DNA from: Thalassospira profundimaris
GTDB lineage: Bacteria; Pseudomonadota; Alphaproteobacteria; Rhodospirillales; Thalassospiraceae
Direction of reading: 5' to 3'
Assembly: GCF_003326675.1 (NCBI RefSeq)
Contig: NZ_JPWF01000002.1
Coordinates: forward strand, 186,001 to 250,000
DNA length: 64,000 nucleotides
Under the pieces are notes generated by a model. It saw only the letters and a list, made by a program, of their open reading frames with translations. It was not told where the DNA came from and searched no databases. Shown piece by piece: positions 1 through 64,000 of this stretch; position 1 is the first letter of the stretch; every line of letters starts with the position of its first letter. A program made the translations under genes and the position numbers.

Positions 1-1005
1 TTTATCAATCAGGAAAACCGGGCAAAGCTATCGGCCAGCATCGGTGTTGCCCATTATCCGGTCGACGGCGCAGATGCCGAAAGCATCCTGTTCCATGCCG
101 ATCTTGCCATGTATCGGGTCAAGCAATCGGGCGGGAATGATGTGGTATTTTATTCGTCGGAAATGGACGAAGAATACCGGTTTAAACGCCAGATGGCGTC
201 CAACCTGCGTATCGCCCTCGAAAACCGGCAGCTTGAACTTTATTACCAGCCGCAATGCCACGCCGATGACGAAGAAATTCAGTCATTCGAAGCCTTACTG
301 CGCTGGAACGATCCCGAATTGGGTCAGGTATCCCCCGGCCGGTTTATCCCGATAGCCGAGGAAACCGGATTGATCATCCCGTTGGGTGAATGGGTCCTGC
401 GTACCGCCTGCATGGAAGCAGCCCGCTGGAAAAAGCCGTTGGGCATTGGCGTGAACCTTTCGGCGGTTCAGTTGCAAAAGCACGAACTGCCCGACATCGT
501 CGCCAGCGTCCTTGCCGAAAGCGGACTTGACCCCAAGCGGCTTGAGCTTGAAGTCACAGAAACCGCCCTGATCCACAATCCGGCCCGTTCGATGAAGATC
601 CTTTCGGATATCAAGAAACTTGGTGTGCGAATTGCGATGGATGATTTTGGCACCGGCTATTCGTCGCTTGCCACTCTGCAGAACTTCCCGGTGGATCGCA
701 TCAAGATCGACCAGTCCTTCGTCAACAAGCTTGTTGGCAATGTGCAGGCCGGGGCGATTGTCCGCGCGGTGATCAATCTTAGCCGTGACCTTGCTCTTGA
801 TGTCATTGCCGAAGGTGTCGAAACCGACGAACAGGCCAACTTCCTGACCGATCACGATTGTCGTGCGGTTCAGGGATACAAGTACGGTTATCCGCGTCCG
901 ATTGCCGATTACTGGCACATTGTGCATCCCGAAGAGCCCGTACCGGGCACCACCGAACCGGTGGTCGCAGAAGCGAATCGGCACAGCGGCATCGAAACCG
1001 TTTAA
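1..1005 (+). CDS. GGDEF-EAL cyclic-di-GMP signalling protein (5' end outside window)
   Basis: The frame is open from base 1, so the N-terminus is missing. The first ~45 codons read as the end of a GGDEF domain (SASIGVAHYP, then HADLAMYRVKQSGGN). A complete EAL phosphodiesterase domain follows from about residue 75. Visible EAL signatures are LYYQPQ, the EAL triplet in FEALLRW, the metal-ligand region EVTETALI, DDFGTGYSSL and IAEGVETDEQ. A cyclic-di-GMP phosphodiesterase activity is likely from these residues. Whether the GGDEF half is active cannot be judged because its motif lies upstream. The gene ends in TAA and is followed by about 220 bases without a clear gene. Confidence 0.93.
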   Translation, partial: FINQENRAKLSASIGVAHYPVDGADAESILFHADLAMYRVKQSGGNDVVFYSSEMDEEYRFKRQMASNLRIALENRQLELYYQPQCHADDEEIQSFEALLRWNDPELGQVSPGRFIPIAEETGLIIPLGEWVLRTACMEAARWKKPLGIGVNLSAVQLQKHELPDIVASVLAESGLDPKRLELEVTETALIHNPARSMKILSDIKKLGVRIAMDDFGTGYSSLATLQNFPVDRIKIDQSFVNKLVGNVQAGAIVRAVINLSRDLALDVIAEGVETDEQANFLTDHDCRAVQGYKYGYPRPIADYWHIVHPEEPVPGTTEPVVAEANRHSGIETV

Positions 1006-1141
1006 AACCGGTTAGCATCGATTCCATCCTATACTAAGGGATAACTCGTAGGGAAAAGGCGACTTGTGACAAATCGGCGGCAAAAAAAGCTACCTTTTCC
1101 ACGCAGTTGAAAGTTTTTTGACGTTTTTTGAATCAGAAGCC

Positions 1142-1171
1142 TTGTATCCCGGCCGCTGCCCTGCATATATT
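1142..1171 (+). promoter_or_regulatory. Weak sigma70-like promoter for the 40-residue miniprotein
   Basis: A TATATT hexamer at 1166-1171 resembles a -10 box (5 of 6 matches). A poor TTGTAT -35 candidate lies 18 bases upstream at 1142-1147. It stands about 55 bases ahead of the miniprotein start. The -35 match is weak, so this is only a candidate. Confidence 0.25.
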
Positions 1172-1225
1172 TGAGTTGTGTCCTGTCGGGCACTTAGAAG
1201 CTACCTGTCAGAAGACGGAGTGAAT

Positions 1226-1348
1226 ATGATGAATAAGCGTAAAGCCGTTGCTATCGCCATTGCTCGTGAACAGCAGATTGCCCGTTCCATGGAAATCCTG
1301 TTTGCAGGATCCATTGTGGCTCTGATCGCATCGCTACTGGTCCTCTGA
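1226..1348 (+). CDS. 40-residue single-pass membrane miniprotein (hypothetical)
   Basis: Two ATG codons (1226 and 1229) follow GGAG at 1217-1220, a well-placed Shine-Dalgarno site five bases upstream of the first. The product has a basic, charged N-terminal half (MMNKRKAVAIAIAREQQ) and a hydrophobic segment from about residue 24 to 40 that reaches the stop. This would give one membrane helix with the charged end in the cytoplasm. I do not recognise the family. A promoter-like TATATT lies upstream and the gene has its own intergenic space. Ribosome site and amphipathic layout argue for a real gene, but the short length leaves doubt. Confidence 0.5.
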   Translation: MMNKRKAVAIAIAREQQIARSMEILFAGSIVALIASLLVL

Positions 1349-1426
1349 TCCAGTTACCGCTTTCATCGCATTTTCGATCCCTTTCAAACCAGACGGTTCT
1401 GAAAAGAAGATCCATAAGATAGCTTC

Positions 1427-1486
1427 ATGACCAATCGCCACATTTTCACTGCCATCATTACGCGAATTATTTGCCCGGTTGTCTAA
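1427..1486 (+). CDS. Candidate 19-residue Ile/Val-rich leader peptide
   Basis: The reading frame encodes MTNRHIFTAIITRIICPVV, with five Ile, two Val and three Thr in 19 residues, and stops inside a stem-loop. Such branched-chain-rich peptides precede ilv genes, where ribosome stalling on Ile/Val/Leu codons controls attenuation. The gene downstream encodes an ACT-domain protein resembling the regulatory subunit of acetolactate synthase, which makes the idea coherent. Its ribosome site is poor (AAGAAGAT is about 14 bases away), and no competing pair of hairpins with a U-tract was found, so this remains a proposal. Confidence 0.35.
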   Translation: MTNRHIFTAIITRIICPVV

Positions 1487-1496
1487 GGACACCGGG
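1474..1496 (+). promoter_or_regulatory. Stem-loop overlapping the leader-peptide stop codon
   Basis: CCCGGT-T-GTC pairs with GACACCGGG: a nine-base-pair stem with one bulged T and a four-base loop TAAG that holds most of the leader stop codon. No U-run follows, so it is not an intrinsic terminator as it stands. It could be a pause hairpin or one arm of an attenuator ahead of the ACT-domain gene. Confidence 0.45.
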
Positions 1497-1544
1497 ACGT
1501 ACCTGTTCGCCTATTTGATGCACTGAAAATCCGTGAGCATTGCC

Positions 1545-1871
1545 ATGACCAATCATGCTTTTGCTGCGTCCCAGGTTGACGCGCAGACCGCCAAATCCGT
1601 TTTCTGTTTTTCTGTCCATGCCGCTGCTGAACCCGATGTCATGCCGCGTGTCCTTGAACTGTTTGCCAAACGCAATCTGGTTCCGGCCAGCTGGCATTCC
1701 ACGGTTGCCGAGGGCAATCGCGGATTTGAGGAACTTCAGATCGACATCCAGGTTCAGCAACTTGAAGCCAAGGTTGCCGAACATATCGCCCGCTGCCTGC
1801 GTCAGGTCGTACATGTAAATACCGTCCTGACATCGGAAAAAGGCTATTCAAACTCAGCACTTAGCGCGTAG
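1545..1871 (+). CDS. ACT-domain protein, IlvN/IlvM-like small regulatory protein
   Basis: The 108-residue product carries one ACT-type domain at about residues 17-95 (SVFCFSVHAAAEPDVMPRVL, then an LFAKRNLVPASWHS strand-turn). This is the layout of the small regulatory subunit of acetolactate synthase and of other amino-acid-binding ACT proteins. No catalytic partner is adjacent; the next gene, 67 bases on, is a Nudix hydrolase. ATG 1545 is preferred over GTG 1533, though neither has a strong ribosome site. Binding of a branched-chain amino acid is an inference, supported only by the Ile-rich leader upstream. It could also be a free-standing ACT sensor. Confidence 0.7.
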   Translation: MTNHAFAASQVDAQTAKSVFCFSVHAAAEPDVMPRVLELFAKRNLVPASWHSTVAEGNRGFEELQIDIQVQQLEAKVAEHIARCLRQVVHVNTVLTSEKGYSNSALSA

Positions 1872-1938
1872 GCTGTCGGGGTCGTAGCACTGTCGGCGAC
1901 CCAACCGGCAGTGCGTCCCATCCGACAGGAGTGCCCAA

Positions 1939-2802
1939 TTGGCTTATCTTGACCATATCAATGCCTGCAATAATGCCAATCTGTCGCGTTATGCACGCTT
2001 TCGTATTGAAGATCAGCCCGTCGGTGCCGTCCGGTCTGATTTCGCATCAGCCCTGATTGCGCTTGGCCCCGATTTCGTCCGCGACGAGAATGGTGAATAC
2101 GGGTTTGCCGCGCATATCCAGACGCCAGAGCAGCGTAACGAAGTCCTTGTTACCGCGACCGAACATCTGAAACAGCAGGGCGTTATCAAACGCCTGCACG
2201 GCGAGAAGTTCGATATTCGCAAACGTCTCTCCGATGCACCGCTGTGTCAGCTTGACCGATTTGCCATGCCCTATTTCGGCTGCCGATCCTGGGGCGTGCA
2301 TATGAACGGGTTTGTGCGCAAACCCGACGGCATCCATATGTGGATCGCCCAAAGGTCCAAGGATAAACCGACCTATCCGGGAATGCTTGATAACATGGTC
2401 GCGGGCGGCCAGCCGACCGGCCTTGGTTTTCGTGAAAACATGATCAAGGAATGCGCCGAAGAAGCCGGCATTCCCGAAAGTCTGTCGCGCCATGTTCAAC
2501 CAATCGGGGCGGTATCATATCTTTATGAGACATCCGAGGGCCTTAAACCCGATGTCATGATCAATTTCGATCTGGAACTGCCCGAAGATTTCGTGCCTCA
2601 TTGTGCAGACGGTGAAGTCGAGCAGTTTGAATTGCGTCCCCTTGCCGAAGTGGCCGAGATCGTCCGGACAGGGTTTGATTTCAAGTTCAACTGCGCGCTG
2701 GTGGTCATTGATTTCCTGATCCGGCACGGATATCTGACCGCCGATAACGAACCAAGTTATGGCGAGCTGCTGACAGGGCTGCACCGGCAACTGAATTCCT
2801 AA
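1939..2802 (+). CDS. Nudix hydrolase with N-terminal DUF4743 domain
   Basis: The 287-residue product resembles the Tnr3/DUF4743 type of Nudix protein. Residues about 10-115 form the DUF4743-like part. The Nudix fold follows with the box around residues 154-180 (GG, then RENMIKECAEEAGIP, giving the REx2EExG metal-binding core). Relatives hydrolyse diphosphate-linked substrates such as thiamine-diphosphate derivatives; the substrate here is unknown. The start is TTG, supported by CAGGAG nine bases upstream. The gene follows the ACT-domain gene on the same strand and ends just before a hairpin terminator. Confidence 0.85.
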   Translation: MAYLDHINACNNANLSRYARFRIEDQPVGAVRSDFASALIALGPDFVRDENGEYGFAAHIQTPEQRNEVLVTATEHLKQQGVIKRLHGEKFDIRKRLSDAPLCQLDRFAMPYFGCRSWGVHMNGFVRKPDGIHMWIAQRSKDKPTYPGMLDNMVAGGQPTGLGFRENMIKECAEEAGIPESLSRHVQPIGAVSYLYETSEGLKPDVMINFDLELPEDFVPHCADGEVEQFELRPLAEVAEIVRTGFDFKFNCALVVIDFLIRHGYLTADNEPSYGELLTGLHRQLNS

Positions 2803-2824
2803 GCTGTCTTTTACCTGAAAAACC

Positions 2825-2861
2825 AAAAGCACCCTTCGCATTATCGAACGAGTGCTTTTTT
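2825..2861. terminator. Bidirectional intrinsic terminator
   Basis: AAAAGCAC pairs with GTGCTTTT around an inner TTCG/CGAA stem. T-runs flank it on both strands. It sits between the converging Nudix gene and the minus-strand gene ending at 2886, and can serve both. Confidence 0.75.
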
Positions 2862-2885
2862 CATCGCATCAGACAGCCTGCACAA

Positions 2886-3368
2886 TTATTGGCGGGTATT
2901 GGGACCGCCCATCAATGCACCAACTGCCATCACGGTCAGTTTGGCCCGCAGATCGGGATCAAGTTTGTCAAGATCACCTTGCTTGCTGCGTAGTGCCTTG
3001 ACGGCCTCGTTGATCAGTTCCTGGCGACGTGCATCGGCCTCGGTCGGGATTTTGCTTTTTTGCTTACCAAGTTTGGCATCGGCGGCATTCAGGGCCTTGA
3101 TGATCTCGTTATGGGGATTATCGGTCTGTTCTGTAAGGGTCTCGGCAAGGGCAAGCGCACGGGCCTCCTCCAGGGACATGCCATCGTCCTGATGGGCGAG
3201 TGCGCGGTCTTCGATCCGGCGGGCCTGACGGGCCTGCGCCGCCGTCTGTTCAGCCGATGCGGCGTCACGAACCTGAAGGGATTGCGCATTATTGTACGCA
3301 CGAATGGCATCGCGGCCCTTCTTGCCAACAAAGACGCGCATCAGCGTTTCCTTGAGCAATCCCATCAA
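2886..3368 (-). CDS. Hypothetical alanine/charge-rich helical protein, 160 residues
   Basis: I do not recognise a family. The protein is almost entirely predicted helix, rich in Ala, Arg, Glu and Gln (for example AEQTAAQARQARRIEDRALA near residue 40). There is no signal peptide or membrane segment. The N-terminus MMGLLKETLMRVFVGKKGRD could be an amphipathic, membrane-binding helix, and the C-terminus (LTVMAVGALMGGPNTRQ) is mildly hydrophobic. It may start at the second Met. It runs toward the shared terminator at 2825-2861 and lies 100 bases downstream of the next minus-strand gene. Confidence 0.65.
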   Translation of the reverse strand: MMGLLKETLMRVFVGKKGRDAIRAYNNAQSLQVRDAASAEQTAAQARQARRIEDRALAHQDDGMSLEEARALALAETLTEQTDNPHNEIIKALNAADAKLGKQKSKIPTEADARRQELINEAVKALRSKQGDLDKLDPDLRAKLTVMAVGALMGGPNTRQ

Positions 3369-3468
3369 TTGATCCTTCGATTGTTTTCCTGCACCGGGAC
3401 TAAACCATTATGCCCCGAAAAGGGTTTCAAAATCATTGCCCCCAGTGAGAGGCAAAAATTCGAACAAT

Positions 3469-3930
3469 TTAAATATGTTGCGCGACACGGCTTTCTTCAA
3501 CAGCCAGCATATAGGCAATCAGGGCTTCGCAATCAGCCGTCTGAAGATGTTCAAGGTCACAGACAAAATCGACATTGGCGCGCGCCGGGTCATCCGCATG
3601 CCCGACAATGCCGAATTTGACATACTCGGCATCAAGCGCATCAAGGGCTGAAATCAGATCAGCCACACTGACACGGTCTTCCGAGCTTAACGATGTACGG
3701 ATCAGCACCAGCATATCGGCATCACAGTCAATCACCTGACGGGCGATTGACTGGGCGTCGGAGTGCTGCGGGGCGACATCAACGTCAAAGCCGCCATCAG
3801 CAAACAGGGTTGCGACCTGTTTATGATGTGCCTGTTCGGCCGACGAGGCCGTGGCAAGCAAAAGCCGAGGGTGGCGGCCTTCCATTTCGGCAAATTTGGC
3901 AAGATTGGTCGCGAGTTGGGCAGACGTCAT
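3469..3930 (-). CDS. Protein resembling a B12-binding domain without the cobalt-ligand His
   Basis: Residues about 19-120 align by eye with the C-terminal cobalamin-binding domain of methylmalonyl-CoA mutases: HPRLLLATASS, then VATLFADGGFDVDVAP, then IARQVIDCDADMLVLI. The family signature DxHxxG, whose His ligates cobalt, is replaced by AEQAHH, so B12 binding in the usual base-off/His-on mode is unlikely. The longer open frame reaches 4092, but ATG 3930 follows GGCGAGG at the right distance and starts where the family starts. With 153 residues it is a stand-alone domain. Its role is unknown; a small-molecule sensor or scaffold is possible. Confidence 0.7.
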   Translation of the reverse strand: MTSAQLATNLAKFAEMEGRHPRLLLATASSAEQAHHKQVATLFADGGFDVDVAPQHSDAQSIARQVIDCDADMLVLIRTSLSSEDRVSVADLISALDALDAEYVKFGIVGHADDPARANVDFVCDLEHLQTADCEALIAYMLAVEESRVAQHI

Positions 3931-4057
3931 GATACCTCGCCTTGTTGTGCGCCGACTGACCAAAACGGCATCAGCACAGTGCATGTCAGTACGACATGCT
4001 TTGAAAACAGTATCCCTTTCAAAACATGGGCTGACAAGCCTTGCCGTCAAGCCCGGC

Positions 4058-4720
4058 CTACCAACCCGCCATTTCAAGCGGATTGACGCCAATCACATGA
4101 CCATGCCCCATCAGAAGAACAAGATACATCGCGCCCCCAACGGCCACATCCCGCCAGCCAATTGCCCCCTTAAGCAATCCGGACGGGGAAAACCGCCGAG
4201 TCCCGGCCAAAACAGCATTTTGCTCACTCGACGTCATATCGCGCAGACGGATTTTCTCCATCCGTGTAAACCCGATCAGGGCAAAGATCGCACTGCCGCC
4301 GAAAAAGATCAGGGCAACAATATCGCCATTGGCAATCACATGCCCCGCCCCCCACAAGAACATCCCCAATAACAAAGGATGGCGCGTAAACCGGTTGATA
4401 CCCGGCTTTGCCGGATCAAAGCCCGATTGCCGTCCGATTGATAACGGGCATGGTTGCAAAATCGCGCTGGCCCACAAGATACAAGCCGGAAGCATGGCAA
4501 TAATCAGCACCTTTGCCTGTACGGGATGGAAGTCCCACAGCCAAAACGACTCCGAAACAATCACTTCGTGGATGACCCACCCGAACAGGACCGTCGAAAG
4601 AACCGAGAAACCAACAACATAAACCCGCCGTCCGACAAGGTTGATGATCCTGTTTCGCAGAAGACCCGGAATGACATGTGCACCAAGGAAAACCGCGACC
4701 GAGATGAAAAACCAGACCAA
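4058..4720 (-). CDS. NnrU family integral membrane protein
   Basis: The 220-residue protein has about six hydrophobic segments and the NnrU pattern: an N-terminal FLGAHVIPGLL segment, then NRFTRHPLLLGMFLWGAGHVIANGD near residue 110 and a GFTRMEKIRLRD cytosolic stretch. NnrU proteins were first linked to nitric-oxide/nitrite reductase gene clusters. No denitrification gene is nearby, so the link is not testable here. It is transcribed away from gcrA and toward the B12-like gene, about 127 bases away. Confidence 0.85.
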   Translation of the reverse strand: MVWFFISVAVFLGAHVIPGLLRNRIINLVGRRVYVVGFSVLSTVLFGWVIHEVIVSESFWLWDFHPVQAKVLIIAMLPACILWASAILQPCPLSIGRQSGFDPAKPGINRFTRHPLLLGMFLWGAGHVIANGDIVALIFFGGSAIFALIGFTRMEKIRLRDMTSSEQNAVLAGTRRFSPSGLLKGAIGWRDVAVGGAMYLVLLMGHGHVIGVNPLEMAGW

Positions 4721-4922
4721 AGTGCGATCCCCTCTTTACATTGCTGCTTCAACATGCAAATTGCGCTGTTCTCGCATACGGGCCGGGGTGCGAATCTCCA
4801 AGACCCTTGCGTTACGAGATATTAGCGGATACCTCTGTATCCCTGTTTGACATCGGACAATAAGCAACTGCTGACGGGAATAAAACCGTCCGGCAGGCAA
4901 CGGAACACGGAATATACTCGAA

Positions 4923-5360
4923 ATGAGCTGGACGCCGGAAAAGATTGAATTGCTGACCTCGCTCTGGAATCAGGGCTGGACCACGGCACGCATCGGTGAA
5001 GAACTGGGTGTTGGCAAGAATGCCGTCGTAGGCAAGGCACACCGCCTTGGCCTGCCCAAACGCCCGTCTCCGATTCAGCGCCGTGCTGAGGAAGCTGAAC
5101 AGAAGAAAGCCCCGGCACCCAAACAACAGAGCAAAGGTATCTCGATCTTTGATCTTGGTGCTGGCATGTGCCGCTGGCCGTTTGGCGACCCGGGCGATGA
5201 TGACTTCCACTTCTGTGGCAAGAAAATCGTTCCAAGCAAACCCTATTGCGACGAGCATTGCGCACAGGCTTACCTGAACGGCAAAAACCCGCGTGAAGAC
5301 AATCCCCCTTCGCAGCAGGGTGGCCCGGGCAAAGGTCCGCAGGCAACAGCCAAGAAGTAA
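4923..5360 (+). CDS. gcrA: GcrA cell cycle regulator
   Basis: The 145-residue protein begins MSWTPEKIELLTSLWNQGWT and has the helix-turn-helix TARIGEELGVGKNAVVGKAHRLGL. The C-terminal cysteine-containing region (CRWPFGDPGDDDFHFCGKKI, then PYCDEHC) matches the sigma70-binding part of GcrA. In Caulobacter GcrA works with CcrM methylation at GANTC sites to drive cell-cycle genes through RNA polymerase. A GAATC site occurs at 4792-4796 upstream of this gene. The ribosome site is weak (no clear AGGAG before ATG 4923). A strong hairpin terminator follows. Confidence 0.95.
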   Translation: MSWTPEKIELLTSLWNQGWTTARIGEELGVGKNAVVGKAHRLGLPKRPSPIQRRAEEAEQKKAPAPKQQSKGISIFDLGAGMCRWPFGDPGDDDFHFCGKKIVPSKPYCDEHCAQAYLNGKNPREDNPPSQQGGPGKGPQATAKK

Positions 5361-5392
5361 GATTTAATGCGGCATCCCTGATGCCAGCCGAA

Positions 5393-5430
5393 TAAAAAAG
5401 CCGCCCGTTTTACCGGGCGGCTTTTCTTTT
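5393..5430. terminator. Bidirectional intrinsic terminator of gcrA and cpdB
   Basis: AAAAGCCGCCCG pairs perfectly with CGGGCGGCTTTT around TTTTAC. A-tracts on one side and T-tracts on the other let it end transcription from gcrA (plus) and from the nucleotidase gene (minus). Confidence 0.9.
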
Positions 5431-5451
5431 GCTATGTCCGGTTAAGACCGG

Positions 5452-7407
5452 TTAGCGGGTTTGCAGAACATATTTGGCAAAACCGTCCTGGTCCTCACCA
5501 ATGAAGCTGATATCGTCAGGGGCATTGGCCGCAGCAGATGCTTTGGGGCTGGTGACGAAGGTCACCTTGGACGCATCACCGATCGGTGCAAAGGTCCAGT
5601 TGCCATCTGCCTTCGGATCAAGTTCCTTTTCGGTCAGGATGTAATTGGCAAGAACCGTGCGGTTTTCATCCGGGGCCTCGACAATGATGGTTGAACCATC
5701 AAGACCCGGGAAGTTACCCCCGCCACTGGCACGGTAGTTGTTGGTTGCAACAACGAACTGCTGATCGGCCGATACCGGTTTGCCATCGAAGCTCAGATTA
5801 ACAATACGGTGGCTATCGGCATTGATAACTTCGCCGGCCTTGTTGTAACGGGCCGGTTTGGTGACATCGATCTGATAGGTTACCCCGTCAATGACATCAT
5901 AGTTATAGGTCGGGAAATCCGGATTGATCAGCGGCTGTTCTTCGCTGCTATTCGGGTCGATCTGATTGAACTGGCCAGCTGACATTTCAAGCCATTCACG
6001 CACCTGATCCCCATTGAGCAGCACCGCACGCACCGTGTTGGGATAGATATAAAGATCGGCAACGTTTTTAAGCGCAATCTTGCCTTCGGGGATGTCGGTG
6101 AAATAGTCCGGACCACCGCGACCACCAGCCTTAAAGGGTGCACCCGCCGACAGGATCGGGATACCGTCATATTCCGATCCGTTCAGGATCTTTTCGAGAT
6201 ACCATTTCTGGGCCTTGGTCACGATCTGGATCGAGGGATCATCTGCAACCAGCGCAAAGAAGCTGTTGATCGGGGCAGACGTCGTGCCCACACCTTCGCG
6301 CATATAGGCGATGGTTGCTTCGTGTTCTTCCTTAACCGCGGCAACCACATCCGGGTCGGCTTCGACCAGCGGGGTGATGGTACGGCCTTCGCGCTGGTAG
6401 ATCGGGCGTGCATCAGACAGGCTGTCAACCACGGTCCAGTCACCGGAATCAGACACATTAAGCGTCAGATCAATCACGCCAAGGTGGCTGCCCCAGAAGC
6501 CCGGCATTACGGCTGCAACACCATTGATCGTGCCCTTGGCAACATCGACACCTTCAAGATCGGCGAAGGCTTCGGACGGGAAGACCGTGTGAGCGTGACC
6601 AAACAGGATCGCATCAATGCCATCGACCTTTGACAGATAATAGGTGGCGTTTTCTTCCATGCCGTGGCGTTCCATGGTCGACAGACCGGAATGCGGAATG
6701 GCGATCACGATATCGGCACCCTTTGCCTTCATCTCGGGCACATATTTTTCGGCCATTTCGACGATGTCTTTGGTAAAGACCTTGCCTTCAAGATTGGCCT
6801 TGTCCCACTGCATGATCTGGGGCGGGACAAAACCGATCACGCCGACCTTTGCCTTGTGGCTTTTGCCTTCGTCATCGACGAATTCACGATCAAGAATGAT
6901 GTAGGGTTCGAAATAGGGTTTGTCGTTTTCGGTGTTGCCATCGCCGTCATCGACAAAGATGTTGGCGCTGACATAGGGGAAATTCGCCCCGGCGATCGAG
7001 TTTTCAAGGAATTCAAGGCCGTAGTTGAATTCATGGTTCCCCAGATTGGCCGCATCATAGCCAAGAAGGTTCATCGCCTTGTAAACCGGGTGGGTTTCAC
7101 CCTTTTTCAGGCCACGTTCCTTGGCCATGTAATCGCCAAGCGGGTTGCCCTGAATAAGGTCGCCGTTATCAAGGAAGACAACGTTCTTGGCTTCGCCGCG
7201 CGCGGTTTTAAGAAGGGTCGCGACCTTGGCCAGTCCCACCGTGTCGGACGCACCATCGCGATAATAATCGTAATTCACCAGATGGGTGTGAATGTCAGTG
7301 GTTTCGAGAATACGAAGCGATACTGTGCTGTCGGCAAGTGCGGTTCCGCTGGACAATGCCAGAACCAGACCGATTGCAGTTGCCCCTGCCTTACCTGGAT
7401 ATCTCAT
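5452..7407 (-). CDS. cpdB: Bifunctional 2',3'-cyclic-nucleotide 2'-phosphodiesterase/3'-nucleotidase, periplasmic
   Basis: The 651-residue product begins with a signal peptide (MRYPGKAG, a hydrophobic stretch, then cleavage after TALA). The calcineurin-like metallophosphoesterase domain shows TTDIHTHL, DNGDLIQGNPLGDY, NLGNHEFNYG, IPHSG and FGHAHTVFP. The C-terminal 5'-nucleotidase domain includes PNTVRAVLLNGDQVREWLE and NYRASGGGNFPG. This matches CpdB, which dephosphorylates 2',3'-cyclic and 3'-nucleotides in the periplasm for nucleoside or phosphate scavenging. The open frame extends to 7572, but ATG 7407 has AGGGAAAAG upstream and makes a proper signal peptide. Confidence 0.93.
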   Translation of the reverse strand: MRYPGKAGATAIGLVLALSSGTALADSTVSLRILETTDIHTHLVNYDYYRDGASDTVGLAKVATLLKTARGEAKNVVFLDNGDLIQGNPLGDYMAKERGLKKGETHPVYKAMNLLGYDAANLGNHEFNYGLEFLENSIAGANFPYVSANIFVDDGDGNTENDKPYFEPYIILDREFVDDEGKSHKAKVGVIGFVPPQIMQWDKANLEGKVFTKDIVEMAEKYVPEMKAKGADIVIAIPHSGLSTMERHGMEENATYYLSKVDGIDAILFGHAHTVFPSEAFADLEGVDVAKGTINGVAAVMPGFWGSHLGVIDLTLNVSDSGDWTVVDSLSDARPIYQREGRTITPLVEADPDVVAAVKEEHEATIAYMREGVGTTSAPINSFFALVADDPSIQIVTKAQKWYLEKILNGSEYDGIPILSAGAPFKAGGRGGPDYFTDIPEGKIALKNVADLYIYPNTVRAVLLNGDQVREWLEMSAGQFNQIDPNSSEEQPLINPDFPTYNYDVIDGVTYQIDVTKPARYNKAGEVINADSHRIVNLSFDGKPVSADQQFVVATNNYRASGGGNFPGLDGSTIIVEAPDENRTVLANYILTEKELDPKADGNWTFAPIGDASKVTFVTSPKASAAANAPDDISFIGEDQDGFAKYVLQTR

Positions 7408-7508
7408 TTGTCTTTTCCCTGTACGAGTATTCGGTTCAACGACTTTATTCTTGTTCAGATGGTCAGGATTTGAAGATTTTGCGAAAAAGATAAGGCAAAC
7501 ACAAACAG

Positions 7509-7536
7509 AAACGCCGGTGACACTGCACCGGCGTTT
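7509..7536 (-). terminator. Intrinsic terminator downstream of MFS gene
   Basis: AAACGCCGGTG pairs perfectly with CACCGGCGTTT over 11 bases with a six-base loop. On the minus strand it is followed by a T-rich stretch. It separates the MFS transporter from cpdB, so cpdB probably has its own promoter. Confidence 0.75.
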
Positions 7537-7572
7537 CCCAGATTGAACCATTCCGCCAGTCTCTGCCGTCAA

Positions 7573-8850
7573 TCAGGCAGGCAGACCTTCCGGAGATTTA
7601 TAGCCTTTGACCACTTCATTGCCCGGTTGCGGGTCATGCGGGACATTCAGTGACAGCACTAGCGACACAAGCGCCATCGCCGCACCGGCCAGGAAAACAG
7701 CACTTGGTGAAACCAGCCAGAGCAACCCGAATGCAGCCGGAATGAACACCGCCGCAATATGGTTGATCGTAAAGCTGACACCCGCGGTCGACGAGATATC
7801 GGCCGGATTGGCGATCTTCTGGAAATAGGTCTTGATGGCAATCGCCATGGCAAAGAACAGATGGTCGATCACATAAAGACCGCCAGCAATAATGTGGTTT
7901 TCGACAAACGCATAGGACACAAAGACAAGGAACAGTCCGATATATTCAAAGCTCAGTGCCCGGCGTTCGCCCCACTTGCCGATCAGCTTGCCGATCTTGG
8001 GTGCCAGGAACATGTTGATCGCATGGTTCAGAAGATAAAGCAGCGTGATGGTTGCCGCGTCATATCCGAACTTTTCAACCATCAGGAAGCCGGCAAACAC
8101 CGTGAAAATCTGTCGGCGCGCACCACTCATGAAGGTCAGCGCGTAGTAAAGCCAATAGCGTTTGCGCAAGATCAGCTTTTTGGTTTGCGGATGCGCATCG
8201 GAGAATTTCGGGAAAGCACCCCAAATAAACAGGGCTGTAATGATCGTCAAAGCACCGCCAAACAGATAGACATAGCGGTATTCGATGTTGAACACTTCGA
8301 GCATCACCCAGACGATGCCAAACATCACCAGCGACGAAACGGACTTCGCCGAAAGCTGCTTGCCCATCACAAGGGCGGTTCGTTCCTTTTTGACCCATTG
8401 CAGGGACAGGGCCTGTTGCATGGTTTCAAAATAGTGGAAGCCAATCGACATCAGAACCGTGGTGCAATAAAGACCGATCACCGTCGGGAAATATCCCGAA
8501 ATCGCCACCCCGATGCCAAGTACCAACAGTGAAAGCAACGCAAAGGTTTGCTCCCGCAAGATCAGCAGCACGAAGATCGCGGTAAAGGCAAGGAAGCCCG
8601 GAATTTCACGCAGGGACTGCAAAATCCCGATCTCGCGCCCGGTAAAGTCGGCCATCTCGACCGAAAAGTTATTCAGAAGCGCCATCCAGGTCGAAAAGGA
8701 CAGCGGCATCGCAGCAGCCATCAGGATCAACAGGACTTCGGGATTGCGCCATCCCTTATATACCGGCGTATCCACACCCGTGGCCCCGGCGACTTCGCCA
8801 ATGGGTGCCGCGTGATTACTGGCTTCTGGTATGATTGGTTCCTTGGGCAT
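7573..8850 (-). CDS. Major facilitator superfamily transporter
   Basis: The 425-residue protein has a ~35-residue hydrophilic N-terminus and about 12 hydrophobic segments. MFS features include the ALVMGKQLSAKSVSSLVMFG helix and a charged central loop (WGAFPKFSDAHPQTKKLILRKRYW) dividing two six-helix halves. The substrate cannot be read from the sequence. It is divergent from an AraC regulator 152 bases away, an arrangement like NimT/NimR (2-nitroimidazole exporter and its repressor) in enterics, so control by that regulator is likely. The C-terminus is cytosolic and hydrophilic. Confidence 0.88.
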   Translation of the reverse strand: MPKEPIIPEASNHAAPIGEVAGATGVDTPVYKGWRNPEVLLILMAAAMPLSFSTWMALLNNFSVEMADFTGREIGILQSLREIPGFLAFTAIFVLLILREQTFALLSLLVLGIGVAISGYFPTVIGLYCTTVLMSIGFHYFETMQQALSLQWVKKERTALVMGKQLSAKSVSSLVMFGIVWVMLEVFNIEYRYVYLFGGALTIITALFIWGAFPKFSDAHPQTKKLILRKRYWLYYALTFMSGARRQIFTVFAGFLMVEKFGYDAATITLLYLLNHAINMFLAPKIGKLIGKWGERRALSFEYIGLFLVFVSYAFVENHIIAGGLYVIDHLFFAMAIAIKTYFQKIANPADISSTAGVSFTINHIAAVFIPAAFGLLWLVSPSAVFLAGAAMALVSLVLSLNVPHDPQPGNEVVKGYKSPEGLPA

Positions 8851-9002
8851 TTTGTCTCCCCAGACATGGTCGCGTTGGTGGCGGGTCCGTTGTCACAACG
8901 TCATTTGGTTTGGAATGCGACCAAATTAAACCTGTTGCATGCCGTCTGTCTTTCGATAATCTGCCATCATATATCGCAAATCAGACACAACGGTGGTTGT
9001 AG

Positions 9003-9791
9003 ATGCATCGCCCCACCCCGATTGACGAAGCCCGTCATATTCGCCCGCGCCCCAATCAATTGCCCCGCCCGATCTATGTCCGTATGAGCGATGTTCCCGC
9101 CGGTTACAGCATCGGCGCGCACAGTCATGACTGGTGCCAGTTGATCTATGCCAGCGAAGGAACGATGAAAGTCACCACCGAGGCAGGGATCTGGATCGTG
9201 CCACCCCAGCGTGCTGTCTGGGTTCCACCCCATCTTGAACATGCGGTGTCCCATGCGACCTTCACCCGGGCGCGCCATATATACATCGACCGCGATGCAC
9301 CGGTTGATTTGCCAGACCGTTGCATGGTTCTTGATGTCAGCCCGCTACTGCGCGAACTGATCCGGGCGGCAACAGAAATCCCGGTTGAATATGACGAAAA
9401 TGGTGCCGAGGGACGGATGATGCAGGTGTTGCTTGATCAATTGCGGGCGCCCGACCAGGAAAACCTTCATCTGCCAGCCCCCAAGGATTTCCGCCTTGGC
9501 AAAATTTGCGATGCGTTACTTGCCAATCCGGCCGATGACCGGACACTTGATGACTGGTCACAGATTTGCGGGGCATCATCGCGTACTTTGGCACGCCTGT
9601 TTTTACGCGAAACAGGGATGCCGTTTCGTGACTGGCGGCAAAAGTTGCGATTGCTTTATGCGTTGGAGAGGCTGGCAAATGATCGCCCGGTGACCGAGAT
9701 CGCGCTTGATCTTGGCTATGAAACACCATCGGCCTTTATCGCGATGTTCCGCAAGGTCACCGGCCGCACGCCGGGAAGCTATTTCCGCTAG
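9003..9791 (+). CDS. AraC family regulator with N-terminal cupin (NimR-like)
   Basis: Residues about 20-95 form a cupin-like ligand domain (AGYSIGAHSHDWCQLIYASEG, then WIVPPQRAVWVPPHLEHAV). Two helix-turn-helix units fill residues about 165-260 (LDDWSQICGASSRTLARLF and VTEIALDLGYETPSAFIAMF, then RKVTGRTPGSYFR). The short cupin-AraC layout and the divergent MFS gene match the NimR/YeaM type of local regulator. The effector is unknown. ATG 9003 opens the frame directly after the AT-rich divergent promoter region. Confidence 0.9.
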   Translation: MHRPTPIDEARHIRPRPNQLPRPIYVRMSDVPAGYSIGAHSHDWCQLIYASEGTMKVTTEAGIWIVPPQRAVWVPPHLEHAVSHATFTRARHIYIDRDAPVDLPDRCMVLDVSPLLRELIRAATEIPVEYDENGAEGRMMQVLLDQLRAPDQENLHLPAPKDFRLGKICDALLANPADDRTLDDWSQICGASSRTLARLFLRETGMPFRDWRQKLRLLYALERLANDRPVTEIALDLGYETPSAFIAMFRKVTGRTPGSYFR

Positions 9792-9802
9792 ACGATCAGT
9801 CC

Positions 9803-10387
9803 CTATTCGTCCTTGTAGTATCGCAATGGAGGCAGGATATCATTGTCGGGATCAGCATCGACATCATAGCGGCGAATGGCCTTGGCATAAGCCTGACCAC
9901 ATTGACGATTTTGCGCGCACAAATTGTGAATTTCGACCATCATATCCGAAGACCAGCACAGACCGGAATTCCGGGCCTCGGAGGCGCCATGATCGGGTGT
10001 GGCGGCTTTGTCCGGTTGGCGGATTTCTTCATGAAGACCTTCGCCGTGCCGTCCCGTCAACATCCGTTCAATAACCGGCATGATGTCTGCAATGCTTTTA
10101 AGCACCGTGACGCTATCGCCAATGGTCTTGACCATAGCCAGTGCCATTTCTTCATAGGCATCGGTTGGCGGTGTAATATCGGATACATCCTTGCTGGCTT
10201 GCTGGATCAGATCAAAACCTGATCGCGAACGTGCAAGCAATGCCACCGGACTGTGCCAGGCATTGTAATTGGGTTCATTGATCCGGCGTCCCGGCACGAT
10301 GTGACTGGCCGGTCCCCAGTTTCGCCCCGGATCAGAGAAATTTTTCTCTCCTTTCCGTCGCGAAGGATGTGCGTCTACTGAATACAT
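9803..10387 (-). CDS. Hypothetical protein, 194 residues
   Basis: No family recognised. The N-terminal ~40 residues are polar and probably disordered. A helical section follows (SGFDLIQQASKD through VLKSIADIMPVIERMLTG), then a disordered region and a Cys-containing C-terminus (LCWSSDMM, CAQNRQCGQAYAKAIRRYD). There is no signal peptide or membrane segment. Start ATG 10387 is chosen because GGGGGTGA precedes it; a GTG two codons earlier overlaps that site. It converges on the AraC gene ending at 9791 with an 11-base gap. It lies next to the regulator cluster without an obvious link. Confidence 0.6.
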   Translation of the reverse strand: MYSVDAHPSRRKGEKNFSDPGRNWGPASHIVPGRRINEPNYNAWHSPVALLARSRSGFDLIQQASKDVSDITPPTDAYEEMALAMVKTIGDSVTVLKSIADIMPVIERMLTGRHGEGLHEEIRQPDKAATPDHGASEARNSGLCWSSDMMVEIHNLCAQNRQCGQAYAKAIRRYDVDADPDNDILPPLRYYKDE

Positions 10388-10750
10388 GTTCACCCCCAGA
10401 GAGAATTTTCAGCGGTTCCCTGATTGATCGGCCTGCTTGGTCAATCGGAGCAGGGCCTTGTTTCTATTTTCTGTCTATCACAATCGCGCTTTTCGCAATG
10501 TGCAGTGCGTCCAATTCAATATGCACCCAGTCCAAAAAAACACCGGAAAACTGCCTCTTTCGTGCCCCCCACACCTTTAAAAACCCTCTTTGGTATAGCC
10601 ACTATAAGAATAACTATACCAAAGCGTTTTTGCGTTAGTGGCGATTTGAAAGTAGTAAAATTATAGGAATAGATATCCGGAACCGCGGCACGACAATCCT
10701 CAGGAAAGTGTAAAAATACGGACCGGCACACACTTTCTTGCGAGGGGAAG
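10388..10750. other. 363-base divergent regulatory region
   Basis: No gene seen. It lies between the divergent hypothetical gene and the first AraC paralogue, is more AT-rich than its surroundings in its right half, and contains the 11-base inverted repeat listed separately. It should hold promoters for both flanking genes, but no convincing -35/-10 pair could be assigned. Confidence 0.6.
10588..10624. repeat. Perfect 11-base inverted repeat, possible operator or hairpin
   Basis: CTTTGGTATAG (10588-10598) and CTATACCAAAG (10614-10624) are exact reverse complements with a 15-base AT-rich spacer. It stands 126 bases before the first AraC gene. A CGTTTTTG run follows, so it could act as a weak terminator for leftward or rightward reads, or as a regulator-binding site. 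Confidence 0.55.
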
Positions 10751-11695
10751 ATGGGCACGGATCAGGTTTCCGGTGGCGCGGTCAGTTCATATTTCACGGT
10801 CGATACCCTACCTATGCATGAGAGGTATGGTGTCTGGAAAGAGTCCATTGATGTACTGTTTGGCGTCGATGCCGACAAATCAATCCGGGACAATAATTTC
10901 ACAGCCAGTATTGAATCCCACCTTCTTGGATCGATGATGATCATGGAGGTGACGTCGCGCGAACAGAATTGGGAACGCGATAACCTTCAGATCGCCCGTA
11001 ACGGTATGGACCATTACGGCATCGGGATTTTCAAGGAAGGCGACCTTTTTTGTGACACCGCCAAAGGCCCGACCAAGCTTCCCAAAGGCGGACTTGTTGT
11101 CTTTGACCTGACACAGGAATTCATCGCCCACACCAGTGATCTCAAGGTTATGACATTTGTTGTGCCTCGTCCGCTGATTGAAGACATGGTCAACCTGCCA
11201 GATGATCACAGCATGCGGTTCCTTGATCCCAAGAACCCGATGACCCGGATCGTCTATGATCAGATGATGTCCATTCACCGAAACATTGCCCGCATTGGTC
11301 AACAACAGGCACAGGTGATTGAGAAATCCTTTTCCATGATGGTGGCGACCTGCCTGAATGACGCGGTTGGCGGTGACCGGGAAACAGTTCAGCACCGTCA
11401 GAAGTTGCTTAATCTGATGAAAGTTCGACGTTATATCCGCGATCAGTTGGCATCGCCGGACCTGACACCCCGTAAAGTCGCACGGGACCTCGGCGTATCG
11501 CGATCAAAGCTGTACGATTCATTTTCGGCTTATGGCGGTGTCTACCAATATATCCGCGAAATGCGACTGCGCCGGGCAATGTCTTTGCTCAATGACCCGA
11601 TGCGACATCATTCATCGATTTATGACATTGCCCTTGAATGCGGCTTTGCATCTGATGCCAGTTCATCAGGGCATTTCGCGAACGGTATGAACTGA
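10751..11695 (+). CDS. AraC family regulator, copy 1, with frameshifted C-terminus
   Basis: The start follows GAGGGGAAG. Residues about 15-180 form an AraC-binding-like ligand domain; the HTH region begins near residue 225 (RRYIRDQLASPDLTPRKVARDLGVSRSKLYDSF). It is a close paralogue of the gene at 12022-13074. As read, the frame ends SSSGHFANGMN-stop, inside the second HTH. Adding one T at 11661-11664 (AGTTCATC to AGTTTCATC) restores FIRAFRERYELTPGDVRNG and a further ~35 residues to a TGA at 11805. The gene is therefore broken by a one-base deletion or carries a sequencing error. Without the repair, DNA binding is doubtful. Confidence 0.8.
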   Translation: MGTDQVSGGAVSSYFTVDTLPMHERYGVWKESIDVLFGVDADKSIRDNNFTASIESHLLGSMMIMEVTSREQNWERDNLQIARNGMDHYGIGIFKEGDLFCDTAKGPTKLPKGGLVVFDLTQEFIAHTSDLKVMTFVVPRPLIEDMVNLPDDHSMRFLDPKNPMTRIVYDQMMSIHRNIARIGQQQAQVIEKSFSMMVATCLNDAVGGDRETVQHRQKLLNLMKVRRYIRDQLASPDLTPRKVARDLGVSRSKLYDSFSAYGGVYQYIREMRLRRAMSLLNDPMRHHSSIYDIALECGFASDASSSGHFANGMN

Positions 11696-11805
11696 CCCCC
11701 GGGGATGTCAGAAACGGCGTCGCGGCCCTTGGTCAAAATCCATCGGCATCAAGCGAAAAAATTGATAACCGCTATGAAAACTGGCTGCATGAACTCGCGG
11801 TTTGA
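11663..11805 (+). pseudogene. Out-of-frame C-terminal remnant of AraC copy 1
   Basis: This stretch encodes the missing end of the second HTH and tail of the preceding gene in the shifted frame (AFRERYELTPGDVRNG, ending YENWLHELAV). It matches the intact paralogue (AFRDKYDATPGEVRNG, ending FEHWIHGLG) in register, which shows that the two frames were once one gene of about 351 codons. Confidence 0.75.
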
Positions 11806-11935
11806 GGTGTTTTTCTCTGTGATGACACCATTCCAGGGAAGGCTATCGTCATCCCAAAATAACATTAGAATAAATTAATTTAAAAAAATCGAATTAAAGG
11901 ACTTTACGAGATTCGTTAACTTACATAACCTAGAC

Positions 11936-11971
11936 GTGTGGATAGGCATGAAAGCCTGACCCAATCCACAC
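11936..11971 (+). promoter_or_regulatory. Two-part leader hairpin before AraC copy 2
   Basis: GTGTGGAT (11936-11943) pairs with ATCCACAC (11964-11971), and inside it AGGC pairs with GCCT around ATGAAA. It ends 50 bases before the ATG at 12022 and follows a very AT-rich promoter-like stretch. It could be an operator palindrome or an mRNA leader structure. Confidence 0.45.
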
Positions 11972-12021
11972 CGCATACATTCAATGTAAGTGTCCGCCAC
12001 GTAGGCAATTGGGGTAGCAAG

Positions 12022-13074
12022 ATGCAACCGGATCAGCTTTCTGCTGGATCAACCAGCACATTTTTTACTGTCGACAATCTGCCGATGCAGGACCGCTTTG
12101 GCGTCTGGAAAGAGGCTATTTCCTGCCTTTTCGAAGTCGATGCCGATCAGGAAGTCCGTGAAAACAACTTCCAAACCACCATTCAGTCACATCTTTTCGG
12201 TTCGTTGATGTTGATGGAAGTAGATTCCCGACAACAGCACTGGAGCCGGGGCTACAAACAGATTGCCGGCAACGGAATGGATCATTACGGCATTGCGGTC
12301 TATGAACGTGGCAGCGTCGAATGCAATACATCCAGAGGTTCAGAGCAACTGCTACCCGGCGGACTTCTGATCTATGATCTGACCCAGCCATTTACCGCCC
12401 GAACAACAGATCACAAGACCCTGAACCTTGTCATCCCGCGAGTTCTGCTTGAAGATCAGTTGCAGCACCCCGATGACCATTGCATGCGTGTCCTGTCGCA
12501 AGAAGATCCGATGGTTCAAATCATCCGGGACATGATCATTTCCCTGCAACGCAATGTCGGAGACCTCAGTCATGCGCAGGCACAGACGCTTGAAAAAATG
12601 TTCCCCGCCATGCTGGCCAATTGCCTGAACTCTGCAAGTTGCGGCCCACGAGAGAACAGTCACGAGCGTCAAAGCATTACCAGTATGGTCCGGATGCGAC
12701 GCTACTTCCGCGAGAACCTCTGTTCTCCGGATCTCAATCCTCGTCGGGCGGCTCTGGATTTGGGGGTCTCGAGATCAAAGCTTTATAACTGCTTTGCCCC
12801 CTATGGCGGGGTTTACAACTATGTTCGTGATATGCGGTTGCGCAAGGCTATTACATTGCTCAATGACCCGCAACGCGCACGTTCATCAATTTACGATATT
12901 GCCCTGGAATGCGGTTTTTCGAGCGATGCCAGCTTTATCCGTGCCTTCAGAGACAAATATGATGCGACACCGGGCGAAGTGCGCAACGGCGCAGCTCCGC
13001 ATCTGCGCAAAAATCACTGCATTATCGGTTTGGCTGATACACAGTTCGAACACTGGATACACGGGTTGGGTTAA
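12022..13074 (+). CDS. AraC family regulator, copy 2 (intact)
   Basis: The 350-residue protein has an N-terminal AraC-binding-like domain (residues ~15-185, FFTVDNLPMQDRFGVWKEAI) and two C-terminal helix-turn-helix units (AALDLGVSRSKLYNCF and YDIALECGFSSDASFIRAF, then YDATPGEVRNG). The open frame reaches back to 11938, but ATG 12022, with GGGGT upstream, aligns exactly with the start of the paralogue (MQPDQLS against MGTDQVS). It is a tandem duplicate of the gene at 10751. No target operon is adjacent on either side, so it is an orphan regulator whose effector and targets are unknown. Confidence 0.88.
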   Translation: MQPDQLSAGSTSTFFTVDNLPMQDRFGVWKEAISCLFEVDADQEVRENNFQTTIQSHLFGSLMLMEVDSRQQHWSRGYKQIAGNGMDHYGIAVYERGSVECNTSRGSEQLLPGGLLIYDLTQPFTARTTDHKTLNLVIPRVLLEDQLQHPDDHCMRVLSQEDPMVQIIRDMIISLQRNVGDLSHAQAQTLEKMFPAMLANCLNSASCGPRENSHERQSITSMVRMRRYFRENLCSPDLNPRRAALDLGVSRSKLYNCFAPYGGVYNYVRDMRLRKAITLLNDPQRARSSIYDIALECGFSSDASFIRAFRDKYDATPGEVRNGAAPHLRKNHCIIGLADTQFEHWIHGLG

Positions 13075-13149
13075 GCCTACCCGCACCTCCGCCTGGTTGG
13101 GATGACATCTTGATCGGCGAACCGCACTGACATCAATGACGATGCCTGA

Positions 13150-13434
13150 TCAGCTTGCCCAGACCTGTATGGCCCCTTCTTGCTGCAATGACGAGCCATA
13201 TCCAAACAGCCCCTCCACCGCAAGAATAGGCACATTTTCGGATTTAAACAGATTGATCATCCGCAAGCCAATATAGGCGTTGGGAACCAGTATGATATCG
13301 GCCAGCCCAAGATATAACCCGACCAATTCGTCAAGGTTCGACTGATTCTGTTCAATAATGACAACAGGCCGTTGTTCCGAACAACGTGCAAGCAGCCCCC
13401 GATCATCTGGCGACATTGCCAACAGATTCTGCAT
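13150..13434 (-). CDS. Small receiver-like protein of unknown function
   Basis: The product of about 94 residues has an alternating strand/helix pattern reminiscent of a response-regulator receiver fold (RPVVIIEQNQSNLDELVGLY, ADIILVPNAYIGLRMINLF, VPILAVEGLFGYGSS), but no clear phosphoacceptor Asp. ATG 13434 follows AGGGAAG by nine bases. The frame continues upstream to a stop at 13490. Removing one A from the AAAA run (13489-13492 on the plus strand) would join it to an ATG at 13501 that has AGAAGAG upstream. Family and function are not recognised. Confidence 0.5.
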   Translation of the reverse strand: MQNLLAMSPDDRGLLARCSEQRPVVIIEQNQSNLDELVGLYLGLADIILVPNAYIGLRMINLFKSENVPILAVEGLFGYGSSLQQEGAIQVWAS

Positions 13435-13730
13435 TTTGTCGGTCTTCCCTACTTGGTTGACGACCTGAACCAATGCTTCATGAAACTGTTTTCAATGCCA
13501 TTGGTACTCTTCTTGACCAGCATCGAGTGTGACCTATTCACACACTACGCACTATTCCGTCAGTCCAGAATTATATGCAAAACGTCCAGATTTTGATGAT
13601 TTGATCGCAGAAATGGCATTTCGGACCCGATGCGCAAATTTTTGTCAGCCCAGACATGAAATTTTGTCATTCATCGAATTTCACAAAACTCCGCTATTGA
13701 TTAAGTCAGCGCCCCCCGGAGTTATCTGCA

Positions 13731-14669
13731 ATGAGCAATGTATGGACTGGAATAGGATTGCGTCTGGCCGCAACCGCCCTTTTTGCGGTGATGAGCCTGT
13801 TTGTACGCATGGCATCGCTTGAGGCCCCGGTTGGCCAAATCATGTTCTGGCGCAGTTCCGTTGCGATATTGCCGATCATTCTTTACCTGATGTGGCGCAA
13901 GGAATTCCCTCGCGCCTTGCGGACCAAACGCCCGTGGGGACACCTTAAACGCAGCACATTTGGCGGCGTATCGATGTTCCTGTCCTTCGTGTCGCTGGCT
14001 TATCTTCCGCTTGCACTTGCCACTGCTCTTGGCTTTTTGGCACCGCTTGTGGTTATTCCGATTGCCATTGTGTTCTTACGCGAAAATCCGGGTTGGCTGG
14101 TGACGGGCGCAACACTTGGCGGGTTTGCCGGTGTGTTCCTGATCCTGTGGCCCACAATTTCCACACCGGGACTGGACCATGACACCATGATCGGAATTGG
14201 TGCGGGGATTGCCTTTGCCCTGACCACGGCATTTGCCAAAACCCAGATCAAGGCCCTGACCACGACCGAGCCATCGGGCACCATTGCCTTTTACTTTGCT
14301 GTGGTCTGTTCGATTGGCGGGCTTTTGACCATCCCGTTTGGCTGGGCGCCGGTATCGATGGGTAATCTGGTATGGCTGATTGGCGCCGGCCTGACCGGCG
14401 GGCTTGCCCATATCGCCATGACCGAGGCACTGGCGCGTGCCCCGGTTTCGACCCTGTCGGCGTTTGAATATACCGCGATGATCTGGGCCATTGCCCTTGA
14501 TCTTCTGGTCTTTGGCGTATTGCCCGCCCCGGTCAGCCTGATTGGCGGGGTCATCATTGTTCTTGCCGCCGCACTTGTTGGCTTCAACGATCAGATCATT
14601 GCCTTTGCCAAACGGCACACCACCAAACCCGCTATCCGCACCGAACATACCGGAACACCTGCGGAATAG
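13731..14669 (+). CDS. EamA/DMT family transporter
   Basis: The 312-residue protein has ten hydrophobic segments arranged as two EamA repeats (about residues 8-140 and 150-285). Typical features are FWRSSVAILPIILYL after helix 2, GFLAPLVVIPIA at the end of repeat 1 and FEYTAMIWAIALDLL in repeat 2. Drug/metabolite transporters of this type usually export amino acids or metabolites across the inner membrane; the substrate is not evident. GGAG lies ten bases before ATG 13731. It is a single gene that converges on the ketopantoate reductase-like gene 27 bases downstream. Confidence 0.9.
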   Translation: MSNVWTGIGLRLAATALFAVMSLFVRMASLEAPVGQIMFWRSSVAILPIILYLMWRKEFPRALRTKRPWGHLKRSTFGGVSMFLSFVSLAYLPLALATALGFLAPLVVIPIAIVFLRENPGWLVTGATLGGFAGVFLILWPTISTPGLDHDTMIGIGAGIAFALTTAFAKTQIKALTTTEPSGTIAFYFAVVCSIGGLLTIPFGWAPVSMGNLVWLIGAGLTGGLAHIAMTEALARAPVSTLSAFEYTAMIWAIALDLLVFGVLPAPVSLIGGVIIVLAAALVGFNDQIIAFAKRHTTKPAIRTEHTGTPAE

Positions 14670-14696
14670 ATCAGGTCAGGCAAATTACCACTGAAC

Positions 14697-15590
14697 TCAG
14701 GAAGCTTTGCTTTCCTGAAGTTTGGTCAGAGCAAAAAGCGCAAGATTGGTCGGGGTCGGGATACCAAGTTCCGCCCCCTTGCGCACAATATAGCCGTTGA
14801 GATAATCGATCTCGCTTGGCTTGCCGCGTGCCAGATCCTGTGCCGTTGACGAAAACTGTGTGGGCATGGTTTGGGCGATCTTTTCAATTGCCTCCCACAC
14901 ATGATCGGGAACAGTAACGCCATCCTTCCTGGCAACAGCAAGGCATTCCTCGACTGCGTTGCGCATCACATCGCCAACGCCTTCGCCTTCAACCAACTTG
15001 CCATAAGGAAGCTGCGTAATCGCCGAAAGCGCATTATAGGCACAGTTCAGGATCATCTTTGCCCAAAGCGCACCCGGAGCATTTTCCGAGATTTCAATTG
15101 GAATACCCGCCGGGCGCAAGGTATCGGCAACCACCTGACTTTGGTCCGATGGCCCGATCACGAGTTCACCACGACCATGATGTTTGACATGCCCGGCCCC
15201 GCCCATACTGGTGGCAACATAAACCACCACCGGAATGACGGGCTGTTCGAGAACCGCACTTAACCGTTCAGCGTTATCCACACCGTTTTGCAAGCTCAGC
15301 ACAATGGTATCTTTGGAAATGAACGGCTTGATCTGTTCGCCAGCCGACTGGGTATCGGTGGACTTTACACAAAACAGAACGAGTTCTGCCCCGGCAATCG
15401 CCGCGGCATCACTGGCCGCGGTTACCGCGACATATTCCTGCGACGTCCCGAAATCGAGCAACAAACCGTCACGGTTCATTGCCTCGACATGGTTGGGACG
15501 GCCGATCAGGGTAACGTCATGACCGGCACGCGCCAGCATCGCCCCGTAATAACATCCAACGGCCCCTGCCCCCATTACTGCGATTTTCAT
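14697..15590 (-). CDS. 2-dehydropantoate 2-reductase family protein
   Basis: The 297-residue protein starts with the Rossmann motif GAGAVGCYYGAML and shows the ApbA/PanE pattern: FCVKSTDTQSA, LSLQNGVDN (lining the NADPH site), AKMILNCAYNALSAI with the catalytic Lys in LWAKMILN, and a C-terminal helical domain with KPSEIDYLNGYIV. It would reduce ketopantoate to pantoate with NADPH in coenzyme A synthesis. The family also contains paralogues acting on other 2-oxoacids, and no pantothenate gene is adjacent, so the symbol panE is withheld. The upstream neighbour is the divergent-side glutarate module. Confidence 0.88.
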   Translation of the reverse strand: MKIAVMGAGAVGCYYGAMLARAGHDVTLIGRPNHVEAMNRDGLLLDFGTSQEYVAVTAASDAAAIAGAELVLFCVKSTDTQSAGEQIKPFISKDTIVLSLQNGVDNAERLSAVLEQPVIPVVVYVATSMGGAGHVKHHGRGELVIGPSDQSQVVADTLRPAGIPIEISENAPGALWAKMILNCAYNALSAITQLPYGKLVEGEGVGDVMRNAVEECLAVARKDGVTVPDHVWEAIEKIAQTMPTQFSSTAQDLARGKPSEIDYLNGYIVRKGAELGIPTPTNLALFALTKLQESKAS

Positions 15591-15670
15591 GATGCCAACC
15601 CTGTTTGAAATTTCACTGTTGGGGTTAGTTTATCCACATCATGACGCAATGAAACAAGGGATTGTTATAT

Positions 15671-16894
15671 TTAAACAATTCCTGCTTCGCGCAGTTTGGC
15701 AATCTGGTCGTCACTAAGGTCGGCGACTTTGCGCAGAATGTCGTCGCTGTGCTGACCCAGCATCGGCGGGGCCTTTTCATCGGTAATCGGCGTTTTGGAA
15801 AACTTGATCGGATTGGCAACCGTCGGTACGGTTCCTGCGGTCGGGTGATCAAGATGCTTGACCAGACCACGATGCTTGACTTGCGGGTTATCAAAAACGC
15901 GATCAAGGGTATTGATCGGCCCGCACGGCACATTGGCCTTTTCAAGGGCCGCAATCCATTCATCGGTGGTTTTTGACACCATGGCCTGACGGATCAACGG
16001 CACAAGCTCATCACGATGGGCAACGCGCTTGCGGTTGGTCGCATAGCGTTCATCGGAGGGCAGATCATCCAACCCGGCAACGGTACAGAAACTTTTGAAC
16101 TGGCTGTCATTGCCGACCGCAAGAATCAGATAACCATCGGCACTCGGGAACGCTTCGTAAGGCACGATATTGGGATGGGCATTGCCCAGACGGCCCGGCG
16201 CGTTGCCGGTTGTCAGGTAATTCATCGCCTGATTGGCAAGAACAGCGGCCTGAACATCAAGCAATGCAAGATCAATATACTGGCCTTCGCCGGTTGCATC
16301 GCGATGACGCAGGGCCGCCAAAATACCGACCGTCGCATAAAGTCCGGTGAAGATATCGGCAACCGCCACACCGACCTTCATCGGCTGACCACCCGGTACG
16401 CTATCCGGTGCACCGGTGATGCTCATCAAGCCGCCCATGCCCTGGATCATGAAGTCATAACCCGGCCGGTCCTTATAGGGGCCGTCCTGACCAAATCCGG
16501 TGATAGAGCAATAAACAAGCTTGGGGTTGATTGCCGACAAGGTCGCGTAATCAAGGCCGTATTTGGCAAGACCGCCAACCTTGAAGTTTTCAAGAACAAC
16601 GTCACTTTGGGCCGCGATATTGCGAACGATTTCCTGGCCTTCGGGCTTGGTGATGTCAATTGTCAGTGACTTTTTGCCCCGGTTCGCCGTCAGGTAATAG
16701 GCGGCCTCGGTGGTGTCATTGCCATTGGCATCCTTGGCAAAGGGCGGGCCCCAGCCGCGGGTATCATCACCGGCACCCGGTCGTTCGATCTTGATGACCT
16801 CGGCCCCCATATCGGCAAGAGTCTGGCTGGCCCAAGGCCCGGCCAACACACGCGAAAGGTCAAGAACACGAAGCCCGGACAGTGCACCAGTCAT
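15671..16894 (-). CDS. CaiB/BaiF CoA-transferase, probably glutarate (succinyl-CoA) CoA-transferase
   Basis: The 407-residue class III CoA-transferase starts with LRVLDLSRVLAGPWASQ and has the catalytic Asp region PGYDFMIQGMGGLMS near residue 150. Family III enzymes move CoA between carboxylic acids through an Asp-CoA thioester. It is directly downstream of glutaryl-CoA dehydrogenase, the arrangement in which it converts glutarate to glutaryl-CoA (gcdG-type, SUGCT homologue). That assignment rests on context. GGGATAATAAG precedes the ATG. A 12-base-pair hairpin separates it from the dehydrogenase gene. Confidence 0.88.
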   Translation of the reverse strand: MTGALSGLRVLDLSRVLAGPWASQTLADMGAEVIKIERPGAGDDTRGWGPPFAKDANGNDTTEAAYYLTANRGKKSLTIDITKPEGQEIVRNIAAQSDVVLENFKVGGLAKYGLDYATLSAINPKLVYCSITGFGQDGPYKDRPGYDFMIQGMGGLMSITGAPDSVPGGQPMKVGVAVADIFTGLYATVGILAALRHRDATGEGQYIDLALLDVQAAVLANQAMNYLTTGNAPGRLGNAHPNIVPYEAFPSADGYLILAVGNDSQFKSFCTVAGLDDLPSDERYATNRKRVAHRDELVPLIRQAMVSKTTDEWIAALEKANVPCGPINTLDRVFDNPQVKHRGLVKHLDHPTAGTVPTVANPIKFSKTPITDEKAPPMLGQHSDDILRKVADLSDDQIAKLREAGIV

Positions 16895-16940
16895 CTTATT
16901 ATCCCGAAAGTCGAGGTGGAAATACGCGATAGAATCAAAG

Positions 16941-16968
16941 CGGGCGGCAACATCACTGTTGCCGCCCG
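16941..16968 (-). promoter_or_regulatory. 12-base-pair hairpin between gcdH and the CoA-transferase gene
   Basis: CGGGCGGCAACA pairs perfectly with TGTTGCCGCCCG around TCAC. In the direction of transcription it is followed by CTTTGATTCT, a poor U-tract. It may cause partial termination or protect the gcdH message end, lowering expression of the downstream CoA-transferase. Confidence 0.65.
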
Positions 16969-16980
16969 TTCAAAGCTTGA

Positions 16981-18171
16981 TCAGCCTTCGGCGGAGAAGG
17001 CCTGAATGCCGGTTTGTGCACGGCCCAGGATCAGGGCGTGAACATCGTGAGTACCTTCGTAGGTATTGACCGCTTCAAGGTTCATCGAATGACGGATGAC
17101 GTGGAATTCGTCAGCAATACCGTTACCACCATGCATGTCACGGGCAACACGGGCAATGTCGAGTGCCTTGCCGCAGTTGTTACGTTTCATCAGCGAAATG
17201 GCTTCCGGTGCGCCTTTGCCTGCATCAAGCAGACGGCCCAGCTGAAGTGCGCCCTGCAGACCCAGGGTGATTTCGGTCTGCATGTTGGCCAGCTTCAACT
17301 GGATGAGCTGATTGGCGGCAAGCGGACGACCGAATTGTTTGCGGTCCAGGGTATATTGACGCGCAGCATGCCAGCAGAATTCAGCCGCACCCATTGCACC
17401 CCATGCGATGCCGTAACGGGCTTTGTTCAGGCAACCGAACGGACCGCCAAGACCCTTGGCATTTGGCAGCATGTTTTCTTCGGGCACGAACACATTGTCC
17501 ATGACGATTTCACCGGTGATCGACGCACGCAGCGAGAATTTGCCTTCAATCTTCGGTGCGGACAGACCGTTCATATCCTTTTCAAGGATGAAACCGCGAA
17601 TGACACCCTCATCATCCTTCGCCCAGACGACAAAGACGTCTGCGATCGGGCTGTTGGTGATCCACATTTTCGAACCGGTAAGGGTGAAGCCACCCTCGGT
17701 CTTGCGGGCACGGGTTTTCATGCCGCCCGGATCGGAACCGTGATCCGGCTCGGTCAGGCCAAAGCAACCAACGAATTCACCGGTTGCCAGTTTCGGCAGA
17801 TATTTCTTGCGCTGTTCTTCGCTGCCATAGGCAAAGATCGGATGCATAACAAGCGAGCTTTGAACCGACATTGCCGAACGATATCCGGAATCAACACGTT
17901 CAACTTCACGTGCAACCAGACCATAGGCAACGTGGTTAACACCCGGTCCGCCGTATTCCTCGGGGATGGTCGGGCCAAGCAGGCCAAGTTCACCCATCTC
18001 GGTCATGATTTCACGATGGAAAATCTCGTGACGGTTTGCTTCGAGAACGCGGGTTTGCAGGTTTTCCTGACAATATGCACGGGCCGCATCGCGGATCATG
18101 CGTTCCTCTTCGCTCAACTGCTCGTCAAGCAGGAGCGGATCTTCCCATTGAAACGGTGCGCGGCTTGCCAT
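16981..18171 (-). CDS. gcdH: Glutaryl-CoA dehydrogenase
   Basis: The 396-residue acyl-CoA dehydrogenase has the family signatures [20 protein letters not shown] (FAD/substrate contact) and [10 protein letters not shown]. The catalytic Glu is in [20 protein letters not shown] near the C-terminus, in the position used by glutaryl-CoA and isovaleryl-type enzymes. [15 protein letters not shown] at the N-terminus is characteristic of GcdH. It oxidatively decarboxylates glutaryl-CoA to crotonyl-CoA in lysine/glutarate breakdown, passing electrons to ETF. AGGATCAGG precedes the ATG. The adjacent CoA-transferase and divergent LysR regulator form the usual glutarate module. Confidence 0.94.
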
Positions 18172-18312
18172 TTGCCTGATCCTTTATGAATTTTTCGATA
18201 GAAAGCAGGGGCAGCGCCATAGAAGGGCGAGATGACGCTACCCCTGTAAGCTTATTTGCTTATGCCGTTAAGCTAGGAATTGGCAGCCCAAGTTGCAAAT
18301 GATAAAAGCGAT

Positions 18313-18341
18313 ATAGTTTATGCGAAAAACTCATAAACTGT
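18313..18341. promoter_or_regulatory. LysR-type operator between gcdH and its regulator
   Basis: AGTTTATG (18315-18322) and CATAAACT (18332-18339) are a perfect inverted repeat with a nine-base spacer. The repeat extends imperfectly one or two bases outward (ATAGTTTATG against CATAAACTGT). Its position and T/A ends fit a LysR recognition site controlling both divergent genes. Confidence 0.65.
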
Positions 18342-18369
18342 ATCCAGCCCGACAAATCAAAGGTGATGT

Positions 18370-19296
18370 TTGAGCCGCCGCATTCCCAGCCTTAAGGCCC
18401 TAAGTTGTTTTGAACAAACGGCCCGTTATGGCAGCGCCTCGCGCGCGGCTGAGGAATTGTATTTGACGCAAAGTGCGGTCAGCCGGCAAATTCAAGGATT
18501 GGAAACATGGCTTGGCTGCAAGCTTTTTGCCCGGGAAAAGCAACGTCTGGTCCTGACACCCGAAGGGGAAAGTTACCTGCAATCCATTCGTCCGGCACTT
18601 GATCAGCTTGAAAGTGCTACCCTGACGGTCCTGTCGGGAGGATCAGAAAGCGGGGTTTTGACGGTTGCCGCCCCACCGACATTCGGATCACGTTGCCTTA
18701 TTCCTTTATTGCCGCAATTTCGCGCCAAGCACCCTGATATTGCGATCAACTTCATCTCGCGGATCGGAATGCCGGATTTTGACCGTGAACAGATCGATAT
18801 TGCGGTTCTGTTTGGCCAAGGCACGTGGAATGACCTTGATGCCCATATCCTGCATGGCGAGGAAATGGTGCCGATCTGCAGCCCGCAACTGATTGCAAAT
18901 CTGGATCACCCGGCATCCCCGGATGATTTGCGCCATTTCCCGTTATTGCATATCGCCACCCGCCCGCGTGGCTGGGCCGACTGGCTTATGGCCAGTGGAC
19001 TGACCGATATTGACGGGGAGAACGGACCAAAGTTCGAACATTTCACCATGGCAATGCAGGCCGCGGCGGCCGGGCTTGGTGTGGCGTTGCTACCGACATT
19101 TGCGATTGAAGATGAACTGAGATCCGGACGGATCGTCGCCCCCTTTGGCCCCCCAAAAGCCAGTCCGTTTCACTATTATGCCTGTAGTCCGGCAACGCGC
19201 ACGCGCCTGCCAAAAATTCGGGCATTCATGAACTGGCTGGACCAACTTGACACAGCCGCACAATTGGCCGCCAAGACCAGCAAGACAGATCACTGA
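18370..19296 (+). CDS. LysR family regulator of the glutarate module (GcvA/GcdR-type)
   Basis: The 308-residue protein has the winged HTH at residues 5-64 (LKALSCFEQTARYGSASRAAEELYLTQSAVSRQI is the family pattern) and a LysR substrate domain of the GcvA type (LTVAAPPTFGSRCLIPLLPQF). Start is TTG with AGGTGA just upstream; the nearby ATG is out of frame. It is divergent from gcdH, 198 bases apart, with a palindrome between. By analogy with pseudomonad GcdR it probably activates gcdH and the CoA-transferase in response to glutarate; that is inference from layout. Confidence 0.9.
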   Translation: MSRRIPSLKALSCFEQTARYGSASRAAEELYLTQSAVSRQIQGLETWLGCKLFAREKQRLVLTPEGESYLQSIRPALDQLESATLTVLSGGSESGVLTVAAPPTFGSRCLIPLLPQFRAKHPDIAINFISRIGMPDFDREQIDIAVLFGQGTWNDLDAHILHGEEMVPICSPQLIANLDHPASPDDLRHFPLLHIATRPRGWADWLMASGLTDIDGENGPKFEHFTMAMQAAAAGLGVALLPTFAIEDELRSGRIVAPFGPPKASPFHYYACSPATRTRLPKIRAFMNWLDQLDTAAQLAAKTSKTDH

Positions 19297-19335
19297 TCCT
19301 GATCAGGCCAACCAAAACGCGGCAAACCTATTTGA

Positions 19336-20784
19336 TCAGCTTGCCTTTTGACTGGTCAGCGCGCGAATTGCCGACATGCCACGACGACGCAAAACGTCGG
19401 CATCTTCCGGGCCATCAACGATTTCAAGCAACCGGACAGTCGCCATCAGGTTACGCTGTGCATTTGGGATTTCTTCAGGCGCCAAACGCCCCATCCCATC
19501 AACACCGGCACGCCCGATCTGATTGAGCTTTTTCTTAAGGTCAACCACCGCACGTGCAGCAGAACTTTGGGCTGCAAGCACATCAGAAATACGGGCGGTT
19601 TCAGCAATCGCCTCGGCCGATTTTTCTGCGGCCAGAACCTTTTCATCGTCAAAATCCTGGGCAAACAGCGGACGCCCGGGTCCCTTAACCCCTGATCCCG
19701 GACCCTGACGGACTTCCATCTTGGGCAAGGCATCGATCACGCGTTCCGGGGTTGCCCCGAACATCGTATCGGCCAAGGCACGCGACACACGTCGACGGGT
19801 TTCAAGCAGCTTTTCACCCCAACGCCCATCCTTGCGAATTTTAAACTCACGCGTGATGCGGGTGAATTCGGAAGCATACCAGCGGGCAAGCGACAGGATA
19901 TGGGCCTCGTCCTTGCCCGTACCAACACCTTGTTCAATCTCGGTCACGGTTTCAGCCAGCAGATCAATAATCAGATCGCCGGTTTCGGCCAGATTGGTTT
20001 TTTCAATCGTGCTGTCATCGGACTTGTTCGACAAGACGCGGATCAGCTTGAACAGTTCGCTTGGACGCAGCAATCGCGCAAGAACCGCAAGCAGGAACAT
20101 CGGTTCGAACCCGGGCTTCGATTTTGAAATACTCAGGAAACGGTCGCGCAACCAGCTTACGTCGTTGGCATCCAGCGCACGGATCGGCGCGGACGGGAAC
20201 CGGGATCGTACTTCACTGATTTCTTCGCCAACATTCAGGATACGACCAATTTCGGCAAAGGCCTTAAGATGCACACGCGATCCCAGGCTGGTGGCAAGGG
20301 CGCGTTCCTGTTTGACGCCATCATGAGAACGGGCAATCTGTTCTTCGATGATGCGCGCACCGGCTTTCCACAATCTGCTTTCGGCAGCGGCCAGTTTATG
20401 TTGATCGCGCGAAGCTGCGGCCGCATCAATTTCCTGCATGGCCTCGTTGAAGTCGCGGTCATTTGCGCCGGTGACAACCCGCCAGATCGGCATCAGGGAC
20501 ATCCGGCTGATGCGGATGCTTTTGTCACTTGGCTCACCCGATGTTAGAAGATCTTCAAACGGGTCGCAGAATTGGCGCATCGGGGTCGGGTAACGTTCAG
20601 GTTTGAGCGACGCAAGACGCGGGCGCAGAATTTGCAGAATGGCTTCATGGGGCAGCGGTAACTTCGGATCGGCGCGATCGCTTTCAATTGCACGTGTGAA
20701 ACGTGCAATTTCAGAACCGCTAAGCGATTCAAACAATTGCCCGAGTTGGGAAGCACCTAGTTTTCCTGCGTCTTCAACCTTCAT
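19336..20784 (-). CDS. Unrecognised protein, 482 residues, second gene of a coupled pair
   Basis: No family recognised. The protein is cytosolic by composition, mostly helical, with many charged residues and no signal or membrane segment. Residues about 125-175 (NEAMQEIDAAAASRDQHKLA onward) and 395-440 (EKSAEAIAETARISDVLAAQ, then VVDLKKKLNQ) look like coiled coils. A linker with GPGSGVKGPGRPLF near residue 380 separates two halves. Its ATG overlaps the stop of the upstream gene in ATGA, so the two are translated together and their products probably act together. Codon usage is like the neighbours, with no sign of recent transfer. Confidence 0.75.
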   Translation of the reverse strand: MKVEDAGKLGASQLGQLFESLSGSEIARFTRAIESDRADPKLPLPHEAILQILRPRLASLKPERYPTPMRQFCDPFEDLLTSGEPSDKSIRISRMSLMPIWRVVTGANDRDFNEAMQEIDAAAASRDQHKLAAAESRLWKAGARIIEEQIARSHDGVKQERALATSLGSRVHLKAFAEIGRILNVGEEISEVRSRFPSAPIRALDANDVSWLRDRFLSISKSKPGFEPMFLLAVLARLLRPSELFKLIRVLSNKSDDSTIEKTNLAETGDLIIDLLAETVTEIEQGVGTGKDEAHILSLARWYASEFTRITREFKIRKDGRWGEKLLETRRRVSRALADTMFGATPERVIDALPKMEVRQGPGSGVKGPGRPLFAQDFDDEKVLAAEKSAEAIAETARISDVLAAQSSAARAVVDLKKKLNQIGRAGVDGMGRLAPEEIPNAQRNLMATVRLLEIVDGPEDADVLRRRGMSAIRALTSQKAS

Positions 20785-21947
20785 GCAGATTGTCTCCGAT
20801 AACGTTCGAGACGATCCACCATATCCGCATCAATTTCCCCACTACCCAATTTACGCAACTCGCCAGCCCACAGCATCTGGTTCACACGAACGTCGACCCA
20901 GAATTGCTGTTCTGCGGCGGTGATTTCCTCAATCGGAAGGACTGGCGCGAAGCTTGCCACTTCCTCAATGATTTCGCGCTGTCTGACACGATCCGTAGTC
21001 GGGCGTTTCTGCCATAGATCGATCATTTCCTGCCAACCATCCAAAATCCACCAAAGTTTTGTGATGGTTTTGCCAATATCCTTTTGCGCCCTGTCCCAAT
21101 CGGTCAGAACCTTGCCCAGTTCGCTGTTCCAACTGTCGACTTCTTCGACGCAGCGAAGCGCATGCTTATATGTGGCCTGTGTCGCACTTGAAATCCGCCC
21201 GGCCATAAACCGATAATCGGATTGTTCGGAGTTTGACCATTCTTCGATATCGTTTGCGAACTTGCTCAACCCTTGCGTCAGACGACGCAACAGTCCCTGA
21301 CAGCCTTCAAGCTCAAGTCCGACCGAGGCGATCATTTTGCTCCATTCGCCGAGACTATCGATGATGGTGTCATTTGAAACCTTCGCCTCGGAGGCAAACC
21401 GGTTCAGGGCCTTGCGTGCGCGCACCTGACCTTCCATGGTCGTCAATTCTTCGCGCTGCATATCCTGCACAGCAGCGCCACCAAGCTGCAGCAAGGCCTG
21501 ATGCAGGACCGCAAGTTGCCCAAGTTCGCGAGACGATTTCTCATTGCCACCACGCCGGATTGACGTCCGCGCAAGCTCCACTCCGCCAACGCCGGTTGCA
21601 GCAACTGCGCGGGCGTGATCCAGCACAGTTTCCGGGCGAATATCTTCGAACTCCAGCAGACGGTCAAACAACATGCGGTCATGGACTGAAAGATCAAAAA
21701 CATCGCGCAGCGTATCGAGCGGCAACTCATAAGTCCCAAGACCACCGGACAACCCCGGCAGCATGATCATGGACCGACCACCCTTGCCGACAGCAACACG
21801 GGCATAGCGCAAAGTTTTGGTGGTGAATGGCGTCCGCACCCCACGTTGAACAAAGGTCTGGGGCAGACACGCCAACGGATCTTCCGGCGCTTGCGGTTGC
21901 GCTGGTGCTTTGTGGCTAACGGATTGAACGATCTTCTGTTTGGTCAT
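20781..21947 (-). CDS. Unrecognised protein, 388 residues, first gene of a coupled pair
   Basis: No family recognised. A short disordered, Ala/Pro/Gln-rich N-terminus (KAPAQPQAPEDPLACLPQTF) is followed by a basic patch (TKTLRYARVAVGKGGRSMIM) and a Gly-rich turn (LPGLSGGLGTYELPL). The rest is helical, with a Trp-rich section (KLWWILDGWQEMIDLWQKRP, near residue 310). No membrane segment is seen. It is the promoter-proximal gene of the pair; about 270 AT-rich bases lie upstream. The 4-base overlap with the next gene indicates translational coupling. Confidence 0.75.
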   Translation of the reverse strand: MTKQKIVQSVSHKAPAQPQAPEDPLACLPQTFVQRGVRTPFTTKTLRYARVAVGKGGRSMIMLPGLSGGLGTYELPLDTLRDVFDLSVHDRMLFDRLLEFEDIRPETVLDHARAVAATGVGGVELARTSIRRGGNEKSSRELGQLAVLHQALLQLGGAAVQDMQREELTTMEGQVRARKALNRFASEAKVSNDTIIDSLGEWSKMIASVGLELEGCQGLLRRLTQGLSKFANDIEEWSNSEQSDYRFMAGRISSATQATYKHALRCVEEVDSWNSELGKVLTDWDRAQKDIGKTITKLWWILDGWQEMIDLWQKRPTTDRVRQREIIEEVASFAPVLPIEEITAAEQQFWVDVRVNQMLWAGELRKLGSGEIDADMVDRLERYRRQSA

Positions 21948-22221
21948 TATGGGCTTTGATCAACCTGTGCCGGCGCTATTGTTTGTCGCCATTTGATTGA
22001 CTTGGTTACACCAAATGGCGGCAGTAGATGCAATGCAAAATGGTCGTCGCAACCACGCCAACCATAACTATAACGTGTCAGATCAAATCTGGTCCGGCAC
22101 GTTCTATCGCACAGCATAAATTAACCGCACAAGTTAACAATAATATTAACGTGTTTTGCCGAGATTTCCGCTATTTCCCTATCCCTTGAGATAAGCTTCC
22201 AATCCTCTTGCGCACAAATCC

Positions 22222-23361
22222 CTATAGCGTTTCCTGTGCCTTTTCCCAGGTTTTCACATAGGCCTTCCATTCCGCGCCATCTGGAATGGATTCATCGACC
22301 GTCAAAAAGTCCCGGCTATCGATCATCACCGCGACTTCGTCGGTTTCGACCGGGGCCTTGATCATTTTTTCCTGATAGGACCGCGGATGCGGACCATGCG
22401 GAAAGCCGCTTGGGTGGAAGGTCGCCATACCCGCCTTGATTTCGCCGCGACTGAAAAACTCGCCACGATGATAGAAGACGAACTCGTCGACATCTTCATT
22501 GGAATGATAAAACGGGACGCGGAGCATCCCGGATTCACCTTCGCCGACCTTCGGAATAAAGGTGCTGACAGAAAAGGTGCCGGTGACAAAGGTACAGTAG
22601 GCCGCAGGCGGCACTTTATCCCCAGACGAACGCCTCTTGGACAAATCCCGCCAGTTTAATTTGGCAACACACAAGTCCCCTTCCCAACCTGCTGCATCAA
22701 GCGGGTTATAGGGATAGGTCAATGTGGATACTTGCCCCTTGCGTTTGATATGAATTTCCCAGAATGCCTCGTCCTGCTGGGCGCGGAATGCATCATCAAT
22801 GCTTGGCAAAGTGAACAGCATGGGATCAACAGACGTTCCACCGGCGACCGCATTGGGGTCAGGCAGACCAAAGGCATCTGCCGTTGCCTCGATCAACAGG
22901 AACTCGCAATGAGTCGACGGCTCAACACGCCAAGCTGTCCCGCGCGGTAACAGGATATAATCCCCGTCGCGATAGGGTAAATGACCATAGTCACAAAACA
23001 GCGAACCTTCGCCGTTATGCACAAACAGCAACAAGTCGCCATCGGCGTTGCGGGCCAGCGCGTGCATCTTGGTATCCGTTTTCCAGTAACGAACTTCCAT
23101 GGTATCGCTGCGCAAAAACCGTCGTGCCTGTAACGGACAGGCCGGACCGGGGGCAAGTTTTCCCAAGTCAAATGCACGCGGCCTTAGCGGACCTTCAAAC
23201 GTGGCCCAGCCTACTGGTGGGTGACGATGATAAATCTGTGCGGATGGCCCTTGAAAACCGGCACGTCCAACATGGCGCTGATAGGTTGCCTGATCCGATC
23301 CGGGACCGGATGACGGCACACACGAACCTTCGCTGTTGGGAAGCCTGATCCAGTTTGGCAT
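22222..23361 (-). CDS. Homogentisate 1,2-dioxygenase family protein
   Basis: The 379-residue protein has the double cupin layout of HmgA. The iron-site region is recognisable: FYHSNEDVDEFVFYHRGEF supplies the Glu and a His, and FHPSGFPHGPHPRS supplies the others. True HmgA opens the homogentisate ring in tyrosine/phenylalanine breakdown. This copy is shorter than usual (about 430) and has no fumarylacetoacetase or maleylacetoacetate isomerase next to it, so the substrate could differ. ATG 23361, preceded by GGGAGGAAAC, is preferred over the longer frame to 23421. Confidence 0.8.
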   Translation of the reverse strand: MPNWIRLPNSEGSCVPSSGPGSDQATYQRHVGRAGFQGPSAQIYHRHPPVGWATFEGPLRPRAFDLGKLAPGPACPLQARRFLRSDTMEVRYWKTDTKMHALARNADGDLLLFVHNGEGSLFCDYGHLPYRDGDYILLPRGTAWRVEPSTHCEFLLIEATADAFGLPDPNAVAGGTSVDPMLFTLPSIDDAFRAQQDEAFWEIHIKRKGQVSTLTYPYNPLDAAGWEGDLCVAKLNWRDLSKRRSSGDKVPPAAYCTFVTGTFSVSTFIPKVGEGESGMLRVPFYHSNEDVDEFVFYHRGEFFSRGEIKAGMATFHPSGFPHGPHPRSYQEKMIKAPVETDEVAVMIDSRDFLTVDESIPDGAEWKAYVKTWEKAQETL

Positions 23362-23497
23362 TGTTTCCTCCCGACCCTGTTTGTTGGTGCACCTGTCCTT
23401 TGAATTCCGGCAGTTGCACATAAAAAGGATATGAGAAGAAAGCGTCAGGCTTTCAAGTTATGGGGGAAATGTCCGGCCTTTAAACCCAGACAGAAAT

Positions 23498-23574
23498 TGG
23501 TGCGCCCGACAGGATTCGAACCTGTGGCCCCCAGATTAGGAATCTGGTGCTCTATCCTGCTGAGCTACGGGCGC
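23498..23574 (-). tRNA. tRNA-Arg (anticodon CCT)
   Basis: The minus strand reads GCGCCCG at the acceptor end, TAGCTCAGC in the D arm, CCAGA-TTCCTAA-TCTGG in the anticodon arm with CCT as anticodon, GGTTCGAATCC in the T arm, CGGGCGC closing the acceptor and an encoded CCA. All four arms pair. It reads AGG arginine codons. Confidence 0.95.
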
Positions 23575-23682
23575 ATCACGATCAGAAGTCGCTTTCAATT
23601 AACAGCTAATCGACATGCGATCAATGCAGGAGCATCACGTAAAGGCGCAATCTCCTGCTTAAATTAAGCGCCTCGTCAAAAG

Positions 23683-23726
23683 AAAAAGAGCCTTGCAGGA
23701 ATGCGGTTTCCCGAAAGGCTCTTGTT
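23683..23726 (-). terminator. Intrinsic terminator of the PagL-like gene
   Basis: AAGAGCCTT (23686-23694) pairs with AAGGCTCTT (23715-23723). On the minus strand a TTTTTCTTTT tract follows, as expected for termination after the gene ending at 23779. Confidence 0.75.
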
Positions 23727-23778
23727 CAAATGCATCTGTTCAATCCCGCCAGCCATGACTGGTGTGATCGCATATCTG

Positions 23779-24303
23779 TTAGTTAAAGATACGCTCGATC
23801 GGGAAAGAATAGGTCAAAGACAGGATTTCCGTCCCCGGGTTTTCATCACCAATGCTCGCATTCGAGATATGGGAAATCCCCAGGCTCAGACGTTCGTGGC
23901 TGTCAAAGCGGAAGCCGAGTTCAAGACCGGAACGGAATTCAATCCAGTGTCCGAGATCTTCGCCATTACCCTGATGGTAGGCACCGACCGAGGTATAGAC
24001 GCTGGAAACGAAATGATCGCCCCACAAAACGTCAACAGCCAGACCGCCATAACCGTGAACAGCACCTTCTGATGTGACCATCACGCCACCAATCGGGCGA
24101 GTCACATCAAACATTGCGTGCTGGGCACGATAATCGATACGGAATTCTGCTGCTTCTTCATCCTGAGTGATATCAACCATACCGGTCGAAAACTCGAGAA
24201 GGCCCGAATCCTTGTTATTTCCGAGAATTTCTTGCGCAGATGCTGCGTTTACGAAACCAAAGAAGACACAAACTGCAAGCAGTTTCCCCAAAGTCACTCT
24301 CAT
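23779..24303 (-). CDS. Acyloxyacyl hydrolase / lipid A 3-O-deacylase, PagL-like
   Basis: The 174-residue protein has a signal peptide (LLAVCVFFGFVNAASAQ) and the alternating pattern of an outer-membrane beta-barrel. Near the C-terminus HISNASIGDENPGTE contains the PagL catalytic His, Ser and Glu in the expected spacing, and it ends with a barrel-like strand. PagL enzymes remove the 3-position acyl chain from lipid A in the outer membrane. ATG 24303 with GGGGAC upstream is preferred over GTG 24318. The gene has its own terminator and no lipid A gene beside it. Confidence 0.88.
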   Translation of the reverse strand: MRVTLGKLLAVCVFFGFVNAASAQEILGNNKDSGLLEFSTGMVDITQDEEAAEFRIDYRAQHAMFDVTRPIGGVMVTSEGAVHGYGGLAVDVLWGDHFVSSVYTSVGAYHQGNGEDLGHWIEFRSGLELGFRFDSHERLSLGISHISNASIGDENPGTEILSLTYSFPIERIFN

Positions 24304-24382
24304 TAACCAAGTCCCCACTAGATCAATATTTGCGACATATTACTGACGCCCGCGCTAAACTCAACCAAACATTGCACAATTA

Positions 24383-25387
24383 TCAAGCAAAAGTTTTCCC
24401 GTCGAACCGATCCATGGCCCGGACCAGTTCGCGGATAATGCCCGGCTCACTTGCTGCATGTCCTGCGTCATCAACGATAATCATCGTTGCTCCTTCCCAT
24501 GCATTACTCAAGTCAAATGCAGATGTCGGCGGACAAACAACGTCATAGCGTCCCTGAACGATAACGGCAGGCAAATGCGCAATCTTGTCGACATTTCCAA
24601 GCAGCTGGTTCGGCGCAAAGAAGCAGCGATGAACGAAATAGTGATGTTCCAGCTTCGCCAAGGCCAAGGCGATTTCATCGCCTTCGAAATCTTCGACCAG
24701 GGCTTCGTCGGGCAATAAGGTACAGCAAGTCGCCTCGTAAGCTGACCACACGCGGGCGGCTTCGACAGCGGCCTCTTCACCTTCCTTTCCGGCAAAGATA
24801 TCGGCATAGCGATCAAGCATTTCCTGCCAGCCCGGGTTGCGATCAAACCCTGCGGTCTCAAGGAAACGACGTTCTGCCTCGGGGAAGAAACGTCCCATAC
24901 CATCCATGAACCATGCAATTTCACTTTCGCGGCCAAGGAATATCCCGCGCAAAACAAAGGCCAGAACACGTTCAGGGCACGCCTGCCCATAGGCAAGCGC
25001 CAGGGTCGAACCCCAGGACCCGCCAAACACCACCCATTTTTCGATACCCCGATCTTCGCGCAGGGCCTCGATGTCGCCAATCAGATGGTCGGTTGTGTTG
25101 TTTTCAAGACTGCCGAACGGTTTTGATTTCCCTGCACCCCGCTGATCAAGCAAGATAACGCGGTACTTTTCCGGGTCAAAGAAACGGCGGCTGTTTTGTG
25201 ATATCCCGGCCCCTGGCCCGCCATGCAGGAAGACAACAGGAATACCGTCGGGATTTCCAACCTCTTCCCAGTAAATTTCGTGTCCGTCGGCACGAGACAA
25301 CCAACCGGTCATATGAGGAGCAATTTCGGGATACAGCACGCGGGGACCTCTTGTTTGCTGGTGGCAATGACCTGCCACAAGTCTCAT
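24383..25387 (-). CDS. pip: Proline iminopeptidase
   Basis: The 334-residue alpha/beta-hydrolase begins after a short lead with LYPEIAPHMTGWL, typical of this enzyme. It shows the oxyanion motif HGGPGAG, the DQRGAGKS segment, the nucleophile elbow GGSWGSTLAL, the acid GRYDVVCP and the catalytic His in DDAGHAASE. These give the Ser/Asp/His set of peptidase family S33, which releases N-terminal proline from peptides in the cytosol. The gene follows the SNase-like gene on the same strand after 24 bases, so the two are probably cotranscribed. Confidence 0.92.
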   Translation of the reverse strand: MRLVAGHCHQQTRGPRVLYPEIAPHMTGWLSRADGHEIYWEEVGNPDGIPVVFLHGGPGAGISQNSRRFFDPEKYRVILLDQRGAGKSKPFGSLENNTTDHLIGDIEALREDRGIEKWVVFGGSWGSTLALAYGQACPERVLAFVLRGIFLGRESEIAWFMDGMGRFFPEAERRFLETAGFDRNPGWQEMLDRYADIFAGKEGEEAAVEAARVWSAYEATCCTLLPDEALVEDFEGDEIALALAKLEHHYFVHRCFFAPNQLLGNVDKIAHLPAVIVQGRYDVVCPPTSAFDLSNAWEGATMIIVDDAGHAASEPGIIRELVRAMDRFDGKTFA

Positions 25388-25411
25388 GATTGCGCCCCCA
25401 AAGACAAGTCT

Positions 25412-26287
25412 CTATTCGGTTAGCAAACAAAGCCAGTCCGGATTGGCCAGTTCAATATATGGCCCGCCGCGACTTTGCACCAATCCACGCACCCGCACAG
25501 TACGTCCGATCCAGTCATCAAGTGCATTTTCGAAAATAGCACCACCGACAAAAAAGCTGCGTAACTCATCGTCCAGTGCGATGGTAAAGTCGCGATGCCA
25601 TTCCGCCCCGAAATTCAGGTAGCTGCGCCATTCCTGATGCTCCACCGCACGCAGCTTGCCTTCGACCACAACAAAGCGACCGATGGCATCATGCACAGAC
25701 GGCATTAAGCCGTTCTGCTGGGAACCGCCGCCGGGCATTGCGGAAACCAGATACGCTCGATCTGCCGAGGTATCAGCCCAAAGACCCGCATGCTTTGTAA
25801 TGGCGTTGCTTTCTGCGGACATCAATGATAGCACATCCCGTCCGCTTTGCGGCAATGCCATCACAAGCCCCGCTGACAGCAATCGCTTTGCCCAGGAAAC
25901 AGGCGCAAGCCCGGTCGCAGCCAAATCGCCTTGCTCCCTGATTTCGACGCTATAACGCCCAAGATAGTCTGGTGCGTCAGAAAGTTTTCGCCATTCCAGT
26001 TTCGCTTGGCGTCCGGAACGCATCCATTGCAGAGCTGCGTCTGCATATTCAGGGACAAATTCGACATCGGCGAGACGCATTTTCACGTCGGGAGCGACAG
26101 GATCAACCAGTTCGTCAACCCCATGAATGCTCAGCCCGGACAGCAACTGCCAAGCAGGCAGAGTGATATCAGCATTTGGCATCGTATCCCTGACCGAAAC
26201 CAGATCGCGGCCACATCGCCATTCAGTCGTCTGCGCATCGCCCAAAGACACACCAAAGACCACCAGACAAATCCACACGGCATGCAT
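25412..26287 (-). CDS. Secreted SNase-like (thermonuclease fold) protein
   Basis: The 291-residue protein starts with a signal peptide (MHAVWICLVVFGVSLGDAQT). The middle resembles a staphylococcal-nuclease OB fold (RLADVEFVPEYADAALQWM, SWAKRLLSAGLVMALP, ITKHAGLWAD). The C-terminal part (VVVEGKLRAV, YLNFGAEWHRDFTIAL, VRVRGLVQSRGGPYIEL) is a second OB-like domain common in alphaproteobacterial relatives. The arginine and glutamate set of active thermonucleases is not obvious, so nuclease activity is uncertain. The frame extends to 26380, but ATG 26287 gives the signal peptide. pip lies 24 bases downstream. Confidence 0.65.
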   Translation of the reverse strand: MHAVWICLVVFGVSLGDAQTTEWRCGRDLVSVRDTMPNADITLPAWQLLSGLSIHGVDELVDPVAPDVKMRLADVEFVPEYADAALQWMRSGRQAKLEWRKLSDAPDYLGRYSVEIREQGDLAATGLAPVSWAKRLLSAGLVMALPQSGRDVLSLMSAESNAITKHAGLWADTSADRAYLVSAMPGGGSQQNGLMPSVHDAIGRFVVVEGKLRAVEHQEWRSYLNFGAEWHRDFTIALDDELRSFFVGGAIFENALDDWIGRTVRVRGLVQSRGGPYIELANPDWLCLLTE

Positions 26288-26458
26288 CCGCCAATCCCTG
26301 AACCGGTGTTTGACCGCAAAATTTCCCCAATTCGCTGTTTTGATCGAGGGATGTGAATGTGTTGAATGATTTCTGAACACGCGTTACCAATTCCTACTTG
26401 GTTTCGCCGGGTGACGACAAACAGCTTACGCGGCAAGGCGGCATGAGGAAAGGCATCT

Positions 26459-27937
26459 ATGAACTGGTTGAAATTCGGTCATAAAAAGCACCTGATCGCA
26501 ATCATGGCGGCAGTCACGATAAGTACATCACTTGCGGGCTGTTCGACCAACCTTGCGACGGGCGAAGACAGCTTTACCGCCTTTATGTCGCCCGAAGAGG
26601 AAAAGAAGCTCGGTTCGCAAGAACATCCGAAAATGGTCAAGGAATTCGGCGGGCAATATTCGGAGAAAGACCTGCAAAGCTATGTCACTGAAATCGGTCA
26701 AAAGCTTGTTGCAGTGTCCGAAACCCCCAATGACCAGTTCACCTTTACGGTTCTTGATTCGCCGGTCGTCAACGCATTTGCGCTTCCCGGCGGCTATGTT
26801 TACATCACCCGGGGTCTTGCCGCCCTTGCCACCAACGAAGCCGAACTTGCCGGGGTTATTGCCCACGAGATCGGCCATGTTGTCGCCCGACATTCCGCAC
26901 AGCGTTATAGCCGTGGGGTTTTGACCCAAATCCTTGCAGGTGGCTTGTCGGTTGCGATAGGTAATGGCGCAGGCGATCTGATCAACACGGGTGCGAGTGC
27001 CTATCTGAAATCGTTTTCGCGTGAACATGAATTTGAAGCCGACATGCTTGGCGTTCGTTATATCACCCGTGCGGGTTACGACCCGGATGCGATGGCGACC
27101 TTCCTTGAAAAGCTGCGCGCCCATTCCCGTCTGCAGGCGGTTTTGGCCGGACGATCCGCCGATGATGTCGACCAGTATGATTTCATGGCAACGCACCCGC
27201 GGACACTTGATCGCATCCAGCAAGCCCATCAGAGCGCCAATGTCACCGCAGTCCAAAATCCGGAATTGGGTACAGTTCGCTATATGACCGCCATTGATGG
27301 TATTCTCTATGGTGACGGCCCTGATCAGGGCTATGTCCGCGGACAGGAATTTGTCCATGTCCCGCTTGATTTCCGGTTTGAAGTCCCGGAAGGCTTCACC
27401 ATCAGCAACCAGCCATCTGCGGTAATTGCACAGGATGGCAAGGGTGCGCAAATCGTGTTTGAAGGCGCCCCAAAGGCGAAAGATACAAGACTGGATCGCT
27501 ATCTTCAGGACGGTTTTTCGACCAAGATCACGCTGCGCAATATCGAAATGATCGATATCAACGGCCAGGAAGCAGCCACGGGCAGCGCAGATGTGTCACT
27601 GCGATCCGGTTCCGCACGGCTTAGGGTGGTTGTCATTCGTCACGGGGACTCGGCCTATCAGTTCCTGTTCATCACCCCGTTGGCGCAGACCGACAGCTAT
27701 AACCTGCCGCTGCGGCAGACGACCTATAGCTTCCGTTCCTTAAGCAATACCGAGAAACGGGGTTTTACGCCGCTTCGCATCAAGGTCAGGGCAGCAAACC
27801 CGGAATATAACCTGCAGACTTTCATTGATGACATGCAGGTCGACCGCGCACCGGCCGAGACATTCGCCACCTTGAACGGCCTGCGTGATGGCGAAGCACC
27901 GGCAACAGGATCGCTGGTCAAAGTCGTCCGGCACTAG
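26459..27937 (+). CDS. M48 family zinc metalloprotease, lipoprotein (BepA/LoiP-like)
   Basis: The 492-residue product has a lipoprotein signal ending in the lipobox LAGC. The M48 domain carries HEIGH at residues 136-140 and the third zinc ligand in EHEFEADMLGVRY; LPGGYVYITRGL is typical of the family. The C-terminal ~200 residues (PLDFRFEVPEGF, TTYSFRSL, LRIKVRAANP) form a separate domain found in alphaproteobacterial members instead of TPR repeats. Related proteases control outer-membrane protein assembly in the periplasm. It is divergent from the SNase-like gene and ends at a strong terminator. Confidence 0.9.
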   Translation: MNWLKFGHKKHLIAIMAAVTISTSLAGCSTNLATGEDSFTAFMSPEEEKKLGSQEHPKMVKEFGGQYSEKDLQSYVTEIGQKLVAVSETPNDQFTFTVLDSPVVNAFALPGGYVYITRGLAALATNEAELAGVIAHEIGHVVARHSAQRYSRGVLTQILAGGLSVAIGNGAGDLINTGASAYLKSFSREHEFEADMLGVRYITRAGYDPDAMATFLEKLRAHSRLQAVLAGRSADDVDQYDFMATHPRTLDRIQQAHQSANVTAVQNPELGTVRYMTAIDGILYGDGPDQGYVRGQEFVHVPLDFRFEVPEGFTISNQPSAVIAQDGKGAQIVFEGAPKAKDTRLDRYLQDGFSTKITLRNIEMIDINGQEAATGSADVSLRSGSARLRVVVIRHGDSAYQFLFITPLAQTDSYNLPLRQTTYSFRSLSNTEKRGFTPLRIKVRAANPEYNLQTFIDDMQVDRAPAETFATLNGLRDGEAPATGSLVKVVRH

Positions 27938-27958
27938 TTCGGCGTTAGACCTGAAAAA

Positions 27959-27998
27959 CAAAAAGGCAGCATCCCCAAAAAGGATGCTGCCTTTTTCA
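27959..27998. terminator. Intrinsic terminator after M48 protease gene
   Basis: AAAAGGCAGCATCC pairs perfectly with GGATGCTGCCTTTT around a seven-base loop, with T-runs on both strands. It can also end the converging minus-strand gene at 28016. Confidence 0.9.
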
Positions 27999-28015
27999 TT
28001 AAGAACCGGAATGGA

Positions 28016-28822
28016 TCAGGTGCCACTTGTGATCTGTTCAGTAATCTTACCCTGACCATCAAGTGCAAGCGCCATCAAAGCCCCGCCACGTCCGGCGCCG
28101 CCATCAACAGATAATGTAAATTCGCGCTCCTGCAAGCCTGCCTGCGTGGTCGAAGCACCGCGAATGATACGCGCACAATCGTAATACCGCTCATTGATCG
28201 CCTCGAACATCGAACCACCCCACCAGAATGTATCGGTCTGTCCGGTCAATGGACGCGAACCATCAAGCCCGGCATGAACGAAGATCAGGCGACCATCGGT
28301 CGTATAGGCCGCGTGTTTCAAATCCGACATCAGCGCCGTATGCCCTGGATGGCGACGCAGGCTATCTGAAAACTGCGACGTCCATTGTGAAATGGCGTGC
28401 GCCCCCTGACGCATGATCGACTGGACATGCGCAGGATCAAATCCATAAGCCCGCGCTGTTCCGGCAATACCGCGCGTCAGCATCCAGTCAAAAACTTCGC
28501 CCGGGTTCGGGGCAAACTGGATTTGCTGCAATTTGGACAGCATTTCTTCGGCTGCACCGCGCAGGAAGGCTATATCGGCAATATCGACGCCATCCATGGC
28601 AATGAAGAAACGGCGGAACAGCAAAAGCTCGTTGATGGTGGCGATCACATCTTGCGCCGTACCATCCCCCCAGTAATTGCCAAGATAAATCAGCCGATCA
28701 CCGGGCGCGATGCGTTCGGCAAGCTTCAGATGCACAGCACGCAATGCGCCATGATCGCCATTGATCGCGCCGACAACCCAGATTCTCTCAGCCGGCTTTA
28801 TCGGCGCCAGAACTGCACTCAT
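28016..28822 (-). CDS. PPP-type metallophosphatase fold protein with lost metal ligands
   Basis: The 268-residue protein follows the bacterial PPP phosphatase plan but not its chemistry. Canonical GDIHG is GAING (residues 18-22); canonical LGDYxDRG is LGNYWGDG (48-54 region); GNHE is replaced by AMDGVD. The later HAGLDGSRPLTGQ segment is kept. Losing two Asp, a His and the Asn-His pair should abolish the two-metal centre, so it is probably a pseudo-phosphatase that binds rather than cleaves. ATG 28822 is chosen because the longer frame crosses the carD terminator. Confidence 0.8.
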   Translation of the reverse strand: MSAVLAPIKPAERIWVVGAINGDHGALRAVHLKLAERIAPGDRLIYLGNYWGDGTAQDVIATINELLLFRRFFIAMDGVDIADIAFLRGAAEEMLSKLQQIQFAPNPGEVFDWMLTRGIAGTARAYGFDPAHVQSIMRQGAHAISQWTSQFSDSLRRHPGHTALMSDLKHAAYTTDGRLIFVHAGLDGSRPLTGQTDTFWWGGSMFEAINERYYDCARIIRGASTTQAGLQEREFTLSVDGGAGRGGALMALALDGQGKITEQITSGT

Positions 28823-28847
28823 CGCTGTAACCTGCCTAAAACAAAAA

Positions 28848-28886
28848 TAAAACCGGCCCAAGGATACCTTGTGGGCCGGCTTTTAT
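28848..28886 (-). terminator. Intrinsic terminator of carD
   Basis: AAAACCGGCCCA pairs with TGGGCCGGCTTTT around an AAGGATACCTT loop that itself can fold. On the minus strand it is followed by TTTTATTTTT. It stands directly after the carD stop. Confidence 0.85.
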
Positions 28887-28914
28887 AAATAGTTGTATAG
28901 CTGGACTTATTCAA

Positions 28915-29415
28915 TCAGGCAGCTTTTTGCAGAAGCTTTTCGAGTTTGCCCGATGCTTTGTCCTTGTCGATTTTCTCAATCGCGGCCAGTTCGTCAACAA
29001 GGCGCTCAAACGCTGCTTCGTAGATCTGACGTTCAGAGAAGGACTGTTCCGGCTGGGTCGCGCTGCGATGCAGGTCGCGCACAACTTCGGCGATGGAAAC
29101 CGGATCACCGGAATTGATCTTTGCTTCGTATTCCTGGGCGCGACGCGACCACATGGTGCGTTTTACACGTGCACGGCCTTTAAGGGTGATCAGTGCCGAG
29201 TCCATCTGTTTTTTCGAGGACAGCTTGCGCAGACCGGAGTTACCCACCTTGTTCACCGGCACGCGCAAGGTCATGCGGCTGGATTCAAAGGTAATTACAT
29301 AAAGGCGCAATTCCTGACCCGCGATTTCCTGGGTTTCCAGGCCACCAACACAGCCAACGCCGTGTGCGGGGTATACAACGTAATCGCCAACAGCAAAGGG
29401 CAACTTATCCGACAT
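28915..29415 (-). CDS. carD: CarD family transcriptional regulator
   Basis: The 166-residue protein has the CarD/TRCF RNA polymerase-interacting Tudor-like domain at its start (FAVGDYVVYPAHGVGCVGGL, then LYVITFESSRMTLRVPVNKV) and a helical C-terminal DNA-binding domain (RRAQEYEAKINSGDPVSIAE, then FSERQIYEAAFERLVDELAA). CarD binds the RNA polymerase beta subunit and stabilises open complexes, notably at rRNA promoters. ATG 29415 has AAGGA at good spacing; the TTG one codon earlier is disfavoured. fdxA lies upstream on the same strand, a pairing common in alphaproteobacteria. Confidence 0.94.
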   Translation of the reverse strand: MSDKLPFAVGDYVVYPAHGVGCVGGLETQEIAGQELRLYVITFESSRMTLRVPVNKVGNSGLRKLSSKKQMDSALITLKGRARVKRTMWSRRAQEYEAKINSGDPVSIAEVVRDLHRSATQPEQSFSERQIYEAAFERLVDELAAIEKIDKDKASGKLEKLLQKAA

Positions 29416-29723
29416 CAAGCATCCTTCCGGCCCATTCAGGCCTGGTCATTCAACTGTAACAATATAGACCCAGTGACGCGAAGAGCTGCACACGACCAAG
29501 CTTTTGGCGAAGTCGCGGTTTCAGACAGGAATATAAAAAACGGAGATCCGGGATTTCGGAACGAGCCTGTCGAGCCCTTAACGCGAGTTGCCCACAATAG
29601 CACAACACGCCACTGGTTCACAGATTTTTTCGGTGTGCGTGGCTCAATGCAGCCATGCGTTTAACCCGCTGGCAAATGCCAACGGGTTAAAATCGTATAA
29701 AATCTCGGGGGTTAGTTCGACAA
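29416..29723. other. 308-base region between carD and fdxA
   Basis: No gene seen. Near fdxA, TTAACCCGCTGGC (29661-29673) pairs with GCCAACGGGTTAA (29678-29690) with one mismatch; it may end fdxA transcription on the minus strand although the U-tract is poor. The rest should hold the carD promoter. Confidence 0.55.
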
Positions 29724-30059
29724 TCAGTCGCCCGCGCCCGGTGCTTCGCTCAGCAATTCGGTCTTGCCGGTTTTGCCGTTCCATTCATCAGCATCGGCTG
29801 GCGCATCGCCCTTGCGGGTAATATTCGGCCATACTTCCGCGAACTTCCGGTTGATTTCCAACCAGTTATCCAGATTCGGCTCGGTATCAGGAATAATTGC
29901 CTCGGCCGGGCATTCGGGTTCGCAAACACCACAATCGATGCATTCATCAGGGTGAATAACCAGGAAGTTTTCACCTTCATAGAAGCAATCGACGGGGCAA
30001 ACCTCGACACAGTCCTGATACTTACACTTGATGCAGTTTTCCGTCACCACATAGGTCAT
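29724..30059 (-). CDS. fdxA: 7Fe ferredoxin FdxA
   Basis: The 111-residue protein opens with [20 protein letters not shown]. Cys9, Cys17 and Cys50 fit the 3Fe-4S cluster; Cys21, Cys40, Cys43 and Cys46 fit the 4Fe-4S cluster, as in Azotobacter-type 7Fe ferredoxin. The C-terminal extension ([18 protein letters not shown]) is also family-typical. It is a soluble one-electron carrier. It lies upstream of carD on the same strand, separated by 308 bases with a hairpin. Confidence 0.95.
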
Positions 30060-30383
30060 GGTGTAACTCCGTACAGGTTGCGAGGCCAGATTGCGGCTGC
30101 ACCCGCGCTTGGCCTTGTTCTCTCTCTGGGGATTGGGTTATCACGCACCGCTGTTGTGTGCAACTCCAATAAAACCCCATTTTTTTACGTATTATTCTAA
30201 TTCTGGTGCAATGCGGTAATACAGCAAGATGCGAGCACTGCAAACGCATTGCAAAACTGCGCAGACCATACAGATTTCTTTGCGTTTTTCCAGTTTGCAG
30301 ACTGCCCGGATAATTGCTTTTACCCCCGCAAAGCCATAGTGTGCTTTTGATCAATTGGGAAACGTGGATATTTGGGGTTGAGC
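30060..30383. other. 324-base divergent region between fdxA and the GGDEF-EAL gene
   Basis: No gene or strong structure seen. It must hold promoters for both flanking genes, but no confident -35/-10 pair could be assigned by eye. Confidence 0.5.
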
Positions 30384-32858
30384 GTGCCAGACAAAAGCCT
30401 TGATCAGCAACGGCTTAAGTGGCGAGATCGTTTGTCTGTCAAACAGGCAAGGATCGCAGTTGGCCTGACCCTTTTGATCGGTTTTTTGTTTAGCGGAATT
30501 CAGATTGCTTGGGATTTGCGCGAAGAACGAAGCCTGATTGACCGCACAGTGATGCAGGTTTTGGCAACTTTGCGCGAATCCGCGACGCAGGCTGCCTACG
30601 GGCTTGATGAAACGCTGGCCGCACGTGTTGTTTCCGGTCTGTTTGAATATGAACCGGTTTACGAAGCGGTCCTTCGCGACAATTTCAACAACATCCTTGC
30701 GCAGCGATCAGAAGCACCGATCAACTCCAATAGATCCGCCCTGACCGAAGTGATGTTCGGTGAAAACCACGCCTATGAAATCCCGCTCGTGACTGGCGGC
30801 TCGCAAGATCTTGTCGGACATCTGAGTGTTAAAATTGATACAGACCAGATTGCCGACGGCTTTATCAATCGCGCCACACGTATTCTGACATCGGGCATCT
30901 TGCGCAACCTGATTCTTGGTCTTGTTCTGGTGGCGTTTTTCTATGCGACACTGACCAAGCCGTTGCTGCTCATTGCCGGCTTGTTGCGCAAAATTGATCC
31001 GCAAAATCCGGATCCCTCGACGCTTCATATCCCGCAAATTCACGACCGTGATGAATTGGGCATGATCCTGAAAACCACGCGCGGTCTGATCGAGCGTATT
31101 TCAGCCACCCTTGATAAATTGCGCATCACCGAACAACAGGTCCGCGACCGCGAAAACCAGCTGACTGCAATTGTTCAGAACGTAGCGGACGGGATTTTGA
31201 CCATCACCCCGACCGGGCGGATCGTCGAATATAACGCCGCGACCAAACAGATTTTGGGATTGATGCGCGATGAAACCCCACAAGGACGGACATTGCATGA
31301 ATTCCTGATGCCGCGTGCCATCCCTCTTCTGGAACACAGCCTTGAAGAACTGGCATCCCGTGGTGCGGACAATCATTCGGTTGAAAAACGACTGACCTTG
31401 CCGATCCGCCGCGCAGATCAGGCCGAAATCGAAGTTTCCATCGCCCTGCGCATGATTCCGGACACGGCCACACCGATGATGACGGCAGTTCTGACGGATA
31501 TAACCGTCCGCAAGCGATACGAAGAACAGCTTGTCTATATGGCCAATCACGACACGCTGACCAATTTGCCCAATCGCAGCATGCTGGAATACAGCCTGTC
31601 GAAGGCGCTGGCCAAACACAAAGAAAATGCCAGTTCCCGCCATGGTGCAACGGCGGTTCTATTCATCGACCTTGACCGGTTCAAGGTCATCAACGACAGT
31701 CTGGGTCATGATGTTGGCGACCTGTTGCTCAAGGCGGTAGCCGGGCGATTGCAAAAAGTCATCGGGCGTCAGGAAATCGTTGGTCGCTTGGGCGGTGACG
31801 AATTCCTGATCATTATCCCCGACCTTAAAGAAACGCAGGATGCCGCCAATTTGTCGCAGGCAGTTCTTGATGCGCTGGCACCGGCCTTTGACATCAAGGG
31901 ACGCGTTTTGTTTGTGTCGCCTTCAATTGGCATTGCCCTTTATCCGTCAGACGGTGAAGATTTCCCGGCCCTAATGCGCAACGCCGATACGGCAATGTAT
32001 AGTGCGAAATCAAGTGGCGGCGGGACCTATCACTTCTTTACCAGAACCATGAACGAAAGTGCGATGGCGCGTCTGGTCATTGAAAATGACCTCCGCGAAG
32101 CACTTGCCCAGAACCAGTTCGAACTGCATTACCAGCCCAAAGTCGATCTGCGCACTGATCGTATTTCGGGGCTGGAGGCCCTGATCCGCTGGAAGCAGCC
32201 GGGACGTGGTTATATTTCCCCGATGCAGTTCATTCCCGTTGCCGAAGAAACCGGATTGATTGGCAAAATCGGCGAATGGGTCATCAAGGAAGTCTGTCGT
32301 CAGATTTCCGAATGGGACAAACAATCCATCCCGCCACTGCCTGTTGCGATCAACCTGTCACCCAGACAGCTTATTGAAGGCAGAATTACAGAGACCATAT
32401 CACGAATATTGACCGAGACCGGGACGCCAGCGGCACGCATCGTTCTGGAGATCACCGAAACGGTCATGATGCAGGACATTAAGAAGTCCGCAGCCATACT
32501 TGATGAACTGCGTCATCTGGGTTTGCAGATTGCTGTCGATGATTTTGGTACCGGGTATTCGTCACTTGCCTATCTGAAACGTTTGCCGATCAACACCATC
32601 AAGATCGACCGCTCCTTTGTCCGCGATGTGACAATTGATACTGATGATGCCGCGATTACGCGCACGATCATTTTGATGGGCCATAACCTTGGCCTGAATG
32701 TCATTGCCGAGGGCGTTGAAACCGAGGAACAAATGGCTTTCCTGCGCGAAAGCGGATGCGACGAAGTACAGGGTTTCCTGATTACGACACCGCAACCCGC
32801 TGAAGAAATCGTCAAACATATCCTGCGGATTTCCGCAAATGCCGAGACTGAACTATAA
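30384..32858 (+). CDS. Membrane PAS-GGDEF-EAL bifunctional cyclic-di-GMP protein
   Basis: The 824-residue protein has two membrane helices (about residues 24-44 and 168-188) enclosing a periplasmic sensor of ~120 residues, a HAMP-like linker, a PAS domain (about 260-365), a GGDEF domain with intact GGDEF at 470-474, and an EAL domain with EAL in LEALIRW, ITETVMMQD and DDFGTGYSSL. Both synthesis and breakdown of cyclic-di-GMP are possible. GTG 30384 has GGGG six bases upstream; TTG 30372 is the longest alternative. It begins a same-strand run of signalling genes, 43 bases before the receiver gene. Confidence 0.92.
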   Translation: MPDKSLDQQRLKWRDRLSVKQARIAVGLTLLIGFLFSGIQIAWDLREERSLIDRTVMQVLATLRESATQAAYGLDETLAARVVSGLFEYEPVYEAVLRDNFNNILAQRSEAPINSNRSALTEVMFGENHAYEIPLVTGGSQDLVGHLSVKIDTDQIADGFINRATRILTSGILRNLILGLVLVAFFYATLTKPLLLIAGLLRKIDPQNPDPSTLHIPQIHDRDELGMILKTTRGLIERISATLDKLRITEQQVRDRENQLTAIVQNVADGILTITPTGRIVEYNAATKQILGLMRDETPQGRTLHEFLMPRAIPLLEHSLEELASRGADNHSVEKRLTLPIRRADQAEIEVSIALRMIPDTATPMMTAVLTDITVRKRYEEQLVYMANHDTLTNLPNRSMLEYSLSKALAKHKENASSRHGATAVLFIDLDRFKVINDSLGHDVGDLLLKAVAGRLQKVIGRQEIVGRLGGDEFLIIIPDLKETQDAANLSQAVLDALAPAFDIKGRVLFVSPSIGIALYPSDGEDFPALMRNADTAMYSAKSSGGGTYHFFTRTMNESAMARLVIENDLREALAQNQFELHYQPKVDLRTDRISGLEALIRWKQPGRGYISPMQFIPVAEETGLIGKIGEWVIKEVCRQISEWDKQSIPPLPVAINLSPRQLIEGRITETISRILTETGTPAARIVLEITETVMMQDIKKSAAILDELRHLGLQIAVDDFGTGYSSLAYLKRLPINTIKIDRSFVRDVTIDTDDAAITRTIILMGHNLGLNVIAEGVETEEQMAFLRESGCDEVQGFLITTPQPAEEIVKHILRISANAETEL

Positions 32859-32901
32859 TTACCGCCCCGCGAAATATTGAACAGATCACCTGAGTAGACA
32901 T

Positions 32902-33276
32902 ATGGCCCAACAGCGTTCCGTCCTGCTTGTCGATGACAGCAAATTTGCCCGCCTTCTGGTCAAGGCATTCATTTCCAGCAATTTCTCCAACTGGGAAATT
33001 GACGAGGCCGAAGACGGCAACAAGGCGCTCGAAATGGTCGAAGGCAAGTCATATGACTATCTGCTGCTTGATTTCAACATGCCCGGCATGAATGGTCTTG
33101 AGCTTGGCGAACAATTGCGCGGTCGCTTTCCCGATGCCGTAATCGCACTTCTGACTGCCAATATTCAGCAGGAAATTCAGAAGAAGGCTGCAAGCCTTGG
33201 ACTTGAATTCCTGGCTAAACCGCCGACCGAAGAAAAAATCCGCGACTTCATTGCCGCACAGGAAGCGGCGCGATGA
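32902..33276 (+). CDS. Stand-alone response regulator receiver (CheY-like)
   Basis: The 124-residue protein is a single receiver domain. It has the acidic pair Asp11/Asp12, phosphoacceptor Asp57 in LLLDFNMPGMNG, Thr85 in LLTAN and Lys106 in LAKPP, so all phosphotransfer residues are present. There is no output domain. It overlaps the downstream CheC-type gene by four bases (ATGA), and a histidine kinase follows. The natural reading is that the kinase phosphorylates this protein and the CheC homologue dephosphorylates it, but that is inference from layout. Confidence 0.93.
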   Translation: MAQQRSVLLVDDSKFARLLVKAFISSNFSNWEIDEAEDGNKALEMVEGKSYDYLLLDFNMPGMNGLELGEQLRGRFPDAVIALLTANIQQEIQKKAASLGLEFLAKPPTEEKIRDFIAAQEAAR

Positions 33277-33896
33277 TCGACCTTAGCGAACTTGAACATG
33301 ACACGATCAGTGAACTGATCAATATCGGGGTTGGTCGCGCTGCGTCATCTTTGTCGGAAATGGTTGAACAGCCGGTCGAACTGACCGTTCCGCGCATTAC
33401 CTTTGTCGAACGATTTTCCGATACCGACCTTGCCAGCAAACCAAACGAAGTGGTTTCCGCAGTCAGCCAAACATTTGATGGCCCCTTCAAGGGCGAGGCC
33501 ATGCTGGTTTTCCCGGAAGAACGCAGCCTTGAGCTGGTGCGCAGCCTTTTGAAAGTCGAAGTACCGCTTGATACGCTGACCGATCTTGAACAGGAAGCAT
33601 TGATGGAGGTTGGCAACATCATCCTGAATGCCTGTCTTGGCAGCATTTCAAACGTTCTTGGCGAGCCTATCAATTGTTCAATGCCGTCATTTCGCAAACG
33701 TGAAAGCAAATCATTGCTGGATGTCGAGGGCGGCGGCCTGAATAATGGCAACAAGCCGGTCCTGATGATCCTGCATGTTCAATTCATGCTGCGTCAGAAT
33801 GACATCGATGGATATGTGCTGTTTGTCATGGATCTGGATTCCATCCAGATGTTGCGTGAACTGGTTCGTCGTTTTCTTGCCAATTCGCTTGGTTAA
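33273..33896 (+). CDS. CheC-type phosphatase
   Basis: The 207-residue protein has both CheC phosphatase motifs: Glu14 and Asn17 in SELINIGVGRAASSLSEM, and Glu112 and Asn115 in EVGNIILNACLGS, each with the ExxN spacing that removes phosphate from CheY-like receivers. Family members normally accompany chemotaxis operons; here there are no cheA, cheW or receptor genes. It is translationally coupled to the receiver upstream and followed 12 bases later by a histidine kinase. Confidence 0.9.
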   Translation: MIDLSELEHDTISELINIGVGRAASSLSEMVEQPVELTVPRITFVERFSDTDLASKPNEVVSAVSQTFDGPFKGEAMLVFPEERSLELVRSLLKVEVPLDTLTDLEQEALMEVGNIILNACLGSISNVLGEPINCSMPSFRKRESKSLLDVEGGGLNNGNKPVLMILHVQFMLRQNDIDGYVLFVMDLDSIQMLRELVRRFLANSLG

Positions 33897-33908
33897 CTGG
33901 TGAGGTGC

Positions 33909-35531
33909 ATGAAAAAGCCATCGCCCACATCCCAACAGGAACCAACACAGTCCATTGATTTGGACCGGGACGGCAATGCTGCGGAACTGTTTGCCGCACT
34001 TCTTGATACCGCAGATACAGGACTGGTCGCGCTTGCCCCTGACCGGACAATTTGCCATTGGAACCAATGGATGCAGACCCGGTCGGGCCTTAGTTCCCAG
34101 GAGGTCATGGGCAAGGCACTTCACGACGTCTTTCCCGAAACCGGAATGGGACGCGTCAGTGTCGCGATTGAGGACTGCCTGAAATTCGGGATGCCTGCGG
34201 TCATATCCCCGTCGCTTAATCAGGGGGCCTTGCCGCTGTCGCCCTTGCCGCAATTTGCCGCAAGCTTTGACCGGATGGAGCAATCCATTCGTGTCCATCC
34301 GATCAAGACCAAGAATAACGGCACACTCTGTTCGCTGATTATCCGGGATGTGACGCTTGCCGTACAGCGCGACCGTCTGTTGCGCAAACAGGCATCCGAA
34401 CTGGCCGATCTTGTCACCCAGTCAAAACGCAGCGAAGACCGCACGAAGGCGATACTGCAAAATACCATCGATGCCATTCTTGTTGCATCCGATGACGGGA
34501 CAATTGAACCATTGAATTCCCGCGCACAGGAACTGTGCGGCCCGGAAGGCGATCCGGAATTGCGCAACATCATCCGGTTCCTGTTGCCTGACAGCGACCA
34601 TATCCAGATCACAGCCCCACCACCCGACCGGTTATTGACCGATCTTGGCACCGGTGTGATCGAGGTCCTCGCCTTTACCAAAACTGGCCGTACCGTGCCG
34701 CTTGAAGTCGCCATCAGCCATTTTTCCGCTGATCAGCGGTATCACTACATCATTACGCTGCGCGATATTTCCCAGCGCAAGCGTCATGAGATGGAAATTC
34801 AGCGCACCATGGCCGAACTTGAACGGTCCAACAGCGAACTTGAACAGTTTGCCTATGCAGCATCCCACGACTTGCAGGAGCCGCTTCGGATGGTGTCGAG
34901 CTATACCCAATTGATCGCGCGTCGCTATCAGGGGCAGCTTGACGATACAGCTGATGAATTCATCCATTATGCGGTTGATGGCACACAGCGCATGCAGCGG
35001 ATGATTGATGATCTTCTGACCCTGTCGCGGGTCGGTCGACATGGCAAACCGTTCCACCCCGTACCGCTCGATGATCTGTTTGATGCCATTGTCGTCAATT
35101 TCAAACGCGCTGGTTCTGCCCCCGAAGGCAATATTGTCCGTGAAGGACATCTGCCAACTGTGACCGGGGATGCCAGCCAGTTGCTTTTGCTGTTCCAGAA
35201 TCTGGTGTCAAACGGCCTGAAATACAGTGATCCCGAAAACGGACGCGTGCGGATCTTTGCCGCCGACACACCCGGCAGCTATCGAATATTCGTTGCCGAT
35301 AACGGCATCGGTATCGACCCGCAATATCACGAAACCATTTTCGAGATTTTCAAACGTCTGCACGGATATGGGGATTATGCCGGAACGGGGATCGGTCTTG
35401 CCATCTGTAAAAAGATCACCGACCGACATGGCGGAATACTTAGCGTGACCAGTGCCCCGGGCGAAGGAAGCACCTTCTGCGTCGAGCTTCCCAAGGAATT
35501 GCCGATTGTCGCCGCTACGGAAAGCATGTAG
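33909..35531 (+). CDS. PAS-domain sensor histidine kinase, cytosolic
   Basis: The 540-residue protein has no membrane segment. Two PAS-like regions (about 25-150 and 180-290) precede a short coiled coil (ELERSNSELEQ) and an HisKA domain with His320 in ASHDLQEPLRMVSSY, the phytochrome-related kinase type. The ATPase domain shows NLVSNGLKYSD, DNGIGID, a hybrid loop IFKRLHGYGDYAGTGIGL and a terminal GEGSTFCVELP. ATG 33909 follows GGTGAGG; GTG 33900 is an alternative. It probably phosphorylates the receiver two genes upstream. Confidence 0.9.
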   Translation: MKKPSPTSQQEPTQSIDLDRDGNAAELFAALLDTADTGLVALAPDRTICHWNQWMQTRSGLSSQEVMGKALHDVFPETGMGRVSVAIEDCLKFGMPAVISPSLNQGALPLSPLPQFAASFDRMEQSIRVHPIKTKNNGTLCSLIIRDVTLAVQRDRLLRKQASELADLVTQSKRSEDRTKAILQNTIDAILVASDDGTIEPLNSRAQELCGPEGDPELRNIIRFLLPDSDHIQITAPPPDRLLTDLGTGVIEVLAFTKTGRTVPLEVAISHFSADQRYHYIITLRDISQRKRHEMEIQRTMAELERSNSELEQFAYAASHDLQEPLRMVSSYTQLIARRYQGQLDDTADEFIHYAVDGTQRMQRMIDDLLTLSRVGRHGKPFHPVPLDDLFDAIVVNFKRAGSAPEGNIVREGHLPTVTGDASQLLLLFQNLVSNGLKYSDPENGRVRIFAADTPGSYRIFVADNGIGIDPQYHETIFEIFKRLHGYGDYAGTGIGLAICKKITDRHGGILSVTSAPGEGSTFCVELPKELPIVAATESM

Positions 35532-35538
35532 CTTGCAG

Positions 35539-35554
35539 TTTACGTAAGCGTAAA
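35539..35554. promoter_or_regulatory. LiuR-like operator, TTTACG-N4-CGTAAA
   Basis: The perfect palindrome TTTACGTAAGCGTAAA lies 15 bases before the MerR gene and just after the kinase stop. It resembles, from memory, the TTTACGTnnACGTAAA-type sites of LiuR regulators, suggesting autoregulation. Confidence 0.65.
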
Positions 35555-35569
35555 GATGATTGAGCCCCA

Positions 35570-35953
35570 ATGACCGACAGCTATTCCATCACCGACCTTG
35601 CCCGCGAGTTCGAAGTTACCACCCGAACCATCCGGTTTTATGAAGATCAGGAACTGATCTCGCCCGAACGCCACGGCCAGACGCGGATTTATAGCCAACG
35701 TGATCGCGTGCGGTTGCGGTTGATCATGCGCGGTAAGCGTCTTGGATTTTCGCTTAAGGAAATTCGCGACCTGCTTGATCTCTATGACGGGGATCGCAGC
35801 GAAGTAACGCAGCTGACAACCCTTGTCGACAAGATCAACGAACGTCGCGATACCCTGCGCAAACAGCGCGAGGATATTGATGCGACACTTGATGAACTTG
35901 ATAAGCTTGAAGAAACCTGTCAGGGCGAACTGACCCGCAAAAAGACTGGCTGA
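35570..35953 (+). CDS. MerR family regulator, LiuR-like
   Basis: The 127-residue protein has a MerR winged HTH at the start (YSITDLAREFEVTTRTIRFY, then HGQTRIYSQRDRVRLRLI), and a dimerising coiled coil at residues ~75-120 (VDKINERRDTLRKQREDID). The C-terminus has a single Cys and no metal-binding loop, so it is not a metal sensor. The sequence type fits LiuR, which controls leucine/isovalerate catabolism in proteobacteria. No liu gene is in this window, so the targets would be elsewhere. The palindrome at 35539-35554 overlaps its likely promoter. Confidence 0.85.
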   Translation: MTDSYSITDLAREFEVTTRTIRFYEDQELISPERHGQTRIYSQRDRVRLRLIMRGKRLGFSLKEIRDLLDLYDGDRSEVTQLTTLVDKINERRDTLRKQREDIDATLDELDKLEETCQGELTRKKTG

Positions 35954-35984
35954 TCAAGGTCATGCCGATCAGGTGACGATCACC

Positions 35985-36386
35985 TTATTGCCCGGCTTCG
36001 ACTGAAACCGATGACTTGGACAGACGGGCTTCCGATGGACGCGACAGGATAAAACAACTGACCGGGATTGCAACCAGCACCTGGATCATCACCACCCAGC
36101 GGTTTTCAATAAAGATCAGAGATGCGGTGATTACCACTGCAAATGCCAGCATCGCCAACATCTTGGCCCGGCGATTGATCACACCATGTTCGTTCCACTG
36201 ACGGATCGAGGAACCAAATCGCGGATGGTTGCAAATCCAGTCATGCAGGCGCGGCGATCCCTTGGCAAACAACCATGCGGCCAACAGCATGAAAGGTGTT
36301 GTCGGCAGCAATGGCAAAAAAATCCCGATGACGCCAAGACCAACCGAAAGCCACCCAAGGGCAAGATAAAGATGCGAGACACGCAC
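35985..36386 (-). CDS. DUF454 (YbaN family) inner membrane protein
   Basis: The 133-residue protein has three or four membrane helices and the YbaN signature GVIGIFLPLLPTTPFMLLA followed by AKGSPRLHDWICNHPRFG. Function is unknown in the family. GTG 36386 is chosen because AGGAAA stands eight bases upstream and the length then matches the family; the longer frame from TTG 36470 adds a poorly supported 28 residues. It converges on the MerR gene with a 31-base gap and is divergent from arfB. Confidence 0.82.
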   Translation of the reverse strand: MRVSHLYLALGWLSVGLGVIGIFLPLLPTTPFMLLAAWLFAKGSPRLHDWICNHPRFGSSIRQWNEHGVINRRAKMLAMLAFAVVITASLIFIENRWVVMIQVLVAIPVSCFILSRPSEARLSKSSVSVEAGQ

Positions 36387-36537
36387 GATAGATTTCCTGT
36401 TTACAGCCCGTCCCACCCCTGACAGGTTAGACGCCTGTAATTTAGGCGCTGTGATTGCGAAATTCAACAAATAGCCGACTATTATACTCAGTTATTTTCA
36501 GTTCCCTCCAACTGTTTGAAATTCCCTGCGGTTCATC

Positions 36538-36954
36538 ATGCTTGAAATTGAAAATGGCCTTTATCTGGATGAACGCCATCTGCACTTTCAGTTTGTGCGT
36601 GCATCCGGTCCGGGCGGGCAAAACGTCAACAAGGTTTCAACGGCTGTGCAAATGCGCGTCCGTATCGACGACCTGACGGAACTGCCCCAACGGGTCCGCG
36701 ACCGTTTGCGCGAACTGGCCGGCAGCAAGCTGACCAACGAGGGGGAAATCATCTTTGACGCCCAACGTCACCGCACACAGGAACGCAATAAACAGGATGC
36801 GATTGAACGGTTGCTTGCATTGCTGCGCAAAGCGGCCGAGCGCAAGAAATACCGGGTCAAAACCCGCCCGTCCCTGTCGGCCAAACGCAAACGCGTCGAC
36901 AGCAAAAAGAAGCGCGGCGACGTCAAGAAAATGCGCCAGCGCCCGATTGACTGA
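36538..36954 (+). CDS. arfB: Ribosome rescue peptidyl-tRNA hydrolase ArfB
   Basis: The 138-residue protein resembles ArfB/YaeJ/ICT1: an RF1-like catalytic domain with the GGQ motif at residues 26-28 (RASGPGGQNVNKVST) and a very basic C-terminal tail (KKYRVKTRPSLSAKRKRVDS, then KKKRGDVKKMRQR). The tail enters the empty mRNA channel of a stalled ribosome and the GGQ loop releases the nascent chain. It provides a tmRNA-independent rescue route. It is a single gene with its own upstream space. Confidence 0.94.
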   Translation: MLEIENGLYLDERHLHFQFVRASGPGGQNVNKVSTAVQMRVRIDDLTELPQRVRDRLRELAGSKLTNEGEIIFDAQRHRTQERNKQDAIERLLALLRKAAERKKYRVKTRPSLSAKRKRVDSKKKRGDVKKMRQRPID

Positions 36955-37008
36955 CCTCCGAGGAAGCTGGCTACCTCAATCTGGGCAGTCACCAAAGGCT
37001 GCTTGAAG

Positions 37009-37602
37009 TCAGGAAAGCGGGCATTTATGCAGCCAGTCATCCATAAGGGCCGCCATTTCCACCGTATCAAGACCCGTTTGCGACAAAGACTGCCAGGTTG
37101 AAAATTGCAGAGCATGACGTGCAACCGCCTGACAAAGCTTGGCCTTTTGTCGGGCACCGGGTTGGTGGACCAGAACGTCTATTGCCAGCATTTCAAGATA
37201 ACCATCAAACTTGGCCATTTTACCGTCAAGAACAGCGATACAACCTCGGTCGCGATCATATTGCGCCCACATCTGGGCGGTTTCGCTGTAATATTGATAA
37301 AGCATACTAAGGATCGCAATTCCCCAATCCACTGGCGCGACGGATGCACGCCATTCCTGTGGATCCGGCGGCGGGTTAAGGTCAAACCAACGAGCCAAAC
37401 TGACATCAAGCAATTCATGTTCTTCGGGGAAATGACGATAAATGGTCAGTCGCTGAACCCCGGCGCGGTCTGCGATGGCACTTATGGTTGTCTGTAGCGG
37501 GCCGACTTCGGCATGCAAAGCAATGGCTGCCTCAACGATTTTCAGATGTGTTTGATGCTGCTGATCGGCACGCAACCCCTTTGTGTATTTACGTTTTGAC
37601 AT
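37009..37602 (-). CDS. TetR family transcriptional regulator
   Basis: The 197-residue protein has a TetR HTH (HLKIVEAAIALHAEVGPLQT, then ISAIADRAGVQRLTIYRHFP) after a basic tail. The C-terminal ligand domain is helical and not assignable to a subfamily. ATG 37602 and ATG 37617 are both possible, and neither has a strong ribosome site. It is divergent from the acyl-ACP thioesterase gene, and a pair of TGATCA palindromes lies in the shared gap, so control of the thioesterase is a reasonable guess. Confidence 0.87.
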   Translation of the reverse strand: MSKRKYTKGLRADQQHQTHLKIVEAAIALHAEVGPLQTTISAIADRAGVQRLTIYRHFPEEHELLDVSLARWFDLNPPPDPQEWRASVAPVDWGIAILSMLYQYYSETAQMWAQYDRDRGCIAVLDGKMAKFDGYLEMLAIDVLVHQPGARQKAKLCQAVARHALQFSTWQSLSQTGLDTVEMAALMDDWLHKCPLS

Positions 37603-37663
37603 TTCAACAAACACCATCGTTACATATTATCGCACCAAACTGCCTCTCTACCATTAATTCAAA

Positions 37664-37679
37664 TGATCACATATGATCA
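37664..37679. promoter_or_regulatory. Candidate TetR operator, TGATCA-N4-TGATCA
   Basis: Two palindromic TGATCA hexamers are separated by CATA, forming a 16-base palindrome in the divergent promoter between the TetR gene and the thioesterase gene. Flanks (AAA and CTG) are not symmetric. Confidence 0.5.
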
Positions 37680-37797
37680 CTGGATTAACAACCTGCAATT
37701 TCACACGGGTTGCAGCAGCCTTGCTTTGCAATGCGTGTTTGCACTGACTGAACCGGCTTCCTATAAATGAATTGGCAAACACAGGCAGGTACAAGAC

Positions 37798-38580
37798 ATG
37801 ACAATTGATTGGGACCACATCGCCAAGGCAACCTTGCCCGCCCATTGCGGATGGCGGGGGACCTATCGCGTCCGTTATTCGGAAATTGGCGAGAACGGCA
37901 AAGTCATGATGCCTGCCCTTGCCGATTACATGCAGGATGCTGCGGGCTGGGGGGCGCGCATTCTGAAACTGGCCTATGACGATACGGTTGATCAGGGCAT
38001 TGCCTGGGTTCTGGCCCGTATGGTCATTTATATCCGCGACTATCCGGGGAATGGCGAAGATATTCTCGTGGAAACATGGCCATCCGGCGTATCGCGCCGG
38101 GTTGCGACCCGCGATTTCCGCCTTACTAACGCCAAGGGCGACGTGATCGGTGTTGCCCAAAGTTACTGGGTGATGTTTGATTTACGTGAACGGCGCGCAG
38201 CACAATGGCCAGACTGGATAGAGGAACGCCTTCCCAACCCGCCCGGCCCGAAACTAATTGAACCGCCCTTGCGCCCGGCCACCAGCACCGATCCCCTGCC
38301 CGCCATCGACACCATCAAGGCACGGCCATCTGATCTTGATCTGTATGGGCATGTAAACAATGTGCGTTTGATGCAGTGGGTTCTGGGGGCGGCTGGATCG
38401 AACAACCGTCCGGATTTCCACCCAGAAAGCCTTGATATCCAGTTCCGCACCGAATGCCGGGTCCATGAACGCGTTGAACTGCGTCATGCCAATGGCTTTG
38501 CCGCCGTCAGTCGCGAAGAAGATGGCACCGACCTTGTCCGTGCGCATATAGTGCCAGGTAATCGGCTTGCACTGGCATAA
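37798..38580 (+). CDS. Acyl-ACP thioesterase (FatA/FatB-like)
   Basis: The 260-residue protein has two hot-dog domains. The first shows the family start RGTYRVRYSEIGENGKVMMP with LADYMQDAAGWGA; the second has RPSDLDLYGHVNNVRLMQWV, a conserved His-Asn region of acyl-ACP thioesterases. Such enzymes release fatty acids from acyl carrier protein; bacterial members set chain length or feed membrane turnover. It is a single gene divergent from a TetR regulator that may respond to its product. The next gene, rnhB, converges with a 45-base gap. Confidence 0.85.
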   Translation: MTIDWDHIAKATLPAHCGWRGTYRVRYSEIGENGKVMMPALADYMQDAAGWGARILKLAYDDTVDQGIAWVLARMVIYIRDYPGNGEDILVETWPSGVSRRVATRDFRLTNAKGDVIGVAQSYWVMFDLRERRAAQWPDWIEERLPNPPGPKLIEPPLRPATSTDPLPAIDTIKARPSDLDLYGHVNNVRLMQWVLGAAGSNNRPDFHPESLDIQFRTECRVHERVELRHANGFAAVSREEDGTDLVRAHIVPGNRLALA

Positions 38581-38625
38581 CATCTGGCAGGACGCCCTTG
38601 GACGCCTTGGCGTGATCAAGGGCGC

Positions 38626-39249
38626 CTATTGCGTCCCCATCATGGCGTCATACAGATCGGCAATCGGCTTAAAGCTTTTGCGATGATGGGGCGTCGGACC
38701 AACATCACCCAAACCTGCCATGTGCTTTTTAACCCCATAGCCAGCATTGCCTTCCCATCCAAAGAACGGGTAGCGAACAGCCAGACGTGCCATAGCGCGA
38801 TCCCGAACCACCTTGGCAACAATTGATGCCGCAGCAATCGAAAGCGATTTGCTGTCGCCCTTGACCACGGTTTCAACACTGCACGGCAAACCGGGATCGC
38901 GATTACCGTCCACAAGCGCCTGATCAGGCACACGGGACAAATGATCCACCGCACGGCGCATCGCAACATAGGTCGCCTGAAGAATGTTGATCTGATCAAT
39001 CTCGCGGACAGATGCCGCACCAATGCCAACTTCGGCACATTCCATGATTACATCAAACAGTTTGTCGCGTTTTTTGGCTGAAAGCTTTTTGGAATCATTA
39101 AGCTCTGCCAGCAGGACAGAAGGCAGCCGTTCATCCCGGGGCAGGATCACCGCCGCCGCTACGACCGGCCCGGCGAGAGGCCCACGGCCGACTTCATCAA
39201 TCCCGGCAATGCGTCCCTGATACTGATCTTCGATGACAAAATCTGGCAT
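38626..39249 (-). CDS. rnhB: Ribonuclease HII
   Basis: The 207-residue protein has the RNase HII motif GIDEVGRGPLAGPVVAAAV with Asp18 and Glu19, then LNDSKKLSAKKRDKL, the Asp in ALVDGN and KGDSKSLSIAAASIVAKVVR. It cleaves RNA in RNA/DNA hybrids and at single ribonucleotides in DNA. The length is standard and all acidic residues are present. It is a single minus-strand gene. Confidence 0.96.
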   Translation of the reverse strand: MPDFVIEDQYQGRIAGIDEVGRGPLAGPVVAAAVILPRDERLPSVLLAELNDSKKLSAKKRDKLFDVIMECAEVGIGAASVREIDQINILQATYVAMRRAVDHLSRVPDQALVDGNRDPGLPCSVETVVKGDSKSLSIAAASIVAKVVRDRAMARLAVRYPFFGWEGNAGYGVKKHMAGLGDVGPTPHHRKSFKPIADLYDAMMGTQ

Positions 39250-39350
39250 GGCGTTGGTGTCTCTTTGTTTCCACCGTCATAGCAAGCGGCCCGTGCATGG
39301 ACAATATCGCAGTTTAACCGACCGCGTTAGACGTCCTGCATGCAAACTTC

Positions 39351-39851
39351 TTATCGGGCCTCATCAGGCCCAATCGAATAGTGAACATAATCGTTACATG
39401 AAATATCCGCGATCATACCAAGTCGTTCTGCCAGTTTACATGATGCCAGATTGGCCGGATCAATTGCGGCAACGATCCGGGGTAGTTCAAGATGATTGAG
39501 ACCATGATCCAGGATGGTACCTGCTGCTTCGAACGCGATACCTTTTCCCCAGTAATCAGGATGCAGTCGCCAACCGATTTCAATATCGGGACCTGTTCCA
39601 TCCTCGGGAATCAGAAGGACCCAGCCAATGAATTTGTCCGGGTCCTGTTTGGCAAAGATTGACCAATAGCCCAACCCGATCCCGTAATCCTGACTAATCC
39701 TGTCCTTGATAAAGGTGCGGTGACGGCCCGGCTCATCCCAAGGCCCGGCAACGAAATCGAGCACGCCCGGGGCGATGTCCATGGCAAGGCAGGCATCAAA
39801 ATCATCCATGGTGCGCGGACGCAGAATCAGTCGTTGGGTTTCGAAATTCAT
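39351..39851 (-). CDS. GNAT family N-acetyltransferase, RimJ/RimL type
   Basis: The 166-residue protein opens with NFETQRLILRPRTMDDFDAC, the usual start of the RimJ/RimL subgroup. The acetyl-CoA region is EIGWRLHPDYWGKGIAFEAA, followed by RIVAAIDPANLASCKLAERLGM. Members acetylate ribosomal protein N-termini or small molecules; the substrate here is unknown. The longest frame reaches 40073 but crosses the mrp terminator, so ATG 39851 is used. Confidence 0.88.
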   Translation of the reverse strand: MNFETQRLILRPRTMDDFDACLAMDIAPGVLDFVAGPWDEPGRHRTFIKDRISQDYGIGLGYWSIFAKQDPDKFIGWVLLIPEDGTGPDIEIGWRLHPDYWGKGIAFEAAGTILDHGLNHLELPRIVAAIDPANLASCKLAERLGMIADISCNDYVHYSIGPDEAR

Positions 39852-39902
39852 GCATCCATGTCCGATCAATTCATCCTCGTACGCCAAAGCACACACCATA
39901 AC

Positions 39903-39932
39903 AAAACGGCACCGGAAGACCGGTGCCGTTTT
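39903..39932 (-). terminator. Intrinsic terminator of the mrp operon
   Basis: AAAACGGCACCGG pairs perfectly with CCGGTGCCGTTTT around AAGA. It lies 22 bases past the mrpG stop in the direction of transcription. Confidence 0.85.
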
Positions 39933-39954
39933 CAAATCACAGGTCCCCTGCCTT

Positions 39955-40359
39955 TCAGGTTTCCTTTTCCTTGTATTCTTCGCTGGGGTCATAGCCTTCT
40001 GGCCCGACCGGATCAAAAGTGGCCCAGCCTTCATTCTGCTTGGAAGGTGGCAGATCCTTGTTCGGGTCCACATTCAACAGCATATAGGCCTTGGCAATCA
40101 GATTGGCGGTGATCGGCGCTGTCAGGAAGATGAACAGCGTGATCAGCAATTCATGAATGGTGAAATGCCCGCGTTCAATCCAGAAGAACAGCATCGACGC
40201 AATCAGAATGCCACCAAGGCCAACAGTACTTGCCTTGGTCGGCGCATGAAGACGCGGCAGCAAATCTTTCAGCTTGATCATCCCGAATGACCCGATCAGC
40301 AAGAACAGCCCGCCAATCACGATCAGAAGCGAAATGATGACTTCAACAAAAAACGGCAT
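39955..40359 (-). CDS. mrpG: Mrp Na+/H+ antiporter subunit G
   Basis: The 134-residue protein has three membrane helices and the MrpG/PhaG signature: GSFGMIKLKDLLPRLHAPTKASTVG, then LITLFIFLTAPITANLIAKA. Its C-terminus extends ~35 residues as a polar tail. It is the last gene of a six-gene operon, 12 bases after mrpF. All Mrp subunits are needed for the complex, which exports Na+ in exchange for H+ and supports pH and salt tolerance. Confidence 0.94.
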   Translation of the reverse strand: MPFFVEVIISLLIVIGGLFLLIGSFGMIKLKDLLPRLHAPTKASTVGLGGILIASMLFFWIERGHFTIHELLITLFIFLTAPITANLIAKAYMLLNVDPNKDLPPSKQNEGWATFDPVGPEGYDPSEEYKEKET

Positions 40360-40371
40360 CTTGTCGCTCCC

Positions 40372-40641
40372 TTATTCGATGATGTCGCCACGCAAGACGA
40401 ACTTGCAATAGGCGACGGTTGACACAAAACCGAACATCGCAAACAGCAACGCCCCTTCGAAATACATCGCGGTTGCCTGACCGATCCCGAACAGCACCAA
40501 CAATGCAATTGCGTTGATCGCCATGGTATCAACCGCCAGAACCCGGTCCGCCGTGGTTGGCCCGACGGTCAAACGATACAGGTTCATCAAAAGCGCCAGC
40601 GCCACACAGACGAAGCCGAAATTCAGTGCATATTCGATCAT
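40372..40641 (-). CDS. mrpF: Mrp Na+/H+ antiporter subunit F
   Basis: The 89-residue protein has three membrane helices and the MrpF pattern YRLTVGPTTADRVLAVDTMAI. Its start overlaps the end of mrpE by four bases, so the two are translationally coupled. The small hydrophobic subunit belongs to the membrane domain of the antiporter. Confidence 0.93.
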   Translation of the reverse strand: MIEYALNFGFVCVALALLMNLYRLTVGPTTADRVLAVDTMAINAIALLVLFGIGQATAMYFEGALLFAMFGFVSTVAYCKFVLRGDIIE

Positions 40642-41129
40642 TCGAAAATCTCCTTCAGACGGCGTTCGTAGCGGTTCTTGATATCGTCAACCACGCCCTG
40701 GCCATCCGGGGCATGAAGACAATGAACCAGAAGACTTTTGGCATCAGCACTAAGATCAATCGTCACCGTCCCCGGCGTCATGGTGATGGTGCCGGCAAGG
40801 GTGGTGATTGCCTCGGGCGAGGTCAGTTCAAGCGGAACAACAACGCATTTTGACTCAAGGCTTTCGGTCTTGCGAAACAGGATCAATCCGGCAACCACAA
40901 CGTTGGCCACCAGAATGTCCCACATGACGATCAAGCCATATTCACAGATCGCATAGGCATTGCGTACCTTGGGACGACCCGGCCAGAAATTGGCCGTGAT
41001 CAGCGGAATAACCACCGCAAGAACAAGGCCAAAGATCACCGCGCCTGCGGAAACCTCGTTGACCAGAAACACCCAGACAATCAGCAACGCCAGTGTCAAA
41101 AGCGGATGGGGGAGATAACGTTTCATCAT
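40638..41129 (-). CDS. mrpE: Mrp Na+/H+ antiporter subunit E
   Basis: The 163-residue protein has N-terminal membrane helices and a cytosolic end, with the MrpE signature MTPGTVTIDLSADAKSLLVHCL. The first two codons are both ATG (41129 and 41126). It lies 21 bases after mrpD and overlaps mrpF by four bases. Confidence 0.93.
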   Translation of the reverse strand: MMKRYLPHPLLTLALLIVWVFLVNEVSAGAVIFGLVLAVVIPLITANFWPGRPKVRNAYAICEYGLIVMWDILVANVVVAGLILFRKTESLESKCVVVPLELTSPEAITTLAGTITMTPGTVTIDLSADAKSLLVHCLHAPDGQGVVDDIKNRYERRLKEIFE

Positions 41130-41150
41130 TATGATCCTTGTCCTTTCCGC

Positions 41151-42683
41151 TTACCGGCCAAGCAATGCCAGGGCGTTTTCGCCCAGCACCGCCTGAATAT
41201 AGCCAGATGTGTTAAAGACCTGTTCGGCAACACCATGCAGGTAGTCGGTGATCGGACCGGCAAAGGCCGTCAAAGCAACCAACCCGCTCAACATGCCGCA
41301 CGCTGCAACGATCGGCAGGACCGGCCATTTCGCACCTTCGACGGTGATTTCACCTTCGACCGATGCGCTTTTCCAGAACAGGACACTGCCTGCACGGCCA
41401 AACCCAATGATGCACATCAGCGACGTCACCAGAATGATTGCCCAGATCCAGACCATGGCATCACTGCCACGGGCGGCATCAAGGATTTGCAACTTACCCA
41501 GGAAGCCACTAAGCGGGGGCATCCCGGCCATGGCAATTGCACCGGCAAAGAACAGAACCGCCATAAAGCCCGACTGATGGAAGGTTGGTGCGGTATGCAG
41601 GCTGTCGCCATATTGACCGCGGCGTGACACTACAAGATCCGCAATCAGGAACAGGGCCGCCGCCGAGAAAGTCGAATGCAGCAGGTAATAAAGACCCGCG
41701 GCAATGCTTTCAGGGGTAAACAGCGCAATCGCAGTCAGAAGCGTCCCCATCGACCCGATCACGGAAAACGCAATCAGACCATTCAGACGCTTGGCCGCCA
41801 GAACCCCGGTCATGCCAAGAACCAGCGTAATAAGCGCGGCTGGTAACAGATAAGGCTGTGCGAGCCAGGACATGTCACCCGCCATATCGCCAAACGCCAG
41901 CGAATAGACACGCAGGACGGAATAGGCACCAACCTTGGTCATGATCGCAAATAGCGCGGCAACCGGTGCCGGTGCATTCGCATATGTTCCCGGAAGCCAG
42001 AAATGGATCGGTACCAGTGCGGCCTTCACACAGAAGACCAGCAGAAGCACCAGCGCCCCTGCGCGCAGAAGGGCCGCATCACCAGGTGCCACATTGGCAA
42101 CCTGAATGGCAAGATCGGCCATGTTCAGCGTGCCAGTGACCGAATAGATCATACCAACACCAAGCAGGAACAGCGCCGAGCCCGTCAGGTTGATGACGAC
42201 ATATTGCATGCCGGCCTTCAGACGTTCTGCCCCCGCGCCATGCAGCATCAAGCCATAAGACGCAATCAGCAGAACTTCGAAGAACACGAACAGGTTGAAC
42301 ACGTCGCCGGTCAGGAAGGCACCGTTCACCCCCATCAGCTGGAACTGGAACAGGGCGTGGAAATGCTTGCCACGCTGATCCCATTCGCTAGAGGCGAACA
42401 GGACAACACCAAGCCCCAGAAGCGATGTCAGGAAAACCATCATCGCCGACAGGCGGTCAAGGACCAGCACAATACCAAATGGTGCCGGCCAATCGGACAA
42501 TGCGTACATTTCCGGGTCATGACCATTGGCAAATACCACAAGCGAAAGCGTCACCCCGACAAGGGCAACCGTCGCCGTGATCGAAAATACGCGCTGCAAC
42601 ACAATGTCATGACGAACCGCCAATACAATCAGGGCGGCCATCACGGCGGGCAGCACTATGGGAACAACAATCCAGTCACCCAT
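41151..42683 (-). CDS. mrpD: Mrp Na+/H+ antiporter subunit D
   Basis: The 510-residue protein is a NuoM/N-like membrane subunit with about 14 helices. The proton-antiporter core shows LFVFFEVLLIASYGLMLHG with its Glu, AALVPIHFWLPGTYANAPAP with the conserved Lys upstream (CVKAALVP), and GMPPLSGFLGKL. It works with MrpA as one of the two large ion-translocating subunits. ATG 42683 shares its A with the TGA of mrpC (TGATG). Confidence 0.95.
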   Translation of the reverse strand: MGDWIVVPIVLPAVMAALIVLAVRHDIVLQRVFSITATVALVGVTLSLVVFANGHDPEMYALSDWPAPFGIVLVLDRLSAMMVFLTSLLGLGVVLFASSEWDQRGKHFHALFQFQLMGVNGAFLTGDVFNLFVFFEVLLIASYGLMLHGAGAERLKAGMQYVVINLTGSALFLLGVGMIYSVTGTLNMADLAIQVANVAPGDAALLRAGALVLLLVFCVKAALVPIHFWLPGTYANAPAPVAALFAIMTKVGAYSVLRVYSLAFGDMAGDMSWLAQPYLLPAALITLVLGMTGVLAAKRLNGLIAFSVIGSMGTLLTAIALFTPESIAAGLYYLLHSTFSAAALFLIADLVVSRRGQYGDSLHTAPTFHQSGFMAVLFFAGAIAMAGMPPLSGFLGKLQILDAARGSDAMVWIWAIILVTSLMCIIGFGRAGSVLFWKSASVEGEITVEGAKWPVLPIVAACGMLSGLVALTAFAGPITDYLHGVAEQVFNTSGYIQAVLGENALALLGR

Positions 42684-43039
42684 CAGTTTTTGTCTCCTGC
42701 TTCGGATGGCGCACCAACCGGGCGACCGTCAACATGGTCATTGCCGATTTCAAGATAGGCCCGGATCGACAGAACAACGATCAGGGCGGTCATGCCGAAT
42801 GAAATCACAATCGCGGTCAGGACAAGTGCCTGGGGCAGCGGATCGGTATATTCGGTCACACCATCACGCAGGATTGGCGGCATATTGATCGTCAAACGAC
42901 CCATTGCGAACAGGAAGACGTTCACCGCATAGGAGATCAGCGCCAGGCCGATCACCACCGGGAAGGTCCGCCCGCGCAGCAACAGATACGTGCCGCACAT
43001 GGTCAGAAGCCCAATACTGCTTGCTACAAGAAATTCCAT
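42683..43039 (-). CDS. mrpC: Mrp Na+/H+ antiporter subunit C
   Basis: The 118-residue protein is NuoK-like with three helices (MEFLVASSIGLLTMCGTYLL, then VIGLALISYAVNVFLFAMG, then LPQALVLTAIVISFGMTAL). The DPLPQALVLTAIVI stretch is diagnostic. The frame extends to 43111 inside mrpA, but ATG 43039 with GGAGG upstream begins just after the mrpA stop. Confidence 0.95.
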   Translation of the reverse strand: MEFLVASSIGLLTMCGTYLLLRGRTFPVVIGLALISYAVNVFLFAMGRLTINMPPILRDGVTEYTDPLPQALVLTAIVISFGMTALIVVLSIRAYLEIGNDHVDGRPVGAPSEAGDKN

Positions 43040-43040
43040 A

Positions 43041-45914
43041 TCAGGCCTCCTTTTCCGGGGTTGCTGGGATTGCAACAGGTGCTGATGGATCGTGATCCAT
43101 CGGATCAACATTCACATCAACATGTTCGGCCATGCGTTCAACCTGTGACAGTTTGGCAAGGGCCAGCATCACCGCCCCGACCACGGTCAGGAAGACACCA
43201 AGGTCAAAGCCCATGGCAGATGCCAGTTCGAACTCGCCAACAATCGGCAGATGAACGTGGGTAAAGCCGCTGGTCAGGAACGGAAGCCCCGCGACCCAAG
43301 CCGAAATACCCGTGATGGCCGCAGCAATCACACCCAGACCAATCATGCCGTGATAGTTCACCTTCATGCGGTTCTGGGTCCAGCCAAAGCCCGACGCCAT
43401 ATATTGCATGACCAGCGCAACCGACACGACCAGACCGGCGATAAAGCCACCGCCCGGTTCGTTATGACCGCGCAGGAAGATGTAAACACCCACCATCAGC
43501 GAAAGCGGCAGCATCACCCGCGTAGCCACTACCATCATCATCGGATGACGGTCGGCCGAACGGCGGTTGCTGACCACCCAGCTTGCAAGACGCTTGGCGG
43601 CTTCGCCCTGGGTGACGGTTTCAATCAAGGCAAAGATCGACAATGCGGCAATGCCCAGAACGATGATCTCGCCAAAGGTATCAAATCCGCGGAAGTCGAC
43701 GAGGATGACGTTCACAACGTTGGTGCCGCCGCCTTCGATTTTCGAATTGGCCAGATGATAGGCCGAAATCGAATTCGGCAGATCACGGGTCATGATCGCC
43801 CAGATCGCCCCGCCGACGCCAAGACCGGCAGCAACCGAAACGATCACATCGCGCAGCTTGCGGCCGGGCATGCTTTCCTTCGGTGTTTCCTTTGGCAGGA
43901 TATTAAGTGCCAGCAACATAAGGATAACCGTCACCACCTCGACCGAGATTTGCGTCAGGGCAAGGTCAGGTGCCGACAGATAGATGAAGCCAAGCGACAC
44001 GATCAGACCAATCACCCCAACCAGCAGCAAGGTCAGCAACCGGTTGTGATGCATGAAGACCGACGCGATACAGGTCACAACAAGCAACAGCCAGGCAATT
44101 GCCGCAGGCGGCGAAACTTCAAGAAGTTCACGCGACCCTGACAGGTAATCAGGCTGTGCATAGAAGCCCGACACACCGATTGCCACCGCTGCCATAACCA
44201 TAATTGCCAGATAACGCTGCAAGGAACCGTTATGCAGGTTGTCCGAGATCAGACGGCTCAATGCGACCAGCTTGACCATTGCGCAGTCAAACATGGACTT
44301 GGCATCCGGACGTGACAGATTTGCCGTCGCCGAAAGAAGGCCACCATGACGCATCAAAATAACCGCACCCAGAACAAGTGCAATTGCACTCATGCCCAGT
44401 GCCGGGGTCAAACCATGCCACAGGGCCAGGTGATATTCCGGCAACTCACCGCCGATCACCGCACCCGATGTCGCTGCGACCAGCGGACCGGCGATTGTGC
44501 CCGGGAACAAACCGATCAGAACCACAAGAACCGTCAGGAATGCAGGCGGTGCCCACATGCCGAACGGCGGATCATGCGGATGATGCGGCAAGTTCTCGTC
44601 GCGCGGCTTGCCCAGCCAGACATGGAAGATAAAGCGGAAGGAATAGGCAACCGAGAAGATCGCACCAATGGTGGCAAGCAGCGGAACAAGCCAGTTCTGA
44701 TCGAACCAAACCGTATGCCAAGCTTCTTCCAGCATCATTTCCTTGGACAGGAAGCCGTTAAATGGAATGACACCGGCCATCGATGCCGCCGAGATAATCC
44801 CGATGGTCCCGGCGATCGGCATCAGGTTCAACAACCCGCCGAAACGGCGAATGTCACGCGTGCCTGTTTCATGATCGACAATGCCCGCCGTCATAAACAG
44901 CGCGGCCTTGAAGGTCGCATGGTTGATGATGTGGAATACACCGGCAACCGCCGCCATCGGCGTTCCGAAACCAAACAGCATGGTCACAAGACCAAGGTGA
45001 CTGACCGTCGAATAGGCCAGAAGTCCTTTAAGGTCATGTTTGAAGATCGCGATCCATGCGCCCAGAACCATCGTCACCAGACCGGCAGTCGCAACGATAT
45101 AGAACCATTCCGGCGTACCCGACAGAACCGGCCACATGCGCGCCATCAAAAAGATACCGGCCTTCACCATGGTAGCCGAATGCAGATAGGCCGAAACCGG
45201 GGTCGGTGCCGCCATCGCATGGGGAAGCCAGAAATGGAACGGGAACTGTGCCGATTTGGTGAAACAGCCAAGCAGGATCAGGATCAAGGCCGGAACATAC
45301 ATCGGCGATGCCTGGATCAGATCGGCGTTTTGCAAAATGTCGGTCAGGTTATAGGAACCGACAATGTCGCCAAGGATCAGCATCCCGGCGATCATGGCCA
45401 GACCACCCGCACCTGTGACCGCAAGCGCCATACGCGCACCCTGACGTCCTTCGGGCAGATGTTTCCAGTACCCGATCAACAGGAACGATGACAGCGACGT
45501 CAGTTCCCAGAAAATCAGAAGCAGCAGAATATTATCGGACAGAACAATACCAACCATCGCCCCCTGGAACAGAAGCAGGAACACATAAAAGCGTCCCATT
45601 GGATCGTTCTTTGACAGATAAAACCGCGCGTAAATGATGATCAGCAAGCCGATGCCAAGGATCAATGTTGCGAACAACAAGCCCAGACCATCAAGGAAGA
45701 AGGTCACATTCAGACCCAGTTCCGGCAGCCAATTATAACTGACCTGAAATACTTCGCCGCCAATCACAGCCGGGGCCTTGGCCATCAGCAAGATCAGAGC
45801 AAGCAGCGTGACAGAACCGGTGGCAGTAGCACATGCATTGCGCCCGGCCCTGATCATTATGGCGGGCAAGACCGCCCCAATGAAGGGAAGCAAAACAATG
45901 AGGGTGAGACTCAT
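43041..45914 (-). CDS. mrpA: Mrp Na+/H+ antiporter subunit A fused to subunit B
   Basis: The 957-residue protein combines MrpA and MrpB. Residues about 1-780 match MrpA: NuoL-like with the antiporter core FWELTSLSSFLLIGYWKHL, FPFHFWLPHAMAAPTPVSAY and GVIPFNGFLSKEMM, then its C-terminal DFRGFDTFGEIIVLGIAAL. Residues about 800-935 match MrpB (VMLPLSLMVGVYIFLRGHNE, then PGGGFIAGLVVS). The same fusion occurs in rhizobial PhaAB. It is the first operon gene; AAGGGTC stands before ATG 45914, and the operon promoter should lie in 45915-46095. Confidence 0.95.
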   Translation of the reverse strand: MSLTLIVLLPFIGAVLPAIMIRAGRNACATATGSVTLLALILLMAKAPAVIGGEVFQVSYNWLPELGLNVTFFLDGLGLLFATLILGIGLLIIIYARFYLSKNDPMGRFYVFLLLFQGAMVGIVLSDNILLLLIFWELTSLSSFLLIGYWKHLPEGRQGARMALAVTGAGGLAMIAGMLILGDIVGSYNLTDILQNADLIQASPMYVPALILILLGCFTKSAQFPFHFWLPHAMAAPTPVSAYLHSATMVKAGIFLMARMWPVLSGTPEWFYIVATAGLVTMVLGAWIAIFKHDLKGLLAYSTVSHLGLVTMLFGFGTPMAAVAGVFHIINHATFKAALFMTAGIVDHETGTRDIRRFGGLLNLMPIAGTIGIISAASMAGVIPFNGFLSKEMMLEEAWHTVWFDQNWLVPLLATIGAIFSVAYSFRFIFHVWLGKPRDENLPHHPHDPPFGMWAPPAFLTVLVVLIGLFPGTIAGPLVAATSGAVIGGELPEYHLALWHGLTPALGMSAIALVLGAVILMRHGGLLSATANLSRPDAKSMFDCAMVKLVALSRLISDNLHNGSLQRYLAIMVMAAVAIGVSGFYAQPDYLSGSRELLEVSPPAAIAWLLLVVTCIASVFMHHNRLLTLLLVGVIGLIVSLGFIYLSAPDLALTQISVEVVTVILMLLALNILPKETPKESMPGRKLRDVIVSVAAGLGVGGAIWAIMTRDLPNSISAYHLANSKIEGGGTNVVNVILVDFRGFDTFGEIIVLGIAALSIFALIETVTQGEAAKRLASWVVSNRRSADRHPMMMVVATRVMLPLSLMVGVYIFLRGHNEPGGGFIAGLVVSVALVMQYMASGFGWTQNRMKVNYHGMIGLGVIAAAITGISAWVAGLPFLTSGFTHVHLPIVGEFELASAMGFDLGVFLTVVGAVMLALAKLSQVERMAEHVDVNVDPMDHDPSAPVAIPATPEKEA

Positions 45915-46095
45915 GAAAGACCCTTATTTTTGGATAATCGCCGCATCGCCCCCAACGCGAGACAGCAAGAAAATTCTGGCAGAAGGTAATATTTGTTCAG
46001 AAAATGGTCAAGAAAACCCAAACGGCGCAGCTTTTTGCCTTGCGACTGTCAAGTGAAGCTGATCACCCGTGATTTTGGCGATTTCAACTGACAAT

Positions 46096-47304
46096 TTACT
46101 TCCTGCCACCTGCGAGTAGCGATGCTTCGGGCATCATGCGCAACCGCACCATCGCAACCGTGCCCAGTACCGGCCCGATCGACAGCATGGCAAATGCCCC
46201 CCACCATCCGGCCCAATCTGCAACAACCGGCACCAGATGGATAGAAACCAGCGCGATCACAAACCCGATGGCATTTTGCATGGTCAGGGCCGTACCAACC
46301 TGATGGGGATCGGCAAGTTCGATCACGCAGGATGAAAATTGCGCAGAATCCGCGACCACCGCAATGCCCCAGATAATGCAGATCACCATCAATATGGCAA
46401 AAGGTGCGTCGCCAAAGGCACCTGCAATCAAGGCACAAGCGGCACTGACCACCATCGCGGCAATTGTCACCGTGGTCCGGCCAATCCGGTCTGCGTAATA
46501 GCCCCCCGCAAGTGATCCGAACGCCCCGACGCCGACAATCGCAAAGGTGGATAATGCCGACCAGATGCCTGGATTTTCGACCATTCGGTCCGAATAGGCC
46601 CCATACAGGAACAACCCGATCCAGCCCCACATGGCATAAAGTTCCCACATGTGACCGAAATAGCCATAACAGGCATGGCGCAAGGGTTTGTTAGCCCAGA
46701 TTTTACCGACCATGCGCGGATCAAAGCGCGGCGACTTTCCCGGTGTTCCGCCCAGATGCACAAACAAAACGGCAATTGCCGCCAGATAGGCCGATACACT
46801 TGCCGTAACGATCACCAGCCGCCAATCCAGTGGAACAGCGACCGAAAACAGATGCGGCATGGCCGACCCCATGGTCAATGCCCCGACCAGAAGCCCGACC
46901 AGAAAGCCGGTATCGCCGCGTGACCAGGTCGCCACCATTTTCATGCCGATGGGATAGATACCCGCCATACAGACACCGGTGATCAGGCGCAGCAAAATCA
47001 CGATAATGCCATCGACGGGGACAGCAAGGATCAGGATATTGGCCGTGGCGGCAATGATGGCCGATACAGCCCAGAAACGGCGCGGCTCGATACGATCAGC
47101 AAGTCCAAAAATCGCACTGGTCACCGTGCCAAGCACAAAGCCAAGCAGAACCGAACTGGTAAACAGGGAAGACTGCAACGCATCGATATTGAATTCGCTG
47201 CGCAATTGCGGCAGCACGGCCGTTGCCGAAAACCAAAGGGCAAGCGCCATCAATTGGCACACTGTTATAATTGAAACAGCAACTCCCTTGCCGGTACGCG
47301 CCAT
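46096..47304 (-). CDS. Major facilitator superfamily transporter
   Basis: The 402-residue protein has about 12 hydrophobic segments. MFS signatures include FGLADRIEPRRFWAVSAI after helix 2 and the repeat YYADRIGRTTVTIAAMV in the second half, with CMAGIYPIGMKMVATW in helix 4-5. The substrate is not evident. ATG 47304, preceded by GGGGGGAAG, is preferred over the frame to 47367. It stands alone between the mrp operon and the CoA ligase/ABC cluster. Confidence 0.88.
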   Translation of the reverse strand: MARTGKGVAVSIITVCQLMALALWFSATAVLPQLRSEFNIDALQSSLFTSSVLLGFVLGTVTSAIFGLADRIEPRRFWAVSAIIAATANILILAVPVDGIIVILLRLITGVCMAGIYPIGMKMVATWSRGDTGFLVGLLVGALTMGSAMPHLFSVAVPLDWRLVIVTASVSAYLAAIAVLFVHLGGTPGKSPRFDPRMVGKIWANKPLRHACYGYFGHMWELYAMWGWIGLFLYGAYSDRMVENPGIWSALSTFAIVGVGAFGSLAGGYYADRIGRTTVTIAAMVVSAACALIAGAFGDAPFAILMVICIIWGIAVVADSAQFSSCVIELADPHQVGTALTMQNAIGFVIALVSIHLVPVVADWAGWWGAFAMLSIGPVLGTVAMVRLRMMPEASLLAGGRK

Positions 47305-47475
47305 CTTCCCCCCAGAATTCAAGGCCGGTGCAATAAAGTGAACGACATCATACAGAACCGCTACCAAATGCCCACGATTGATTGGAACCGTTGGAATTAA
47401 AAGAAATGCCGCCGGTCGAAACCAGGCGGCATCAAGTTTCCCGAGCGGGAATAACTGTTGGAAATGATCAAAAGA

Positions 47476-48711
47476 TCAGCCGTGATCACGGCGATCATCA
47501 ATCACCTTGCCGTCATTGGGCAGCGTACCGGACGGGTTCCATCCGACAACACCGCGCAGCTTGCAAACGCTTGCCATCGTTTCGGCAATGCCATCAATAT
47601 TGGCCGATGCCTGATCGCCTTCACACAGAAGGGTCATGACATCGTTATCCTGTTCGCGGGTCACGACCAGACGGGCCTTGGAAATGGCCGGGTGGCGTTT
47701 GACGATCTCGGCAACCTGTTGCGGATGGACAAACATGCCTTTGATCTTGGTCGTCTGATCGGCACGCCCCATCCACCCCTTGATCCGGTCATTGGTGCGC
47801 CCACAGGGGCTTTGACCAACCGCAATGGCGGAAAGGTCACCAGTTGCAAACCGGATCAGCGGATAATCCATATTAAGGGTGGTCACGACCACTTCGCCAA
47901 CTTCGCCATCTGCAACCGTTTCACCGGTTCCAGGACGGACAATTTCAAGAATGATGTCTTCGGCAACGATCATCCCTTCCTTGGCATCACTTTCATAAGC
48001 AATCAAACCAAGATCAGCACTGGCATAACATTGCAACATCGCGATCCCGCGTTCACCAAACCAGTCACGCAGTGCGGGTGGCAATGCTTCGCCGGAAACA
48101 AGCGCACGCTTGATCGACGAGATGTCAGCCCCCAGTTCCTCGGCCTTTTCCATCAGGATTTTCAGGAATGATGGCGTGCCGCTATAGCCAGCCGGTTTCA
48201 GATCATTGATCGCCTTGACCTGGGCTTCGCTTTGACCAACACCGGCCGGCACAACCACACAGCCACAGGCACGCGCACCGTTGTCAAAAATAAAGCCACC
48301 CGGTGTCAGGTGATAGGACAGGCAGTTATGAACGATGTCGCCCGGGCGGAAACCGGCAGCAAAGAATGCACGTCCCATCCGCCACCAGTCATCCCCCTTG
48401 CCCTGCGGATCATAAATCGGGCCGGGGCTTTGGAACATGCGTGCAAGGGCCGGAACCGGCGTTGCGTTCAGGCCTGCAAGTGGCAGGTCATTGGCCTGCG
48501 CATCAATCAGATCGGACTTGCGGGTGACCGGCAATGTCGCCAGTGCCTGGCGCGAGGTGATGGTCTGTGGATCAATATCGGCCAGAATGCGGGCATATCC
48601 GGCCGATTTGGTTTTGGCGTGATGCACAATGCGCGGCAATGCTGCCATCAACCCGGTTTCACGGCTTTCGGGAGTTCGGGTTTCGCGCTCGTCATAATAA
48701 GTCGTCAGCAT
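47476..48711 (-). CDS. Phenylacetate-CoA ligase family (PaaK-like) adenylate-forming enzyme
   Basis: The 411-residue protein belongs to the PaaK group. It has the start region ETRTPESRE, the adenylate-binding part GYSGTPSFLKILMEKAEELG, YASADLGLIAYES, and the C-terminal IKGWMGRADQTTKIKGMFVHPQQVAEIV. The enzyme forms an acyl-CoA from an aromatic or related acid with ATP. The usual phosphate-loop motif is altered (SPGPIYDPQGKGDDWWR), so activity should not be assumed. It is the last gene of a cluster with a complete ABC importer, 47 bases beyond livF-like. Confidence 0.85.
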   Translation of the reverse strand: MLTTYYDERETRTPESRETGLMAALPRIVHHAKTKSAGYARILADIDPQTITSRQALATLPVTRKSDLIDAQANDLPLAGLNATPVPALARMFQSPGPIYDPQGKGDDWWRMGRAFFAAGFRPGDIVHNCLSYHLTPGGFIFDNGARACGCVVVPAGVGQSEAQVKAINDLKPAGYSGTPSFLKILMEKAEELGADISSIKRALVSGEALPPALRDWFGERGIAMLQCYASADLGLIAYESDAKEGMIVAEDIILEIVRPGTGETVADGEVGEVVVTTLNMDYPLIRFATGDLSAIAVGQSPCGRTNDRIKGWMGRADQTTKIKGMFVHPQQVAEIVKRHPAISKARLVVTREQDNDVMTLLCEGDQASANIDGIAETMASVCKLRGVVGWNPSGTLPNDGKVIDDRRDHG

Positions 48712-48758
48712 CACACCTGTCTTTCAATCGAAATGGTAACCACAACAAAGTATGGCTC

Positions 48759-49580
48759 TTACAGCCAGCGTTTGCGACGTTTGTAAGATTTGATGTTCTT
48801 GAAGCTTTTACGTTCTTCAGAACCACCACCAAGATAGAACTCCTTGACGTCTTCATTGTTCAGAAGCTCGTCACGGGTGCCATCAAGAACCACCTTGCCG
48901 CTTTCCATGATATAGCCGTAATCGGCAACTTTAAGCGCAAAGTTGGCGTTCTGTTCGACGATCAGCATGGTGATGCCCTGTTCGCGATTGATCTTTTCGA
49001 TAATCCCGAACACTTCCTTGACCAGAAGCGGCGACAGACCCATTGACGGTTCATCAAGCAGGATCATCTTCGGACGCGCCATCAAGGATCGGCCGATTGC
49101 CAGCATCTGCTGTTCCCCGCCTGACAGATAACCGGCAAGACCGGTACGTTCCTTGAGACGCGGGAAATACTCAAAGACCATCTCGATATCGTCTTTAACG
49201 CCCTTGTCCTTGCGGGTATAGGCCCCCAGACGCAGGTTTTCGATACAGGTCATATCTTCGATGATGCGGCGGCCTTCCATCACCTGGAACAGGCCGGAAC
49301 GCACGATTTCTTCCGGGCTGCCATTGGCGATTTGCTGGCCCATGAAATTGATGTCGCCACGGGTCACTTCGCCGTCTTCGGTTTTCAACAAACCGGAAAT
49401 GGCTTTGAGCGTCGTGGACTTCCCGGCCCCGTTCGGGCCAAGCAGAGTTACGATTTTGCCTTGCGGAACTTCAAGCGATACCCCGCGCAGGACAAGGATC
49501 ACCTCGTCATAAACGACTTCGATGTTATTGACCGACAGCATCGGTTCAGCGGTATCAATTTTGCGGGCCGGCTCTGCCAT
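48759..49580 (-). CDS. Branched-chain amino acid-type ABC transporter ATPase (LivF-like)
   Basis: The 273-residue ATPase has Walker A GPNGAGKST, the Q-loop, the signature LSGGEQQMLAIGRSL, Walker B MILLDEPSMGLSP and the switch His region replaced in LivF style by VEQNANFAL. A basic C-terminal tail (RKSFKNIKSYKRRKRWL) is longer than in classic LivF. It would power uptake with the LivG-like ATPase five genes upstream. An intercistronic gap of 114 bases with two hairpins separates it from the binding-protein gene. Confidence 0.92.
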   Translation of the reverse strand: MAEPARKIDTAEPMLSVNNIEVVYDEVILVLRGVSLEVPQGKIVTLLGPNGAGKSTTLKAISGLLKTEDGEVTRGDINFMGQQIANGSPEEIVRSGLFQVMEGRRIIEDMTCIENLRLGAYTRKDKGVKDDIEMVFEYFPRLKERTGLAGYLSGGEQQMLAIGRSLMARPKMILLDEPSMGLSPLLVKEVFGIIEKINREQGITMLIVEQNANFALKVADYGYIMESGKVVLDGTRDELLNNEDVKEFYLGGGSEERKSFKNIKSYKRRKRWL

Positions 49581-49694
49581 GGTGTCCCTTTCGAATTATC
49601 GCTTTGTGACCTCCCGCTGTCGGAGGCAGTGCATCTTGCGTCTTATGCACCGCCCCCGAACAGTATGGGAGACATTCGTCTTTCTGATCCGGTA

Positions 49695-50933
49695 TTAGTA
49701 ACCGAGCCAGTCGTCACGACGCGGCAGGGTAACGGTGGTTACTTTTTTCACCGTAACCTCGCCACCTTTGGCACTGCCGTTATAGATATTGACGGTGTTG
49801 ATGCCGCGATGATCTTCGGCGGTCCAGGTTGCTTCCATGCAAACACCTTCAAGACCTTTCGGTACCCAGTTGGTGCGGGCATACATGCCAGCCTTGATGT
49901 TTTCGCCGGTGATGCCACCATTCGCCTTTGCCCATTCCATGGCTTCTTTCATGTAATAAACAGAGCAGATGCCACGGATATAGTGATGGGTGCGGAATTC
50001 CTTGCCGGAGCTGTCGGAAACCTTGGAGATTTCACGAACGAGATCCATGCCCGGTACGCCTTCGTCGGTCCAGAAGCTGGTCATGGCCGGGAAGACATAG
50101 TTTTCAACATCGCCAATGGTTTTCAGCGTTTCGTAATCACCCGCCCAGATATTGGCGAGCCATTTCGGCGTCGCGCCAACCGTGTCACAGGATTTCACCA
50201 GCGACACAACCGACGGACCGAGGTTGCCAAGGTAACCATAGTTGGTACCGGCTTCTTTCATGGTCAGGCACTGTGCCTTGAAATCACCCGGCTTCATCGA
50301 AACAACAACCGGTGCGGTTACTTCAAAGCCAAGCTCGTTGGCATATTCAGCACAAGCTTCTTTCGGTGCGTTCGGATACGGGTGGTTATCCCCGATATGC
50401 GAGAAGACCGGCTTGCCCGAACCACCCGACTGTTTCCAGTCTTCGGCTGCCCACTGAACCATTGCACGGCAGGCATCGGAATAGGATGCGCCGTAGAAGA
50501 AGTTATAAGGAGCCGGCTTTGCGGTTTTCGGGTTTTTCGCGGTCGGGTCGGTCAGGTGACCGGAATAGGACGCGGAATAGACCGGCACGTGATCCTTGGC
50601 AACAAAGCTGATCAGCGCTTCGGTATCACCGGTGCCCCAGCCCTGCAACGCGATCATGTTGTTGCGCGAACGCCATTTTTTGTAGTTCGCAATCGCCTGC
50701 GGAACTTTATAGGCATAGTCAACGGATTCAGAATCCAGCACCGTGCCATCAATACCGCCGTGGATGTTGACGTAGGACAGCGCGTCACGCACGCCATCAG
50801 CATAGAACTTGCCGATAAAGCCGGTTGCACCGGTAATATCCATCAGATGGCCAACAAACACTTCGTCTGCTTTGGCTGCCGAGAACGACAAGCCGGTCGC
50901 AACCATGGCGGTTGCTGCAATCAGTCTCTTCAT
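49695..50933 (-). CDS. ABC transporter periplasmic substrate-binding protein (Leu/Ile/Val-type)
   Basis: The 412-residue protein has a signal peptide (MKRLIAATAMVATGLSFSAA, cut before DEVFVGHLMD) and the type 1 periplasmic fold of LivJ-like proteins (VGHLMDITGATGFIGKFYAD, then SHIGDNHPYPNAPKEACAEY). The ligand cannot be predicted; the two acyl-CoA ligases beside it suggest a carboxylic acid rather than an amino acid. ATG 50933 has GGGAGA upstream. A palindrome lies between this gene and livM-like. Confidence 0.9.
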   Translation of the reverse strand: MKRLIAATAMVATGLSFSAAKADEVFVGHLMDITGATGFIGKFYADGVRDALSYVNIHGGIDGTVLDSESVDYAYKVPQAIANYKKWRSRNNMIALQGWGTGDTEALISFVAKDHVPVYSASYSGHLTDPTAKNPKTAKPAPYNFFYGASYSDACRAMVQWAAEDWKQSGGSGKPVFSHIGDNHPYPNAPKEACAEYANELGFEVTAPVVVSMKPGDFKAQCLTMKEAGTNYGYLGNLGPSVVSLVKSCDTVGATPKWLANIWAGDYETLKTIGDVENYVFPAMTSFWTDEGVPGMDLVREISKVSDSSGKEFRTHHYIRGICSVYYMKEAMEWAKANGGITGENIKAGMYARTNWVPKGLEGVCMEATWTAEDHRGINTVNIYNGSAKGGEVTVKKVTTVTLPRRDDWLGY

Positions 50934-50992
50934 AACGACGTCTCCCTTGGACGTTTTCATAAAAGATAGCCTCCCGGTCTCCCCGTTTTGGT

Positions 50993-51024
50993 CCCGGCCC
51001 TTTTTGTTTTTTAAGCGGGCCGGG
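50993..51024 (-). promoter_or_regulatory. Intercistronic hairpin between permease and binding-protein genes
   Basis: CCCGGCCC (50993-51000) pairs exactly with GGGCCGGG (51017-51024) around a 16-base loop that is A-rich on the coding strand. The loop, not the 3' flank, holds the homopolymer run, so it is not a standard terminator. It may stabilise the binding-protein message end. Confidence 0.45.
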
Positions 51025-51037
51025 TTCGGGGTCTTTA

Positions 51038-52111
51038 TCAGTACGAGAAGGGGTAAAGCTTCCAGTACGCCCTGATCTGTTGCCAGCGATGGGCAAGCCC
51101 ATCCGGTTCAAAGATCAGGAACAGGATGATGGCCAGACCAATCGCCATCTCCTTGATATAAGCCAGCCCGTCGGTCACAGCCGTCGAACTTGCCCATTCG
51201 AAAACACTTAATGCGCTGACACCGCTTTCCATGACTTCGGGCAGAAGCACCATAAAGACAGTCCCCATCAGGGTGCCCTTGACCGATCCAAGACCACCGA
51301 TGATGATCATGCCAAGGAACTGGATCGACAGCAGAATGGTGAAACCCTCGGCCGAAACAAAGCCAAGGTAGTGCCCGTACATCGCCCCGCCGACACCGGC
51401 ATAGAAGGACGAGATGGCAAAGCTCATCAGACGGTATTTCGTCAGATTGATGCCCATGATTTCGGCCGACAGATAATGGTCACGTACCGCAACAAAGGCA
51501 CGGCCATCACGGGTCCGCATCAGGTTGGTCCCCAGCAGATACATCACCACCAGAAAGAACAGCGACACATAGAAGAAGCTGAAATCATCCAGGATTTCAT
51601 AGCCAAACACATTGATCGGGTTGGCCGCGGCCCCATATGAACCGCCGGTGAACCATTCGGCACGGGCAAAGAAATCTTCCAGAATGAACTGGGCAGCCAA
51701 GGTCGCAATCGCCAGATAAAGCCCCTTGATCCGGGCAGCGGGCAAACCAAACAGCATCCCCACCGCCGCCGTCATCAGACCGGCAAGCGGGATCGACAGC
51801 AACACCGGAATACCGGTCGTGTTGTTGATCCATGCCGACGCAAAGGCACCAAACCCAAAGAATGCGGCATGGCCCAGCGATATCTGCCCGGTAAAACCAA
51901 CCAGAATATTCAGTCCCAAAGCCGCAATCGCGAAATAGGAAATCTGAATGAACAGGTTGACGTAATAGCCATCGAGAACAAACGGGATCAAGGCAACGGC
52001 AATGATGCCAAGGATCGCCGCATTGCGGATAAAGGTCGTATCGTAAATGCGGGTATCCTGACGATAAGTCGTCCGGAAATCACCGCAGGGACGCATTGAA
52101 AATCCAGCCAT
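51038..52111 (-). CDS. Branched-chain amino acid-type ABC transporter permease (LivM-like)
   Basis: The 357-residue protein has about nine membrane helices and the LivM signature GQISLGHAAFFGFGAFASAW, and TKYRLMSFAISSFYAGVGGA. The EAA-like loop GRAFVAVRDHYLSAEIMGIN is clear. It forms the channel with the LivH-like permease 18 bases upstream. Confidence 0.93.
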   Translation of the reverse strand: MAGFSMRPCGDFRTTYRQDTRIYDTTFIRNAAILGIIAVALIPFVLDGYYVNLFIQISYFAIAALGLNILVGFTGQISLGHAAFFGFGAFASAWINNTTGIPVLLSIPLAGLMTAAVGMLFGLPAARIKGLYLAIATLAAQFILEDFFARAEWFTGGSYGAAANPINVFGYEILDDFSFFYVSLFFLVVMYLLGTNLMRTRDGRAFVAVRDHYLSAEIMGINLTKYRLMSFAISSFYAGVGGAMYGHYLGFVSAEGFTILLSIQFLGMIIIGGLGSVKGTLMGTVFMVLLPEVMESGVSALSVFEWASSTAVTDGLAYIKEMAIGLAIILFLIFEPDGLAHRWQQIRAYWKLYPFSY

Positions 52112-52129
52112 AATTCGTTTCCTCGTCCC

Positions 52130-53023
52130 TTAGATACGTTCGATATCTTTGGTGCCAAACAGGCCATATGGCTTGATGCACAAGATGATGATCAGCACAT
52201 AGAACGGCGCGATCGAGAACAGGTTGCCCCAGTTCAGATACTGGCCGTCAACGAACTCGGCAGTGTTTTCCAGAAGACCAATGATCACGCCACCGACAAT
52301 CGCGCCGACAATGGAATCAAGCCCGCCCAGAATAACCGCCGGGAATACCTTGATCCCGATAACCGACAGGGCCGAAGACACGCCATTGACCATACCGATG
52401 ACGATACCGGCGATCCCGGATACCAAAGCCGAAATGGCCCAAGACATCGCAAAAACGGTTTTGACGGAAATACCAAGACTTTGTGCGACCTGCTGATCAA
52501 AGGCGGTTGCGCGCATCGCAAGGCCAAGCTTGGAATATTTAAAGAACCAGTAGAACCCGGCCATGATGAACAGAGAAATCACGAAGCTCATGATATAGGC
52601 GGTTTCGATCTGCATCCCCAAAAGGTTGACCGAACGGGTTTCAAATACCTGCGGATAGGTTGCCGTAGTAGCACCGAAAATCCACTTGGTCGCGGCCTGG
52701 AAGAAGATCGAAAGTCCGATGGTCACCATGATCACGGAAATGATTGGTTCGCCAATCATCGGGCGCAAAACAACCATCTGAAGGATGATACCGAACGCCA
52801 TCATAAAGAGCAGCGTAAACAGGAAACCCAGCCAGAAGGGCAAACTCATTTCCACAAGGAACGCATAGCAAACCCACGCGCCAATCAGCAGAAACTCGCC
52901 CTGGGCAAAGTTAACAATCTGGGTTGATTTATAGATGAGCACAAAGCACATCGCGACGACGCCATAAAGCGTCCCGACGATCAACCCGTTCAGCAGAAGC
53001 TGGAACAGAAGTTCGAAATTCAT
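52130..53023 (-). CDS. Branched-chain amino acid-type ABC transporter permease (LivH-like)
   Basis: The 297-residue protein has about eight helices and LivH features: QLLLNGLIVGTLYGVVAMCF at the start, NFAQGEFLLIGAWVCYAF, and the coupling loop AMRATAFDQQVAQSLGISV. It pairs with the LivM-like permease. The gene lies 62 bases downstream of the long acyl-CoA ligase gene. Confidence 0.93.
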   Translation of the reverse strand: MNFELLFQLLLNGLIVGTLYGVVAMCFVLIYKSTQIVNFAQGEFLLIGAWVCYAFLVEMSLPFWLGFLFTLLFMMAFGIILQMVVLRPMIGEPIISVIMVTIGLSIFFQAATKWIFGATTATYPQVFETRSVNLLGMQIETAYIMSFVISLFIMAGFYWFFKYSKLGLAMRATAFDQQVAQSLGISVKTVFAMSWAISALVSGIAGIVIGMVNGVSSALSVIGIKVFPAVILGGLDSIVGAIVGGVIIGLLENTAEFVDGQYLNWGNLFSIAPFYVLIIILCIKPYGLFGTKDIERI

Positions 53024-53085
53024 GTTGCCATCCCTGTAATGGCGGTCCGCGATCCGGGGATCGGGACCACAGTTTTGCTGCTGCC

Positions 53086-55035
53086 TTATTCGGCGGCTTT
53101 CGGGGCCGTCTGTGCGACCTTGTTATCTTCGAGATCGACCACCCGGACACTGGTCTGGATGCGGGTTTTCGACCCGTCCTGGAACGTGATCATGGTGTCG
53201 ATATCAACCTTGTCATTCCCGGCATAAACCGCATCGATGATGTCGGCGTATTTTTCGGCAACCACCCCGCGACGCACTTTGCGCGTACGGGTCAGTTCGC
53301 CGTCATCGGCATCGAGTTCCTTGTAAAGAAGCAGGAAGCGTTTGATGCGTTGCGCCTCTGGCAGGGTCTTGTTCACCTCGCGGATTTCCTCGGTGATCAT
53401 GTCATAGACCTGCGGCTGGGCTGACAGGTTGGTATAGTTGGTAAAGGCAATCCCGCGCTGCTCTGCCCATTTCGCCATGATCGAATAGCGGATACAGATC
53501 ATGGTCGACAGGAACGGCAGATCCTTGCCAAGAATCACGGCCTCGGCAATGAACGGCGAGAATTTCAGTTTGTTTTCAATAAACTGTGGCGAATAACGCA
53601 CCCCGGTCGAGGTTTCCGCCAAATCCTTCATACGATCGATCACAACCAGATGATTGTTTTCTTTCTTGAAGTAACCGGCATCGCCCGTATGCATCCAGCC
53701 ATCCTTGACGTCATCGTCATAAGCGGACTGGTTTTTGTAATATCCGGTGAACATGCCCGACGTCCGGGCAACGATTTCACCAACCCCGTTTTCATCGGTG
53801 TTGATCACCTGAATATCGGAATTGTCAAAGGCCACGCCGACCGTATCAAAATCAATATCGCCGGGCTGATGAATGGTATAGGCACCGCAAAGCTCGGTCT
53901 GGCCATAAAGCTGACGCAGCGGAACACCCATCGCATGGAAGAACTTGAAGGTTTCCGGACCAATCGCCGCACCACCGGTCGCTGCCGAGCGCAGATTGGA
54001 AAAACCAAGACGGTCTTTCAGTGCATTCATCAAAATGACGTCGGCCAGCTTGGAATGACCACCATTGTCGAGTGCGGTACGGGCCAGCGCCATGCCGAAA
54101 TCAAACATCTTTTGCTTGAATGGCGTGGAATCCATCATGCGGGCACGCACGTCGGCGGCAATGGTCTCCCAGACACGCGGCGCAAGCAGCACGAAGTTCG
54201 GACCAATTTCGCGCAGGTCGGCCATCATGGTTTCCTGCTCTTCGACGAAATTGACGATCTGGCGGCTGACCAGTGACTGACCAACCACATAGACCTGCTC
54301 CATAATCCACGGAAGCGGCAGGACGGAAACGTAGTTGTCACCCGGATATTTCGGATCGGCGCGCAGATAAGCCGCGCAATGATCGAGAAAATCTCCAGAG
54401 TTCAGCATCGCCATTTTCGGCTTGGATGTGGTGCCCGACGTCGTGCACAGGATCGCACATTCATCGCCCTTGGTATCGGCGACCATCTGGTCATAGATAC
54501 CGGGATTCTTTTCTTCAAGCTCGCGGCCGAGCTCATAAAGCTTTTCGACATCCATCAAACGCGGATCGTCGTATTTGCGCATCCCGCGCGGGTCGCAATA
54601 AACAATATGCTCCACCGTCGGGATATCTTCGCCAAGCTCGATCAGCTTGTCACACTGTTCTTCGTCTTCGGCGATTAGAATGCGGGCACCGGAATAGGTG
54701 ATCAGATAGGCGACTTCTTCATGAAGGCTGTCCTGATACAGGCCGACCGACATTCCGCGCAACGCATGGGCTGCGATTTCGCCCCAAACCCATTCCGGGC
54801 GGTTTTCACCAATGATACCGACCACATCGCCCTGACCAATGCCAAGGGCGCGCATGCCAAGCGTCATCCATTTGACGCGGTCGTTGTAATCTTTCCAGGT
54901 AAATTCCTGCCAGATGCCAAATTCCTTTTCGCGCATGGCGACTTCGCCGCCCCAGTTGCGCGCATTATAGGCCAGCACTTTCGGGAAGGTATCAAGCGAC
55001 TGAACGTCGGCATAATCGGGGATATTGCTGCTCAT
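53086..55035 (-). CDS. Long-chain acyl-CoA synthetase-type AMP-dependent ligase (FadD15-like)
   Basis: The 649-residue protein is an adenylate-forming enzyme of the long-chain type. The phosphate loop is CTTSGTTSKPKMAM, the adenine site LYGQTELCGAYT, and the hinge region GWMHTGDAGYFKKENNHLVV with VIDRMKD. The AMP-forming core is intact. It probably makes a fatty or aromatic acyl-CoA from the acid taken up by the surrounding transporter. It begins two bases after the livG-like stop, so the operon includes it. Confidence 0.9.
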   Translation of the reverse strand: MSSNIPDYADVQSLDTFPKVLAYNARNWGGEVAMREKEFGIWQEFTWKDYNDRVKWMTLGMRALGIGQGDVVGIIGENRPEWVWGEIAAHALRGMSVGLYQDSLHEEVAYLITYSGARILIAEDEEQCDKLIELGEDIPTVEHIVYCDPRGMRKYDDPRLMDVEKLYELGRELEEKNPGIYDQMVADTKGDECAILCTTSGTTSKPKMAMLNSGDFLDHCAAYLRADPKYPGDNYVSVLPLPWIMEQVYVVGQSLVSRQIVNFVEEQETMMADLREIGPNFVLLAPRVWETIAADVRARMMDSTPFKQKMFDFGMALARTALDNGGHSKLADVILMNALKDRLGFSNLRSAATGGAAIGPETFKFFHAMGVPLRQLYGQTELCGAYTIHQPGDIDFDTVGVAFDNSDIQVINTDENGVGEIVARTSGMFTGYYKNQSAYDDDVKDGWMHTGDAGYFKKENNHLVVIDRMKDLAETSTGVRYSPQFIENKLKFSPFIAEAVILGKDLPFLSTMICIRYSIMAKWAEQRGIAFTNYTNLSAQPQVYDMITEEIREVNKTLPEAQRIKRFLLLYKELDADDGELTRTRKVRRGVVAEKYADIIDAVYAGNDKVDIDTMITFQDGSKTRIQTSVRVVDLEDNKVAQTAPKAAE

Positions 55036-55037
55036 GA

Positions 55038-55847
55038 TCAGGCCACCTGCTCGTCTTCGTCGGTTTCGTCGTCTTCTTCGCCGAGATAGGCCTTTTTGAC
55101 GTGACTGTTGGCCATCACCTCGTCGGGGAGGCCTTCGGCAATTTTACGACCGAAATCCAGAACCATGACCCGGTTCGAAATATCCATGACAACGCCCATG
55201 TCATGTTCAATCATCACAACCGTCATGCCCCACTCTTCGTTGAGGTCGATGATAAAGCGGGCCATGTCCTCTTTTTCTTCGAGGTTCATACCGGCCATCG
55301 GCTCGTCGAGCAGGATCAGATCAGGACGCAGTGCAACAGCGCGCGCCAGTTCAACGCGTTTGCGCAAACCATATGACAGCGTACCTGCGGTTGCCTTGCG
55401 GATATGGGAAATTTCAAGGAAATCGATCACGTCTTCGCAGAAACGACGATGTTCCAGTTCTTCTTTCTGCGCGCCGCCAAACCAGTAAAGCGGCCCGTTC
55501 AGGAAGTTGTTCTTCAGAAGGTGGTGACGACCGACCATGATGTTATCAAGAACATTCATATGGCCAAACAGCGCCAGGTTCTGGAAGGTACGACCAATGC
55601 CAAGTTCGGCACGGTCATTCGGCTTAAGCGCCGTAACATCCTGCCCCTTGAACGATACCGAACCCGAAGTCGGGCTATAACGCCCGGACACACAGTTCAG
55701 CATCGATGTCTTGCCCGCACCATTCGGTCCGATGATCGAAAAAAGCTCGCCCGGCTGGACGGAAAAGCTGACATCACTCAGCGCACGTACACCGCCGAAA
55801 ACCAGCGACACATCGCTGATCTGTAAAATAGGACTCTGTGACGTCAT
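55038..55847 (-). CDS. Branched-chain amino acid-type ABC transporter ATPase (LivG-like)
   Basis: The 269-residue ATPase has Walker A GPNGAGKTS, the LivG-specific NRAELGIGRTFQNLALFGHM, signature LSYGLRKRVELARAVAL, Walker B LILLDEPMAGMN and switch His VMIEHDMGVVMDI. A short acidic tail (EEDDETDEDEQVA) ends it. It is the first gene of the seven-gene ligase/transporter operon, whose promoter should lie in the long gap upstream. Confidence 0.93.
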   Translation of the reverse strand: MTSQSPILQISDVSLVFGGVRALSDVSFSVQPGELFSIIGPNGAGKTSMLNCVSGRYSPTSGSVSFKGQDVTALKPNDRAELGIGRTFQNLALFGHMNVLDNIMVGRHHLLKNNFLNGPLYWFGGAQKEELEHRRFCEDVIDFLEISHIRKATAGTLSYGLRKRVELARAVALRPDLILLDEPMAGMNLEEKEDMARFIIDLNEEWGMTVVMIEHDMGVVMDISNRVMVLDFGRKIAEGLPDEVMANSHVKKAYLGEEDDETDEDEQVA

Positions 55848-56675
55848 GCCGTCGCATTCCTCCCTGACTTGGGCCGCAAATGCCGCAGAACCACATTCGG
55901 GTTCATTTTGGTCAAATTCGCGAACCGAGATTCAGTTTCCCTGATGATGTGTCGGTTTATTATTCGACCCTGACCTTACGGAAACCGGGCCTGACACATT
56001 TAATAGGCATTTAAGTACCAATTTCAGCATATTGCGTCAATGCAATGATCAGCAAGGGATTGTGACTTTTCTACAAATTCGCATTGCACAATTTAAATTC
56101 GCCTGAGACAGCGCTTCTTTCTACCCTTGATTACGTAACGTTATCTGACGCAAAGGCCAATTAAGCCCGCCCTACTTCGTCGCATCGCAAAATTTTTTCC
56201 TGATCATGCACCGCACAAAATTCTGCACGGCGGCCGGGTCAATATTGATCGCAAACGGGTCGACCAAAGATCGAATCGCAACGGATTCGGGACAGGTTTT
56301 GAACTAATTGATCACGCGCGACCCGCCCGACAGGACTTTCGGCCACCAAAAGATCAAAAGCCCGGCCCACAGACCATGCACAACAGACTCGGCACATGGA
56401 AGAACCCCTATTGAAAGGCGAAATGCGCCTTCACATATCGATCAAAGGTTTACCGATGCTTGTTGTACTTTGCCAATATGCTGTGTTCGGCGGGTTTTGT
56501 GGAATACCCCTTCACGGGGTCTGGACTTTCACAGGGAATTGTGGTGTAACCCCGTTGCACATACATATGTAGCCGTGACCCGCGTCACGCAACACAGATA
56601 GCCCACCGCTCGGCGCTCCGACGGTCGGGGTGTCTTGTCACGACAAGCCCTTTTAACCACCTTGAGGAGGGTCTG
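55848..56675. other. 828-base gene-free divergent region between livG-like and acnA
   Basis: No gene is convincing. The left half is AT-rich and holds short palindromes, ATTGC-N6-GCAAT near 56032 and the near-palindrome GATTACG-TAA-CGTTATC at 56129-56145. Close to acnA are small stems: ACCCC/GGGGT around 56503-56519, GTGAC-CCGC-GTCAC around 56575 and CTTGTC-AC-GACAAG around 56634. They suggest a structured acnA leader. A small RNA in the left half cannot be excluded. Confidence 0.55.
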
Positions 56676-59363
56676 ATGTCCATTTGTGGCAAAGACAACC
56701 TGAAAACGCGCCGCACGCTGAATGTCGGGGACAAGTCCGTCGACTATTACAGCCTCAAAGTTGCTTCCGAAAAACTCGGCGACGTTTCCAAACTGCCCTT
56801 CACGCTGAAAGTCGTTCTTGAGAACCTTCTGCGTTATGAAGATGACTTCACTGTCAAAACCGACGATGTTCAGGCTGTTGTAGACTGGCTCAAAGCCCGT
56901 AAAAGCAGCCACGAGATCAACTATCGTCCGGCCCGCGTTCTGATGCAGGACTTCACCGGCGTTCCCGCCGTCGTTGACCTTGCAGCAATGCGTGATGCCG
57001 TCGTGAAAATGGGTGGCGACGCCCAGAAAGTGAACCCGCTTTCACCGGTTGACCTCGTCATCGACCACTCGGTCATGATCGACTTCTTCGGCACCGACGA
57101 CGCACTCGACAAAAACATGGAAGTCGAGTTCGAACGTAACGGCGAACGTTATGGCTTCCTGCGTTGGGGTCAGAATGCGTTCAACAACTTCCGCATCGTC
57201 CCGCCGGGAGCAGGCATCTGCCACCAGGTGAACGTCGAGCATCTTGCCAAGGTCGTCTGGACCGGCAAGGACGAAGACGGCAAAACCGTTGCGTATCCGG
57301 ATACCCTGGTTGGTACCGACTCCCACACCACCATGGTGAACGGCCTTGCTGTTCTTGGTTGGGGTGTTGGTGGTCTGGAAGCCGAAGCAGCAATGCTCGG
57401 TCAGCCGATCTCGATGCTTATCCCGGAAGTCGTCGGCTTCAAGCTGACCGGCACCATGAAAGAAGGCATCACCGCAACTGACCTCGTTCTGCGCGTCGTT
57501 CAGATGCTGCGTGAAAAAGGCGTTGTCGGCAAGTTCGTCGAATTCTATGGCGATGCCCTTGACCACATGAGCCTGCCGGACCGTGCGACCATCGGTAACA
57601 TGGCACCGGAATATGGTGCGACCTGTGGCTTCTTCCCGATCGATGACGAAACGCTGAACTACATGCGTTCGACCGGTCGTGACGAAGACCAGATTGCCCT
57701 GGTTGAAGCATATGCCAAAGAACAGGGCATGTGGCGCGAGCCGGGCTTTGAAGCAGAATACACTGCAACGCTTGAACTCGACATCTCGACCGTCGAGCCG
57801 GCCCTTTCGGGTCCGAAGCGTCCGCAGGACCGCGTTCTTCTTAAAGACGCTGTTTCCAGCTTCAATGGCACCTTTGCTGACATGGCACCGGGTGTTGACG
57901 CAGACCGTTCTGTTGCAGTTTCCAACGAAAACTATGCAATGAAAGACGGTAACGTCGTTATCGCTGCGATCACGTCTTGCACCAACACCTCGAACCCGAG
58001 CGTGCTGATTGCAGCTGGTCTTCTGGCGAAAAAAGCAGTCGAACTTGGCCTGACCAGCAAGCCGTGGGTGAAAACCTCGCTCGCACCGGGCTCGCTCGTT
58101 GTTGCTGACTATCTCGAAAAAGCAGGCCTTCAGGATTACCTGGATCAGCTTGGCTTTAACGTCGCAGGTTTCGGTTGCACCACCTGTATCGGCAACTCCG
58201 GCCCGCTTTCGGGTCCGATTGCCGAAGCAATTGACGGCAACGACATGCTCGTTACCGCCGTTCTGTCAGGTAACCGTAACTTCGAAGGCCGTATCAGCCC
58301 GCACGTCAAGGCAAACTACCTTGCTTCGCCGCCGCTGGTTGTTGCCTATGCTCTTGCCGGTAACCTCAAGGTCGATCTGAACAACGACCCGATTGGCACC
58401 GACAAAGACGGCAAAGACGTCTTCCTTAAAGACATCTGGCCGAGCAACAAAGAAATTGCCGACACCATTGCGTCGTCGATTTCGGCTGCGATGTACAAAG
58501 ATCGTTATGACAACATCTTTGCCGGTCCGAAGCCTTGGCAGGCGATCGAAATCACCGAAGGCGAAACCTTTGCATGGGATGGCAAGTCCACCTATGTCCA
58601 GAACCCGCCTTACTTCGTCAACATGGCTGCTGAGCCGGGTGACTTCGCAGAAGTTCACGGCGCACGTCCGCTGCTGATCCTTGGTGACTCTGTTACCACC
58701 GACCACATTTCTCCGGCCGGTTCGATCAAAGCAGAAAGCCCGGCAGGTGAATACCTCAAGGCGAATGGCGTCGAAGTTCGTGACTTCAACTCCTATGGCG
58801 CACGTCGTGGTAACCACGAAGTCATGATGCGCGGTACCTTTGCCAACATTCGTATTCGTAACGAAATGGCACCGGGCACCGAAGGCGGCATCTCGGTCCA
58901 TTACCCGTCGGGTGATCAGGGCTGGGTATATGACGTTGCCATGCGTTACCAGGCCGAAGGCACCCCGCTGGTTGTCGTCGCAGGTAAAGAATACGGCACC
59001 GGTTCTTCGCGTGACTGGGCAGCAAAAGGCACCAACCTGCTTGGCGTCAAAGCTGTGATCGCGGAAAGCTTCGAGCGTATCCACCGTACCAACCTGGTCT
59101 GCATGGGCGTTCTGCCGCTGCAGTTCAAAAACGGCGAAGGTCGCGAGACCTACAAGCTCGATGGTTCGGAAACCTTCGACGTACTGGGCATTGGTGATGG
59201 CATCACCCCGCTTCAGGACGTTACGGTTCGCATCACGCGCAAAGATGGCAGCACCGAAGAAGTTGTTGCAACCTGCCGTATCGATACCGAGAACGAAGTT
59301 CTTTACTACCAGAACGGCGGCATCTTGCAGTTCGTTCTGCGTAACATGATGAAAGCTGCCTGA
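56676..59363 (+). CDS. acnA: Aconitate hydratase AcnA
   Basis: The 895-residue protein is a full AcnA/IRP-type aconitase. The 4Fe-4S ligands are Cys435 ([11 protein letters not shown]), Cys501 and Cys504 ([14 protein letters not shown]). [20 protein letters not shown] and [19 protein letters not shown] carry other active-site residues. It converts citrate to isocitrate in the TCA cycle. GAGGAGGG precedes the ATG. Codon choice is more strongly biased to a few codons than in its neighbours, as expected for a highly expressed gene. A terminator follows directly. Confidence 0.97.
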
Positions 59364-59395
59364 TTTCAGTCCGAAATCATTAGCTGACAGAAATT

Positions 59396-59429
59396 CACCC
59401 CGCTGGTTCACCAGCGGGGTGTTTTATTT
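59396..59429 (+). terminator. Intrinsic terminator of acnA
   Basis: ACCCCGCTGG pairs perfectly with CCAGCGGGGT around TTCA, followed by GTTTTATTT. Confidence 0.88.
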
Positions 59430-59528
59430 GCAGTTGCCCTTTAACCCCATATAACAATTCCCACATGTGTCCTTGATCCAGAACAATTCTCAGGTACCGC
59501 TATTCTGATAGGTAGGGAGATAAACAAT

Positions 59529-62126
59529 TTGCCACCTGACCACCAAAATGAAGAAACCAGGACACCTGAGCAGGATCAAATGATGCGCCCTACCCCAGCC
59601 GAAGACCGGTCATTTGGTCAGACGGTCGGGACTTTGTCGCCAGGAACCGTTTTAAGTTGCAGCCCCGCAACCCCGCTTGCGCAAGCCATTACCAAAATGC
59701 GCAATGCAAATAACAGTTCCATCATCGCGATAGAGTCGAACAAACCGGTCGGCATTATCACAGAACATGACCTACTTTCGCTGCCTGCGGATAGCCAAGC
59801 TGTGCTTTCCCAGCCGGTCGAAATGTATATGTCGCACCCGGTTCATACCGTTTCGGTTCATGCCAGTCCGCAAGCAGCCATCGTGCGCATGCGCGAACGC
59901 AATGTCCGTCACCTTGTAACGGTGGATGAAAATAACTGCCTTGTCGGGATCATCAGCCGCACCGACCTGATTCGCCAGATCAGCAACAAACGCCCCTTCA
60001 GTGCCAACGACGTCGCCGATGCCCTGCGTCAGGCGACCAGCTTTGTTGATGCGAAGATGCCGATCACCGAATTGCGGCACCGGATGCATAAGGAAAAATG
60101 CGATAGCGCGGTTATCACCGGTTTTCCGTCAAATCTCGATGTGGAATTGCAAACTGGTATCATAACCGAACGCGATATTTTGCGTGCATTGGCCGAAGGC
60201 AATGATCACCTGACAGCAGGTGATATCGCGACCCGCCCGGTCACCAAGATCAACAGCAATGTGAACCTGAACGATGCGCGCAACATCATGCTGCGCAACA
60301 ATATCCGGCATCTGGTGGTGAATAATCACTACAACGAAATTGTCGGGGTTCTGTCCTTTGCTGACCTGCTTGAATTTATCGAGCAGGACTACCTGATTTA
60401 TTTGAATAATCTGAATGATGATAGTGATAGCGAATTGGTAAAGGCCCGCCAGTCACTTGCCCTGGCGCGCAAGCTGATCGAAAATTCCCCCGACTGCGTG
60501 ATGGTCTGCAATGCCCGCGCAGAAATCGAAGCCGTCAATCCCGCCTTCACCCGCGTAACCGGCTATCAGGCCGACGAAGTGATTGGCAAGAATCCCAGCA
60601 TTCTGCAGTCAGGTCGCCAGACGCCGGAATTCTATGCCAAAATGTGGTCTGACCTTGCCCGTACCGGCAAGTGGGAAGGCGAGATTTGGAATCGCCGCAA
60701 ATCAGGCGAAGTTTTCCCCGAATGGCTGACCATCATGGCCATTCGCGACACCGATGGCAGCACAAGCCACTATGCGTCGATCTTTAGCGATATCAGCGAA
60801 CGCGAACGCACACGCGAAGATATCCTGCGAATTGCCTTTACCGATGAATTGACCGGAATGCCGAACCGTCGGCGTTTTTCGGAATTACTGTCGCTGCATG
60901 TCGGACGCGCCCGCCAAAGTGGCCGGCCCTTAACGGTCCTGATGCTTGATCTGGATAACTTCCAGCGCGTCAATAATGCGCTGGGGCACAATGCTGGTGA
61001 CGATGTTCTGGTTGAAGTATCACGGCGTATCAGCCGCGAACTGGGCCATGATGCAGTCATGGCGCGCGTCGGTGCCGATGAATATGCCGCCATTCTGCCT
61101 GATGTGAAGACCGAGCAAGAGGCCCTTAATCTTGCCGAACGGTTGCTGGTCCGCCTTGGCGAACCGCACCTGACCAGCAAGGGCGATGACCTTTATCTTT
61201 CCGCCAGCATCGGTGTCGCATCCTTCCCCAAGGACGCCAACGACACCAGCAATCTGTTGCGCTGTGTCGAACTTGCCATGTTGCAAGCCAAGGAACAGGG
61301 GCGCAATCGCGTCGGGCGGTTCAGCATCACCATGCAAAGCCAGAAGGGCGCAGACCTTGCCCTTGAAACAGCACTGCGCCGTGCCCTTGATAATGACGAA
61401 TTGCATCTGGCCTATCAGCCACAATTTGATACCAAAACCGGTGCGTTGTGCGGGGTCGAGGCATTGGTGCGCTGGACGACGGCAAGTGGCGAAAACATTC
61501 CACCCTCGACCTTTATCCCGATTGCCGAGGAAATAGGCGTTATTGGCGAGCTTGGTCGCTGGGTAATGCGTACCGCCTGCCGCCAATTGGTCAACTGGCG
61601 CAAGGAAGGCCTTCATAACCTGCGTCTTGCGGTCAATGTTTCGGTTCAACAGTTCTACGGCACGGTCGATCTGGCCGAACAGTTGCGCGCCATTCTGGTC
61701 GATAAGGGTCTTTCTGCGGACCGGCTTGAAATCGAAGTGACCGAAAGCCTGTTCATGCGCAATATCGAAGACATGCGCGCCAAATTGCAGCGTGTCCGCG
61801 ATCTTGGCATTCGCATTTCACTCGATGACTTTGGCACCGGTTTTTCCAGCCTGAGCTACCTGCGCACCCTGCCCTTTGACGTCATCAAACTGGATCGCAG
61901 CTTTGTCTCGGACATTGATCATGGCGACGAAGGCCGGACTTTGGCCATCACTATCATCAATATGGCGCGCAACCTTGGTAAAACCTGTATTGCCGAAGGT
62001 GTTGAAAACGAAGGGCAGCTTGCCGTTCTGCGCGATGCCGGATGCGACCTTGTCCAAGGATTTTTGCTGGGCCGTCCAATGACAGCCGAAGACATTTCGC
62101 GCATCGCCACCGCATCGGTTGCCTGA
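59529..62126 (+). CDS. CBS-PAS-GGDEF(degenerate)-EAL cyclic-di-GMP protein
   Basis: The 865-residue soluble protein carries four CBS motifs in two pairs (about residues 30-150 and 160-285; PVGIITEHDLLSL, LVGIISRTDLIRQ, QTGIITERDILRA, IVGVLSFADLLEF), a PAS domain (310-420), a GGDEF domain with GADEY in place of GGDEF, and an EAL domain with EAL in GVEALVRW, EVTESLFM and DDFGTGFSSL. It is probably a phosphodiesterase regulated by nucleotide binding to CBS and GGDEF. Start TTG 59529 has GGGAGA eight bases upstream. It ends at a strong terminator. Confidence 0.92.
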   Translation: MPPDHQNEETRTPEQDQMMRPTPAEDRSFGQTVGTLSPGTVLSCSPATPLAQAITKMRNANNSSIIAIESNKPVGIITEHDLLSLPADSQAVLSQPVEMYMSHPVHTVSVHASPQAAIVRMRERNVRHLVTVDENNCLVGIISRTDLIRQISNKRPFSANDVADALRQATSFVDAKMPITELRHRMHKEKCDSAVITGFPSNLDVELQTGIITERDILRALAEGNDHLTAGDIATRPVTKINSNVNLNDARNIMLRNNIRHLVVNNHYNEIVGVLSFADLLEFIEQDYLIYLNNLNDDSDSELVKARQSLALARKLIENSPDCVMVCNARAEIEAVNPAFTRVTGYQADEVIGKNPSILQSGRQTPEFYAKMWSDLARTGKWEGEIWNRRKSGEVFPEWLTIMAIRDTDGSTSHYASIFSDISERERTREDILRIAFTDELTGMPNRRRFSELLSLHVGRARQSGRPLTVLMLDLDNFQRVNNALGHNAGDDVLVEVSRRISRELGHDAVMARVGADEYAAILPDVKTEQEALNLAERLLVRLGEPHLTSKGDDLYLSASIGVASFPKDANDTSNLLRCVELAMLQAKEQGRNRVGRFSITMQSQKGADLALETALRRALDNDELHLAYQPQFDTKTGALCGVEALVRWTTASGENIPPSTFIPIAEEIGVIGELGRWVMRTACRQLVNWRKEGLHNLRLAVNVSVQQFYGTVDLAEQLRAILVDKGLSADRLEIEVTESLFMRNIEDMRAKLQRVRDLGIRISLDDFGTGFSSLSYLRTLPFDVIKLDRSFVSDIDHGDEGRTLAITIINMARNLGKTCIAEGVENEGQLAVLRDAGCDLVQGFLLGRPMTAEDISRIATASVA

Positions 62127-62153
62127 ACCTGTCAACGAATCAGTCGCTAAAAT

Positions 62154-62186
62154 AAAAAGGGCGGGAAAAATTCCCGCCCTTCTTGT
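62154..62186. terminator. Bidirectional intrinsic terminator
   Basis: AAGGGCGGGAA pairs perfectly with TTCCCGCCCTT around AAA, with A- and T-tracts on either side. It lies between the converging EAL gene and the NSS transporter gene. Confidence 0.88.
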
Positions 62187-62210
62187 CTCTGCATCTTTTG
62201 CCTGACAGGC

Positions 62211-63545
62211 TTAGAAGATATCGAGCCCTTTTAGCAGGATGAAGGCAATCGCGACCGGGGCCACGAATTTTACAATCAATCCCCATGCGGTGATCCAGCC
62301 GGGTACAACACCATTGTGGGCAATGATTTCCTCCTTGGCTTTGCCCCAGACAACCCAGCCGACAAACAGCGAGATGAACAGGCCGCCAATCGGCAACAAC
62401 AGGTTGGAACTGATGAAATCCATCAGATCGAAGAAGCTTTTGCCAAAGAAGGTGACATCCGACATCACGCCAAGCGACAGCGACGAAGGGATACCCAGCA
62501 AGAAGATGATCAGGCCGATTACCACGGCTGCAGTCTTGCGGCTGACACCACGGTCATCAACAAAATAGGCGACCACCACTTCAAGGATCGACACTGCCGA
62601 TGTCAGGGCAGCAATACCCAGCAGCAGGAAGAACATGAAGGCAAACAGCGATCCCATCGGCATATGCGCAAACACCGCCGGAAGGGTAATGAAGGTCAAG
62701 CCAGGACCGGCACTCGGATCAAAGCCAAAGGCAAAGACCGCCGGAAGGATCAAAAGACCCGCCATCACCGCAACAGCGGTATCAAGCAACGTCACCCATC
62801 CCGCGGCACCCGCGATGTTTTCTTTCTTCGACAGATACGATCCATACGTAATCATCGCGCCCATCCCGAGCGAGAGCGAGAAGAACGCCTGCGACAGTGC
62901 ATCTGAAACCGTGTTCCAGGTTACCTTGGAAAAGTCAGGCGACAGCAGGAAGGCGACACCTTCGCTGCCACCCGGCAAAGTCACCGAGCGAATGATCAAA
63001 ATGATCAGAAGCGCGAACAAGGCCGGCATCAGGATTTTTGATGCGCGCTCAATCCCCGCACCAACCCCAGCCAAAACAACAAACACGGTCAGCGCCATAA
63101 AGATCGCATGGAAGATCAGCGGAGATACCGGGTCAGAAATGAAGTCCCCGAAGATGCCGCCAAGGGCAGCCGGATCTTCAATCGACAATGCGCCGGAAAT
63201 CGACTTGATCATGTAGGAAATTGTCCAGCCAGCAACGACGCTGTAGAAAGACAAAATCAGAAAAGCCGCCGCAACGCCGCACAAACCGACAATCGGCCAA
63301 AGACCGCCTTTGAGTTTGACGAATGCGCCAATCGCATTCTTTTCCGACATGCGGCCAATCACAAATTCCGCCAGCATGACGGAAATCCCGATGGTAAAGA
63401 CCAGTGCCAGATAAATAATCAGGAAGGCGCCACCACCATTTTCGCCTGCCATATAGGGGAACTTCCAGATGTTCCCAAGGCCAACAGCCGATCCGGCGGC
63501 CGCCAAAATAAAGCCGAGGCGCGAGCCCCAGTTTTCACGTTTCAT
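62211..63545 (-). CDS. Sodium-dependent NSS family transporter (LeuT-like)
   Basis: The 444-residue protein has about 11-12 membrane helices and the NSS signature GSAVGLGNIWKFPYMAGENG at the first helix, which contributes to Na+ and substrate binding. Later parts (SLSLGMGAMITYGSYLSKKE) are also typical. LeuT-type transporters take up amino acids or related compounds with Na+. ATG 63545 is preferred over the adjacent ATG 63548 and over the frame reaching 63653, because AGG then stands six bases upstream. Confidence 0.93.
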   Translation of the reverse strand: MKRENWGSRLGFILAAAGSAVGLGNIWKFPYMAGENGGGAFLIIYLALVFTIGISVMLAEFVIGRMSEKNAIGAFVKLKGGLWPIVGLCGVAAAFLILSFYSVVAGWTISYMIKSISGALSIEDPAALGGIFGDFISDPVSPLIFHAIFMALTVFVVLAGVGAGIERASKILMPALFALLIILIIRSVTLPGGSEGVAFLLSPDFSKVTWNTVSDALSQAFFSLSLGMGAMITYGSYLSKKENIAGAAGWVTLLDTAVAVMAGLLILPAVFAFGFDPSAGPGLTFITLPAVFAHMPMGSLFAFMFFLLLGIAALTSAVSILEVVVAYFVDDRGVSRKTAAVVIGLIIFLLGIPSSLSLGVMSDVTFFGKSFFDLMDFISSNLLLPIGGLFISLFVGWVVWGKAKEEIIAHNGVVPGWITAWGLIVKFVAPVAIAFILLKGLDIF

Positions 63546-63822
63546 CATTAACCTGCAAACCTTCTTTATCGACCGGCCTCGTTGGAAATTGCTCCCGCCA
63601 ACGTGCCAGTTCCTCATTTTTGCTTTAACGCAAAGGTTCAAGACGTCCCTCACGTCGGAAACACATTCGCTGGAATGGTTCCGATTGGTCCGCAGCTCTT
63701 AACATCAATCTTTAGAAATCTCATTTCGAAATTCACCCAAAAGCCGCAAAAATCCGCCCTTTTGAAGCAATTATAACTTTCAAGTCCTTGTGATTAGGGG
63801 TTGATGGGTGTTTTCAGGCATC

Positions 63823-64000
63823 ATGAAAGGCATGAAACATTCTTGCCCCCTTCTTTTTGCCCTTACAGGCGCAATCATGCTGGTTTCCAGCCTTGCCACT
63901 GCTGCGCAAAGCACCACCCCGCGCGCCGTCGTGGAACTCTATACCTCGCAGGGATGCAATTCCTGCCCGCCGGCAGACCGTGTTCTTTATGAGTTAAATC
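63823..64000 (+). CDS. DUF1223 family secreted protein (3' end outside window)
   Basis: Fifty-nine codons are visible. They encode a signal peptide (LLFALTGAIMLVSSLATAAQ) and then RAVVELYTSQGCNSCPPADR, the hallmark CxxC-containing start of DUF1223 proteins, which have a thioredoxin-like fold and an unknown role. ATG 63823 and ATG 63832 are both possible; the latter has AAAGG upstream. The gene is divergent from the NSS transporter across 277 bases. Confidence 0.85.
   Translation, partial: MKGMKHSCPLLFALTGAIMLVSSLATAAQSTTPRAVVELYTSQGCNSCPPADRVLYELN

Follow-up and report, generated by a model that had tools for sequence, protein, structure and literature searches.

Two coupled genes of Thalassospira profundimaris and other Alphaproteobacteria encode unrelated, mainly helical proteins that may act as partners

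Two adjoining genes of Thalassospira profundimaris, here called A and B, are best explained as a two-gene unit whose products, two unrelated, soluble and mainly helical proteins, would most likely associate during their synthesis, with B as the older scaffold and A as the later partner; we give this reading a probability of about 0.45. A physical partnership is the best reading because translation of the two genes is coupled, because they are co-inherited, and because paralogous partners have not been swapped; being passed on as a unit in several alphaproteobacterial groups, A and B probably work as partners. The pair lies in a window of 64,000 nucleotides (the whole stretch of DNA that was analysed). 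For neither family do Pfam, NCBIfam, PHROGs or PADLOC hold a curated model. The two are described here as a unit that is coupled and co-inherited, that is conserved strictly within a single marine genus and that also occurs on Azospirillum replicons, and the data provide a testable partner hypothesis together with invariant residues for mutation.

Both genes are encoded on the minus strand. Gene A, the first of the pair (388 aa; 20781..21947), and gene B, the second (482 aa; 19336..20784), overlap in a start/stop ATGA (20781..20784) that points to translational coupling and recurs, as ATGA or GTGA, in the Thalassospira relatives; the lengths, coordinates and overlap given in the preliminary description were exact when checked against the open reading frames. 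The two proteins are unrelated to each other as far as their profiles tell (probability of 0.2 in a profile comparison). Both are real genes under strong purifying selection, with dN/dS values, measured against four Thalassospira relatives, of 0.05-0.10 (A) and 0.04-0.06 (B), and of about 0.03 in one closely related pair. Their composition is that of the neighbouring genes (GC/GC3 of 0.547/0.577 for A and 0.554/0.556 for B; window GC of 0.536), which agrees with the earlier view that the pair has chromosome-like codon usage and is not an obvious recent import. Likewise, the proteins had been called soluble and mostly helical: no membrane-spanning stretch was found in either by Kyte-Doolittle analysis (maximum 19-residue mean of 1.24 in A and 1.35 in B), and the AlphaFold2 models are helical. 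The upstream gap that had been noted for the pair measures 274 bp (21948..22221) and is its presumed promoter region. A search of this region on the minus strand found no sigma-70-like site, and full CtrA-type sites, for which we took the consensus to be TTAA-N7-TTAA, occurred upstream of A in none of the 29 Thalassospira regions; in most Thalassospira, a partly conserved GTTAA...CTTGTC-like block is present some 171 bases before the A gene.

Neither protein had been assigned to a recognised family, and wider searches bear this out. Searched against Pfam, NCBIfam, PHROGs and PADLOC, with E values of up to 10 allowed, the A and B proteins matched no family; the sole row from these four libraries was a PHROGs match to B at E 0.36, and PADLOC gave 0 families at E 10, both of these libraries covering described systems only. 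A Pfam scan of diverse family members, 46 of B and 24 of A, gave only scattered rows of one or two members, at E of about 0.005 or worse. Profiles A3 and A4, compared with PDB sequences, reached best E values of 1e-4 (a designed protein) and 0.05, the rows being designed helical proteins and chance matches. Open papers made no mention of six identifiers, of proteins or loci, that belong to the Azospirillum members, and a general literature search returned nothing relevant. The novelty would sit at the level of the protein families, as judged by sequence distance from described families; the function of A and B could still prove ordinary.

Within the genus, the pair is universal. In a sample of relatives, A was present in all 29 Thalassospira genomes and in 0 of 91 other genomes, and B in the same 29 genomes; one further B match, in genome G079 (E 4.6e-4, 24% identity over 87 residues), was rejected as chance, being absent from the profile search, which found Thalassospira only. 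The A/B junction overlaps in all 29 genomes, as ATGA in 23 and as GTGA in 6. In 14 of 15 named Thalassospira loci, the pair is flanked by genes for an acyl-CoA dehydrogenase and a LysR regulator; the remaining locus stops where its contig does, and the opposite flank is less constant. One Thalassospira genome (G022:C69, L013 / L052) has B divided between two frames, of 468 and 134 codons, that overlap, which may be an assembly error or a loss; error is conceivable because the G022 assembly is 88% complete.

Beyond the genus, the distribution is patchy. Across 297 genomes of its own order, the B profile found 29, all of them Thalassospira. The preliminary description had looked to conservation of the pair across Rhodospirillales, and this part of its proposal fails, since no other sampled genus of the order has the pair and the other carriers belong to other orders of the class; its core, an undescribed, translationally coupled two-gene unit, is supported, and neither protein gave a clear match to a characterised family in these searches. 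Profile searches detected the pair in those other alphaproteobacterial orders and in Azospirillum. A first B profile found 43 of 337 genomes of the class; with wider profiles, A was found in 31 genomes (48 places) and B in 51 (66 places), both together in 27, A alone in 4 and B alone in 24 (Fisher p of 9.5e-22, a value that ignores relatedness). Some genomes (G505, G400) have several copies. Homologues without their partner in most genomes had been named as evidence against the pair, and on this the class sample is divided: 27 of the 31 genomes with A also have B, which follows directly on the same strand at 33 of 48 places, but B has A upstream at only 33 of 66 places and lacks it at the other 33, nearly all of the solitary B forming one separate clade. 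Outside Thalassospira, 14 of 19 partnered places (L146, which has A, is not counted) have an in-frame start in the same four-base overlap, and the other five start 4-13 bases further on. Frames of 1948 and 708 aa (L193, L194) gave A the look of a fusion protein; we discounted these as open frames that run on upstream in high-GC DNA.

Among plasmid records, the A search and the B search matched the same 16, all from Azospirillum. Two annotated records carry adjacent A and B genes labelled 'hypothetical proteins', and the replicons that carry the copies are large (0.65-2.0 Mb), with 11 of the 16 typed as non-mobilizable. B was found in 9 of 219 genomes sampled across the phylum, all Alphaproteobacteria and including its own genome, and A in its own genome plus one chance-like match elsewhere (E 2e-5, 79 positions); therefore, nothing supports either family outside the class at this sampling.

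Evidence of a shared history comes from the trees. Distances in the two trees were correlated for 32 A-B pairs with an r of 0.77, compared with at most 0.35 in 2000 label shuffles, and nearest neighbours agreed for only 19 of these pairs; the correlation excludes L153, whose A is broken into two frames, as well as four of the five additional Thalassospira pairs. The A and B trees are congruent, and shared species history contributes partly to this. Azospirillum has two old paralogous pairs: both proteins of L159 cluster with their L161 counterparts, and both proteins of L160 with theirs from L162; partners that have remained unswapped in this manner are not explained by species history alone.

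These findings bear on an alternative that we consider unlikely but worth weighing, namely that A and B belong to the same pathway and operon and never touch, with coupling serving only to equalise the expression of proteins that have separate tasks, for example, two steps on one substrate. Each family is indeed also found alone, at 11 A-only and 32 B-only loci, and the AlphaFold2 models are of single chains of A and of B. However, proteins without contact would leave the retention of the four-base overlap across orders and the unswapped Azospirillum pairs to be accounted for, and the A-B loci fetched have no specific third gene in common, the recurring neighbours being members of common families (LysR and acyl-CoA dehydrogenase).

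The two coupled genes, their patchy distribution in the class and their multiple copies in G505 and G400 might also suggest a module for toxin-antitoxin, immunity or anti-phage functions, by now resident in the chromosome. We regard this as highly improbable: PADLOC gave no family for the pair and PHROGs none that is credible, B had no match in 50,697 phage records, and, in Thalassospira, the pair is universal and keeps a conserved place with the same flanking genes, with strong purifying selection on both genes. It is because of this universality, place, constraint and lack of matches that a defence role is disfavoured. A complex of A and B would rather be a chromosomal, apparently housekeeping cytoplasmic assembly and no mobile weapon.

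The structures predicted for the two proteins differ in quality. AlphaFold2, with 27 aligned sequences, gave an all-helical model of B with a pLDDT of 84 and a pTM of 0.73, the C-terminal end of which consists of long helices at residues 380-402, 408-433, 436-457 and 459-481. Ahead of these helices is the Gly/Pro linker that had been recognised from the sequence, at about residues 356-372 (19669..19719, minus strand); it is variable in the alignment and of low confidence, with pLDDT below 50 at residues 358-368. The model of A is poor (pLDDT of 66.5) and has a small strand-containing N-terminal part followed by long helices. Structure prediction and Foldseek searches of each protein, which the preliminary description had proposed, were run, and neither model had a PDB row at E 0.001 or better; the B model, compared with viral models, likewise had none at E 0.001. 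In VIA-align, the models scored intermediate Z values against many helical proteins. A third explanation, that A is a BAR-type three-helix module and B an exocyst/COG-type helical-rod tether, the two shaping or tethering membranes, draws on VIA-align scores for A against endophilin BAR (Z of 9.1; 3.4 A over 114 residues) and TBK1 (Z of 9.2) and for B against Exo70 (Z of 8.6; 6.7 A over 193 residues) and Exo84 (Z of 7.8), but it is about as improbable as a defence module, given that, according to a VIA-align note, a Z below about 13 can mean a mere common arrangement in helical proteins, that Foldseek returned nothing at E 0.001 or better, and that the A model is poor. Any likeness to exocyst/COG-type rods and BAR-type modules is of fold only, in long helices and a weak structural alignment, whereas sequence matches are lacking and the best Z values lie within the chance range for helical proteins.

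Conservation within the families points to candidate working sites. Among 24 diverse A proteins, an N-terminal block of the form RG...PFTT...R...GTY...VHDR covers residues 35-91 (21675..21845, minus strand), in which R35, G36, F41, T42, T43, R50, G71, Y73, D90 and R91 are invariant or nearly so. The Trp-rich segment that had been placed near residue 310 was located at residues 299-312 (WW..LDGW......W; 21012..21053, minus strand), with G304, W305 and W312 invariant in the same 24 proteins. For B, the most conserved block of the family in 46 diverse members is at residues 54-101 (20482..20625, minus strand): R94 is invariant, and R54, P55, R70, E77 and W101 are nearly invariant. Alignment A1 was made without locus L020, which is close to L019, and alignment A2 without L020 and L013, the split B. 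Under the preferred reading of a physical partnership, this N-terminal Arg/Pro/Trp block would be the shared working site of B, and A would cap or steer B by means of its RG-PFTT-VHDR block and its Trp-rich helix.

The relative age of the two proteins is suggested by members that occur without a partner. A tree built from 69 B proteins places 31 of 32 solitary B in one clade with a support of 0.975, and as this separate clade holds nearly all of them, 37 of the 38 B entries outside it are partnered; the deeper branching is weakly supported. We propose that B is an older, self-sufficient helical scaffold, because a whole B clade exists without A, and that A would be the later partner. The solitary B proteins, annotated as hypothetical proteins of Alphaproteobacteria, are the closest known relatives, being homologous to B over most of its length and having the same R54-W101 block, but they differ in having no adjoining A, in their separate clade, and in the absence of the C-terminal helices from some copies. 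A can also act alone somewhere, since B does not follow at 15 of its 48 places, among them a distant A clade of six loci without an adjoining B (L193, L195-L199; support of 1.0). At the A-only loci L210 and L199, B may be missing through assembly, as both reach contig ends, and the B-only locus L121 is cut by a contig end.

Solitary B has a neighbourhood of its own. With neighbours scored above 150 bits, 18 of the 32 B-only loci have a response regulator and a histidine kinase, 12 have CcmF and 9 have a BrkB-type protein, and at least one of these signs is present in 22; within the DNA fetched, none was detected in the 32 A-B loci or the 11 A-only loci. Because members of the same B-only loci were used to build the regulator, kinase and BrkB profiles, the counts describe a shared neighbourhood and are no independent test. 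The regulator scored best with PmrA/PhoP models and the kinase with PhoQ models, all below the model cut-offs, and the alphaproteobacterial name for this PhoP/PhoQ-like pair is, we presume, FeuP/FeuQ. Partnered B does not appear as an accessory of such a system, as the sensor pair adjoins 0 of 32 A-B loci, compared with 18 of 32 B-only loci; A and B themselves are neither kinases nor regulators. The solitary loci have further cytochrome c maturation genes in common (CcmE, CcmF, CcmH-like), so that the proximity of solitary B to the sensor genes may reflect inherited gene order only. Because solitary B often adjoins the PhoP/PhoQ-like pair and cytochrome c maturation genes, the most likely role of A and B would be that of an adaptor in the regulation of the cell envelope or the respiratory chain, a role that these neighbours suggest weakly.

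As a tentative account, which we consider possible rather than likely, A and B would constitute a new cytoplasmic two-protein machine of Alphaproteobacteria built on an old helical adaptor, B. One branch of B would have stayed solitary beside an envelope sensor pair, and the other would have gained the unrelated protein A, after which the pair was duplicated, inherited as a unit and fixed in Thalassospira.

Several further observations concern B and its surroundings. BrkB/YihY-type membrane proteins with a C-terminal Rrf2-like stretch adjoin solitary B (L124:5480-6862, L126:8668-10044). Genomes of the f194 family (6.9-8.8 Mb; loci L254, L258, L261, L264 and L255-L257, L259, L260) have B next to a response regulator and a kinase, and three of the five have one or two further B copies elsewhere, without the C-terminal helices. 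A genome search also found a different Thalassospira protein of 272 aa (L243:4053-4871, G007), which has no Pfam match but contains a segment resembling the conserved N-terminal block of B (E 2.9e-5). Its gene is just upstream of a presumably MoaA-like gene, and a copy with 76% identity is present in the genome that contains the window (G000:C2:152292-153092). This protein may mark the conserved block of B as a shared domain.
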